Origin: Actinomycetes bacterium
GTDB lineage: Bacteria; Actinomycetota; Actinomycetes; Actinomycetales; Microbacteriaceae
Assembly (NCBI GenBank): GCA_030426515.1
Contig: JAUHYM010000004.1
Span: 1-45,196, forward strand
Reading direction: 5' to 3'
Length of the DNA stretch: 45,196 nt
Part shown: positions 1-45,196 of the stretch, one piece after another
Layout: each line of letters starts with the position of its first letter
Position numbering within the stretch: position 1 is the stretch's first letter
The notes under the pieces: generated by a model
The model's input: only the letters and a program-made list of their open reading frames with translations
Database searches by the model: none
Told to the model about the DNA's origin: nothing
Made by a program: the position numbers and the translations under genes

Positions 1-82
1 GCTCGACCTCCGCAGCCGTCGCCCCATCGAGAACCTCACCCAGAAACACGGCACGCATCTCAGCCGCAACGATTCCCCTCAC
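1..82 (-). CDS. Possible 5' end of a minus-strand gene running off the window edge (VRGIVAAEMRAVFLGEVLDGATAAEVE...)
   Basis: Open frame from a GTG at 82 (or ATG at 58) to the window edge; purine-rich GGAGCGGAG upstream. Only about 27 codons visible; product unknown. Confidence 0.3.
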   Translation of the reverse strand, partial: MRGIVAAEMRAVFLGEVLDGATAAEVE

Positions 83-263
83 AACACACTCCGCTCCATG
101 TGTTGCACTCACCACCTGAAGGTGCCCTCCTGAATCCGGCTCTGATCCTGATCTCGGCACGCACCCCCGCCGCTGACGGCGCCTCCACCCCGGCCCGGCG
201 CCTCCACCTCGACCCTTGCGCCGTGCGCGATCGCTGACAGCACCCGCGGGATAGCATCGACGG

Positions 264-974
264 ATGCAGCGCGACGGCAGACTCGGGGTCGGGATCGTGG
301 GCGCCGGGCGCGTCGGTCCCGTCATCGGCGCGGCGCTCGCCGGAGCGGGCCACGCGATCACTGGCATCACCGCCGGCTCCGACGACGACCGCGTCGAGGC
401 CGTACTCCCCAGCGTCCCGGTGCTCGAGACCGAGGAGGTCCTGCGCCGCAGCGAACTGGTGATCCTCGCCGTGCCCGGCGATCAGCTCGCCGGCCTCGTC
501 GCCGGCCTCTCCGAGGTCGGTGCCTGGCAGGTCGGGCAGCTCGTGCTGCACACGGATGCCGCGCACGGCATACAGGTGCTCGCGCCGGCGGCAGCGGTGG
601 GGGCCATCCCGCTTGCCGTCCACCCGGCGATCTCCTTCACCGGAACCACGATCGATCTGCGGGAGCTCTCGCACGCGTGGGCCGCGGTGACCGCCCCCGC
701 ACCCGTCCTGCCGATCGCGCAGGCGCTGGCGGTCGAGCTCGGCTGCGAGCCCGTGGTGATCGCCGAGCAGGATCGCGCGGCGTACGCCGAGGCCGTCGCG
801 ACCGCCACCGCCTTCTCACGCTCGATCGTCGGGCAGGCCACGACCCTGCTCGCCGGGATCGGGGTGGAGAACCCGGGCGGGTTCCTGTCGTCGCTGGTGC
901 GCTCGACGGTCGATCAGGCGCTCGCCGAGGCGTCGCCGGGCGTCGCGGCCGATGAGCCCGGCCTTGATGCCTGA
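264..974 (+). CDS. Rossmann-like / DUF2520 domain protein
   Basis: N-terminal dinucleotide-binding GIVGAGRVGPVIGAAL; HPAISFTGT and C-terminal helical region typical of DUF2520 proteins. Confidence 0.85.
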   Translation: MQRDGRLGVGIVGAGRVGPVIGAALAGAGHAITGITAGSDDDRVEAVLPSVPVLETEEVLRRSELVILAVPGDQLAGLVAGLSEVGAWQVGQLVLHTDAAHGIQVLAPAAAVGAIPLAVHPAISFTGTTIDLRELSHAWAAVTAPAPVLPIAQALAVELGCEPVVIAEQDRAAYAEAVATATAFSRSIVGQATTLLAGIGVENPGGFLSSLVRSTVDQALAEASPGVAADEPGLDA

Positions 975-1053
975 AAGGACCGTTGAGTCGCGGCCTTCCC
1001 GGCTGATCGGGCAACGACATGGCGGCTCGCCGCAGGAGATGCGCGCCGGCGGA

Positions 1054-1968
1054 TCAGCTCCGGGCGCCGGGACGCGCGCGGCGGGCGAGCCCGTCCATGA
1101 GTCCAGTGGGGGCGGTGCGTAAGGCCCAGCCCACCTCGCCCAGCGCGGGTCGCACGTGCCCGGCGCCGATCGACCGGCGGGCGGCACGCAGTGCCCTCCA
1201 CCACGCGTACCGCGCGTTGCGCCGTCGTGCGCCGCGGAGGGCTCGCGCCCACTCCCCATCGCGCTGAGCAGCCTGCGACGCCAGGTGCAGCCGGAGGACG
1301 GCATCGATGCCCCGCACCAGATCGCGATGGTTCTTGACCGTGTTCTCGGGGTGCTCGCGGTAGTCGACCAAGGGCTCGTCGATCGGCGTCACCGGGCCGA
1401 GGTGAAGCAGTCGCAGCACGAGATCGGCGTCCTCGGCATGGGTGAGGGCGCTGTGAAAGCCTCCGCAGGCGGCGAATGCCGAGTGTCTGACGAGGAGGTT
1501 GGGCATCATGACACGTGTTTCCCCGACCGCGATCGCGGCCGACGAGCCATCGGTGATCGGCGGAGATGTCAGAACGACCGCGCCGTGGCGATCGATGACG
1601 TTCATCCGGCTGTATGAGGCGATCGCGTCGGGTTCCCGCATGTGCGCAGCGAGGTGGCTCTCGAGCCGGTCGGCACGCCACCGATCGTCGTCGTCGAGAA
1701 ACGCGAGGAACTCGCCTGTGGCCACGAACGCGCCGCGGTTGCGTGCGACGCTCACACCTGACGCAGGCTGGTGAATCACGTGCGCACCTGGGAGGACAGC
1801 CGCCGCCGCCTCCTCGACGGCCTCCGGGTCGGGGGAGCCATCGTCGACGATTACGACCTCGACGTCGTCGAGCGTCTGCGCCGCCACGGAGGCGAGCGCC
1901 TCGGTGAGATAGGGAGACTGGCGATGGGTCGCCACGATCACGCTCACCCGGGGGCTGGGAGTCGACAC
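1054..1968 (-). CDS. Family 2 glycosyltransferase
   Basis: GT-A motifs VSVIVATHRQSPYLTEALASVAAQTLDDVEVVIVDDGS and FLAFLDDDDRW; GTG start at 1968 chosen as first plausible in-frame start; the longer ORF extension is antisense to lysS. Confidence 0.85.
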   Translation of the reverse strand: MSTPSPRVSVIVATHRQSPYLTEALASVAAQTLDDVEVVIVDDGSPDPEAVEEAAAAVLPGAHVIHQPASGVSVARNRGAFVATGEFLAFLDDDDRWRADRLESHLAAHMREPDAIASYSRMNVIDRHGAVVLTSPPITDGSSAAIAVGETRVMMPNLLVRHSAFAACGGFHSALTHAEDADLVLRLLHLGPVTPIDEPLVDYREHPENTVKNHRDLVRGIDAVLRLHLASQAAQRDGEWARALRGARRRNARYAWWRALRAARRSIGAGHVRPALGEVGWALRTAPTGLMDGLARRARPGARS

Positions 1969-2064
1969 AGGCGTGATCCTAGTCGCTGGTCCCGCCGCCG
2001 GCGCAGCGAGTGCGGTGACAGCCGCCGATAGACTTGCGGGCGACTTCCGAGGAGCCCGCACCAC

Positions 2065-3591
2065 ATGACAGACACGTCTGCGCCCACGCCCATCGACGCC
2101 GATTCCGCCGAGGACGTCTTCGAGCAGAAGGCGGTTCGGCTCGCCAAGCGCGAGCGGCTGATCGCCGAGCGGGAGGATGCCGCCGGCGGCGCCTACCCGG
2201 TGGCGCTGCCGATCACCGACACCATCCCGGATCTGCGTGCGAGGTTCGGCGATCTCGAGGCCGGTGCCGAGACCGGTGTGACGGCTGCGGTGGCCGGTCG
2301 CGTCGTGTTCAGCCGTAACACCGGGAAGCTGTGCTTCGCGAGCCTGCAGTCGGGGGGTGGCAGCCGGATCCAGGCGATGGTGTCGCTCGCCAACGTCGGT
2401 GACGAGTCGCTGGCCGCCTGGAAGGAGCTCGTCGACCTCGGCGACCACGTCTTCATCACCGGCGAGGTGATCTCGAGCCGCCGCGGTGAGCTGTCGATCA
2501 TGGTCACCGACTGGAGAATCGCGTCCAAGGCGATCCTCCCGCTGCCGAACGTCTATGGCGAGCTGAGCGAAGAGACGCGCATGCGCAGCCGGTTCCTCGA
2601 CCTCATCGTGCGCGACCAGGCGCGCGAGACCGTGGTCGCCCGGGCGAAGGTGAACCAGAGCCTGCGCCAGACGTTCGCGTCGCACGCGTTCATCGAGGTC
2701 GAAACTCCCATGCTGCAGGTGCAGCACGGGGGTGCGGCGGCGCGCCCCTTCGTCACGCACGCCAACGCGTTCGACGCCGACCTGTACCTGCGCATCGCGC
2801 CGGAGCTCTTCCTCAAGCGCGCTGTGGTGGGTGGGATCGACAGGGTCTTCGAGATCAACCGCAACTTCCGCAACGAAGGCGCCGACTCGACCCACAGCCC
2901 CGAGTTCGCGATGCTCGAGGCCTACCAGGCCTACAGCGACTACAACGGCATCGCCGATCTCACCCAGGAGCTCATCCAGAACGCCGCGGTCGCCGTCGCC
3001 GGTTCCACCGAGGTCACGTGGGCCGATGGCACCGTGTACGACCTGGGCGGTGAGTGGGATCGCCTCTCGATGTACGACTCGCTGTCGGATGCCGCAGGCC
3101 GGGGCATCACCCCGGAGACCCCGCTCGACGAGCTGTTCGCGCTCGCCGAGGCCGAGGGCGTGGAGGTGCCCGAGAAGCTCGCCACCCACGGAAAGCTCGT
3201 CGAGGAGCTGTGGGAGCACTTCGTGAAGTCGCGGCTCACCCGCCCGACCTTCGTGATGGACTTCCCCCTCGACACGAGCCCTCTGGTCCGCGAGCACCGC
3301 ACGATCCCGGGGGTCGTGGAGAAGTGGGACCTGTACGTCCGCGGCTTCGAACTGGCCACGGGGTACTCCGAGCTGGTCGACCCGGTCATCCAGCGAGAGC
3401 GCTTCGTCGAGCAGGCGAAGCTCGCGGCACGCGGCGACGACGAGGCCATGCGCGTGGACGAGGAGTTCCTGCGTGCGCTCGAGCACGGGATGCCGCCGAC
3501 CGGTGGCATGGGCATGGGCATCGACCGTCTGCTGATGGCGATCACCGGGCTGGGCATCCGCGAGACCATCCTCTTCCCCCTCGTCAAGTAA
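2065..3591 (+). CDS. lysS: Lysyl-tRNA synthetase, class II
   Basis: 508 aa; class II aaRS motifs (FRNEGADSTHSPEFAMLEAYQAYSDYNG; GGMGMGIDRLLMAITG), N-terminal OB fold. Confidence 0.97.
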   Translation: MTDTSAPTPIDADSAEDVFEQKAVRLAKRERLIAEREDAAGGAYPVALPITDTIPDLRARFGDLEAGAETGVTAAVAGRVVFSRNTGKLCFASLQSGGGSRIQAMVSLANVGDESLAAWKELVDLGDHVFITGEVISSRRGELSIMVTDWRIASKAILPLPNVYGELSEETRMRSRFLDLIVRDQARETVVARAKVNQSLRQTFASHAFIEVETPMLQVQHGGAAARPFVTHANAFDADLYLRIAPELFLKRAVVGGIDRVFEINRNFRNEGADSTHSPEFAMLEAYQAYSDYNGIADLTQELIQNAAVAVAGSTEVTWADGTVYDLGGEWDRLSMYDSLSDAAGRGITPETPLDELFALAEAEGVEVPEKLATHGKLVEELWEHFVKSRLTRPTFVMDFPLDTSPLVREHRTIPGVVEKWDLYVRGFELATGYSELVDPVIQRERFVEQAKLAARGDDEAMRVDEEFLRALEHGMPPTGGMGMGIDRLLMAITGLGIRETILFPLVK

Positions 3592-3605
3592 GCCGACGGG
3601 GTCCG

Positions 3606-4772
3606 CTACGCGGCGCTCCCGTCGCGGTGCGCGGTGTAGGCCCATTCCGGCAGGTGGCCCGCGTTGACCAGCGTGCCGACGATCTCCGCCATCCCGTGGT
3701 CAGGCTCGATCGCCTGAGCCGCATCGACGTAGGCCGCCGCGTGCGTCGAGCGGCCCAGTGCCCACGCGAGCCACGCAGCCGCGGAGAGCGGGCCGGGGCG
3801 GTCGGCCTCGGGCGCCAGCGCGGCCGCCCAGCGGCACGCGGCGAGGGCTCGCGTGAGCCGGTCGGCGTCCGGTGCCGGGCCTTCGCCCATCACCGTCCGC
3901 GCGAGGTCCTCCGGGTAGGCGACGCCGTCTCGGCTCCAGCGCAGCTGGGCGTCGAACGCGGCATCCCCTCGTGCCAGATCGCCCGCCCACTGCGAGAGCG
4001 CGACATCCCGCAGGGCGGGGCGTCGCAGGCACCAGACGAGCGATGCGGCATCCCACGCATCGGGGCCCGTACTCGGCCACATCAGGGTGTCTTCGAATAG
4101 GGCGGGGATGTCGTCGAACGCGCACGCGGCGGCCACCGCCTGCGGGTGCGCGTCGGCCAGTCCCGCCGGCGGGCCGCCGTCCTCCCCGGTCCCGGCGAGG
4201 GCGGCGAGCGCGTGCGTCAGCTCGTCGAGCGCGTCGGCGACGTGCGCCTGCTGCTGCTCGCTGACCGTGGGCAGATCCGAGCCGGTCGTCTGGTCGCCAT
4301 GCACGTCGCGGAGAGCCGCGGGTATGTCGGCCACGGCGGGTGCGCTCTCGAGGTCGCTGAGCGGGCGCCCCTCCAGCGGGCAGCTCGCATCCTGGTACGA
4401 CCCCCAGCCGTCTGATGCGACGCACAGCGCGTCGGGAACCCGCAGCCCGCAGGCGTCGGCGCGGCGCAGCAGCGCGCGCACCAGCGTCTCCTGCGCGATG
4501 CCGTCGTCGGCGGCGAACGACTCGTCGGTGTAGACGACCGGGGTCACCCCGTCCACTTCCGGGAGACGGCACACCATGCCGATGAGCGTCGCGGCGGCGC
4601 GGTCGATCGCATCCGGCGCGGCGTCGACCGGCAGGTCCACCCGAAGCACCCCGCGGGTGCGGGAGCGCTCGAAGGGGATCAGGACGATGCTGTTCGAGGG
4701 GTGGTAGCCGGCGAGCCGGGGGACGAGGGCCAGGAAGTCAGCGGGTGCGGTAGCGGTGATGATCGTCGTCAT
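3606..4772 (-). CDS. DUF4192 domain-containing protein
   Basis: MTTIITATAPADFLALVPRLAGYHPSNSIVLIPF is the characteristic DUF4192 N-terminus; ATG at 4772. Confidence 0.85.
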   Translation of the reverse strand: MTTIITATAPADFLALVPRLAGYHPSNSIVLIPFERSRTRGVLRVDLPVDAAPDAIDRAAATLIGMVCRLPEVDGVTPVVYTDESFAADDGIAQETLVRALLRRADACGLRVPDALCVASDGWGSYQDASCPLEGRPLSDLESAPAVADIPAALRDVHGDQTTGSDLPTVSEQQQAHVADALDELTHALAALAGTGEDGGPPAGLADAHPQAVAAACAFDDIPALFEDTLMWPSTGPDAWDAASLVWCLRRPALRDVALSQWAGDLARGDAAFDAQLRWSRDGVAYPEDLARTVMGEGPAPDADRLTRALAACRWAAALAPEADRPGPLSAAAWLAWALGRSTHAAAYVDAAQAIEPDHGMAEIVGTLVNAGHLPEWAYTAHRDGSAA

Positions 4773-4884
4773 GCCAGCACCGTGCCGTGAGCGCGGGCGG
4801 CGCGGGGGAATCTGTCCACGGCGGTCTCCGGCAGCGCTCTTGGGGAGGAACCGCCGTCGCAGGAACACGCGTATCCTTGAGGTC

Positions 4885-5079
4885 ATGGACGACATCTGGC
4901 TCGGGGCGATCTGGGCGCTCACGCCGACGATCGTCGTGCTCGGGCTGTTCTTCTTCGTCCTGCGCGCCATCCTGCGCATGGACCGCTCGGAGCGGCGCGC
5001 GTACGCGAAGGTCGAGGCCGAGGAGCGCGCCAAGCGCGGACTCGACGTCGCGACCGAGCCGCCCGCGTCCGCGACCTGA
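4885..5079 (+). CDS. Small single-pass membrane protein
   Basis: 64 aa: one hydrophobic segment (LGAIWALTPTIVVLGLFFFVLRAIL) then a charged tail; ATG after GGTC. Confidence 0.65.
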   Translation: MDDIWLGAIWALTPTIVVLGLFFFVLRAILRMDRSERRAYAKVEAEERAKRGLDVATEPPASAT

Positions 5080-5126
5080 CCGACCCCGCCGATACGCTGG
5101 GTTCCAGCGGACGCACGGGGAGACGA

Positions 5127-6590
5127 ATGGAAATCGAGATCTACACCAGCTGGTGGCTGGTGTTCGTCTTCGTGTTCGACGTCGTCGTCCGCGTGGCGGC
5201 GATCATCATCGTCCCCCGCAATCGCCGCCCCACGGCGGCTATGGCCTGGCTGCTGGCGATCTACTTCATCCCCCTCGTCGGGGTGTTCCTGTTCCTCCTC
5301 ATCGGCACGCCGCGTCTTCCGCGCAAGCGCCGCAAGATGCAGCAGGACATCAACGACTACATCACCGAGACCAGCCGCGGGCTCGACTTCGGCACGCTCC
5401 GGCCCCATGCCGGCGAGGGGTACACGAATCTCGTCACCCTGAACCGCAACCTCGGCGCCATGCCGCTGGCGGGCGACAACGGGGCGATCCTCATCCCCGA
5501 CTATCAGGCGTCGATCGACGCGATGGCCCGTGCCGTCGATGAGGCCGAGGAGTACGTCCACGTCGAGTTCTACATTCTGCAGACGGATGCCTCCACCGAC
5601 GTGTTCTTCACCGCCCTCGAGAGGGCCTGCCGGCGGGGCATCGTCGTGCGGGTGCTGCTGGATCACTGGGCCAACCGCGGCAAGCCGTACTACAAGAAGA
5701 CCCTCAAGCGTCTCGACGCGATGGGTGCGCACTGGAAGCTGATGCTCCCGGTGCAGCCGTTCAAGGGCAAGTACCAGCGTCCCGATCTACGCAACCACCG
5801 CAAGCTCCTCGTCGTCGACGGTGAGGTGGCGTTCATGGGGTCGCAGAACATGACCGACTCCACCTACAACCTAAAAAAGAACATTCGCCGAGGTCTGCAC
5901 TGGGTCGACCTCATGGTGCGCCTCGACGGGCCGATCGTGGCGTCGATCAACGGCGTGTTCCTCGCCGACTGGTTCAGCGAGACCGGCGAGATCCTCTCGG
6001 AGGAGATCGGGCTGTTCGAGGTGAAGTCGGGCTCGGGCGACCTCGACTGCCAGATCGTCCCCAGCGGCCCCGGTTTCGAGAGCGAGAACAATCTGCGGCT
6101 TTTCCTCGGCCTGCTCTATCACGCCAAACGCAAGATCATCATCGTCAGCCCCTACTTCGTGCCCGACGAGTCGCTGCTCATCGCTGTCACCAGCGCCTGC
6201 CAGCGCGGTCTGCAGGTCGAGCTGTTCGTCTCGGAGGAGGGCGACCAGGCCATGGTGTACCACGCGCAGCGCAGCTACTACGAGGCGCTGCTGAAGGCGG
6301 GCGTGCGCATCTGGATGTACCGCAAGCCCTTCATCCTGCATTCCAAGTCGATGACGATCGACGACGACCTCGCGATCATCGGATCGAGCAACATGGACAT
6401 GCGCTCGTTCGGTCTCAACATGGAGGTCTCGCTGTTCGTGCGCGGGGAGGAGTTCGTGAAGGACATGCGCGGCGTCGAGGACATGTACCGCAGCCTCAGC
6501 CGCGAGCTCACCCTCGAGGAGTGGAACAAGCAGCCGCTGCGCTCGACCGTCCTCGACAATCTGGCGCGCCTGACCAGCGCGCTGCAGTAG
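5127..6590 (+). CDS. cls: Cardiolipin synthase (two PLD HKD motifs)
   Basis: N-terminal PLDc_N membrane segments; HRKLLVVDGEVAFMGSQNMTD and HSKSMTIDDDLAIIGSSNMDMRS. Confidence 0.93.
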   Translation: MEIEIYTSWWLVFVFVFDVVVRVAAIIIVPRNRRPTAAMAWLLAIYFIPLVGVFLFLLIGTPRLPRKRRKMQQDINDYITETSRGLDFGTLRPHAGEGYTNLVTLNRNLGAMPLAGDNGAILIPDYQASIDAMARAVDEAEEYVHVEFYILQTDASTDVFFTALERACRRGIVVRVLLDHWANRGKPYYKKTLKRLDAMGAHWKLMLPVQPFKGKYQRPDLRNHRKLLVVDGEVAFMGSQNMTDSTYNLKKNIRRGLHWVDLMVRLDGPIVASINGVFLADWFSETGEILSEEIGLFEVKSGSGDLDCQIVPSGPGFESENNLRLFLGLLYHAKRKIIIVSPYFVPDESLLIAVTSACQRGLQVELFVSEEGDQAMVYHAQRSYYEALLKAGVRIWMYRKPFILHSKSMTIDDDLAIIGSSNMDMRSFGLNMEVSLFVRGEEFVKDMRGVEDMYRSLSRELTLEEWNKQPLRSTVLDNLARLTSALQ

Positions 6591-6593
6591 TGA

Positions 6594-7376
6594 TCAATCG
6601 TCACCCCGCAGCCCGAGCGACCGCCCCCCGTCGACCGTGAGGTCCTGACCGGTGATGAAGGCCGCGCCGGGGCCGGCGAGGAACACCACCGCTTGCGCGA
6701 CGTCCTCCGCGCGCCCCATGCGATGGAGCACGTTGGTCTCGCGTACTCTCTCGATCTCCTCCAGAGTCGGCTCGCCGCGCAGCACGATGCCGGGCGAAAC
6801 ACAGTTCACCGTGACTCCATGCGGGCCCAGCTCGATCGCCGCGGAACGGCTGTAGCCCACCAGGCCTGCCTTGGCGGCCGCATAGTCGGCGAAGCCAGCC
6901 TTTCCGTGGTGGGCGATGACGGATCCCACGTTGATGATCCGACCCGCGTGCTGTGCGATCATCGCGGCAGACGCGGCTCGGGTGCACGCGATGGCCGCGC
7001 GCAGGTTGATTGCCAGAACGCGGTCGATGACACTGAGCGGGATGGTCCACACCGGGCCGTTTTGGCCCCGGGAGCTTCCCCCCGCGCAGTTCACGAGGAT
7101 ATCGATCCGTCCCAGACCCGCGAAGAACGCCGTGATCTCGTCGTCGTCGGCGAGATCGACTCTCGCCGTGGTGCAGGTTCCCCCGACTTTCTCGGCGTCG
7201 CGGGCGACGTCGCTGAGCTTCTGCGCGTCTCGTCCGATGGCGTGCACGTGCGCACCATGCGCCGCAAGGTGAAGCACGATCGCGCGACCGATCGTCCCGC
7301 TGCCCCCCGTGACGACCGCGGTCGTCCCGGCCAGGCTTCCCGGCTCTGCGACACGGAGTTCGTATGGTCGCGACAT
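6594..7376 (-). CDS. SDR-family oxidoreductase
   Basis: TGGSGTIG cofactor motif, NCAGG, S...YAAAK catalytic motif, C-terminal TVDGG; start could also be the ATG at 7451. Confidence 0.9.
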   Translation of the reverse strand: MSRPYELRVAEPGSLAGTTAVVTGGSGTIGRAIVLHLAAHGAHVHAIGRDAQKLSDVARDAEKVGGTCTTARVDLADDDEITAFFAGLGRIDILVNCAGGSSRGQNGPVWTIPLSVIDRVLAINLRAAIACTRAASAAMIAQHAGRIINVGSVIAHHGKAGFADYAAAKAGLVGYSRSAAIELGPHGVTVNCVSPGIVLRGEPTLEEIERVRETNVLHRMGRAEDVAQAVVFLAGPGAAFITGQDLTVDGGRSLGLRGDD

Positions 7377-7532
7377 CACCACGCGGGTGAGGCGTTCGCG
7401 AAAGGGGCGCAGGATCGCAGACGCTACCTTTCGTGGACGTTGCGTCAGCAAGATCGACCTCCTGCCGTGGATCGCGACGACTCTAGTGCCTCATCGTCGC
7501 GAACCCGGGCAAGCCAACAATACTGTTGCAGG

Positions 7533-8660
7533 ATGGGGAGCAAGGGCCGGGTCGGCATTGTCACAATCAACGATGACGAGAACTACGGGAATCGCCTGCA
7601 GAACTTCGCACTCCAGCAGGCGGTTCGCGCGCTCGGGTGGGAGCCGGAGACGCTGCGCAACAGGCCCGCTCCCTGGCCCCCCGAGCTCTTCTGGCCACGC
7701 ATGCGGCACGATCTGGCGACCCGACCGATGGACCTTCTACGGCGCGCGGCGGTGAGAATGCGCCGCGGAGCGCGCCGTCCCGAATTCGCGCCGCGACGTC
7801 GCGCCGCGATCGAGCAGTTCACTCGGGAGCGCGTGGTGGGCTCGCCCGAGGAATTCGACGCGGCACCTGCCGAGTACTGGTCGACGCGTTATGAGCGGGC
7901 GATCGTGGGGTCGGATCAGGTCTGGAACCCGGTCTACCGCCGCGCCAACGCCGCCGACTTTCTCGCGTTCATGGATCCGGATCGCCGCATCGCGTACGCC
8001 GCGAGCTTCGGTGTGCAGTCGATTCCAGGGTTTCTTCGCACCCGCTATGCCGCATGGCTCGACGGGATTCCCGCGCTCTCCGTCCGGGAGGAACAAGGGG
8101 CACGCATCGTCGCCGAGCTGACCGGGCGAGCAGTCCCCGTGGTCGCGGACCCGACCGTGTTGGTCTCCCGTGAGCAGTGGGATGATCTCATCAGGACCAG
8201 CTCTGCTCCTGTGGACGATCCGTACGCGCTCCAGTTCTTCCTCGGAACGCCGACCACCCAGCAGGTGCAGTGGGTGCGGACGACCGTGATGCAGGAGGAC
8301 CTGTGTGTTGTCGACGCCAACGACCTCCATACCGAGAGGTGGTGCGACCTGGGGCCTGCCGACTTCGTGTTGGCGATCAGGAATGCGTCCCTCGTGATCA
8401 CGGACTCCTTCCACGTCGCGTCTTTCGCGGTGGTCTATCATCGCCCTCTCGTCCTCCGGGAGAGATTCGCGCACGACGACCGAATGGGAACACTGCTCCG
8501 GGGGGTGGGTTTGCGTACACGACCGGTGCGTGTCCCCGGGATCGGCCGGGTGATCGACGCAGACTGGGTGGAGGTCGACGCACGTCGAGAGAGGGATCGG
8601 GCCGACTCCCTGCGGTTTCTGGCGGACGCGCTGGACGGTCGGTCGGCGGCGCGTGGGTAG
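7533..8660 (+). CDS. Polysaccharide pyruvyl transferase family protein
   Basis: VGIVTINDDENYGNRLQNFALQQAV; VGSDQVWNP; ITDSFHVASFAVVYHRP. Confidence 0.88.
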   Translation: MGSKGRVGIVTINDDENYGNRLQNFALQQAVRALGWEPETLRNRPAPWPPELFWPRMRHDLATRPMDLLRRAAVRMRRGARRPEFAPRRRAAIEQFTRERVVGSPEEFDAAPAEYWSTRYERAIVGSDQVWNPVYRRANAADFLAFMDPDRRIAYAASFGVQSIPGFLRTRYAAWLDGIPALSVREEQGARIVAELTGRAVPVVADPTVLVSREQWDDLIRTSSAPVDDPYALQFFLGTPTTQQVQWVRTTVMQEDLCVVDANDLHTERWCDLGPADFVLAIRNASLVITDSFHVASFAVVYHRPLVLRERFAHDDRMGTLLRGVGLRTRPVRVPGIGRVIDADWVEVDARRERDRADSLRFLADALDGRSAARG

Positions 8661-8721
8661 GATCGGCAACGCGACTGCCCGGACGCCGTGCGGGGAGCGA
8701 CGACGACGGTTGGGGCTGTGA

Positions 8722-10461
8722 ATGTACGCCAACGAGCCTCTGGTGCTGGAGATGCTCGCTCTCCTGAAGGCGCACGGCGTCCGCGACGTGGTGATCTCCC
8801 CCGGCAGCCGTCACTACGCGTTCACCCGCAGCTTCGAGGCCGATGATTTCTTCCGCCTCCACTCCGTGGTCGACGAGCGCTCTGCCGGGTTCTTCGCGAT
8901 CGGACTGACGCAGGCGTCGGGTGAGCCCGCGGCGATGATGTGCACGTCAGGATCTGCCGCGGTGAACTATGCCTCGGCGATGGCGGAGGCATATTATCAA
9001 CGGCGTCCGCTGATCGCCATCACCAGCGACCGACTCCCTGAGAACCTCGGTCAGGTCGAAGATCAGATGATCGACCAGCGAGGGATCTACGACGGGTTCG
9101 TCCGCTTCTCTGGGCAGCTCCGGCCCATTCGCGATGCCCGGGACCGTTGGTTCTGCAACCGGGTGATCAATGAGGCGTTGCTTGAGGCGACACGCGCTGG
9201 GAGCGGCCCTGTTCACCTCAACGTCCCGATCGGAAGCCACTCCGGCGGCACATTCGACGTCCCCGCTCTCCCCCGAGTGCGCGTCATCGCACGGCACGGT
9301 GAGGCGGCGGCCCGCATCGACTGGCAGGCTGTCGTAGACCGGCTGGCGGGAAAGCGAATCCTCGTTGCTTGGGGGCAGGACGATCCGCCGGATAGCGGGA
9401 CGGGCGATGCCCTCGCAGAGTTCGCAGCGACCTTCGGGGCGGTCGTCATCGCCGACCACCTCGCCAATATCCGTGGGGACCACCGTCTGCGCAATCCACT
9501 CGGGCTCCTCCGCGCGCTCGGTCCGGCCAAGGGAAAGATCTCACCGGACATCGTGATCGGCGGCGGCGGGCAGATGCTCTTCAAAGATGACCTCGCTCGT
9601 CTGATCGGCGCGAGCGGGTTCGAATATTGGCGCATCGACCCGAAGGGTGAGGTCGCGGACCCGTTCCGGACCCTCACGGACATCTTCTCGACGACGCCGG
9701 CTGACTTCTTCCAAGGCGTCGTCGCCAGTGCGTCGTCGACGATCGGACCGTCACCCTATGGTGCCCGGCTGAGGGCGCTCGTCGAGAAGCTGCCACTCCC
9801 TGACTCTCGGCACGGTGAGATGTCCACGATCGGGTCGCTGCTGCGCCGCGTGCCGGCCGGCTCCAGCGTGCAAATCGCGAACAGCGCACCGGTGCGCATG
9901 GCTGAGATGTTCCCGCTCGACCCGAGTATCGACGTCTTCTGCAATCGAGGCGTCAACGGGATCGATGGTTGCCTGTCCACCGCCATCGGGTACGCCAAAG
10001 CGTGCGATGTGCCGACCTTCGTCATCATCGGGGACCTGGCGTTCTTCTATGACATGAACGCGCTCACCATCCGAGACCTGCCTGCGGGCCTCCGCATCCT
10101 CCTGGTCAACAACGGCGGGGGTGCGGTCATGCACGCGCCGCTGCCCTACGACTACACGCGTCACGGAGGGCGTCACGTGAGCGCCGAGCATTCGATCGAT
10201 GCGCGCGGCTGGATCGAATCGCTGGGGGTCGAGTATGACCGGCTGGATCCGGGGGGCGACACCGGGCGGGCGGTCGCTTGGCTCTCCGATCTGGGTCACC
10301 GGGGTCCCCGCGTCCTGGAGGCGTTCTCGGACAAGATCGACGACATCGAGCAGCTTCGCGGTTTCAACGCCACCCTCGCGATGGGTACCGGTTCTGCCGG
10401 TGTCTATCGACGACTGCGGCGGTTCGCTGGTCGGATCCTGCGACGCCTCGGGTTGCGGTAG
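8722..10461 (+). CDS. MenD-like thiamine-diphosphate-dependent enzyme (divergent paralogue in a glycan locus)
   Basis: MenD-type motifs: SPGSR, DERSAGFFAIGL, TSGSAAVNYASAMAEAYYQRRPLIAITSDR, NSAPVRM, NRGVNGIDGCLSTA, GDLAFFYDMNAL...LLVNNGGGAV; extra basic C-terminal tail RRLRRFAGRILRRLGLR. Confidence 0.88.
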   Translation: MYANEPLVLEMLALLKAHGVRDVVISPGSRHYAFTRSFEADDFFRLHSVVDERSAGFFAIGLTQASGEPAAMMCTSGSAAVNYASAMAEAYYQRRPLIAITSDRLPENLGQVEDQMIDQRGIYDGFVRFSGQLRPIRDARDRWFCNRVINEALLEATRAGSGPVHLNVPIGSHSGGTFDVPALPRVRVIARHGEAAARIDWQAVVDRLAGKRILVAWGQDDPPDSGTGDALAEFAATFGAVVIADHLANIRGDHRLRNPLGLLRALGPAKGKISPDIVIGGGGQMLFKDDLARLIGASGFEYWRIDPKGEVADPFRTLTDIFSTTPADFFQGVVASASSTIGPSPYGARLRALVEKLPLPDSRHGEMSTIGSLLRRVPAGSSVQIANSAPVRMAEMFPLDPSIDVFCNRGVNGIDGCLSTAIGYAKACDVPTFVIIGDLAFFYDMNALTIRDLPAGLRILLVNNGGGAVMHAPLPYDYTRHGGRHVSAEHSIDARGWIESLGVEYDRLDPGGDTGRAVAWLSDLGHRGPRVLEAFSDKIDDIEQLRGFNATLAMGTGSAGVYRRLRRFAGRILRRLGLR

Positions 10462-10468
10462 CCAGCCC

Positions 10469-11650
10469 ATGACTGTCGCGGCTGAATCCAGTGCATCGCC
10501 CTCGCCGTCCGCACGCGTGCTCCACGTGATCACACCGGGGGACCACTTTTCGCCTTCGACGGGGTCGGCTCTGGTCAGCGTCGTCGATGGCCTCAGCCGC
10601 CATCGTCCGGAGGGAGCGCCCCGCCCCGCCGTGGCGGTCGCGCGTGGAACCTACCCCGACCGATACACCAGCGCGGACGTCGTCGAGTACGATCTCGCCA
10701 CAGCGGGTCGCTACGACCGCCACCTCGACATGCTGCGGGGTCGCCTCGGTTTGCCGCGATCGCGCATGCGTCGCCGGTACGGGCACGTCGTTGCGGCGCA
10801 GCACGAGTGGAGTCCGCAGGTCATCGTTGGCCACAATGCGGTGCAACTGCCCGGAGTCGTCGATGCCTCTCGACACACGCCCGTTCTCTATGCGCACAAC
10901 GACCTCCTGCGCACCTACACGATGCGCGAAGCCGGACGCGCTCTTGAGTGTGCGTCGGCGATCGTCGCCGTGAGCGACTTCTTGGCGGACCGGATCGCCG
11001 CCAGGTTGCCGCCGTCTGTCGCGAGCCGCGTCGTCGTGGTCCGCAACGGAGTGGATCTCGATCTGTTTCGTCCCGGCCCAGAGGTGCCGTCGGCTGACAC
11101 GCTGCGTGTCGTGTTCGTCGGGAGGATGATCCCTGACAAGGGGGCTGACCTCGTCATCGAAGCGATCGCGCAGCTCGGCCGGACAGACATCGATCTCGCG
11201 GTCATCGGGTCGGCGGGCTTCGATGCCTCGCAGCCACCGACCCCATACGAGGAGTCACTGCGTTCGCTCGCGACACGAACGCCTGGCCGCGTCATGTTTC
11301 ACCCGTTCCAGCCGCGCCGCGTGCTGGCGGACCTCTTGGCGAGAGCTCACGTCGTGGTCGTTCCTTCTCGGTGGCCGGAGCCATTCGCGCTGACCGTCCT
11401 CGAAGGGATGGCATCAGGTGCCGCGGTCATTGCCTCTGACATCGGCGGGATTCCGGAGGCGGCTGGCGGCGCGGCAATCCTCACTCCTCCGGGCGATGTC
11501 CGAGCCCTCGCCGGAGCTCTGGAATCTCTGGCCGAGGATCGGACTCTTCTCGATCGCTGTCGCGTGGCATCGCTGGCTCACGCACGGACACAAGGGTGGG
11601 CGAGAGCCGCGGATGAGTTCTACCGGTTGGTGCATCGGATAGGCACCTGA
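10469..11650 (+). CDS. Family 4 glycosyltransferase
   Basis: VVFVGRMIPDKGADLVIEAI; VVPSRWPEPFALTVLEGMASGAAVIAS; ATG at 10469. Confidence 0.9.
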   Translation: MTVAAESSASPSPSARVLHVITPGDHFSPSTGSALVSVVDGLSRHRPEGAPRPAVAVARGTYPDRYTSADVVEYDLATAGRYDRHLDMLRGRLGLPRSRMRRRYGHVVAAQHEWSPQVIVGHNAVQLPGVVDASRHTPVLYAHNDLLRTYTMREAGRALECASAIVAVSDFLADRIAARLPPSVASRVVVVRNGVDLDLFRPGPEVPSADTLRVVFVGRMIPDKGADLVIEAIAQLGRTDIDLAVIGSAGFDASQPPTPYEESLRSLATRTPGRVMFHPFQPRRVLADLLARAHVVVVPSRWPEPFALTVLEGMASGAAVIASDIGGIPEAAGGAAILTPPGDVRALAGALESLAEDRTLLDRCRVASLAHARTQGWARAADEFYRLVHRIGT

Positions 11651-11673
11651 TCGCCGCGAGTAGGCTGGCGTAG

Positions 11674-12534
11674 ATGGAAACAGCGCACGGGGTGACGGCC
11701 GTCCCGCTCTCGGTGCGCCTGCATCTGGGACGGGCCGCCGTTCAGGTCGCCGCGCAGCGCTGTGGTGCGGACATCCTCCACATCAAGGGCGATGCGGTCG
11801 ACCGTGACATCCGTCCGGCCGGACGCTGGGGTTCGGATGTCGACATCCTCGTTCGGCCCCGAGACGTCGCCACTCTGCATCGTGCACTGACGGATGCCGG
11901 ATGGACGGTCTACTCGCGCTTCGCGACGGGATCCCCCTTCGGGCACGCGCAGACCTACACGCACGACCACTTCGGCTACCTCGACGTTCACCGCTTCTTC
12001 CCGGGAATCGAGCGGACGCCCTCGACCGCGTTCGACTATCTGTGGGCATCCCGGTCGACCAAGGACTTCGGGGGGATCCCGTGCCCGATCCCGAGTCCTG
12101 ACCATCAGGCGGTCATCCTCATCCTCAACGCCGCCCGGAACGGCGGCAGCACAAGTGCCGACATGCGACGACTGTGGACGGATGCGGACGACCAGTCGCG
12201 CGCGCGGCTGCGGCGCCAGGTCGACATCCTCGAGGCGCACGTCGCGTTCGATGCCTCGCGCGGAGAGATTGAGCGACACCGCGGTGCGCGCACGTACCGC
12301 ATGTGGCGTGCGGTGTCGACGGGAGGCGGTCGCCTCGCTGAGTGGTGGGGGCGTGTCGTCGCGGCGCGCAGCATCCGCCAGAAGATCCGGCTCGTCCTGC
12401 GCGCGCCGCTGGTCAACACGGAACACCTCGCCCATCGACTCGGCCGCGCGCCCACCGCGCGCGAGGTGTTCGTCGAGTTCTTCGCGCGCCCGGCGCGTGG
12501 GGTCGCCGAACTGCGGGGGCGATCGCGACGATGA
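11674..12534 (+). CDS. Uncharacterised nucleotidyltransferase family protein (NTP_transf_5-like)
   Basis: ILHIKGDAVDRDIRPAGRWGSDVDILVRPRDV resembles the K-G-x...R..SD(V/I)D(I/L)LV core of that family. Confidence 0.8.
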   Translation: METAHGVTAVPLSVRLHLGRAAVQVAAQRCGADILHIKGDAVDRDIRPAGRWGSDVDILVRPRDVATLHRALTDAGWTVYSRFATGSPFGHAQTYTHDHFGYLDVHRFFPGIERTPSTAFDYLWASRSTKDFGGIPCPIPSPDHQAVILILNAARNGGSTSADMRRLWTDADDQSRARLRRQVDILEAHVAFDASRGEIERHRGARTYRMWRAVSTGGGRLAEWWGRVVAARSIRQKIRLVLRAPLVNTEHLAHRLGRAPTAREVFVEFFARPARGVAELRGRSRR

Positions 12535-12791
12535 GCATCCTCCTGCCCGCCGCCGACGTCGGCGTCGAAATCGACGGCGACACGGTGTACCTCGCCCACC
12601 TGCCGGCAGGGCCCATCGTCGTGCTCGAGGGGACGGCGGCCGAGGTCTGGCACGCGGCGCGCGGGGCAGACGAGTACGAGGCGGTGGCCGCGGTCGCTGG
12701 CGCGCACGACGCGGATCCCGCCGACGTCGCCGCGGACGTCGGCGCCTTCATCGAGCAGCTCATCGCGGACGGGTTTCTGCGGCGGGCGTGA
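12531..12791 (+). CDS. PqqD family protein
   Basis: 86 aa; PqqD-like pattern (VVLEGTAAEVWHAARG...FIEQLIADGFL); ATGA overlap with the preceding CDS. Confidence 0.75.
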   Translation: MSILLPAADVGVEIDGDTVYLAHLPAGPIVVLEGTAAEVWHAARGADEYEAVAAVAGAHDADPADVAADVGAFIEQLIADGFLRRA

Positions 12792-12854
12792 CAAGCGCCG
12801 GAGGCGGCGCCAGGCCCACCTGCGATACTTGAGCGATTCCACCGAGGGGGTGTC

Positions 12855-14312
12855 ATGAGCCGAGCGTCTGCACGGGCCGTCAGCTGGCGCACGCGCCTCC
12901 TCGACGGCTGGGCAGGTCTCTGGCGGTGGGTGCTGCTCGCTCTCGGCACCGTTCTGGCCGCGCATTTCATCCTCGAGCGCGCCGACGGCAACGCGATAGC
13001 GACCGCCGCGGTGCTCGGGGGACTCGTCATCGGTGTCGTCTTGACGTTCTCGACACCGCTGGCGATTGCGCTCATGGCGACGCCCGCCTTGTTCATCGTG
13101 CAGCGCGTCGGATTCGGCGGTGGAGACCTCTCGGTCTCGGATGCCGCGCTGGCGGGAGCGTTCGGTGCCGCCGTGCTCTTCGGCAAGTACCCCTACAGCC
13201 GTCCGATGAAGCTGTTGCTGGTGTTCAACCTGGTCTACCAATTCGCCACGCTCTTCACCGTCATCGTCAATCCTCAGGTCGAGAACACGGTCGAGTGGTT
13301 CCATGCATGGCTCCTGATCTCGGGTGCGCTGATCGTCGGGTGGGCGCTGGGTCGAGGTGGCTTCGCACGGACGGCCCTGCTGATGATTGTGGGCGCTGGC
13401 GCGGTCATCGCCGCGGGTACGGTGCTCACTGCCGTGTTCCAGTACGCCTCCGGTGACTTCGGTCCCGTCTACCCGGTGTGGCCGCTCGTCATGCACAAGA
13501 ACGCTGCCGGTACGCTGATCGCGTTCGCGGCGATGACCGCGTATGTCAACCCGCCGTGGCTGGCCATTCGTCGCACGGCGGCGGTGTCCATCCTCTCCCT
13601 CCTGGTCGTCGCGCTCCTCGCGACTCAGTCGCGCCAGGCACTCATCGGACTCGTCTTCGGTGTGGTCGTCGTGGCGCTCCGCGCCCGCTCCGTCGGCCGT
13701 TCGCGGTGGCCGCTCCTGCTCGTGATACCCGGAGTCTGGGTCATCGTTGCCGCGGTGATCGAGCAGATCGAGTCGCAGAACCAGCACAACTCGTTCTTCC
13801 AGCGTCTGGACTGGCTGCGCGAGGTGTACGCGTTCTGGAAGCACTCGCCGATCTTCGGTCACGGGCTCCGCTTCTGGTATTACGAGCCAGCAGTCCCCTA
13901 CCAGCCGCCGCAGGCGGAGGTGGAGGTCATCGCGTCTTCGGGCTTGGTCGGCCTGGCTGCGTTCATCGTGATGTGGATCGGCATCCTCGTGGTGCTGTGG
14001 CGGTTGGATCCGACATACGGCACCCTGGCGCTCGCCGTGGTGGGCGGCCGCATCGCCCAGGCGCAGTTCGACCTGTTCTGGGTGGCGGCGCAGGTGTCGA
14101 TTCCGTTCGTGATCGCGGGGATCTGTCTCGGAGCGATGGCGCTCAGAGACACCGGTACCGCGGCCGAGGTGCAGGTGGACGGCGCGAAGGCTCCGCCTGG
14201 TGAAGGGGTGACGGTGGGGACCGTGACGTACGATGGAGGACATCCGACGAGGGGCGCACCCGGTGCGGACTCAGTAACGACACCGCCGGGAGGGTCGCAT
14301 GGAAGTGACTGA
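12855..14312 (+). CDS. O-antigen ligase / Wzy-type polymerase family membrane protein
   Basis: Many TM segments; Wzy_C-like loop QNQHNSFFQRLDWLREVYAFWKHSPIFGHGLRFWYYE; overlaps the next CDS. Confidence 0.85.
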   Translation: MSRASARAVSWRTRLLDGWAGLWRWVLLALGTVLAAHFILERADGNAIATAAVLGGLVIGVVLTFSTPLAIALMATPALFIVQRVGFGGGDLSVSDAALAGAFGAAVLFGKYPYSRPMKLLLVFNLVYQFATLFTVIVNPQVENTVEWFHAWLLISGALIVGWALGRGGFARTALLMIVGAGAVIAAGTVLTAVFQYASGDFGPVYPVWPLVMHKNAAGTLIAFAAMTAYVNPPWLAIRRTAAVSILSLLVVALLATQSRQALIGLVFGVVVVALRARSVGRSRWPLLLVIPGVWVIVAAVIEQIESQNQHNSFFQRLDWLREVYAFWKHSPIFGHGLRFWYYEPAVPYQPPQAEVEVIASSGLVGLAAFIVMWIGILVVLWRLDPTYGTLALAVVGGRIAQAQFDLFWVAAQVSIPFVIAGICLGAMALRDTGTAAEVQVDGAKAPPGEGVTVGTVTYDGGHPTRGAPGADSVTTPPGGSHGSD

Positions 14313-15846
14313 CTACCTCCGCGGCATCCTGCGCCATTGGCTGGCGATCCTTCTGATGACTCTCGTCGGGCTGGGTGCCGCGTTCGGTTGGGTGCTCCTG
14401 CAGACACCGGTCTACGAGGCGACCTCTGTCGGCCTCGTGCAAAGCCGTTCCTCTGCGGCTGCCGACGACGAGAACGGTCAGCTCCTCCAGCCGGCGTTCG
14501 ACTCGATCGCGCGCGGGAAGGTCCCGACCTACCTCGACATGGCGACGTGGCGGGTGGTGGCGGACGGCGCGATCGCCGAACTCGGACTCGCCACCACGCC
14601 CGAGGCCGTCGTGCAGCGCATCACCATCGAGAACCCCAACGAGACGTCCATCATCCGCGTCACCGCGCAGGGCGAGACCCCCGCCGAGGCGGCGGCGCTG
14701 TCGGAGGCGTGGCTGACCTCGCTCGCCTCCACGATCGACGCCGTCGAGGGCGAAGAGGGGGCCGAGGGGTCGTCCCCGGTCACGATCTTCGTGACGTCGG
14801 CCGCGGCTCTGCCGCAGCGGCCGATCTTTCCCGACATCCAGACCGCGATGATCGTGGGCGCGGTCCTCGGCCTCGGTCTCGGCATTGCGTTCGCGCTCAT
14901 GCGCACCGTGTCCGATCGCCGCATCCGGGCTGCTGAAGACGTCGAGTCGCACACGTCGCTGCCGGTCGTCGGCGCGATCCCGAGTGCGCCGGGCGTATCC
15001 GAGCGGACGATCTTCGACACCGCGACCGGCGGCGACCGCGGGGCGAAGTTCGCGGTCTCAGAGTCGTTGCGTGCGCTGCGCACAAACCTGCAGTTCATGG
15101 ATGTCGACAACCCACCGCGCACGATCGTCGTCACCAGCCCGCTGCCCGGGGACGGCAAGTCGACGATCGCCTGCAACCTCGCGCACACGCTCGCGACCAA
15201 CGGCCAGCCGGTCGTCATCGTCGATGGTGACCTGCGGCGCCCGAAGGTGGCCGAGACGATCGGTGTGCCCGGTGGGGCGGGGCTCAGCGACGTCCTCTCG
15301 GGCCGCGCCGATCTGTCCGACGTGCTGCAGCGCGCACCCGGTGTCGAGCACCTGTTCGTGCTCACCGCCGGGAGCACGCCTCCGAACCCGAGCGAGGTCC
15401 TCGGATCCGATCGCATGCGCAAGCTCCTCGCCGACCTGGCCGGGCACGCGACGGTCATCATCGATGCACCGCCGCTCCTCCCGGTCACCGACGGCGCGGT
15501 GCTCACGCACCAGTCCGACGGTGCGCTGATGGTCATCACGGCCGGCAAGACCACCTATGACCTGCTCGACAAGGCCCTGGGGACGCTGACCAAGGCCGGG
15601 GGCCGCGCGCTCGGCGTCGTGCTGAACAAGACGCCGCTGCGCGGGCCGAACTCGTCCGCGTACTCGTACGAGTACCGCCGCGAGTACGGTCCGGCCGAAG
15701 AGCAGGTCGCGCCGAAGAAGCGCTCGACCGCGAGCGCGGACCTCGACGACATCTTCGCGGACACCGACGCCGAGTCCGCTCCGCCTGCGGCGGCGTCGCC
15801 GCCGACCCCCGCCCGCACGGTTCGCGAGCGCGCTCGCCAGGGGTGA
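14299..15846 (+). CDS. Polysaccharide co-polymerase fused to tyrosine autokinase (Wzz/BY-kinase)
   Basis: N- and C-terminal TM Wzz domain; Walker A PLPGDGKST, A' VIVDGDLRRP, B TVIIDAPP; tyrosine cluster YSYEYRREY. Confidence 0.95.
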   Translation: MEVTDYLRGILRHWLAILLMTLVGLGAAFGWVLLQTPVYEATSVGLVQSRSSAAADDENGQLLQPAFDSIARGKVPTYLDMATWRVVADGAIAELGLATTPEAVVQRITIENPNETSIIRVTAQGETPAEAAALSEAWLTSLASTIDAVEGEEGAEGSSPVTIFVTSAAALPQRPIFPDIQTAMIVGAVLGLGLGIAFALMRTVSDRRIRAAEDVESHTSLPVVGAIPSAPGVSERTIFDTATGGDRGAKFAVSESLRALRTNLQFMDVDNPPRTIVVTSPLPGDGKSTIACNLAHTLATNGQPVVIVDGDLRRPKVAETIGVPGGAGLSDVLSGRADLSDVLQRAPGVEHLFVLTAGSTPPNPSEVLGSDRMRKLLADLAGHATVIIDAPPLLPVTDGAVLTHQSDGALMVITAGKTTYDLLDKALGTLTKAGGRALGVVLNKTPLRGPNSSAYSYEYRREYGPAEEQVAPKKRSTASADLDDIFADTDAESAPPAAASPPTPARTVRERARQG

Positions 15847-16994
15847 GTGACGCGACACTCGTCACCGGCGACGTTCCGCGCGTCGCGCTGATCGCGTCGT
15901 CGTATGCGCCGCATATCGGCGGCGTCGAAACGCACGTGCAAGAGACCGCGCGGGGCCTTCAGGATGCGGGCGCCGCCGTCGAAGTGTGGGCTGTCGACCG
16001 CGGGCAGCGGCAGCGTGAGGCGTCGCCGTTCCCTGTGCGGTACCTCCCGACGCCCCTCCCCGCGCGGTCCGCGGCGGATCTCACCCGTTTCGCGGCGCGA
16101 GCGCCCGGCGCGTGGCGTCGCTGGACGCGCGCGTGGCGAAGCTTCCGCCCCGACGTCCTGCATGTCCAGTGCTTCGGCCCCAACGGCCTGTATGCCCTGG
16201 CGCTGCACCGCCGTTTCGGCACACCCCTCGTGATCTCGTCGCACGGCGAGACGCGCGGCGACGACGGCAGCGCCTTCGACCGATCCGCGCTCCTGCGCCG
16301 CGGACTGCGCGAGAGCATCGCGCGCGCATCGGCCGTGACCGCCCCGTCGCGGTATGTCCTCGACGACCTCCGCGACCGCTTTGGGCTCGGTGAGGGCGTG
16401 GTAGTCCCCAACGGCGCGACACCGCCGTCGCCGCTCCCGGTGCGCGACGAGCAAGACATGCTCCTCGCGATCGGAAGACTCGGCAGAATGAAGGGCTTCG
16501 ACCTCCTTCTCGACGCGTTCGCCCTTGCGCGGTTCGACCGCCCCATGACCCTCGTCATCGCCGGCGACGGCGACGAGCGGAGCGCCCTCGAGGCGCAGGC
16601 GGCCCGGCTCGGCATCGCCGATCGCGTCGCGTTCCCGGGGTGGTGGAACGCGTCGCAGAAGACCGAGAATCTGGCGCGGGCGCTCGCGCTGGTGGTGCCC
16701 AGTCGCTCAGAGGCGTTCGGGATCGCTGCGCTCGAGGCCTGGGCGAGCGGCACACCCTTGGTGATGACCAGTCGAGGAGGTGCGTCCGAGTTCGTAGATC
16801 ACAGCCGGACCGGCCTCCTTGTGGACCCGACCGATTCTCTGGCTCTCGCGAGGTCAATCGAGGCCGTGGTCGGTGATCGGGTGTTGCGGCGCATGCTGAC
16901 GGAGCAGGGCGCGGAAGTTGTGAAGCGCTTCACGTGGGAGAAGGTCGCCACTGCGTACCTCGACTCCTACGCGACCGCAATCAACTTTGGGTGA
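15843..16994 (+). CDS. Family 4 glycosyltransferase
   Basis: GTG start overlapping BY-kinase stop; SSYAPHIGGVETHVQETARGL; SRSEAFGIAALEAWASGTPLVM. Confidence 0.9.
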   Translation: MSDATLVTGDVPRVALIASSYAPHIGGVETHVQETARGLQDAGAAVEVWAVDRGQRQREASPFPVRYLPTPLPARSAADLTRFAARAPGAWRRWTRAWRSFRPDVLHVQCFGPNGLYALALHRRFGTPLVISSHGETRGDDGSAFDRSALLRRGLRESIARASAVTAPSRYVLDDLRDRFGLGEGVVVPNGATPPSPLPVRDEQDMLLAIGRLGRMKGFDLLLDAFALARFDRPMTLVIAGDGDERSALEAQAARLGIADRVAFPGWWNASQKTENLARALALVVPSRSEAFGIAALEAWASGTPLVMTSRGGASEFVDHSRTGLLVDPTDSLALARSIEAVVGDRVLRRMLTEQGAEVVKRFTWEKVATAYLDSYATAINFG

Positions 16995-17002
16995 GCCGCG
17001 CA

Positions 17003-18208
17003 TCATCGTCGGGGCCTCAGCCGCCGAGCCATCGACGGGTAGTGAGTGCGCAGGAGCTTGCCAACCCGTCGGCGCTCACGTCGAAGAGCGTTGCGGATTC
17101 GAAGGTCAAGCGCGCGCGCTCTGCTCGTCAACGAGGGATGCCAGTCGCGCGACGAGGCGAACGCGAGGATCTCGCGCTCGATGGGTTCGTCGGATGCAAG
17201 TATCACGGGGAGTTGGCGAACAAGCGCAGCTTCATAGCAGTCGCGGTCAAAGGGCTGCGGAGTGAACGACTCGAGTGCTCCCGCGATCTCCAATGTGAGC
17301 AGTGTTCTAACGCACTTCGCACACGTCGAACAATTCGCGTTGATCGACGGCGCGTCGGAGATGCAGACATCGAGGTACTTGGCCTCAGCGCGACCGATGA
17401 GGCCAATTGTCTTCTCCACCCGGGTCTCTGCCGCGGACGACCAACGAATCGACAGATGTGAGGTCGAAAGTAGGGGGAGGAGCGCGGGTTCGATGGCCAC
17501 AGTTGAAGCGAGATCAGAACTGCGCCACTGCGCGAAGGAGTGGGCAGCCGCGTGGTGGTGGAGGCCGATTCCGCGCTGGAGGAGATGGACCGCGGCGGCG
17601 TTGCGTAAGGTGAACGTCTCCGCGAATCCCATACGGTCATAGTGCGAGTCGAGATTGCTGTCCACCTGCACGAGCGGTAACCCGAGTTCCGCTGCGAACG
17701 GTTGCAGACGTGCCAACCTCGCTTCCCTCAATCGCGCACCGTTGCGACCATGGGAACCAACATCGAAGTTGAGCAGGTGCGTCAGCCTGAGGGCTGGCGG
17801 GCACCATGACTCCATGGCGAACTCGCGGACCACTGCCATCGAGTCAACCCCACCCGAGAATTCGGTGCTCACGCCTGCGGCCTGCGCGCGTGGTGAGTGG
17901 GTTGCATCGGACGAGACCCGGACCCGCACCCGGGTCGACAGTGCGGCACCGAGGGCTTCCTGGAGGTCGTTGTTGGCGTTGTACAGGAGCTCGTCCGAGA
18001 CGGAGCCACCGATATGAAGATCCAGAGTTTGAGCCATCGCCGGCAACAGCATCGCGAGAAGAAGGTAATCCGAGTCGTGGCTCAGAAGCTCCTCGTGCTG
18101 TGATTGGATCTGAAACCACACTTCCGAGCCATCTGAACCGACCGACGTCACGCGGATCTGGTCGCCTCGAAGCTGTCGCATCGGGCGGGACAGTGTCAGG
18201 ATGGCCAC
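17003..18208 (-). CDS. PP-loop ATPase-like protein of unknown function with Cys cluster
   Basis: EFSGGVDSMAVV PP-loop (SGGxDS) and NCSTCAKCVRTLLTLE cysteine motif. Confidence 0.75.
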   Translation of the reverse strand: MAILTLSRPMRQLRGDQIRVTSVGSDGSEVWFQIQSQHEELLSHDSDYLLLAMLLPAMAQTLDLHIGGSVSDELLYNANNDLQEALGAALSTRVRVRVSSDATHSPRAQAAGVSTEFSGGVDSMAVVREFAMESWCPPALRLTHLLNFDVGSHGRNGARLREARLARLQPFAAELGLPLVQVDSNLDSHYDRMGFAETFTLRNAAAVHLLQRGIGLHHHAAAHSFAQWRSSDLASTVAIEPALLPLLSTSHLSIRWSSAAETRVEKTIGLIGRAEAKYLDVCISDAPSINANCSTCAKCVRTLLTLEIAGALESFTPQPFDRDCYEAALVRQLPVILASDEPIEREILAFASSRDWHPSLTSRARALDLRIRNALRRERRRVGKLLRTHYPSMARRLRPRR

Positions 18209-18250
18209 GGGTCAACAGTTCCACATGTGGCGCTGCTGTGTCGCGCGATG

Positions 18251-19306
18251 TCAGCGGACGTTCGCCCATACAGCGGCGTGGCGCTCGGCGCATCGCTCCC
18301 AAGTGAAAGCGGCGGCGCGCAATCGAGCCCGTGACACCAGTGAGGCGAGGTCCGCGTGCTCCTGGGTCACTTCGAGCGTGCCTGCCAAGATGCCCTCCGC
18401 GGTTGGCGGAACAAGGAAGCCGGCATCGTCGACGACTTCGCGCAGCGCGGTGGTGTCGGCGGCGACGACGGGTACGTGGGCGGCCATCGCCTCGAGCGCG
18501 GGGAGGCCGAAACCCTCGTAGAGAGACGGGATCACGACCGCCTCCGCACCCGCAACGAGGCCCGGCATGTCCTCCGCGGGCAAGCGTCCCGTCATCCGAA
18601 CGCCCTCTACCCCCGCGAACAGCGCAGTTCGGCGCGCGTGCTCGGGGCCGGCGAGAACCAGCGTGAGATCGGGACGCTCAGCCCGGATGCGCGGCCAAGC
18701 TTCCGCGAGAACCTCCAGATTCTTTCGGCGGGACGCGCCGCCAGCATGGAGCAGATACCGAGCGGGGATACCGTGGATGCGGCGCCTATCCTCCGACAGC
18801 GGCGCCGCATCGTAGAATCGCGCGTCCACGCCGTTGGGAATCACAACGGGCTCGCGCACATGCAGAAGGCGGGCAACCTCTTCGGCCGAGAACTCCGAGA
18901 CGCAGATCACAGCGGCTGCGCGCCGTGCCTCCTCTGCCGCCGCAGGAACAGGTGGCGATTCGTCGCTGAATCGCCACGCGACCGTGTCATGGATCGTGAC
19001 CACGTCACGAGTTGGATGAGGGGGAAGCTCCAGGTTCATACGGTGGCTGACAGCATCGCCGGCGTACAGCCCGCGCGCGAGGAGTCGGCGGACGCCCGAC
19101 GAGGCGGCGGCAACCCGCGATAAGGGCAGACGGCGGTTGCCATCGAGAGGCGAGCGGAGCGAACGGACGCGTAGCGAGCGGACAGTCCACTCTCCCCCTG
19201 CGTGCGCCAGCGCGCGTGGCGCCTGCGCGCGGATCTTCTCTTGATACGCCTCTGCTCCCATCGGGTTCGAGGTCGCGATCGATGCGAGAGTCAGACGTGC
19301 CGCCAC
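18251..19306 (-). CDS. Family 4 glycosyltransferase
   Basis: GTG start at 19306 preceded by GAGGAGGA; LHAGGASRRKNLEVL; IPSLYEGFGLPALEAMAAHVPVVA. Confidence 0.9.
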   Translation of the reverse strand: MAARLTLASIATSNPMGAEAYQEKIRAQAPRALAHAGGEWTVRSLRVRSLRSPLDGNRRLPLSRVAAASSGVRRLLARGLYAGDAVSHRMNLELPPHPTRDVVTIHDTVAWRFSDESPPVPAAAEEARRAAAVICVSEFSAEEVARLLHVREPVVIPNGVDARFYDAAPLSEDRRRIHGIPARYLLHAGGASRRKNLEVLAEAWPRIRAERPDLTLVLAGPEHARRTALFAGVEGVRMTGRLPAEDMPGLVAGAEAVVIPSLYEGFGLPALEAMAAHVPVVAADTTALREVVDDAGFLVPPTAEGILAGTLEVTQEHADLASLVSRARLRAAAFTWERCAERHAAVWANVR

Positions 19307-19396
19307 ATGTCCTCCTCGCCGCAGTCGTTTCACGGTACCGCAGCGTACAAACACCGCGGTGGAGCTCTGGTTGAATTGAGTAGTGGTCGTTGACTC

Positions 19397-20245
19397 ATGA
19401 AGTACCATCATCCGATTCGGCGGAGGGCGCGCGCATCGATGCGTTTCCTTGAGGCCGCCGCGCGACCACCAGTGTGGAGGCGGAAGGCAGTCGTCCCCAC
19501 CTACTGGTGGGATGGTCACCCGAACTTCGGTGACGGCCTAACGCCTTGGCTGCTTCCGCGATACGGAATCATCCCCGTCCACAGGCTCGCGGGTCGAGCC
19601 CGTTTGGCCGGGGTGGGGAGCATCATTGAGTTCCTGCCGACGGACTACACCGGCGCAATCTGGGGGAGTGGGCTAATTAGGGACGTCCGCTTCTCGCTCC
19701 TGCACGCCGAGGTGCTCGCCGTACGCGGCCCGCTCACAAGGGAGCGGATTGGCGCGCCACCAGACGTACCCCTCGGAGACCCAGGGCTCCTGGTGTCCCG
19801 CTGGCTAGAGCCGTCACGTGCGCCCCGCTCGAAGGTGGGGCTTCTCCCCCATGGTCACCACCGCTCGGCCGCGTGGACAGAGCGCGCGATGCGCCGGTTG
19901 GGCGCCGACGCACGCCTCATCAACGTGCACCAGAGCCCAGCGAAGGTCGCCAGGCAGATCTCGGGCTGTAGAACGATCGTCACCAGTTCGCTACATGGTC
20001 TCGTCGTCGCCGACAGCTACGGCATTCCCGCGATATGGACCACGCTCGAACCGGCTCTCGACGGTGGCGAGTTCAAATTTCACGACTACGAGGCGGGCGT
20101 CACGCCCGGTCGAACGCGATTCGTCGACGCGACAAGAGTGCTTTCTGATGCTGAACTCGATGGAGCCTGGTCGCCGCCTCGTGATCACGTCAACTCCATC
20201 TCCGACACGTTGGAGGCGGCCTTGACCTCCTGGGGAAGGCGGTGA
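19397..20245 (+). CDS. Polysaccharide pyruvyl transferase family protein
   Basis: NFGDGLTPWLLPRYGI; AVRGPLTRERIG; TSSLHGLVVADSYGIP. Confidence 0.85.
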   Translation: MKYHHPIRRRARASMRFLEAAARPPVWRRKAVVPTYWWDGHPNFGDGLTPWLLPRYGIIPVHRLAGRARLAGVGSIIEFLPTDYTGAIWGSGLIRDVRFSLLHAEVLAVRGPLTRERIGAPPDVPLGDPGLLVSRWLEPSRAPRSKVGLLPHGHHRSAAWTERAMRRLGADARLINVHQSPAKVARQISGCRTIVTSSLHGLVVADSYGIPAIWTTLEPALDGGEFKFHDYEAGVTPGRTRFVDATRVLSDAELDGAWSPPRDHVNSISDTLEAALTSWGRR

Positions 20246-20312
20246 CGCCAAGGATGTTCGCTCTCGGGCGTCCGGCGCGAGCACCCCGCTCACCAGCCGC
20301 TACCGTGGGAAG

Positions 20313-21170
20313 ATGACTCGGGTCGCACGGATAGCGAAGTCGATGGCGAGCCGGCTGGGGCGGATTCGCGGCGACAACCCGGTTGACGAGTTCGTTCGGA
20401 AGGCAAAGGCGCGCGTGGAGAGTCGACTCTCCCCTTCCGATTTCTGGTACGGGCGGTATGCGCATACTTTCCTGGAACGGCGCCCACCCGAAGATGACGG
20501 AGAGTCCTCGCTTCCCCGCGTGATCTGGTGTTTCTGGCTGGGTGAGAACGAAATGTCGCCGGACCGGAAGCGGGGCCTCGCGTCCATTAGGGAGCTGAAC
20601 GGGAACCTCCGAGTCGAGCTAGTCACCCCCGATCGACTGAATGACTTCATCCTCCCCGGGTATCCACTGCACGCCGCATATCCGCTTCTTTCTCTCAATC
20701 ATCAGTCCGACTACCTCCGGGCCTACTTCCTCCACCACTACGGCGGCGGTTACACAGATATCAAGACGCTCGTTGGGCCGTGGGCGCCGGCATTCGACAG
20801 ACTTGAGCACTCGGACTACTGGCTCCTCGGCAAGCCACTGACGGACCCGAAGTGGGCGGGTATCACTTGGGGCACCCTTCAGCAGCACCTGAAGCGCTAC
20901 TATCGCTTGGTCGTCTTCGGCAGTGTGCTGATTTCGAGGTCGCGCACGCCGCTCACGGGGGAGTGGATTCGTGAAGTCGACCGGTTGCTCGACTACTTTG
21001 AACCTGCCCTGCGGGAAGCCCCCGGTGACATGCAAGGCAGCAACGCTGGGTACCCGATCCGCTGGATGGGGCTGCAGGGTGCGGTGCTGCAACCGCTGTG
21101 TCTGAAGCATCAGGACCGCATCATGCTCGACGAGTCCATCTCATGGGACGAGAACGTGAGCTACCGTTGA
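20313..21170 (+). CDS. Capsular polysaccharide synthesis / OCH1-GT32-like glycosyltransferase
   Basis: RVIWCFWLGENEMSP; NHQSDYLRAYFLHHYGGGYTDIKTL with DxD-like motif. Confidence 0.82.
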   Translation: MTRVARIAKSMASRLGRIRGDNPVDEFVRKAKARVESRLSPSDFWYGRYAHTFLERRPPEDDGESSLPRVIWCFWLGENEMSPDRKRGLASIRELNGNLRVELVTPDRLNDFILPGYPLHAAYPLLSLNHQSDYLRAYFLHHYGGGYTDIKTLVGPWAPAFDRLEHSDYWLLGKPLTDPKWAGITWGTLQQHLKRYYRLVVFGSVLISRSRTPLTGEWIREVDRLLDYFEPALREAPGDMQGSNAGYPIRWMGLQGAVLQPLCLKHQDRIMLDESISWDENVSYR

Positions 21171-22243
21171 TGTTGGGTGCGCGAACGGACTTCGCTCTGC
21201 TTCGTTACTCGACGTGGAATCTCGGTGACGAGATCCAGAGCGTCGCCGCGCGGCAGTTTCTTCCAAGGGTCGATCGCTTCGTCGATCGGGATCGCATTGG
21301 ATCCGAGACAGCAAGGCTGCCCAACCGCACAAGGCTCATCATGAATGGGTGGTGGATGCATGGCGGAGACTGGCCGCCAGACAGCGAACGACTAGATGCG
21401 CTTGTGACCTCTGTGTTTCTCGAAACGAGACATGAGGCACCGCGAAACGCCTTCCTGAGCCCCGCGGGAATTGACTTTTTGCGGTCGAACGGACCAATCG
21501 GCGCGCGAGACCGGGCGACAATGTCCTTCCTCACCGCGCACGGCATTCCCGCGTACTTCTCGGGATGTCTGACGCTTACGCTCCACCGCGACCCTCAAGC
21601 GACGATTCAGGACTACGTCGTCGCGGTCGACCTTCCACCCGCCGCTCTGAGTTCGTTGAGGGCGAGGACCGCTCGGCCTGTCGTGGCGCTATCGTCCTAC
21701 CACGAACCTTCGATGTCGATGGGTGACCGCTTCACGTTGGCGGAGCTACACCTGCTGTTCCTTCAGAGCGCCGCGTGCGTGGTCACGACCAGACTCCATG
21801 CGTTCTTGCCGTCACTCGCGCTCGAGACCCCTGTGCTGCTCGTGACCTCAGACGGAACGTACGACCCAAGCCGATTCGGTGGACTGTCCGATCTGGGAAG
21901 CAGCTGCTCGCCAGGGGAATTCATCGGACGCTCGGTTGACTTCGACATCGATGATCCGCCCCCCAACCCACAGCGGCATCTCGGATTGCGTGAATCGCTC
22001 ATCTCGCAGTGCGCGGTCTTCACCGGGCAGCGACCTACGGCCCCGGCGGTGGCTCGAAGGCTGACGGAGCCGAAGCTAATGGCTGATCTCGCAGGCTTGC
22101 TCGGCAATCAAGTCATGCGGGCGCGAGAAGGGCGCGAGTTCCGCGACTCCATGACGCCGGCGAGTCTTCGCGCTCGAGTGAGGGCCGCGCTTCGGCTGCT
22201 GCTCGGACGAATTGACGGCCTCTCAGACGGTGGTTCCGAGTAA
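21170..22243 (+). CDS. Polysaccharide pyruvyl transferase family protein
   Basis: ALLRYSTWNLGDEIQSVAARQFLP; GARDRATMSFL; VTTRLHAFLPSLALETPVLLV; TGATG overlap with upstream CDS. Confidence 0.82.
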   Translation: MLGARTDFALLRYSTWNLGDEIQSVAARQFLPRVDRFVDRDRIGSETARLPNRTRLIMNGWWMHGGDWPPDSERLDALVTSVFLETRHEAPRNAFLSPAGIDFLRSNGPIGARDRATMSFLTAHGIPAYFSGCLTLTLHRDPQATIQDYVVAVDLPPAALSSLRARTARPVVALSSYHEPSMSMGDRFTLAELHLLFLQSAACVVTTRLHAFLPSLALETPVLLVTSDGTYDPSRFGGLSDLGSSCSPGEFIGRSVDFDIDDPPPNPQRHLGLRESLISQCAVFTGQRPTAPAVARRLTEPKLMADLAGLLGNQVMRAREGREFRDSMTPASLRARVRAALRLLLGRIDGLSDGGSE

Positions 22244-22252
22244 GCAACCGTT

Positions 22253-23236
22253 TCACCGCCGCGTGCGCGCATCGAGGTGATCCAGGAGGTCTGCGCTCAT
22301 GGTGCAATCCACCTTGCGGGCGAATGGTGCTCCAGACCCAAGGATCTCACCAAGGTCGTCCATCGTGAGGACTCGCACATCCTCAGGATCTGCCTTCGCT
22401 GGCAGCGTCATGCTGACGGGAGGCAAGCTGCTCGGGCGCGACCTCCAGGTGAGCGGAGTGACGATTGCCGACTCGTCCGGGATGATTGACCTGCGGTAGA
22501 CCTTGACCAACGGCGAGCTCGGCGCCAGGTCTTGGTCGAGCAGTGGATCTAGCTCCCTGCGGCGTACAGCGAACCACTGCGAGCCGTAGTAGCAGGGGTG
22601 CTCGATGCTGAATGGCGAAGGCCAGCGACGAACGCCGTAGTAGCGGCCGCGCCCGCGCCCGACAACCCTGCCGTTGATCAACGGAGCTGTGCGAGACAAC
22701 ACGCGTCTTCGCAGGGTGCGCGCCCTGCGCCAGCCGCGGAGACGCTTGTGTCCGCTTCGTGCGAGCAGCAGCGCGACGGGAGTTTGGAACCAGAGGTAGT
22801 CGTAGCGAGTTAGTCGATCGTCTCCCTCGGGTGGGTGTCCCCAACGTTGGCGGTAGACGAGCGCCTTCGATGTCCCGACCCAGCTCGGCGCCTTCATCAC
22901 CTCGGACTCCCAGTCCATGAGCTGGCGAACAGGATAGTCGGCGCCCGAGACGACGGCGACCATGTCCGGGTCTACCCAGGAGCGAGCCTCGCGAAGTGCC
23001 CGTAGGGTTGCCTCGACAAGCTCCCAGGAACCCCAATCAGTCGCTAGACCATGTGCGACAAACTTCACACGCTCGCTCGACGGCGGCCGCCGATCGTTTG
23101 TCTCGCGGCTGTCATGGTAGACGAGAACATATGAGTGCTCACTTGATGCGCGGATGGCGTCGGTCAGCCGGACAACGGGTGCCCAGTCGCCGTGGCTGAG
23201 TACTACGTATGCGGCGCGAACGGACGTGCTACTCAC
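22253..23236 (-). CDS. Core-2/I-branching (GT14-like) glycosyltransferase
   Basis: AYVVLSHGDWAPVVRLTDAI; VVSGADYPVRQL; YYGSQWFAVRRREL; IIPDESAIVTPL. Confidence 0.82.
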   Translation of the reverse strand: MSSTSVRAAYVVLSHGDWAPVVRLTDAIRASSEHSYVLVYHDSRETNDRRPPSSERVKFVAHGLATDWGSWELVEATLRALREARSWVDPDMVAVVSGADYPVRQLMDWESEVMKAPSWVGTSKALVYRQRWGHPPEGDDRLTRYDYLWFQTPVALLLARSGHKRLRGWRRARTLRRRVLSRTAPLINGRVVGRGRGRYYGVRRWPSPFSIEHPCYYGSQWFAVRRRELDPLLDQDLAPSSPLVKVYRRSIIPDESAIVTPLTWRSRPSSLPPVSMTLPAKADPEDVRVLTMDDLGEILGSGAPFARKVDCTMSADLLDHLDARTRR

Positions 23237-23299
23237 GACGCCACTCTAGGGGTCGCCAGCCGACGCGGCGCTGGCGAACCGCTCGCGTAGGCTGGAGCG

Positions 23300-24328
23300 A
23301 TGCTGGCACTGTCTTACGACGTCGTCATCCCGACGCGCGGACAGGCGCTTGATCACCTGCGAGCGACCGTCGACTCGGTGCTTGCGCAGACCGTGCCTCC
23401 AGCGCGAGTCATAGTCGTCGTGGATGGTCGTAAGGAAGCAGAGGGGGCTGTGAAGGCCGTGTCGCCCACAGCTACGGTGTTGTGTCTACCTGAACCGGGC
23501 GGCGCGGCGGTGGCACGCCAGGCCGGAATCGCGGCGGCAACCGCTGAATGGGTGTGCTTCGTTGACGACGACGATCTGTGGCGCCCGGTCAAGATGCAGG
23601 TCACTGCCGAGTACCTGAGTCGGCACCCGGAGTGCGCTGCTGTTCGCGGGTCGTTCTTCCTCTTCTGCGCGCCCGCCTCCGCGTCGGATGAAATCAACGG
23701 GCAACAGGTCGACTTTCGGGCTACGAGCCTTCCGGAGCTTGAACGCGCTGCGGCGGGGGCGACACCATGCAATGACTTCTCGTACCTGGACATCGAGGGA
23801 GACAGTCTCGCGTTGCTCCTTGAGCGGAATCGCAGTGTCATCGGTACCACGTGTGTGCGTAGGGCCGTGCTTGAGTCGTTACCGGCGGTTCCCCCTCGAA
23901 CGCACCCGGGGGACGATCATCTGCTCGCGTGCTTTATCGCGGCTCGCACGGAGTTCCACCTTATCGATCAGCCGCTGATGTACTACCGACTACACGCACA
24001 GCAGAGCACCCGAACTGCAGGGTCCGGCGCTGCGCGCAACATCATTCGATCTCGGGTGCTCGCGTGGGAGTACTGTGGGCCGGCCGTCGATCGCGACCTC
24101 GAATCGTACGGCCCAACGTATCGCCGCGAGTTCCGTGGACTGATCTGGCTGCTTGTGCGGCGCCGTAGGTTGGTGGAAGCGGTCGACGCGTACCGCGCGT
24201 TGGTGCCACTACTTCCTCGCCTTCGAGACCGGCTTGCGGTGCTCGTACCCGAGCCGCTGGCGTGGCGGTGGAGAAAGTTCGTCCGGACAGTTCTAAGGCG
24301 CGATTCCCATGGGGAAACGGTGCGATGA
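23300..24328 (+). CDS. Family 2 glycosyltransferase
   Basis: YDVVIPTRGQALDHLRATVDSVLAQTVPPARVIVVVDG; VCFVDDDDLW. Confidence 0.9.
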   Translation: MLALSYDVVIPTRGQALDHLRATVDSVLAQTVPPARVIVVVDGRKEAEGAVKAVSPTATVLCLPEPGGAAVARQAGIAAATAEWVCFVDDDDLWRPVKMQVTAEYLSRHPECAAVRGSFFLFCAPASASDEINGQQVDFRATSLPELERAAAGATPCNDFSYLDIEGDSLALLLERNRSVIGTTCVRRAVLESLPAVPPRTHPGDDHLLACFIAARTEFHLIDQPLMYYRLHAQQSTRTAGSGAARNIIRSRVLAWEYCGPAVDRDLESYGPTYRREFRGLIWLLVRRRRLVEAVDAYRALVPLLPRLRDRLAVLVPEPLAWRWRKFVRTVLRRDSHGETVR

Positions 24329-25284
24329 CGCTGACTCAGCCCGCGCCGCAACTCACCGTCTGCGTAGTCACGTACTCCCGCCCTGATTACCTTGCGCGCT
24401 GTCTGTCGTCGTTGCGGAAGAACCTCACCCTTCGCGTTCAGATAGTAGTGGTTGATGCCACCGCGAAGAGCGACCGCGCGGCCGTCGCTGCGAGATTCCC
24501 GGGCATCGAGTATGTCCATGCGCCTCAGTTGGCCGGGTGGATGACTCGGTCGCGAAACAAAGCACTTCTCTACGCGGAAGGTGATGTCATCGCGTTTCTT
24601 GACGACGACGTGGTCATTCGTCGTGGATGGGACGTGGCCGTTCTACGCGCATTTGCGGACTCGACCGTCCAGGCCGTCGGCGGACGAACGTGCAACGATG
24701 TTCCTGGGGATGACACATATGATCGTCCGATCGGTCGACTCCTCGACGATGGAACGCTGACGGCCGGCTTTGGTGTCAGGGGGACTCGCCTCGTCGAGAT
24801 CGACCACGGGATCGGAGCGAACATGTCTTTTCGCCGCGCGATTCTGGCGCAGCTTGGTGGCTTTCGGGACGACTACCCCGGGACAGCAATGCGTGAAGAC
24901 ACCGACATGTTCTTGCGCGTGCGGAGGGCCGGTGGCCGCGTGGTGTTCGCTCCAGACGCCGCCGTGGATCACCTCCCCGCTCCGCACGTCCGTGGGAAGC
25001 GGTTCGACGTTCGCTACGAGCTCTATGGCATTCGAAATCACATGGTGCTACTCGCCCGAGACCAGGGGGCGTCGTCTCCGACTCTTCGGATGTGGGCCGC
25101 CAGCCGGTTCAGGCAAGGAGTATCGCTGCCAACACTCCGCCGCAGGCTCAAGCGACTGGCGATTCTCGCTATCGGCCTGATGTGGGGTAGCTTCGCCGTG
25201 CTTCGGTGCGCGAAGTGGCACCCGCTGCCAGCAGAAAGGAGCGGGCCCTCAGCTCAACGAATCCGTCGCGCGCTCTCGCGGTAG
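24325..25284 (+). CDS. Family 2 glycosyltransferase
   Basis: ATGA overlap with upstream CDS; LTVCVVTYSRPDYLARCLSSL; VIAFLDDDVVIRRGW. Confidence 0.9.
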   Translation: MTLTQPAPQLTVCVVTYSRPDYLARCLSSLRKNLTLRVQIVVVDATAKSDRAAVAARFPGIEYVHAPQLAGWMTRSRNKALLYAEGDVIAFLDDDVVIRRGWDVAVLRAFADSTVQAVGGRTCNDVPGDDTYDRPIGRLLDDGTLTAGFGVRGTRLVEIDHGIGANMSFRRAILAQLGGFRDDYPGTAMREDTDMFLRVRRAGGRVVFAPDAAVDHLPAPHVRGKRFDVRYELYGIRNHMVLLARDQGASSPTLRMWAASRFRQGVSLPTLRRRLKRLAILAIGLMWGSFAVLRCAKWHPLPAERSGPSAQRIRRALSR

Positions 25285-25295
25285 GACATCGGTGG

Positions 25296-27107
25296 TCAGC
25301 GTAGATCCCCAAGCTCGACCAGTCGTGCAAATTCCTCGCTTGACTGGCGTACCTCAGTGAACGTCCCGCGGGCGTTGATGCGACCGTCCTTGAGAAACAC
25401 GAGATCGTCCGCTCCACGGACGGTCGACAGTCGATGGGCGACAATGATCACTGTCAACTGTCCGTGCAGGTCGGCGAGGGTATCCGTAATCTCGCGTTCT
25501 GTCATGTTGTCAAGCGCGGATGTCGCCTCGTCGAGCACGAGTACCGCCGGCCGATGGTACATCGCGCGCGCCAGACCTAACCGCTGGCGTTGTCCGCCTG
25601 ACAAGCGCACCCCCCGTTCGCCGACCACCGTTTCCATACCGTGAGGGAGCTGCGCGACGACATCCGTCAGTCGTGCCATCGATATAACCTCGGCTACACG
25701 GGAACGGTCGATCAGCTGGTCTTGGACGCCGAACGCCACGTTGGCTGCCAACGTGTCGTTAATGAGGAACACGTCTTGCGGAACCACGCCGAGAGATGCG
25801 TACCAGGTCGCCGGATCATCGGTGACCGATCTTCCGCCGCACTCGACTTCGCCAGATGTGGGCGAGACGAGACCGAGGATCAAATCGAGCAGTGTGCTCT
25901 TTCCCGCCCCGCTTGATCCCACAAACGCCACGGTGCTGTGGCGAGCGATCGTAAGGGTGACACCGTGCAGCACTGGCTCTTCGGCATCGGGGTATCGGTA
26001 GGTGACATCCCGCAATGTGATGTCTCCTGAGTATCGTCGCCCATCAGTCGGACGCTCGTCATGAGTGCCCCCGGTGTCCAGTTCAGCCACGGACGCCGAA
26101 ACGATGCGCAGACCCGCCCGGTTTGCGCGGATCGTGGCCATCGACGCTGCAACCCGGTTGAGAGTGGGCAGACCGCGAAGGGAAGCTGCGGCGAAGACAC
26201 CGAGCACGGTGACCGCCTGCCCCGGCGTGCCGGTGTTGAACAGAACGATTGAGATGCCGGCGATCGTCAGAACGAAGCCGATCTCGAGCGCGTGGCGGGG
26301 CGCTTCAGAGACGATGGCCAACATCCGCCCAGCGTGAGCACGACGAAGACGGGCTCGCTTGTATCCCTCAACGAATTGTTGTGCGCTCGACGTCAGCCGC
26401 GCTTCGCGGAACCCGTTGAGACCTGGCATGAGGTAATTCCACGCTTCGAGGCTCGCATCGGCGAGTTCCTCGCCGATCAACGCTTGCTTGTGACGGAGCG
26501 CGCGTTGAAGTCCGAAGACGAAGCAGGCGAAGATGACAACCGTCATCAGCGTCACGAGAGGAGCCGTGATCGCGAGAACGAGGACGATACCGCCGAGCAG
26601 AAGCAAGTCTGTGATGAGGCTGAGCATCGACAAGAGGACGGATGTCGCCTGGGCCGTACTGTCATTGACGTTGCGGTAGACCTCGCTCATGCGCCGAGCG
26701 CGATGGTCGGCGTATGGCGCGAGCATGTACCGCCGCATCAGTTCCGTGGCCGACAACGCCGAGATGCGGGAAGTTCGGCCGATCAGCCACCACTTGAACG
26801 CGATCGTGGCCCCGCTCTTCACGACAAAGAGCAGAGCGATGACGCATGCGATGGTGGGGATGAGAATTGCGGGGTCCGTGGTACCTGCCATCTCTTCGAG
26901 CGCTGAGATAGTTGCGGAACCTCCCGCGGTTCCTGTCGCGAGCTGCGTGAGCGGCACCATCGCAGCGACGCCCAGCATGTCCATGACTGCAAGAACAATC
27001 GAGACGGCGATCGTCGCCGTCAGCCAGCCAGCAGGGCGGGTTCCCGCCATCCGGAGCATGAGTCGCAGGTGCGCGATCATTCCCGGATCGTCGGCTGTCG
27101 TGCCCAT
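25296..27107 (-). CDS. ABC transporter, fused permease and ATPase (PglK/MsbA-like exporter)
   Basis: TM domain plus GSSGAGKST Walker A, LSGGQRQRLGLARAM signature, VLVLDEATSALD Walker B; ATG at 27107. Confidence 0.93.
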   Translation of the reverse strand: MGTTADDPGMIAHLRLMLRMAGTRPAGWLTATIAVSIVLAVMDMLGVAAMVPLTQLATGTAGGSATISALEEMAGTTDPAILIPTIACVIALLFVVKSGATIAFKWWLIGRTSRISALSATELMRRYMLAPYADHRARRMSEVYRNVNDSTAQATSVLLSMLSLITDLLLLGGIVLVLAITAPLVTLMTVVIFACFVFGLQRALRHKQALIGEELADASLEAWNYLMPGLNGFREARLTSSAQQFVEGYKRARLRRAHAGRMLAIVSEAPRHALEIGFVLTIAGISIVLFNTGTPGQAVTVLGVFAAASLRGLPTLNRVAASMATIRANRAGLRIVSASVAELDTGGTHDERPTDGRRYSGDITLRDVTYRYPDAEEPVLHGVTLTIARHSTVAFVGSSGAGKSTLLDLILGLVSPTSGEVECGGRSVTDDPATWYASLGVVPQDVFLINDTLAANVAFGVQDQLIDRSRVAEVISMARLTDVVAQLPHGMETVVGERGVRLSGGQRQRLGLARAMYHRPAVLVLDEATSALDNMTEREITDTLADLHGQLTVIIVAHRLSTVRGADDLVFLKDGRINARGTFTEVRQSSEEFARLVELGDLR

Positions 27108-27250
27108 GCTCACCTCCCCCGTGGCGGCGCGAGAGCCACCGCGCCACACCGATCCTACGTGGCGCGCGATGCCCTGCCGTGGGCCGCCGATCGTGACAAT
27201 TGTGTAAAGCGCTGTTGGATCGGGTATGGAATCCATTAGCATGGGGTTTC

Positions 27251-27268
27251 GTCCCGTCGCGACGGGAC
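27251..27268. repeat. Perfect 18-bp palindrome upstream of the Tat-signal protein gene
   Basis: GTCCCGTCGCGACGGGAC equals its own reverse complement. Confidence 0.9.
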
Positions 27269-27270
27269 AC

Positions 27271-27307
27271 GCTGTGCGGTCTGGGGAGAGCCGCACCAGC
27301 GCACAGC
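27271..27307 (+). promoter_or_regulatory. Potential 5'-leader stem-loop of the Tat-signal protein gene
   Basis: GCTGTGCG (27271-27278) complementary to CGCACAGC (27300-27307), 21-nt loop, just upstream of AGGAGG (27331-27336) and GTG 27345. Confidence 0.55.
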
Positions 27308-27344
27308 ACTCCCCTCCACACGGAAACTTCAGGAGGGTTCCACC

Positions 27345-27893
27345 GTGAGCGAGAACAACGAGGTTGCGCCCGAGCAGCCCTCGGGCATCAGCCGCCGCAC
27401 TGTCACCAAGGCCATGGCGTGGGCCGTTCCCGCCATCGCCGTCGCTGCACCTGTACCCGCGTTCGCGGCGTCTGGGCCCAAGCCCATCGTCTCGGTGGGT
27501 ACTGCGTGCAAGAATCCGGGTGGCAGTTGCCATGTCGACGTGCTCAAGTTCGGCTACTCGGTACCAGTGACGCTCATCAACAACAGCAGCGAGGACATCT
27601 GGATCGGGACGCCACAGGTTGTGGCACAGAGCCCGTCCACACCAGTGTTCACGGGGGCCCTGTATCCAGCGGGGGCAGATTACCTCCCTGCGAGCGGCGG
27701 CACACTTCTCGTCTACTTTGTCGCACAGTCCACCAACAGTGCGAACATACAGAACGGATCCATCACGTTCGAGGTTGATTGGTTCCACGACGCGGCGAAG
27801 ACTGATCCCGACCACCTCGATGACCCGATCGTCGTCACAACCACCTGGGCGGCCACTCCGCCAAGCTGTAACTGCGGTGGTCCGACGCCGTAG
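27345..27893 (+). CDS. Secreted protein with twin-arginine signal
   Basis: SRRTVTKAMAWAVPAIAVAAPVPAFAAS (Tat motif, hydrophobic stretch, AFA-A cleavage); AGGAGG upstream of GTG start. Confidence 0.85.
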   Translation: MSENNEVAPEQPSGISRRTVTKAMAWAVPAIAVAAPVPAFAASGPKPIVSVGTACKNPGGSCHVDVLKFGYSVPVTLINNSSEDIWIGTPQVVAQSPSTPVFTGALYPAGADYLPASGGTLLVYFVAQSTNSANIQNGSITFEVDWFHDAAKTDPDHLDDPIVVTTTWAATPPSCNCGGPTP

Positions 27894-27929
27894 GCGCGCA
27901 GGATGCTCCGGATGCGATTCGCTAGACAG

Positions 27930-29045
27930 TCACAGCGTTTGGACCGCGCTCGCCATCTCCGAGGCGCGCGTGTTCCAGTCGGGCGGCTTCCCCTTACCCA
28001 CCGGAGCATCGGCGGCCGCGAACGCTGACGCGACTGCCGCCTTGAAGGTCGCGACATCGGCGACCGTGATGCGCGGGTCGTCGGCGTCGCGGAAACCCGC
28101 CACCGGTGTGGAGACGACGGGGCGGTCCACCGCCTGGTACTCGTACAGCTTGATCGGGTCGAGGCTGTCGGTGAACGCGTCGACCACGTGGGGGACGACG
28201 AGCACGTCGGCGTGCTGCAGGTAGCCGATCACGGCATCCGCGGGTCGGGCCCCCAGAAGCGCGACGTCGGCGTCGCGGAGGCGCCCGGTCGCGTCGTGGG
28301 CGAGGGCGTTCGGGCCGACCAGCACGAGCGTCGCCTCCCCGGCGATGCCGCACGCGATGTCGACGCACAGGTCGACGTCGAGCCGATCGGCGTGCAGCGT
28401 GCCGACGTACATTGCGGTCTTCCCCGCGGGCAGGTCGGCCGGCCGGGGTCGGGGCGTCCGGTAGGCGGCGACATCCACGCCATTGCGGATCAGCGCGATC
28501 GGCGCCGCGCCCGGCGGACGTGAGGCGCTCTTGCGACGCTGGAGCTCCGGCGAGCAGGCGACGACCTGGGCGGCGTGGGCGAGGAGGAACTCCTCCGCCT
28601 GTCGCAGGCGCTCCCGCTCGGCATCGGGGCGGTCGGCCGCCAGCCAGTCGTCGGTCATGTCGTAGAGCGTCGGCCAGCCGGTGCGGCGTGACACGGTCGC
28701 GCCGGTGAGGTCGTTGACCCACAGCAGCGGCTGAGTCATGCCGAGTCTTCGTGCCGCGCGCTCGATCTGTCGAGACAGGCGCTCATCGGCGCGCGCATCG
28801 ATTCGCCGGGGGAGCGCCTTGGCGGGACGCATCGTCCACAGCCGATCGATCTCGTGCCGCGCGCGTGGCGGACGCGCACCCTCGGGGCGAGCGCCCCGCC
28901 GCAGCTGGTGGAGCGGATCGGCCGGCGGCTCGACGAACAAGACGCGAAGATCCGGGTCCGCCGCCAGCATCCGCGACAGGAGGTGCTGGTTACGCCGCCA
29001 CACGCCGTCCCAGGCCTCGAGCGAGACCACGACGAGGTCGGTCAC
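27930..29045 (-). CDS. Family 4/1-like glycosyltransferase
   Basis: AMYVGTLHADRLDVDLCVDIA; DSLDPIKLYEYQAVDRPVVSTPVAGF; GTG at 29045 overlapping upstream stop. Confidence 0.87.
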   Translation of the reverse strand: MTDLVVVSLEAWDGVWRRNQHLLSRMLAADPDLRVLFVEPPADPLHQLRRGARPEGARPPRARHEIDRLWTMRPAKALPRRIDARADERLSRQIERAARRLGMTQPLLWVNDLTGATVSRRTGWPTLYDMTDDWLAADRPDAERERLRQAEEFLLAHAAQVVACSPELQRRKSASRPPGAAPIALIRNGVDVAAYRTPRPRPADLPAGKTAMYVGTLHADRLDVDLCVDIACGIAGEATLVLVGPNALAHDATGRLRDADVALLGARPADAVIGYLQHADVLVVPHVVDAFTDSLDPIKLYEYQAVDRPVVSTPVAGFRDADDPRITVADVATFKAAVASAFAAADAPVGKGKPPDWNTRASEMASAVQTL

Positions 29046-30103
29046 GCGTGCCCGCTCGCGGTGCGGATGGCGGCGCGATACAGCGCGTCGGTGCCGTTCA
29101 CCTGGGCGTCCAGCGTGAAGCTGCGTGCCCGCGTCTCCTGCTGCTGGCGGGCGATCTGCGCGCACCCGTCGGGGTCGCGCGCGATCTCGGCCAGCAGCGC
29201 TCCGGCCGCGCGCGTGTTGCGCGGGTCGAACAGCGGCGAAGGCGTGACATCCTCGAGCAGCTCGATGTGGCCGCCGCCGCGCGCGGCGACGACGGGCAGC
29301 CCCGCGCCCATCGCTTCGAGGACCGTGAGCCCTAGGCCCTCGGTCGGGCAGGGGGCGAGCAGCACGCCAGCCGTGCTCATCAGCTCGGGGATGTCGGAGC
29401 GCTGGCCCAGGAACCGCACGGACCCCGACAGGCTCAGCCCGTCGACCAGCCGCTCGAGGGGCGCCCGTTCGCCGCCGTCGCCGGCGATGTCGAGCATCCA
29501 CCCGTCGCGCGCCAGGCCCGAGGCCGCGAAGGCGCGGATGCCGATCTCGGTGCGCTTCTCGGGCTGCAGGCGCTGGGCGATCAGCACGGTCTGCTGCGGA
29601 TTCCGCGGCACGGCCGCCCCTTCGGGCAGCCCGCTGTGCACGACGGTGCTGGGCACGCGGATCGCGTCGGCGACCGCGTCGCTGATCGCGAGGTCCGCGT
29701 CGGCGATGCGGTCGACCAGTGCATCCCAGCGGACCGGCCCGAGGCCCCCGCGCGGATGCGCGAAGTGGCGGGTGGAGACGATCGCCGGTCGGTGCGGCAG
29801 CGCACGCAGTGCGGCGGCGGCGAGGTCCGCGGCGGTCATGTGCGTGTTGACGACGTCGGCGTCCTGCGCGCGCAGCAGCGCGGCCTTCACACCGGCGGTC
29901 GTCCGCCCGCGCAGGAAGGGGATGCCGGCGGCGGTGAGCTCGGGCTCCATGCGCTCGGGTGCGCCCCCGATCACGACCACCCGGTGCCCCGCGGCGCGCT
30001 GCGCGAGCGCGAGAGTGAGGATGAACCGTTCGACGCCGGCGAAGCGGTCGGAGCGCACGGCGTGCACGATGCGCAGGGGCGCGGAACCGTGCTCACGGGC
30101 CAT
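29042..30103 (-). CDS. Family 4 glycosyltransferase
   Basis: VRSDRFAGVERFILTLALAQ; LIAQRLQPEKRTEIGI; PCPTEGLGLTVLEAMGAGLPVVA. Confidence 0.9.
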   Translation of the reverse strand: MAREHGSAPLRIVHAVRSDRFAGVERFILTLALAQRAAGHRVVVIGGAPERMEPELTAAGIPFLRGRTTAGVKAALLRAQDADVVNTHMTAADLAAAALRALPHRPAIVSTRHFAHPRGGLGPVRWDALVDRIADADLAISDAVADAIRVPSTVVHSGLPEGAAVPRNPQQTVLIAQRLQPEKRTEIGIRAFAASGLARDGWMLDIAGDGGERAPLERLVDGLSLSGSVRFLGQRSDIPELMSTAGVLLAPCPTEGLGLTVLEAMGAGLPVVAARGGGHIELLEDVTPSPLFDPRNTRAAGALLAEIARDPDGCAQIARQQQETRARSFTLDAQVNGTDALYRAAIRTASGHA

Positions 30104-30141
30104 CGCTCCAGCGTAGTCCGTGCCGGTCGCGGGTTCACCGG

Positions 30142-31272
30142 TCACGACCGGCCCTCCGCGCCCGTGTCGAGCTCCCGCAGCAGCGCCTCGTACGCGCGGG
30201 CCGTCGCTGCCCACCCGTGTTGCTCGGCCGCGGCGCGGGCGCGCGGCGCCCATGCCTCCAGGTGTGCGGCCGCGAGCTCTTCCATCCGGTCGCCGATCCG
30301 GGCGGCATCCTGGTCGATGAGATAGCCGTTCACGCCGTCTTCGATGACCTCCGGCGCGTAGCCGACGCGCGTCGCGAGAACCGGGAGTCCCGCCGCGAGA
30401 GCCTCGAGGACGACGAGGGCGTTCGCCTCGTAGCTGCTGGGCAGGATGAAGATGTCGGCGGCGTGGAGGAACAGCGGCAGGTCGAAGCGCGGACCGACGA
30501 ACAGCACGCGCTCGCGCACCCCGAGCTGCTCCGCCTGGGTCGTCGCTTCGTCGATGATGCCGGCAGACCCCCCGACGACCAGCAAGAGGACCGTGGGCGC
30601 GTGGGCGAGTGCGGCGATCGCGTGTTCCAGCCCCTTGCGGCGGAACTCGTGACCGACGAACAGCACGACGCGGTCCTCCGCGTCGAGATGAAAGGTCGCC
30701 CGCGCGGCGGCTCGCTCGTCGGGCGTGGGCGGGCGGAACCGCTGCAGGTCGACGCCGTTCGGGATGACCTCGATGCGGGGGGTGACCTTTCCGTACACCT
30801 GCCGCAGCGTGTCGGCCTCCGACTCCGACAGCGCCACGACCGCCCGGTGGATGCGGCTGCGGTAGCGGATCAGGTCTCGGAAGAACGTGAACGGGTGGGT
30901 GGGGTTGCGCAGCACGCGCCAGAGGCCCCTGCCGCGAGCGCGCATCGCCGCGACCACCACGCCGTGGTTGACGTAGACGTCGCCCACCATCGCGTTGTTG
31001 TGACAGATCGACACCGCGCCCGGGCGCGCCGCGAGGAAGCGCTGGGCGCGATACGTGCCGACCGTGGTGAACCAGACCATCCGACGCATGAGCGCGAACG
31101 CGCGGAACAGCGGCGTCTTCGGCCACGGCCGCTTCCTTCGGTACCCCGCGGTCGCCATCGTGAACGCCTCGACGGTGTGCCCGTCCGCGCGGAACTGCTC
31201 CTGCAGGTTGTAGGCGACCCCCGCGACCCCGCTGCCGGGGCCGAGGAACGGCACGATCTGCACGATGTGCAT
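30142..31272 (-). CDS. Family 4 glycosyltransferase
   Basis: IEVIPNGVDLQRFRP; VVLFVGHEFRRKGLEHAI; LPSSYEANALVVLEALAAGLPVLAT. Confidence 0.92.
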   Translation of the reverse strand: MHIVQIVPFLGPGSGVAGVAYNLQEQFRADGHTVEAFTMATAGYRRKRPWPKTPLFRAFALMRRMVWFTTVGTYRAQRFLAARPGAVSICHNNAMVGDVYVNHGVVVAAMRARGRGLWRVLRNPTHPFTFFRDLIRYRSRIHRAVVALSESEADTLRQVYGKVTPRIEVIPNGVDLQRFRPPTPDERAAARATFHLDAEDRVVLFVGHEFRRKGLEHAIAALAHAPTVLLLVVGGSAGIIDEATTQAEQLGVRERVLFVGPRFDLPLFLHAADIFILPSSYEANALVVLEALAAGLPVLATRVGYAPEVIEDGVNGYLIDQDAARIGDRMEELAAAHLEAWAPRARAAAEQHGWAATARAYEALLRELDTGAEGRS

Positions 31273-33230
31273 CAGCCCGGCTCCCGCCGGAAGCGCCGCT
31301 CGACCCGCACCGGACCGAGCCGGTAGATCGCGGCGCGGCGACGCGCGGCCCGCCCGCGGTCGCCCGGCAGCACGGCGGCGCGCACCATCGCTCCCGCCCA
31401 GGCGGCGAGCCGGGCCGATTGCCACCCGATCGCGCCGAAGTGCTTGCGCAGATACCGCTCCTGCGACGCGAAGAAGTGCGCCTCGCGTCGCCGCGGATCG
31501 GTGCTTGTGCCCGCGCCCTGGTGGAACGCGTGCGCCGTGGTCACCTCCGCGTGCCGCCAGCCGAGGCGGTGCGCGCGGTACGCCCAGTCGGTCTCCTCGG
31601 CATAGAGGAAGAACCGCTCGTCGAACCCGCCCACCTGCGCGAGCGCCTCGGCGCGCAGCAGCAGCACCGAGCCGATCACGAACCGGCCGCCGCTCTGCAG
31701 GCGCCCCAGGCCCACCGCTTCGCGCCAGCTGTTGCGCGGCGAGGGGAAGGGCCACACCACCCGCGCGGCCGTGCCCGCGTCATCCACCTGCGCCGGCCCG
31801 ACGCTGGCCAGCCGCGGGTTCGCGCGCAGCGCGGTGTGCAGCCGCGCGATGTCGTCGGGCGAGATCCGCGCATCCGGGTTCAGCAGCAGCAGGTCGGCGT
31901 CGGGGGAGAGACGGTCGCGCAGCGCCACGTTCACCGCCGCGCCGAACCCGAGGTTCCCGCCAGGGTCGATGTACCGCACCCCGAGCTCGTCGCACAGCGC
32001 GGCGATCGCCGGCATCGACGAGTTGTCGACGACGGTCACCGGCATCCCGGCGACCGGTTCGAGCGCGGCCCGCAGCAGCTCGGGCGACCCGTAGGCGACG
32101 ACCGCGATCTCCAGCGCCGGGTCCGGGCGCTCGGATGCCGCATGCCGCACCGCCCCGTACAGGTCGAGGTACGCGTCGGCGACGGCATCCCACGAGCATT
32201 CCGCCGCCCGCTCGCGGCCGCGCGCGACCAGCTCCTCACGCCGCGCTCCCGCCGCGTCGACCAGCGCGGTCGCGAGCGCGTCCGCGTCGCCGTGCGGCAC
32301 CACCAGGCCCGCTCCGCCGACGACATCCGGCAGCGCTCCGGCATCGCTCGAGACGACGGGCGTGCCCTCGGCCATCGCCTCGACGGCGACCCGTCCGAAC
32401 TGCTCCGTCCAGCGCGCGGTCGGAATCGAGGGCACGGCGAGCACGTCCACCGACCGGTAGAACCCCGCGATCTGCTCCGGCGGCACCTGACCCACCCGCT
32501 CGACGCGGTCGGCGACACCCAGCTCCGCCGCGCGGGAGGCGATGTCGCCATCCGCGGGCCCGCCCCCGGCGAACCGTGCCCGCAGCCGCGGCTCGCGCGC
32601 CAGGGCATCGAGCAGGGTGAAGAGGCCCTTCTCGGGCACGAGCCGGCCGACGAACCCGACGGTGATCTCGCTCTCCACCGGCGGCGCCTGGCGCGTCGTG
32701 TCGGGCGCGGGGTCGCTGCGTTCGACGCCCAGCGGAATCACCCGCGCACGCCCGGCGAACCCCTTGCGCTCGACGATGCGCGCCGCCTCGGTGTTGCACG
32801 CCGAGACCCCCGACGCGGCCCGCAGCGCCCACCGCTCGAGCCACCGGAACGGCACGGGATAGCGCTTGTCGAGGTTCTGGGCGGTGTAGAGCACCAGCGG
32901 GTCGCGTCGACGGCGCAGCGCCCGCAGTGCGAGCACCTCCGCGGTGGCCAGCGCGAACGGCTCTTCGTGCACGTCGACGACATCCCACCGCTCGCCCAAG
33001 GCGTGCCAGAGCGGCCGCGGGTCGTACAGGAACAGCGCGGGATGCCGGCCCCACGTGCGCACCGGCACCGTGTCGGCCTCGTCGCCCGCAGCGAGGGTGA
33101 CCTCGGCACCCCCGGCGTGCCAGGACCGCGCAGCCAGCAGGGTCACCTCGGCGCCGCGCGCCCGCAGTGCCCGCTCGCGGCCTCGCCACGCCGACACCGT
33201 CGCGCTGTGCGAGATCCGCAGTACGCGCAC
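31272..33230 (-). CDS. Bifunctional GT4-GT2 glycosyltransferase fusion
   Basis: N-terminal GT4 (VGFVGRLVPEKGLFTLLDAL; VEAMAEGTPVVSSDAGALPDVV) and C-terminal GT2 (VTVVDNSS; NLGFGAAVNVAL; LLLLNPDARI; GGFDERFFLYAEETDWAYRAHRLGW) in one frame. Confidence 0.92.
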   Translation of the reverse strand: MRVLRISHSATVSAWRGRERALRARGAEVTLLAARSWHAGGAEVTLAAGDEADTVPVRTWGRHPALFLYDPRPLWHALGERWDVVDVHEEPFALATAEVLALRALRRRRDPLVLYTAQNLDKRYPVPFRWLERWALRAASGVSACNTEAARIVERKGFAGRARVIPLGVERSDPAPDTTRQAPPVESEITVGFVGRLVPEKGLFTLLDALAREPRLRARFAGGGPADGDIASRAAELGVADRVERVGQVPPEQIAGFYRSVDVLAVPSIPTARWTEQFGRVAVEAMAEGTPVVSSDAGALPDVVGGAGLVVPHGDADALATALVDAAGARREELVARGRERAAECSWDAVADAYLDLYGAVRHAASERPDPALEIAVVAYGSPELLRAALEPVAGMPVTVVDNSSMPAIAALCDELGVRYIDPGGNLGFGAAVNVALRDRLSPDADLLLLNPDARISPDDIARLHTALRANPRLASVGPAQVDDAGTAARVVWPFPSPRNSWREAVGLGRLQSGGRFVIGSVLLLRAEALAQVGGFDERFFLYAEETDWAYRAHRLGWRHAEVTTAHAFHQGAGTSTDPRRREAHFFASQERYLRKHFGAIGWQSARLAAWAGAMVRAAVLPGDRGRAARRRAAIYRLGPVRVERRFRREPG

Positions 33231-33309
33231 ATCCCCTCCCGGCTATGCTCCCCAGGTAACGATAGCCGCCGGGGGTTGCGGCAGTGATGTCGGATGCCGG
33301 GGGTGAGGG

Positions 33310-33954
33310 ATGGCCGAGCAGTTCACCGTCCTCACCGTGTGCACCGGCAACATCCACCGGTCGGCTCTCGCCGACGCCCTGCTTCGTCAGTGGGCCGCGT
33401 GGTACCTGCCCGCCGAGGTGGCAGCCCAGGTCCACGTGCACAGCGCGGGGTTCGCGGCCCCGGTCGGCGCCCCGATGGGGGAGGATGCCCGTCACATCGC
33501 CGCGCAGCTGGGCGGGGACGGCTCGGGGCACACCGCGACCCAGATCACCGATGCGCTCATCCGCGACGCCGACCTCGTCGTCACCGCCTCGTGCCGCCAG
33601 CGCGACGAAGCACTCAGCCGGGTGCCGGCCGCCCTGCGGCGCACCTTCACGATGCGCGAGGCGGGCCGCGCCGCGGCATCCCTTCCCGCGCGTCCCCGCC
33701 CACAGACGGTGGCCGATCTGCGGCACACCGTGCATCTGCTCGCCGATCACCGCAGCGCCGCGCCGGGCGAGGACGACGTGATCGACCCGCAGGGGCACGG
33801 GCGCGACGCCTACCTGCAGATGATCGGCGAAGAGGTGCCGGCGCTCGCGCACCTCGGGCGTGCGCTGTTCGGCATGTCGGAGCCCGATGTGCTCGCGTAC
33901 GCGCAGGCCGCCGCGACCCCCGAGACTCTCCTGCCCGCGGCGGAGCCCGCGTGA
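33310..33954 (+). CDS. Low-molecular-weight protein tyrosine phosphatase (Wzb-like)
   Basis: CX5R motif VCTGNIHRS; HSAGFAAPVGAPM; DPQGHG. Confidence 0.88.
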   Translation: MAEQFTVLTVCTGNIHRSALADALLRQWAAWYLPAEVAAQVHVHSAGFAAPVGAPMGEDARHIAAQLGGDGSGHTATQITDALIRDADLVVTASCRQRDEALSRVPAALRRTFTMREAGRAAASLPARPRPQTVADLRHTVHLLADHRSAAPGEDDVIDPQGHGRDAYLQMIGEEVPALAHLGRALFGMSEPDVLAYAQAAATPETLLPAAEPA

Positions 33955-35126
33955 GCGCAGCCGCGGCAGGCCCCGCCCCGACGCTGCGCGTGCTCCACCT
34001 CGATCACACGTCCGTGACCGGCGGCGCCGAGTTCGCGCTGGCCCGGATGCTGCGGGCACAGCCCGCGTGGCGTCCGCTGCTCCTGCTGCCCCCCGACCAG
34101 CGCGGCGGCGTCTACGCGCCGCTCGAGGGACGCATCCCGATTCGCACGTCCGGTGTCGCGCAGCCCGCCGGGGTGAGCGCCGCCGGAGTCCTGGGCGTCG
34201 CCGCCGCGGCAGCCGGGCTGGTCGCGCAGGCTGTCGCCACGCGGCTGCATCCGGCGTTCCGCACCGCTGATGTGATCGACGCCAACACCGCCCGCGCGGC
34301 CGCCTACGGCGCGCTCGCGGCGGTCACCTCGCGCACCCCGTTCGTGGTGCACCTGCGCGACACCGTCGATGCGCACAGTCTCGGCCGCGTCGGATCCGAG
34401 ATGATGACGCGGGTCGTGCTCCCGCGGGCCGACGGGGTGATCGCGAACTCGCAGGCCACGCTCGCCACCGCCGCACCCTTTCTGCGTGACAGCGCACACA
34501 CGGCCGTGATCCCCAGTGCCGCGGGACTGCGCCGCGCCGTGCGCGCCGAGCGGGCGCCGGGCCCCCTGCGCATCGGGATGCTGGCCCGCATCGACCCGTG
34601 GAAGGGGCAGGACCTGCTGCTCGATGCCTTCGCCGACGCGTTCGGCGACACCGACGCCACCCTCGAGCTCGCCGGCGGCGCTCCATTCGGGCACGAGGGG
34701 TTCGCGGCCGACCTGCGCCGCCGTGCCCGCGACCTCGGCGTGGACGGCCGGGTGTTCCTCCCCGGGCACGTCGACGACGTGGCCGGCACGCTCGCCCGCT
34801 GGGATGTCGCGGTGCAGTACTCGCGCCGGCCCGAGCCGCTGGGGCAGAACGTGCTCCAGTACCTCGCGTCGGGGTGCGTCGCGGTCGTCGCCGACGAGGG
34901 CGGTCCCACCGAGTGGGTGACCGACGGCGAGAACGGTCTGCGGGTGCCGCCACGGGATGCCGGTGCGCTCGCCGCGGCCCTGCGTCGCGTCGCCGACGAC
35001 CCGCCCCTGCGCGACCGGCTCGCCGCCGCCGCGCCGCGCACCGCAGGACTGTTGGACGACGCGGAGGTCGCCGCCGCGCACGCCCGGTTCTACGCCGACG
35101 TCCACGCGGCGGCCGGCCGCGCCTGA
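33951..35126 (+). CDS. Family 4 glycosyltransferase
   Basis: GTGA overlap with upstream CDS; HTSVTGGAEFALARML; IGMLARIDPWKGQDLLLDAF; RRPEPLGQNVLQYLASGCVAVV. Confidence 0.88.
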   Translation: MSAAAAGPAPTLRVLHLDHTSVTGGAEFALARMLRAQPAWRPLLLLPPDQRGGVYAPLEGRIPIRTSGVAQPAGVSAAGVLGVAAAAAGLVAQAVATRLHPAFRTADVIDANTARAAAYGALAAVTSRTPFVVHLRDTVDAHSLGRVGSEMMTRVVLPRADGVIANSQATLATAAPFLRDSAHTAVIPSAAGLRRAVRAERAPGPLRIGMLARIDPWKGQDLLLDAFADAFGDTDATLELAGGAPFGHEGFAADLRRRARDLGVDGRVFLPGHVDDVAGTLARWDVAVQYSRRPEPLGQNVLQYLASGCVAVVADEGGPTEWVTDGENGLRVPPRDAGALAAALRRVADDPPLRDRLAAAAPRTAGLLDDAEVAAAHARFYADVHAAAGRA

Positions 35127-35149
35127 GAGCCCCGCCGTAGGATCGGATC

Positions 35150-36208
35150 ATGATCAGCGCGCTCGCCGTCATCCTGCCGCTCGTGCTCGGCGCGGTGTTC
35201 GTCGCGAGCGGCATCGCCAAGCTGGTCCGCCCCGATGACCTGACGGGCTGGGCCGAACTCGGCGTGCCCCGTGCCCTGCGCCGCGCCTGGCTGCTGCGGG
35301 TGCACCCCTGGGCCGAGATCGCCCTCGGGGTCGCGCTCGCCGTGCTCGGCGGGCTGCTGGGCGTCGCGGCCGCCGTCGTCGCTGCGGCGATCCTGGCGGT
35401 CTACCTCGTCATGGTCGTGCGGCTCGTCCGCCGCCCCGACGACGCCTCGTGCGCGTGCTTCGGCGCGCGCAAGACGGTGACCGCGGTCACGGTCGTCCGC
35501 AATGCCTGGCTGCTCGCACTCGCGGTCGGTGCGGTCGCCGCAATCGGCGTGACCCCGCTGTGGGGCGGAGCGATCGCGGCGGCCGCGGGACAGGCCGCGT
35601 GGGTGGCCGGACTGGTGATCGCGGCGGTGACGGTCGGCGTGATCCTCTGGCCCGAGTCGTCGTCGCGCGATGAGCGCCATGCGGGCTCGTCGTCGGCGGG
35701 CACGCCTTCTGGTCTCGCCGAAGGGGAGTCGGCGACCGTCGACGGCTCGGTGGCCGAGCTCGACTACGTGCGCGTGCGCACCCCCTCCGTCCCCGTGGTC
35801 CTTGCCGATGGCGCGACGGTGAACCTTCGCCAACTCGCGATGCAGAAGCCCCTCCTGCTGCTCGCCGTGACTCACACATGCGGGTCGTGCCAGCCGGTGA
35901 TCGACAAGGTCGCCGAGTACCGGAATCGGCTGCCCGAACTGGATCTTCGGCTGCTGCTCACCTTCCCCCCGGAGGTCTCTCCGCTCACCGAGACCGGACC
36001 GCAGGGGTCGCTGCATGATGTGCACGACTACGTCCGCGGCTCGATCGCCGACTGGGCCACCCCCACAGCAGTGCTCTTCGGCGCCGACGGGATGCTGGCG
36101 GGAGGACCCGAGTCGGGGGCCGAGGCGATCGAGGCGTTCATCGACGACATCCGCGCCTCGCTCGACGAGGCGATCGCGCAGGTCCCCGCGACCGAGAAGA
36201 CGACCTGA
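35150..36208 (+). CDS. MauE/DoxX-like membrane protein fused to a thioredoxin-like (TlpA-type) domain
   Basis: TM bundle with CACFG motif (MauE), then a C-terminal domain with HTCGSC (CXXC) redox motif. Confidence 0.82.
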   Translation: MISALAVILPLVLGAVFVASGIAKLVRPDDLTGWAELGVPRALRRAWLLRVHPWAEIALGVALAVLGGLLGVAAAVVAAAILAVYLVMVVRLVRRPDDASCACFGARKTVTAVTVVRNAWLLALAVGAVAAIGVTPLWGGAIAAAAGQAAWVAGLVIAAVTVGVILWPESSSRDERHAGSSSAGTPSGLAEGESATVDGSVAELDYVRVRTPSVPVVLADGATVNLRQLAMQKPLLLLAVTHTCGSCQPVIDKVAEYRNRLPELDLRLLLTFPPEVSPLTETGPQGSLHDVHDYVRGSIADWATPTAVLFGADGMLAGGPESGAEAIEAFIDDIRASLDEAIAQVPATEKTT

Positions 36209-36272
36209 GGGCGTTACCGCATCGCAATCGGATGCTCCGGTGATGCTCAGGCGAAGGCGACATGATTCGAGA

Positions 36273-36986
36273 ATGAACAGTCGCATCCTTCGCGCCCTGA
36301 CCGGTCTCGCCCTCGCCCCGCTGGTGATCGCGGGATGCGCCACCGGAAGCGGGACCGCATCGGACCCGGCCGCCGAGCCGCCCGCGCCGCAGCTCGCCGC
36401 CGCGTGGCTGGACGAGGGTCGCATGGTCGGGATCGTCACGTGGGGCAGCAGCAGCTGCGTGCCGATGGCCGAGGACATCTCGTACGAAACCGGAGCGCTG
36501 ACCGTCGAGCTCGTCGACCCCGAGGATCAGCCCTGCACGGCCGACTATGCACCTCGGACAACGCTCGTCGGCGTCGAGGGCGGCTTCGACCCGTCCGCGG
36601 ATCTCGACATCACGGTGACCGGCGTCTATGCCGGCTCGACGAAGCTCTCCGCGGCCGCGGGTACCGCGCCCGACGACGGCGCGAGCGCGGGCATGACGGA
36701 CTATCAGCCGAGCGCCGGGTGGTACGCGTCGGACGGATTCTCGCTGCTGACGTGGGGAAGCTCGACATGCGCTCCCGAGCTGGAGGCGGCGGAGGCCACC
36801 GCCGCGACCGAGGTCACCGTCACGTTCGTGACACCGCCCGCCGACCGCGCCTGCACGATGGACATGGCACCGCGGGTGCTCACCGTCTCGCTCGACGCGT
36901 CCTCGCTCGACGACGGCCAGGTCCAAGCCATCCTCAACGGTGACGAGTATCGCGGGGTGCGGGTGCCGATCGTCGGCAGCCGCTGA
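36273..36986 (+). CDS. Lipoprotein with two Cys-paired repeats
   Basis: Lipobox LVIAGC; two repeats W...WGSS(S/T)C.P...CT.D.APR. Confidence 0.82.
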   Translation: MNSRILRALTGLALAPLVIAGCATGSGTASDPAAEPPAPQLAAAWLDEGRMVGIVTWGSSSCVPMAEDISYETGALTVELVDPEDQPCTADYAPRTTLVGVEGGFDPSADLDITVTGVYAGSTKLSAAAGTAPDDGASAGMTDYQPSAGWYASDGFSLLTWGSSTCAPELEAAEATAATEVTVTFVTPPADRACTMDMAPRVLTVSLDASSLDDGQVQAILNGDEYRGVRVPIVGSR

Positions 36987-37124
36987 TCGGGCTCTATCGC
37001 TGCACGCGGCCCTGCGTCCCGTTGCCCTGTGGTCCCGCACGTTTCGTGCCGCGCTGACCCTGCGCGCCGCGTCGGCGCGGCGGCATCCGTCATGCTGGGA
37101 GGAGGGACGACGAACGGAGCCGAC

Positions 37125-37886
37125 GTGACGCGCAGAATCGCCTCGTGGGGAGCTGGTGCCGCGGCGCTCACGCTGACCGCCGCTCTCGCCGGCTGCGCCA
37201 CCGGGACCTCGGTCGACCCCGGGTCCAACGGGCAGGAGGTGCCCGACGGGGGCAACGAGCAGCAGATCCTCGTCGATGCCGCCTGGCTGGAATCGGGGCG
37301 GTCGATCGGTCTCATCACCGAGGGCAGCTCGTCGTGCGTTCCCACCACTGACGAGGTGACGGTCACCGACGCCGGTGCGCTCGCCGTCGTCCTCGCCGAT
37401 CCCGCCGAGGACGAGCCGTGCACGCGCGACATGGCGCCACGCATCACCCTCGTCGCGGTGCCGGACGGCGTCGACCCGCAGGACGACCTCACCATCGACG
37501 TGTCCGGGCCGGGCTATGAGGGCGCCGTGACGATCAACGGGGTGCCGGGGCTCTCGCCCGACGACGCCGACGAGACCCAGCTACCGCCCACCGCCGGCTG
37601 GACCCAGCAGGACGGGCAGTTCATCATCCTCAGCTACGGCAGCTCCACCTGCGAGCCCGTGTTCGAGGGGGCCGAGACCACCGCCGAATCCGAGATCACG
37701 GTCACGTTCGCCGATCTGGACGAGACCACCCCCTGCACCGCGGATCTCGCACCGCGGACCACCCTGGCCTTCGCCGACGGGCATCGCGACCAGCCCGACG
37801 TCGACCTGGTGCTCACCGGCGGCGGCTTCGACGACGTCACGCTGAAGATCTACGGGGCGAACTGGAGCCCGATCCCGCCGGGCTGA
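37125..37886 (+). CDS. Lipoprotein, paralogue of the preceding gene
   Basis: GTG start; lipobox AALAGC; two repeats GSS(S/T)C.P...PCT.D.APRxTL. Confidence 0.82.
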   Translation: MTRRIASWGAGAAALTLTAALAGCATGTSVDPGSNGQEVPDGGNEQQILVDAAWLESGRSIGLITEGSSSCVPTTDEVTVTDAGALAVVLADPAEDEPCTRDMAPRITLVAVPDGVDPQDDLTIDVSGPGYEGAVTINGVPGLSPDDADETQLPPTAGWTQQDGQFIILSYGSSTCEPVFEGAETTAESEITVTFADLDETTPCTADLAPRTTLAFADGHRDQPDVDLVLTGGGFDDVTLKIYGANWSPIPPG

Positions 37887-37998
37887 GCCTGTATGCCCCT
37901 GGCGAACACGGGCATTCCTCGCTCTCCCGCTGGTTACTCTCGATGGCAAGGCGCCCCAGAAGCGCCCCGTTTTCGGCTTTGCGCCTGAGGAGTGAACG

Positions 37999-40518
37999 AT
38001 GTTCGAGAGATTCACCGACCGTGCCCGTCGTGTGGTTGTGCTCGCCCAAGAAGAGGCGAAGATGCTCAACCACAACTACATCGGCACCGAGCACATCCTG
38101 CTCGGGCTGATCCACGAGGGTGAGGGAGTCGCTGCCAAGGCGCTCGAGTCCCTCGGCATCTCGCTCGACGCCGTGCGCGAGCAGGTGCAGGACATCATCG
38201 GCCAGGGCCAGCAGCAGCCCACCGGCCACATCCCCTTCACCCCCCGCGCCAAGAAGGTGCTCGAGCTGTCGCTGCGCGAGGCGCTGCAGCTCGGTCACAA
38301 CTACATCGGCACCGAGCACATCCTGCTCGGCCTCATCCGCGAGGGCGAGGGCGTCGCCGCGCAGGTGCTCGTCAAGCTCGGCGCCGACCTCAACAAGGTG
38401 CGCCAGCAGGTCATCCAGCTGCTTTCCGGCTACCAGGGCAAGGAGCCGGCCGCCGTCTCGGGCGCCGCGCACGAGCAGCCCGGCAGCGCCCAGGGCGGAT
38501 CGCAGGTGCTCGACCAGTTCGGTCGCAACCTCACCCAGGCCGCGCGCGACAACAAGCTCGACCCGGTCATCGGGCGCGAGAAGGAGATCGAGCGCGTTAT
38601 GCAGATCCTGTCGCGCCGTTCCAAGAACAACCCGGTGCTGATCGGCGAGCCCGGCGTCGGCAAGACCGCCGTCGTCGAGGGCCTCGCGCAGGCGATCGTC
38701 AAGGGCGAGGTGCCCGAGACGCTCAAGGACAAGCAGCTGTACTCCCTCGATCTCGGGTCGCTCATCGCCGGCTCCCGCTACCGCGGCGACTTCGAAGAGC
38801 GTCTGAAGAAGGTCACCAAGGAGATCCGCACCCGCGGCGACATCATCGTCTTCATCGACGAGATCCACACGCTCGTGGGCGCCGGCGCCGCCGAGGGCGC
38901 GATCGACGCAGCCAGCATCCTGAAGCCGCTGCTGGCCCGCGGCGAGCTGCAGACCATCGGTGCGACCACCCTCGACGAGTACCGCAAGCACTTCGAGAAG
39001 GATGCTGCGCTGGAGCGCCGCTTCCAGCCGATCCAGGTCAACGAGCCGTCGCTGCCCCACTCGATCAACATCCTCAAGGGCCTGCGCGACCGGTACGAGG
39101 CGCACCACAAGGTGCAGATCACCGACGGCGCGATCGTCGCCGCCGCGAACCTCTCCGACCGGTACATCAGCGACCGGTTCCTGCCCGACAAGGCCATCGA
39201 CCTGATCGATGAGGCCGGTGCCCGCCTGCGCCTGTCGATCCTGTCGAGCCCGCCCGAGCTGCGCGAGTTCGACGAGAAGATCGCCAAGGTCCGCGAAGAC
39301 AAGGAGACCGCGAGCGAGGAGCAGGACTTCGAGAAGGCCGCCTCGCTGCGCGACGAGGAGAAGTCGCTCCTGGCGGAGCGGCTGCGCCTCGAGAAGCAGT
39401 GGCGCTCGGGTGACGTGGCGTCGCACGCCGTCGTCGACGAGGGACTGATCGCCGAGGTGCTCGCCCAGGCCACCGGCATCCCGGTGTTCAAGCTCACCGA
39501 GGAGGAGAGCTCGCGCCTGGTCTTCATGGAGAAGGCGCTGCACCAGCGCGTCATCGGCCAGGAAGAGGCGATCGCCGCCCTGTCGAAGACCATCCGCCGT
39601 CAGCGCGCCGGGCTGAAGGACCCGAAGCGCCCGTCGGGCTCGTTCATCTTCGCCGGCCCCACGGGCGTCGGAAAAACCGAGCTCGCCAAGGCGCTCGCCG
39701 AATTCCTGTTCGACGACGAGGGCGCGCTCATCTCGCTCGACATGTCGGAGTTCGGTGAGAAGCACACCGTGTCGCGGCTGTTCGGCGCCCCTCCCGGGTT
39801 CGTCGGCTTCGAAGAGGGCGGTCAGCTGACCGAGAAGGTGCGGCGCAAGCCGTTCAGCGTGGTGCTGTTCGACGAGATCGAGAAGGCCCACCCCGACATC
39901 TTCAACTCGCTGCTGCAGATCCTCGAGGAAGGTCGCCTGACCGACGGGCAGGGTCGCATCGTCGACTTCAAGAACACCGTCATCATCATGACCACCAACC
40001 TCGGCTCGCAGGCGATTGCCGGCGGCCCGGTCGGGTTCCAGGTCGAGGGCGACACGTCCACGACGTACGACCGGATGAAGGGCAAGGTCAACGAAGAGCT
40101 CAAGCGGCACTTCAAGCCCGAGTTCCTCAACCGTGTCGACGACATCATCGTGTTCCCGCAGCTCACCAAGGAGGAGCTGGTGCAGATCGTGGATCTGTTC
40201 ACCAAGCGCCTGGGCGAGCGTCTGCTCGACCGCGACATGACGATCGAGCTGTCGCTGCCGGCCAAGGAGCGGCTCATCGAGGTCGGGTTCGACCCGGCGC
40301 TCGGCGCACGCCCGCTGCGCCGCGCGATGCAGCACGAGATCGAGGACCAGCTCAGCGAGAAGATCCTCCACGGCGAGCTCAACCCCGGCGACCACGTGAA
40401 GGTGGATGCCGAGAACGGCGAGTTCACCTTCGAGCACGGTCCGCGCGGCGAGAAGGTCGCGGTCGGCGTCGTCGGCGGTCACGAGATCGCCGCCACGCCG
40501 GACATGGCGATCGAGTAG
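37999..40518 (+). CDS. clpC: ATP-dependent Clp protease ATP-binding subunit ClpC
   Basis: [49 protein letters not shown]; two AAA+ modules ([27 protein letters not shown]); UVR region. Confidence 0.98.
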
Positions 40519-40535
40519 CCACCGGCCTCGACGAG

Positions 40536-40567
40536 AGGGAGCGGATGCCTGCGGGTGTCCGCTCCCT
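40536..40567 (+). terminator. Putative intrinsic terminator of clpC
   Basis: AGGGAGCGGA / TCCGCTCCCT perfect 10-bp stem, 12-nt loop, 18 nt after the clpC stop. Confidence 0.7.
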
Positions 40568-40613
40568 TCGTCTGTGCGGCGGGCGCCCAGGGCCCGGCCG
40601 TTAGGGTGGGGGG

Positions 40614-41120
40614 ATGACCTCGTACCGCATCCGTCCGGCCCGTGCCGGCGACGTCCGGGCGATCCAGGTCATGCTCGAGCCGTACGTGCAGCGGCGCATC
40701 CTCCTCGGCAAGGACCTCGTCGTGCTCTACGAGGCGGTCCAGCAGTTCCTCGTCGCCGAGACCGACGACGGACGCATCGTGGGGTGCGGCGCCCTCCACG
40801 TGATGTGGGAGGACTTGGGCGAGATCCGCACGCTCATCGTCGCCGACGACTGGCTGCATCGCGGGGTGGGCCGCGGCATCGTCGAGGGCCTCGAGGCCAA
40901 CGCGCGGGCGCTGGGGCTGAGTCGGCTGTTCTGCCTCACCTTCGAGGTCGAGTTCTTCACGCGCCGGGGGTTCTCGCCGATCGGCGAGCAGATCGTCGAC
41001 CCCGACGTGTACTCGCAGCTCATCCGCAGCCCTGATGAGGGTGTCGCGGAGTTCCTCGACCTCGCCCACGTCAAGCCGAACACGCTCGGCAACACCCGGA
41101 TGATCAAGCCGCTGTCCTGA
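40614..41120 (+). CDS. GNAT amino-acid N-acetyltransferase (ArgA/NAGS-like)
   Basis: IRPARAGDVRAIQVMLEPYVQRRILLGKDLVVLYEAVQQF; LYEAV..FLVAE; DDWLHRGVGRGIVEGLE acetyl-CoA motif; FEVEFFTRRGF. Confidence 0.88.
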   Translation: MTSYRIRPARAGDVRAIQVMLEPYVQRRILLGKDLVVLYEAVQQFLVAETDDGRIVGCGALHVMWEDLGEIRTLIVADDWLHRGVGRGIVEGLEANARALGLSRLFCLTFEVEFFTRRGFSPIGEQIVDPDVYSQLIRSPDEGVAEFLDLAHVKPNTLGNTRMIKPLS

Positions 41121-41235
41121 TTCCGATCGGGATGCCGCCCGTCGCCGCCCCGGCGGCTGAGCGTCTCCTGAATGCGCGGACCGGCACGCGCGCGGCATCC
41201 CGGGCCTGCCCTGCCTGCCGCTTTACCCTGGAGGC

Positions 41236-41949
41236 ATGTCAGACCCGCAGCCGCGCCGGCGCAAGCACTCGCCCGGGGTGTACCGCAGGCGTCGGCTCGT
41301 CCTGCTGCTGATCCTCATCGCCGTCGGCGTCGGCGTGTGGCTGCTCATCGCCCAGCCGTGGCGGGCCGCGGGGGAGCCCACCGCGCTCCCGCCGGTCTCG
41401 CCGACCGCGACCACCGCCCCCACGATCGACGAGCTGCCGTTCGGCGTCAGCACGGTCGCGGCGGAGCAGGGGGAGGAGGATGCGGAGCCGACCGCCACAG
41501 CGACCGCATCCGCGGCGCCCAGTCCGTCGCCGAGCATCACCGCGCAGGCCTGCCGGCCCAGCGACCTCGAGGTCGCTGCGCTCACCGACAAGGACAGCTA
41601 CGGCGGGGGCGAGAATCCGCAGTTCTCGATCCAGCTCACCAATCACGGTGAGGAGTGCATCATGAACGTCGGGACGACCACGCAGGCGTTCACGGTGACC
41701 AGTGGGAGCGACACGTGGTGGCGTTCGACCGACTGTCAGAGCGATCCGAGCGACATGATCGTCATGCTCGAGTCGGGGCAGACGGTGACCAGCGGCGAGC
41801 CGCTGGAGTGGGACCGCACCCGCTCGTCGGTCGAGACCTGCGAGGCAGAGAGCCGGCCGACCGCCGGCGGCGGGGGCGCGACCTACCACCTGGAGGTCGA
41901 GATCGGCGGCGTCGTCAGCGATGTCACGACGACCTTCCAGCTCTGGTGA
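41236..41949 (+). CDS. Membrane-anchored hypothetical protein with extracytoplasmic domain
   Basis: Basic N-terminus, one TM (LVLLLILIAVGVGVWLLIA), Thr/Pro/Ala linker, beta-rich C-terminal domain. Confidence 0.75.
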   Translation: MSDPQPRRRKHSPGVYRRRRLVLLLILIAVGVGVWLLIAQPWRAAGEPTALPPVSPTATTAPTIDELPFGVSTVAAEQGEEDAEPTATATASAAPSPSPSITAQACRPSDLEVAALTDKDSYGGGENPQFSIQLTNHGEECIMNVGTTTQAFTVTSGSDTWWRSTDCQSDPSDMIVMLESGQTVTSGEPLEWDRTRSSVETCEAESRPTAGGGGATYHLEVEIGGVVSDVTTTFQLW

Positions 41950-42239
41950 TCAGCTCTTCCACGCCCGTCGTCGCCGGTACCCCGGGGTCGTATCGCCGTA
42001 CATGAGAGAACTGTCATTTTCGGCTCGATTTTCGATGCGCAATCTGCTCACCGAGCGATCGAATCCGCCTCAGATTGCACATTCGCCTCCCGCTTGTCCC
42101 CTGAAGAGGGGACATACGGCTCATTGACCGAGTCGTAGACTTGAGCCAGTTCTCGGATCGTGAGTCCCCGCTGTTCCCCAGTAGCGTGAACCGGAATCGA
42201 CCCCAGCGAACCGGTCCCCGGACCCGCCGAGACGACATA

Positions 42240-42287
42240 GGGCCCTCTCGAATCAGCCAGTCCCCAATGGAAGATTCGAGAGGGCCC
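42240..42287. terminator. Perfect 15-bp inverted repeat; candidate terminator or regulatory hairpin
   Basis: GGGCCCTCTCGAATC (42240-42254), 18-nt loop, GATTCGAGAGGGCCC (42273-42287); no strong T-tract on either side. Confidence 0.55.
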
Positions 42288-42319
42288 GCCCCTTTCCTCA
42301 GGCTGACTACCCTGGGGGG

Positions 42320-42727
42320 ATGGCATCGGGCAAGAAGCGCGACCGCGCGACCAAGGTCGAGTTCCGCAACACGCAGCTCGGCGACGCGCTGCAGACGCAG
42401 GATGTCGCGGCCGTTGCGTTCGCGCTGCGGCACGGCCCGACCGTCGTGCCGCTGATGAAGCCGGGCGACCGGGACAACCCGCTCGACGTCGGCGAGGTGT
42501 GGACCTACCGGGACGCGAAGACCGGGGATGTCGCGCTGCTGCTGTTCAGCGACGCCGCGCACAAACCGGCGACGCTGCCCCCAGCGGTGGCGCTGCAGGC
42601 GCCGTCCGCGCTGAGGGCGTTCCTCGGCACGCATCGCGACGAGATCACGACGGTGTTCTTCGACATCGCAGGCCCTCACCCCATGCAGGCGACCCCCGAC
42701 GAGATCATCAAGGCGCTCGACGCCTGA
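42320..42727 (+). CDS. Conserved hypothetical protein (possibly SseB-like)
   Basis: 135 aa; VEFRNTQLGDALQ..., compact soluble protein; family assignment weak. Confidence 0.7.
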   Translation: MASGKKRDRATKVEFRNTQLGDALQTQDVAAVAFALRHGPTVVPLMKPGDRDNPLDVGEVWTYRDAKTGDVALLLFSDAAHKPATLPPAVALQAPSALRAFLGTHRDEITTVFFDIAGPHPMQATPDEIIKALDA

Positions 42728-42758
42728 CGCGCGGCGTCCTGCGGCACCGAACCCGTCG

Positions 42759-44138
42759 TCAGAACGCGGGCGGCTCGTCGCGGACGGAGGGCTGGCGCGG
42801 GACGCGCCGGGTGTGCCTGCCCAGATCGCCGATCGCGCCCGAGATCGTCCGCGAGTCGGCATCCACCACCGTGCGGTACCCGAGCCGCTGCGCCTCGCTG
42901 CGGCGCTGTGAGGCCTGCGTGACCGGGCGGACCTCGCCCGCCAGGCTCAGCTCGCCGACCACTGCGACACCCGGTGCCAGCGCCTCGTCATGCAGCGCGT
43001 TGCGGATCGCGATCGCGATCGCAAGATCCGCAGCGGGCTCGACCAGCCGGACGCCGCCGACGGTGCTCACGTACACGTCGTGGCCCGACAGGCGGACCCC
43101 GGCCCGCTGATCGAGGACAGCCAGCACCATCGCGACGCGCGCGGAGTCGACCCCGTTGACCACGCGGCGCGGGTTGGGGCCGGAGGCCTCCAGGGTCAGG
43201 GCCTGCACCTCGACCGGCAGGGCACGGCGCCCCTCGAGCGCGATCGTGACGCACGTGCCGGCCACCGGGTCGCCGTGGCCGAGGAACAGCGCGCTCGGGT
43301 CGGGGACTTCGGCGATCCCGTCGCCGGTCATCTCGAAGCAGCCGACCTCGTCGGTGGGACCGAAGCGGTTCTTCAGTGCGCGCACGAAGCGCAGCGCCGT
43401 CTGCCGGTCGCCCTCGAAGTGGCACACCACATCCACGAGGTGCTCGAGGATGCGGGGGCCGGCGATCGACCCGTCCTTGGTGACGTGCCCGACGACGATC
43501 ACGGGGAGGTTGCGCTCCTTGGCCGTGCGGATGAGCGCGGCAGCCACCTCGCGCACCTGACCGGGATGCCCCGCCAGGCCCTCGGACAGCGACGACGACA
43601 CCGTCTGCACCGAGTCGACGATCAGGAGGTCCGGGGAGACGTCGTCGACGTGGCCGAGGATCGTCGCGAGGTCGGTCTCGCTGGCCAGGTACAGCTCGTC
43701 GTGCAGCGCGCCGGTGCGCTCGGCGCGCAGGCGCACCTGGGCGGTGGACTCCTCGGCGCTGGCGTACAGGACGCGGTGACCCGCGCGGGCGCTGGCCGCG
43801 GCGACATCCAGCAGCAGGGTCGACTTGCCCACGCCCGGCTCGCCGGACAGCAGGATCGCCGCGCCCGGCACCAGCCCGCCGCCCAGCACCCGGTCGAACT
43901 CGGCGACCCCGGTCGACCGGCGCGGCGTGTCTCGCGTGTCGAGCTCGGTGATCGGTCGTGCCGCGCGGGCAGCGCCCGGTGCCACGGGGGCGACGGACCG
44001 GACGATGCCGGTCTGCTCCGCGGCTTCGACCACCGTGCCCCACTGCTGGCACTCGCCGCAGCGACCGACCCATTTGATCGCGGTCCACCCGCACTCGGTG
44101 CAGCGGTAGGGCGCGGTGGTCGCGCGGCGTGTGGCCAT
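42759..44138 (-). CDS. radA: DNA repair protein RadA
   Basis: N-terminal zinc finger YRCTECGWTAIKWVGRCGECQQWGT; GEPGVGKSTLLLDVA; KNRFGPTDEVGCFEM; Lon-like C-terminal domain. Confidence 0.97.
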   Translation of the reverse strand: MATRRATTAPYRCTECGWTAIKWVGRCGECQQWGTVVEAAEQTGIVRSVAPVAPGAARAARPITELDTRDTPRRSTGVAEFDRVLGGGLVPGAAILLSGEPGVGKSTLLLDVAAASARAGHRVLYASAEESTAQVRLRAERTGALHDELYLASETDLATILGHVDDVSPDLLIVDSVQTVSSSLSEGLAGHPGQVREVAAALIRTAKERNLPVIVVGHVTKDGSIAGPRILEHLVDVVCHFEGDRQTALRFVRALKNRFGPTDEVGCFEMTGDGIAEVPDPSALFLGHGDPVAGTCVTIALEGRRALPVEVQALTLEASGPNPRRVVNGVDSARVAMVLAVLDQRAGVRLSGHDVYVSTVGGVRLVEPAADLAIAIAIRNALHDEALAPGVAVVGELSLAGEVRPVTQASQRRSEAQRLGYRTVVDADSRTISGAIGDLGRHTRRVPRQPSVRDEPPAF

Positions 44139-44181
44139 GAAGACAGGCTAGTCGCGGCCTCCGACAGGCGCCGGAACGGCA

Positions 44182-44208
44182 CGACGCCCCGCACGAGGCG
44201 GGGCGTCG
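44182..44208 (-). terminator. Putative intrinsic terminator of L-lactate dehydrogenase
   Basis: CGACGCCCCGC / GCGGGGCGTCG 11-bp stem with 5-nt loop, 20 nt downstream of the ldh stop. Confidence 0.7.
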
Positions 44209-44227
44209 GCGCAGAGGTGAGGCGAGG

Positions 44228-45181
44228 TCAGCCGCGCAGATCGTCGGCGACGGCGATGAGCGAGTCGGCGGAGTGGCGCAGCTTGTCGAGCTCCTCTTCC
44301 GAGAACGCGGTCTCGCGCACCGGGCGGGCGCCGCGCGCGTTGACGACCGAGGGCACCGAGAGGGCCATCCCGCTGATGCCGTGGAAGTCCTCGAGCACGG
44401 GCGAGACCGGCATGACGGCGCTCTCGTCGCGCAGGATGGCCTCGACGATGCGGGCACTCGAGACGCCGATGGCGTAGTTGGTCGCGCCCTTGCCCTGAAT
44501 CACCTTGTACGCGGCGTCGCGAACGTCGACCGCGATCTCGTCGAGCTCGGCGCGGGTGAACGGGGGCTGGTCCTCGGGGATCCAGTCCAGGATGGGCACC
44601 GTCCCGATGGTCGCGGTCGACCAGAGGGCGAACTCGGTGTCGCCGTGCTCGCCCGCGATGTACGCGTGGACGCTCGAGGGTGAGACGCCGGCGCGCTGGG
44701 CGAGCTTCCACCGCAGACGCGATGTGTCGAGCACGGTGCCCGACGCGAACACCCGCTCCCGCGGCAGGCCGGACTGCTCGAAGGCGAGGGCGGCGAGCAC
44801 GTCGCAGGGGTTCGTGACGATGACGAAGATGGCGTCGGGGGCGACATCCACGATCTGGGACATGATCGAGCCGACGATCTTCGCGTTGATGCCGGCGAGT
44901 TCGATGCGGGTCTGGCCGGGCTTCTGCGCCGCTCCCGCGGTGATGACGACGACGTGGGAGCCGGCGGCGACCGAGATGTCGCTGCCGCCCGAGACCTCGG
45001 TCGAACCGGTGAACTGGGTGCCGTGGGCGAGGTCGAGCACTTCGGCCTCGACCTTGGCGGTGGCGATGTCGTAGAGGGCGACGTGGCGCGCGGAGCCACG
45101 CATGAGACAGGCATAGGCGGTGCTGGAGCCGACGGCGCCGGCCCCGACGACGGTTACTTTGGAGTTCTCGATCACGCTCAT
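44228..45181 (-). CDS. ldh: L-lactate dehydrogenase
   Basis: VTVVGAGAVGSSTAYACLMRG; VITAGAAQKPGQTRIEL; NPCDVLAALA; catalytic AGEHGDTEF; start could also be the ATG at 45190. Confidence 0.93.
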   Translation of the reverse strand: MSVIENSKVTVVGAGAVGSSTAYACLMRGSARHVALYDIATAKVEAEVLDLAHGTQFTGSTEVSGGSDISVAAGSHVVVITAGAAQKPGQTRIELAGINAKIVGSIMSQIVDVAPDAIFVIVTNPCDVLAALAFEQSGLPRERVFASGTVLDTSRLRWKLAQRAGVSPSSVHAYIAGEHGDTEFALWSTATIGTVPILDWIPEDQPPFTRAELDEIAVDVRDAAYKVIQGKGATNYAIGVSSARIVEAILRDESAVMPVSPVLEDFHGISGMALSVPSVVNARGARPVRETAFSEEELDKLRHSADSLIAVADDLRG

Positions 45182-45196
45182 GTGTTTCATCCTGGC

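Follow-up and report, generated by a model that had tools for sequence, protein, structure and literature searches.

A nucleotidyltransferase-PqqD gene pair of actinobacterial exopolysaccharide loci is probably part of a lasso-type tailoring module for a leader-bearing class of exported proteins

Results

A nucleotidyltransferase and a PqqD-family protein overlap within an exopolysaccharide locus

We analyzed a stretch of 45,196 nucleotides of Microbacteriaceae DNA (contig JAUHYM010000004.1; hereafter, the window), which belongs to a 2.5-Mb, 73%-complete genome with Microbacterium and Agromyces as its closest relatives by gene content. An exopolysaccharide (EPS) locus in the window encodes an NTP_transf_5-type nucleotidyltransferase (NTase; PF14907 cut-off 31.2 bits) followed by a PqqD-family RiPP recognition element (RRE; PF05402 cut-off 23.4 bits), and a profile search found one copy of each family in the host genome. 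The original prediction, made from the sequence alone, had described two coding sequences that overlap by ATGA directly upstream of a Wzy-like gene; both the overlap and the position were confirmed at the coordinates listed in Table 1.

Table 1. Coordinates of the gene pair, its locus context, and a probable substrate within the window
Feature	Position	Strand	Details
NTP_transf_5-type Pol-beta-fold nucleotidyltransferase ("N" component)	11674..12534	+	286 aa, ATG start; PF14907 47.1 bits
Codons of DxD catalytic motif, D55-V-D57	11836..11844	+	Invariant alignment columns
Codon of third catalytic acid, D104	11983-11985	+	Invariant alignment column
ATGA stop/start overlap of NTase and PqqD genes	12531..12534	+	Sequence
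PqqD-family RiPP recognition element ("B1" component)	12531..12791	+	86 aa, ATG start; PF05402 40.6 bits
Wzy_C / O-antigen-ligase-type polymerase or ligase (locus context)	12855..14312	+	PF04932 45.3 bits
Wzz/BY-kinase (locus context)	14299..15846	+	TIGR01007 158 bits
Leader-bearing exported 4-Cys protein, probable substrate, same locus	27345..27893	+	Leader profile E 8.0e-14; homologs in related loci
30-residue leader, GISRRTVTKAMAWAVPAIAVAAPVPAFAAS	27384..27473	+	Leader profile match
Key codon of leader, W(-17)	27420-27422	+	
Key codon of leader, P(-14)	27429-27431	+	
Key codon of leader, I(-12)	27435-27437	+	
Key codon of leader, Ser(+1)	27471-27473	+	
MauE-type redox membrane protein	35150..36208	+	PF07291 65.4 bits; ortholog immediately 3' of PqqD in at least seven relatives

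The MauE protein of the window is 45-53% identical to the operon copies in relatives; its gene lies 22 kb from the PqqD gene and outside the PqqD operon, a poor fit to the arrangement seen in relatives. Beside it are two tandem lipoprotein-like paralogs with paired cysteines (36273-37886), which are possible disulfide clients. Elsewhere in this glycan locus, at 6594-10461, the gene for a MenD-like TPP enzyme adjoins those for an SDR and a polysaccharide pyruvyl transferase (PSpyrT), a trio that recurs as SDR-MenD-PSpyrT in two Agromyces loci (L198 and L201). A PP-loop-like protein with SGGVDS and CxxCxKC motifs and without a Pfam match is encoded on the reverse strand at 17003-18208 and has homologs in the EPS loci of three genomes (G263, G321, and G317).

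The NTase and PqqD genes are paired across related actinobacteria

In a family sample of 250 genomes, NTP_transf_5 was present in 34, PqqD in 45, and both in 26 (Fisher 1.5e-16, ignoring phylogeny). Using an alignment of nine close NTase sequences, we then collected 51 related loci via the NTase from named relatives that include Microbacterium, Agromyces, Raineyella, Propioniciclava, Ornithinimicrobium, Phycicoccus, and Tetrasphaera. PqqD was immediately 3' of the NTase in 40 of the 47 loci that were evaluable for its position, with exactly the same -4 nt overlap in 28, and in two genomes (G019 and G222) the two Pfam matches fell within a single open frame, forming natural fusions. The pairing is therefore beyond chance, and the co-occurrence that had been put forward as a check is conserved.

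The gene 3' of PqqD varied among the 40 loci (Wzy in 11, MauE in 10, an ABC transporter in 5, and a PP-loop protein in 3), and several further genes of the EPS locus also travel together across related loci. One explanation of the pair is that it modifies the glycan or the polysaccharide machinery, such as the Wzy-like polymerase or Wzz/BY-kinase, with PqqD recruiting that protein. Its location in EPS loci beside Wzy (11/40 loci) or BY-kinase and LMW-phosphatase genes is in keeping with this, but the changing identity of the 3' gene is not, and the co-occurrence with dispersed leader-bearing proteins described below would be left unexplained, making this explanation very unlikely. Nucleotidylation of the polymerase or of the BY-kinase, as initially suggested, has no specific support beyond gene proximity.

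The NTase is catalytically intact and the PqqD protein resembles lasso B1 proteins

Across 48 NTase homologs, K38, G39, D55, D57, D104, and H106 are invariant, so that both the DxD motif and the third aspartate of the catalytic site are intact. Foldseek searches with an AlphaFold2 model of the NTase (pLDDT 93.2) returned LnuA, MenT1, and ANT(2'') and, with weaker matches, the ribitol-phosphate transferase FKRP. These matches define a Pol-beta-type fold and give no reading of the transferred group. We rejected a role as a toxin or antibiotic-resistance enzyme, as the MenT1, LnuA, and ANT(2'') folds might suggest, since the RRE fusion, the synteny, and the partner kinase described below speak against it.

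The AlphaFold2 model of the PqqD protein (pLDDT 97.1) adopts the topology of an RRE. The closest PDB entries were complexes of the lasso B1 protein TbiB1 with leader peptides (TM 0.82-0.84 for the best of them), followed by another lasso B1-leader complex and then by PqqD itself. Against the PQQ-biosynthesis model TIGR03859, the protein scored 15.2 bits and failed the cut-off of 46. From these comparisons, we infer that the window PqqD is a lasso-type B1/RRE that is predicted to bind a leader.

Relatives encode a partner kinase related to HPr kinase

The genomes of relatives encode a ~370-aa P-loop protein akin to HPr kinase. Its His, GxxGxGKT, and Asp-Glu motifs are invariant, and its C-terminus forms a PqqD-like domain. 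PF05402 matched above its cut-off at the C-terminus of some of these kinases (45.4 bits for the kinase-PqqD fusion in L080). In the family sample, the kinase was strongly detected in 23 of 250 genomes, 20 of which carry a Pfam-level NTP_transf_5 match and the other 3 an NTase homolog found with a custom profile; in the genus sample, it was present in 29/30 NTase-positive versus 0/10 NTase-negative genomes. The kinase gene lies within the window-like locus (type B) in G295, G338, and G263 and about 100 kb away from it in G344. In the 73%-complete host genome of the window, a search for an HprK-like gene gave generic P-loop matches only. The original prediction had placed the pair in a locus without a RiPP pathway, which holds for genes of the radical-SAM type but not for the lasso-type kinase that relatives also encode.

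The HPr-rel-A system (TIGR04352 kinase, TIGR04353 PqqD) likewise pairs an HprK-related kinase with a member of the PqqD family. Scores here are, however, far under the curated cut-offs (20.5-21.1 bits for the relatives' kinases against the TIGR04352 cut-off of 200, and no match of the window PqqD to TIGR04353), the kinase has its own PqqD domain, and NTP_transf_5 is added.

Lasso clusters of the same family use the same components

As a positive control, we used the lasso clusters of the same family (type A loci), which encode PqqD, Transglut_core3 (B2), Asn_synthase (C), an ABC transporter, an HprK-related kinase (K), and NTP_transf_5 (N); their precursors, such as MAYESPRISEVGRFSSVTRGSWKP..., carry Y(-17), P(-14), I/V(-12), and T(-2). 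Five Microbacteriaceae lasso clusters with K and N genes have readable precursors (L087, L089, L090, L092, and L094), and several of the clusters lie near genes for a hemL-like aminotransferase, PIG-L, and a glycosyltransferase. In pseudomycoidin, a Ser that has been phosphorylated by PsmK receives a hexose through the action of PsmN (PMC9266682). BsfK, an HPr-like kinase, likewise phosphorylates a Ser of the core, with strong stimulation from its RRE, and the recognition motif of lasso B1 proteins is placed at -17/-14/-12 (PMC10368454); a W/Y/LxxP motif is described in lasso leaders (PMC12710340).

Type B loci retain B1, K, and N. Neither Transglut_core3 nor Asn_synthase was found among the Pfam-scanned genes of the window or the annotated genes of type B neighborhoods, and the real lasso clusters form the separate type A set, so we rejected an ordinary lasso cluster as the identity of the window locus. 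A degenerate or cryptic cluster, with B2, C, and the precursor encoded elsewhere, would fit the lasso-B1-like PqqD and the related lasso clusters in the family, but given the same missing genes and the fact that the type B NTases form a distinct subfamily, we regard it as highly improbable.

A lasso-spaced motif lies within the leader of many exported proteins

Although no obvious precursor had been noted in the window, the locus does encode a likely substrate, the leader-bearing protein in Table 1, and a start of the GISRRTVTKAMAWAVPAIAVAAPVPAFAAS type is found on a small exported protein in many type B loci. We collected 123 distinct leader proteins, which fall into 59 mature-domain clusters and number up to 32 matches per genome, with their genes scattered; their mature parts of about 56-606 aa do not correspond to a lasso-type short precursor with a small core. 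Some of the leader genes are close to the system, lying beside the NTase gene in L192, L195, L197, and L220 and 3' of the kinase gene in L204.

The leader is Tat-like and essentially gapless, with the consensus RRT(V/I/L)xKGAAW-xx-P-x-(I/V)...AAA-S (by position, R1 R2 T3 (V/L/I) x K (G/A) A A W10 S V P13 V (I/V)15 A x A V A (T/A) P22 x A A A26 S27). Among the 123 leaders, W10, P13, and A26 are conserved at 95-99% and S27 at 96%, where the frequencies of W, P, and S27 are inflated because the collection profile contains these residues and a W/P pattern filter dropped 2 of 125 sequences. Information falls from 4.1 to 0.9 bits immediately past S27. Numbering S27 as +1, in line with the signal-peptidase site expected at AxA↓S, we found an aromatic residue at -17 in 99% of the leaders, P at -14 in 99%, and L/I/V at -12 in 98% (W and P again being inflated by selection). 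This W(-17)/P(-14)/(I/V)(-12) spacing is that of the lasso B1 recognition motif and of the precursors of type A loci, and neither the spacing match nor the boundary past S27 is subject to selection by the profile or the filter.

The leader shares S-R-R-x-x-x-K, a hydrophobic stretch, and AxA with twin-arginine signal peptides and differs from them in its fixed length, its fixed W and two P, and the near-invariant Ser past AAA. It failed the Tat signal model PF10518 (10.1-12.2 bits, cut-off 22.7) even though its RR motif is invariant, and the NCBIfam matches were to sub-threshold Tat models only. The leader sequence suggests that these proteins take a Tat-like export route and are cleaved at AxA↓S. 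The putative RRE motif sits within the hydrophobic part of the export signal, where a role in export may also explain its conservation.

In another reading, PqqD would be a Tat proofreading chaperone that binds the twin-arginine-like signal and so delays export until folding or MauE-dependent disulfide formation, with the NTase acting separately in glycan synthesis. The twin-arginine-like motif and the position of MauE, 3' of PqqD in 10 loci and beside PqqD but apart from the NTase in L192, L195, and L197, are compatible with a chaperone. We nevertheless consider it unlikely, since it accounts neither for the NTase-PqqD fusions and the HprK-PqqD partner nor for the near-invariant Ser and the co-occurrence of the leaders with the NTase and kinase.

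A looser leader subclass (e.g. SRRTVLIGSAFAVPAITLTAATPALAVSG) was seen on proteins of 400-1000 aa in L349-L351, L354, and L355 (G269 and G301), with no NTase detected.

Leader proteins co-occur with the system

A whole-protein profile found matches, most of them confined to the leader, in 24/30 genomes with the system versus 0/10 without it. We then ran a gapless, leader-only profile of 30 residues on the same genus and family genome samples (E < 1e-6 for the family count). Leader proteins were present in 37/37 NTase-positive versus 3/62 NTase-negative genomes of the genus sample (Fisher 4.6e-24, ignoring phylogeny) and in 21/23 kinase-positive versus 4/227 kinase-negative genomes of the family sample (Fisher 1.6e-24, likewise ignoring phylogeny). 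The four kinase-negative genomes include two lasso-type (type A) genomes and the window's own incomplete genome; the type A genomes that carry leaders are G085 and G200. Because 8 of the 10 genera polymorphic for the kinase were fully concordant with leader presence, common descent does not by itself account for the association. We regard the linkage between system and leaders as well supported.

Two genomes (G164 and G215) carry the kinase without a leader match, and a relaxed leader search of their loci found nothing convincing. Conversely, G166 and G269 (99% complete) carry leader-like proteins with the system undetected, and two further discordant genomes (G272 and G301) are fragmented MAGs; the kinase, NTase, and PqqD were not found near the leader genes of these four. 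Such exceptions, together with the other locus genes that co-travel, would be expected if the leader class and the module merely accompanied a common surface lifestyle marked by the EPS locus, without direct contact. This seems quite unlikely to us, as the exact lasso-type spacing at -17/-14/-12 is what RRE binding would independently predict, the kinase tracks leaders even where it is far from the locus (G344), and the genera that vary in the kinase are so largely concordant.

Discussion

We propose that the NTase and PqqD are probably part of a lasso-type tailoring module (B1, N, and a K that almost all relatives possess) that acts on a genome-wide class of exported proteins with a shared leader. 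In the cytosol, PqqD would bind the leader at W(-17)xxP(-14)x(I/V)(-12), as its fold and the motif and spacing suggest. By analogy with lasso kinases, the near-invariant Ser(+1) would be phosphorylated by the HprK-like kinase, with the PqqD domain at the C-terminus of the kinase giving additional guidance, and the NTase, if it acts like PsmN, would transfer a nucleotide, hexose, or polyol-phosphate onto Ser(+1); this chemistry is argued from analogy. Export after translation, with which the twin-arginine-like motif is compatible, would leave time for modification. Export and cleavage at AxA↓S would then expose the modified Ser and, more speculatively, permit its joining to the polysaccharide of the same locus.

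The idea that a PqqD fold is reused here to recruit a partner for the NTase thus stands as far as the recognition module is concerned, and a secreted acceptor fits best among the partners proposed, most of which were probably not the right ones. What the original prediction overlooked is the HprK-like kinase, the affinity of PqqD to lasso-type proteins, and the genome-wide WxxPx(I/V) leader class.

The module apparently puts known parts to a new use. Like B1-K-N tailoring in paeninodin, pseudomycoidin (PsmK/PsmN), and Bradymonas bsf, it combines a PqqD/RRE, an HPr-kinase-like K, and a nucleotidyltransferase N, with WxxPx(I/V) here at -17/-14/-12 like lasso YxxPxL and Ser as the likely target. 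Unlike in those pathways, neither a B2 protease nor a C cyclase nor a short precursor was detected in type B loci, the candidate substrates are many unrelated, scattered exported proteins, and the motif lies inside an export signal. RREs are also paired with export-signal precursors in DUF2063/DUF2282-type systems, whose precursors carry a Sec signal and were not recognized to contain a specific RRE motif (PMC12710340); here, by contrast, there is a lasso-spaced WxxPx(I/V) motif on many unrelated substrates. Our search of the open-access literature found no description of an EPS-linked PqqD/NTase/HprK system or of the leader strings.

The PEP-CTERM/exosortase system also has one EPS-locus machinery and many dispersed exported proteins with a common short signal, though the signal here is N-terminal rather than C-terminal and the machinery is a cytosolic RRE, kinase, and NTase rather than a membrane transpeptidase. 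A bolder version of our proposal, which we consider possible but doubtful, is that dozens of exported proteins have their first residue modified in the cytosol by the RRE-guided kinase and NTase, which would attach a phospho-linked sugar or nucleotide, and that the EPS locus joins the tagged proteins to extracellular polysaccharide, making this a new general pathway of protein tagging and sorting in Gram-positive actinobacteria, a counterpart of PEP-CTERM/exosortase built from lasso parts. Its last step, the linkage of proteins to polysaccharide through the tag, is speculative.

RiPP recognition domains are usually associated with short peptide natural products. Should one such reader serve up to about 30 unrelated exported proteins in a genome, modification guided by a leader would also be a general way of processing proteins. 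A 30-residue signal would then suffice to predict a whole class of unannotated surface proteins, a tractable substrate would be at hand for the poorly understood NTP_transf_5 family, and there would be a hint of how actinobacteria might attach proteins to a polysaccharide matrix.

Finally, a signal peptidase I (S26) gene adjoins the HprK-like kinase gene in five loci from several genera (L065, L071, L074, L076, and L096) and could encode a dedicated leader peptidase.
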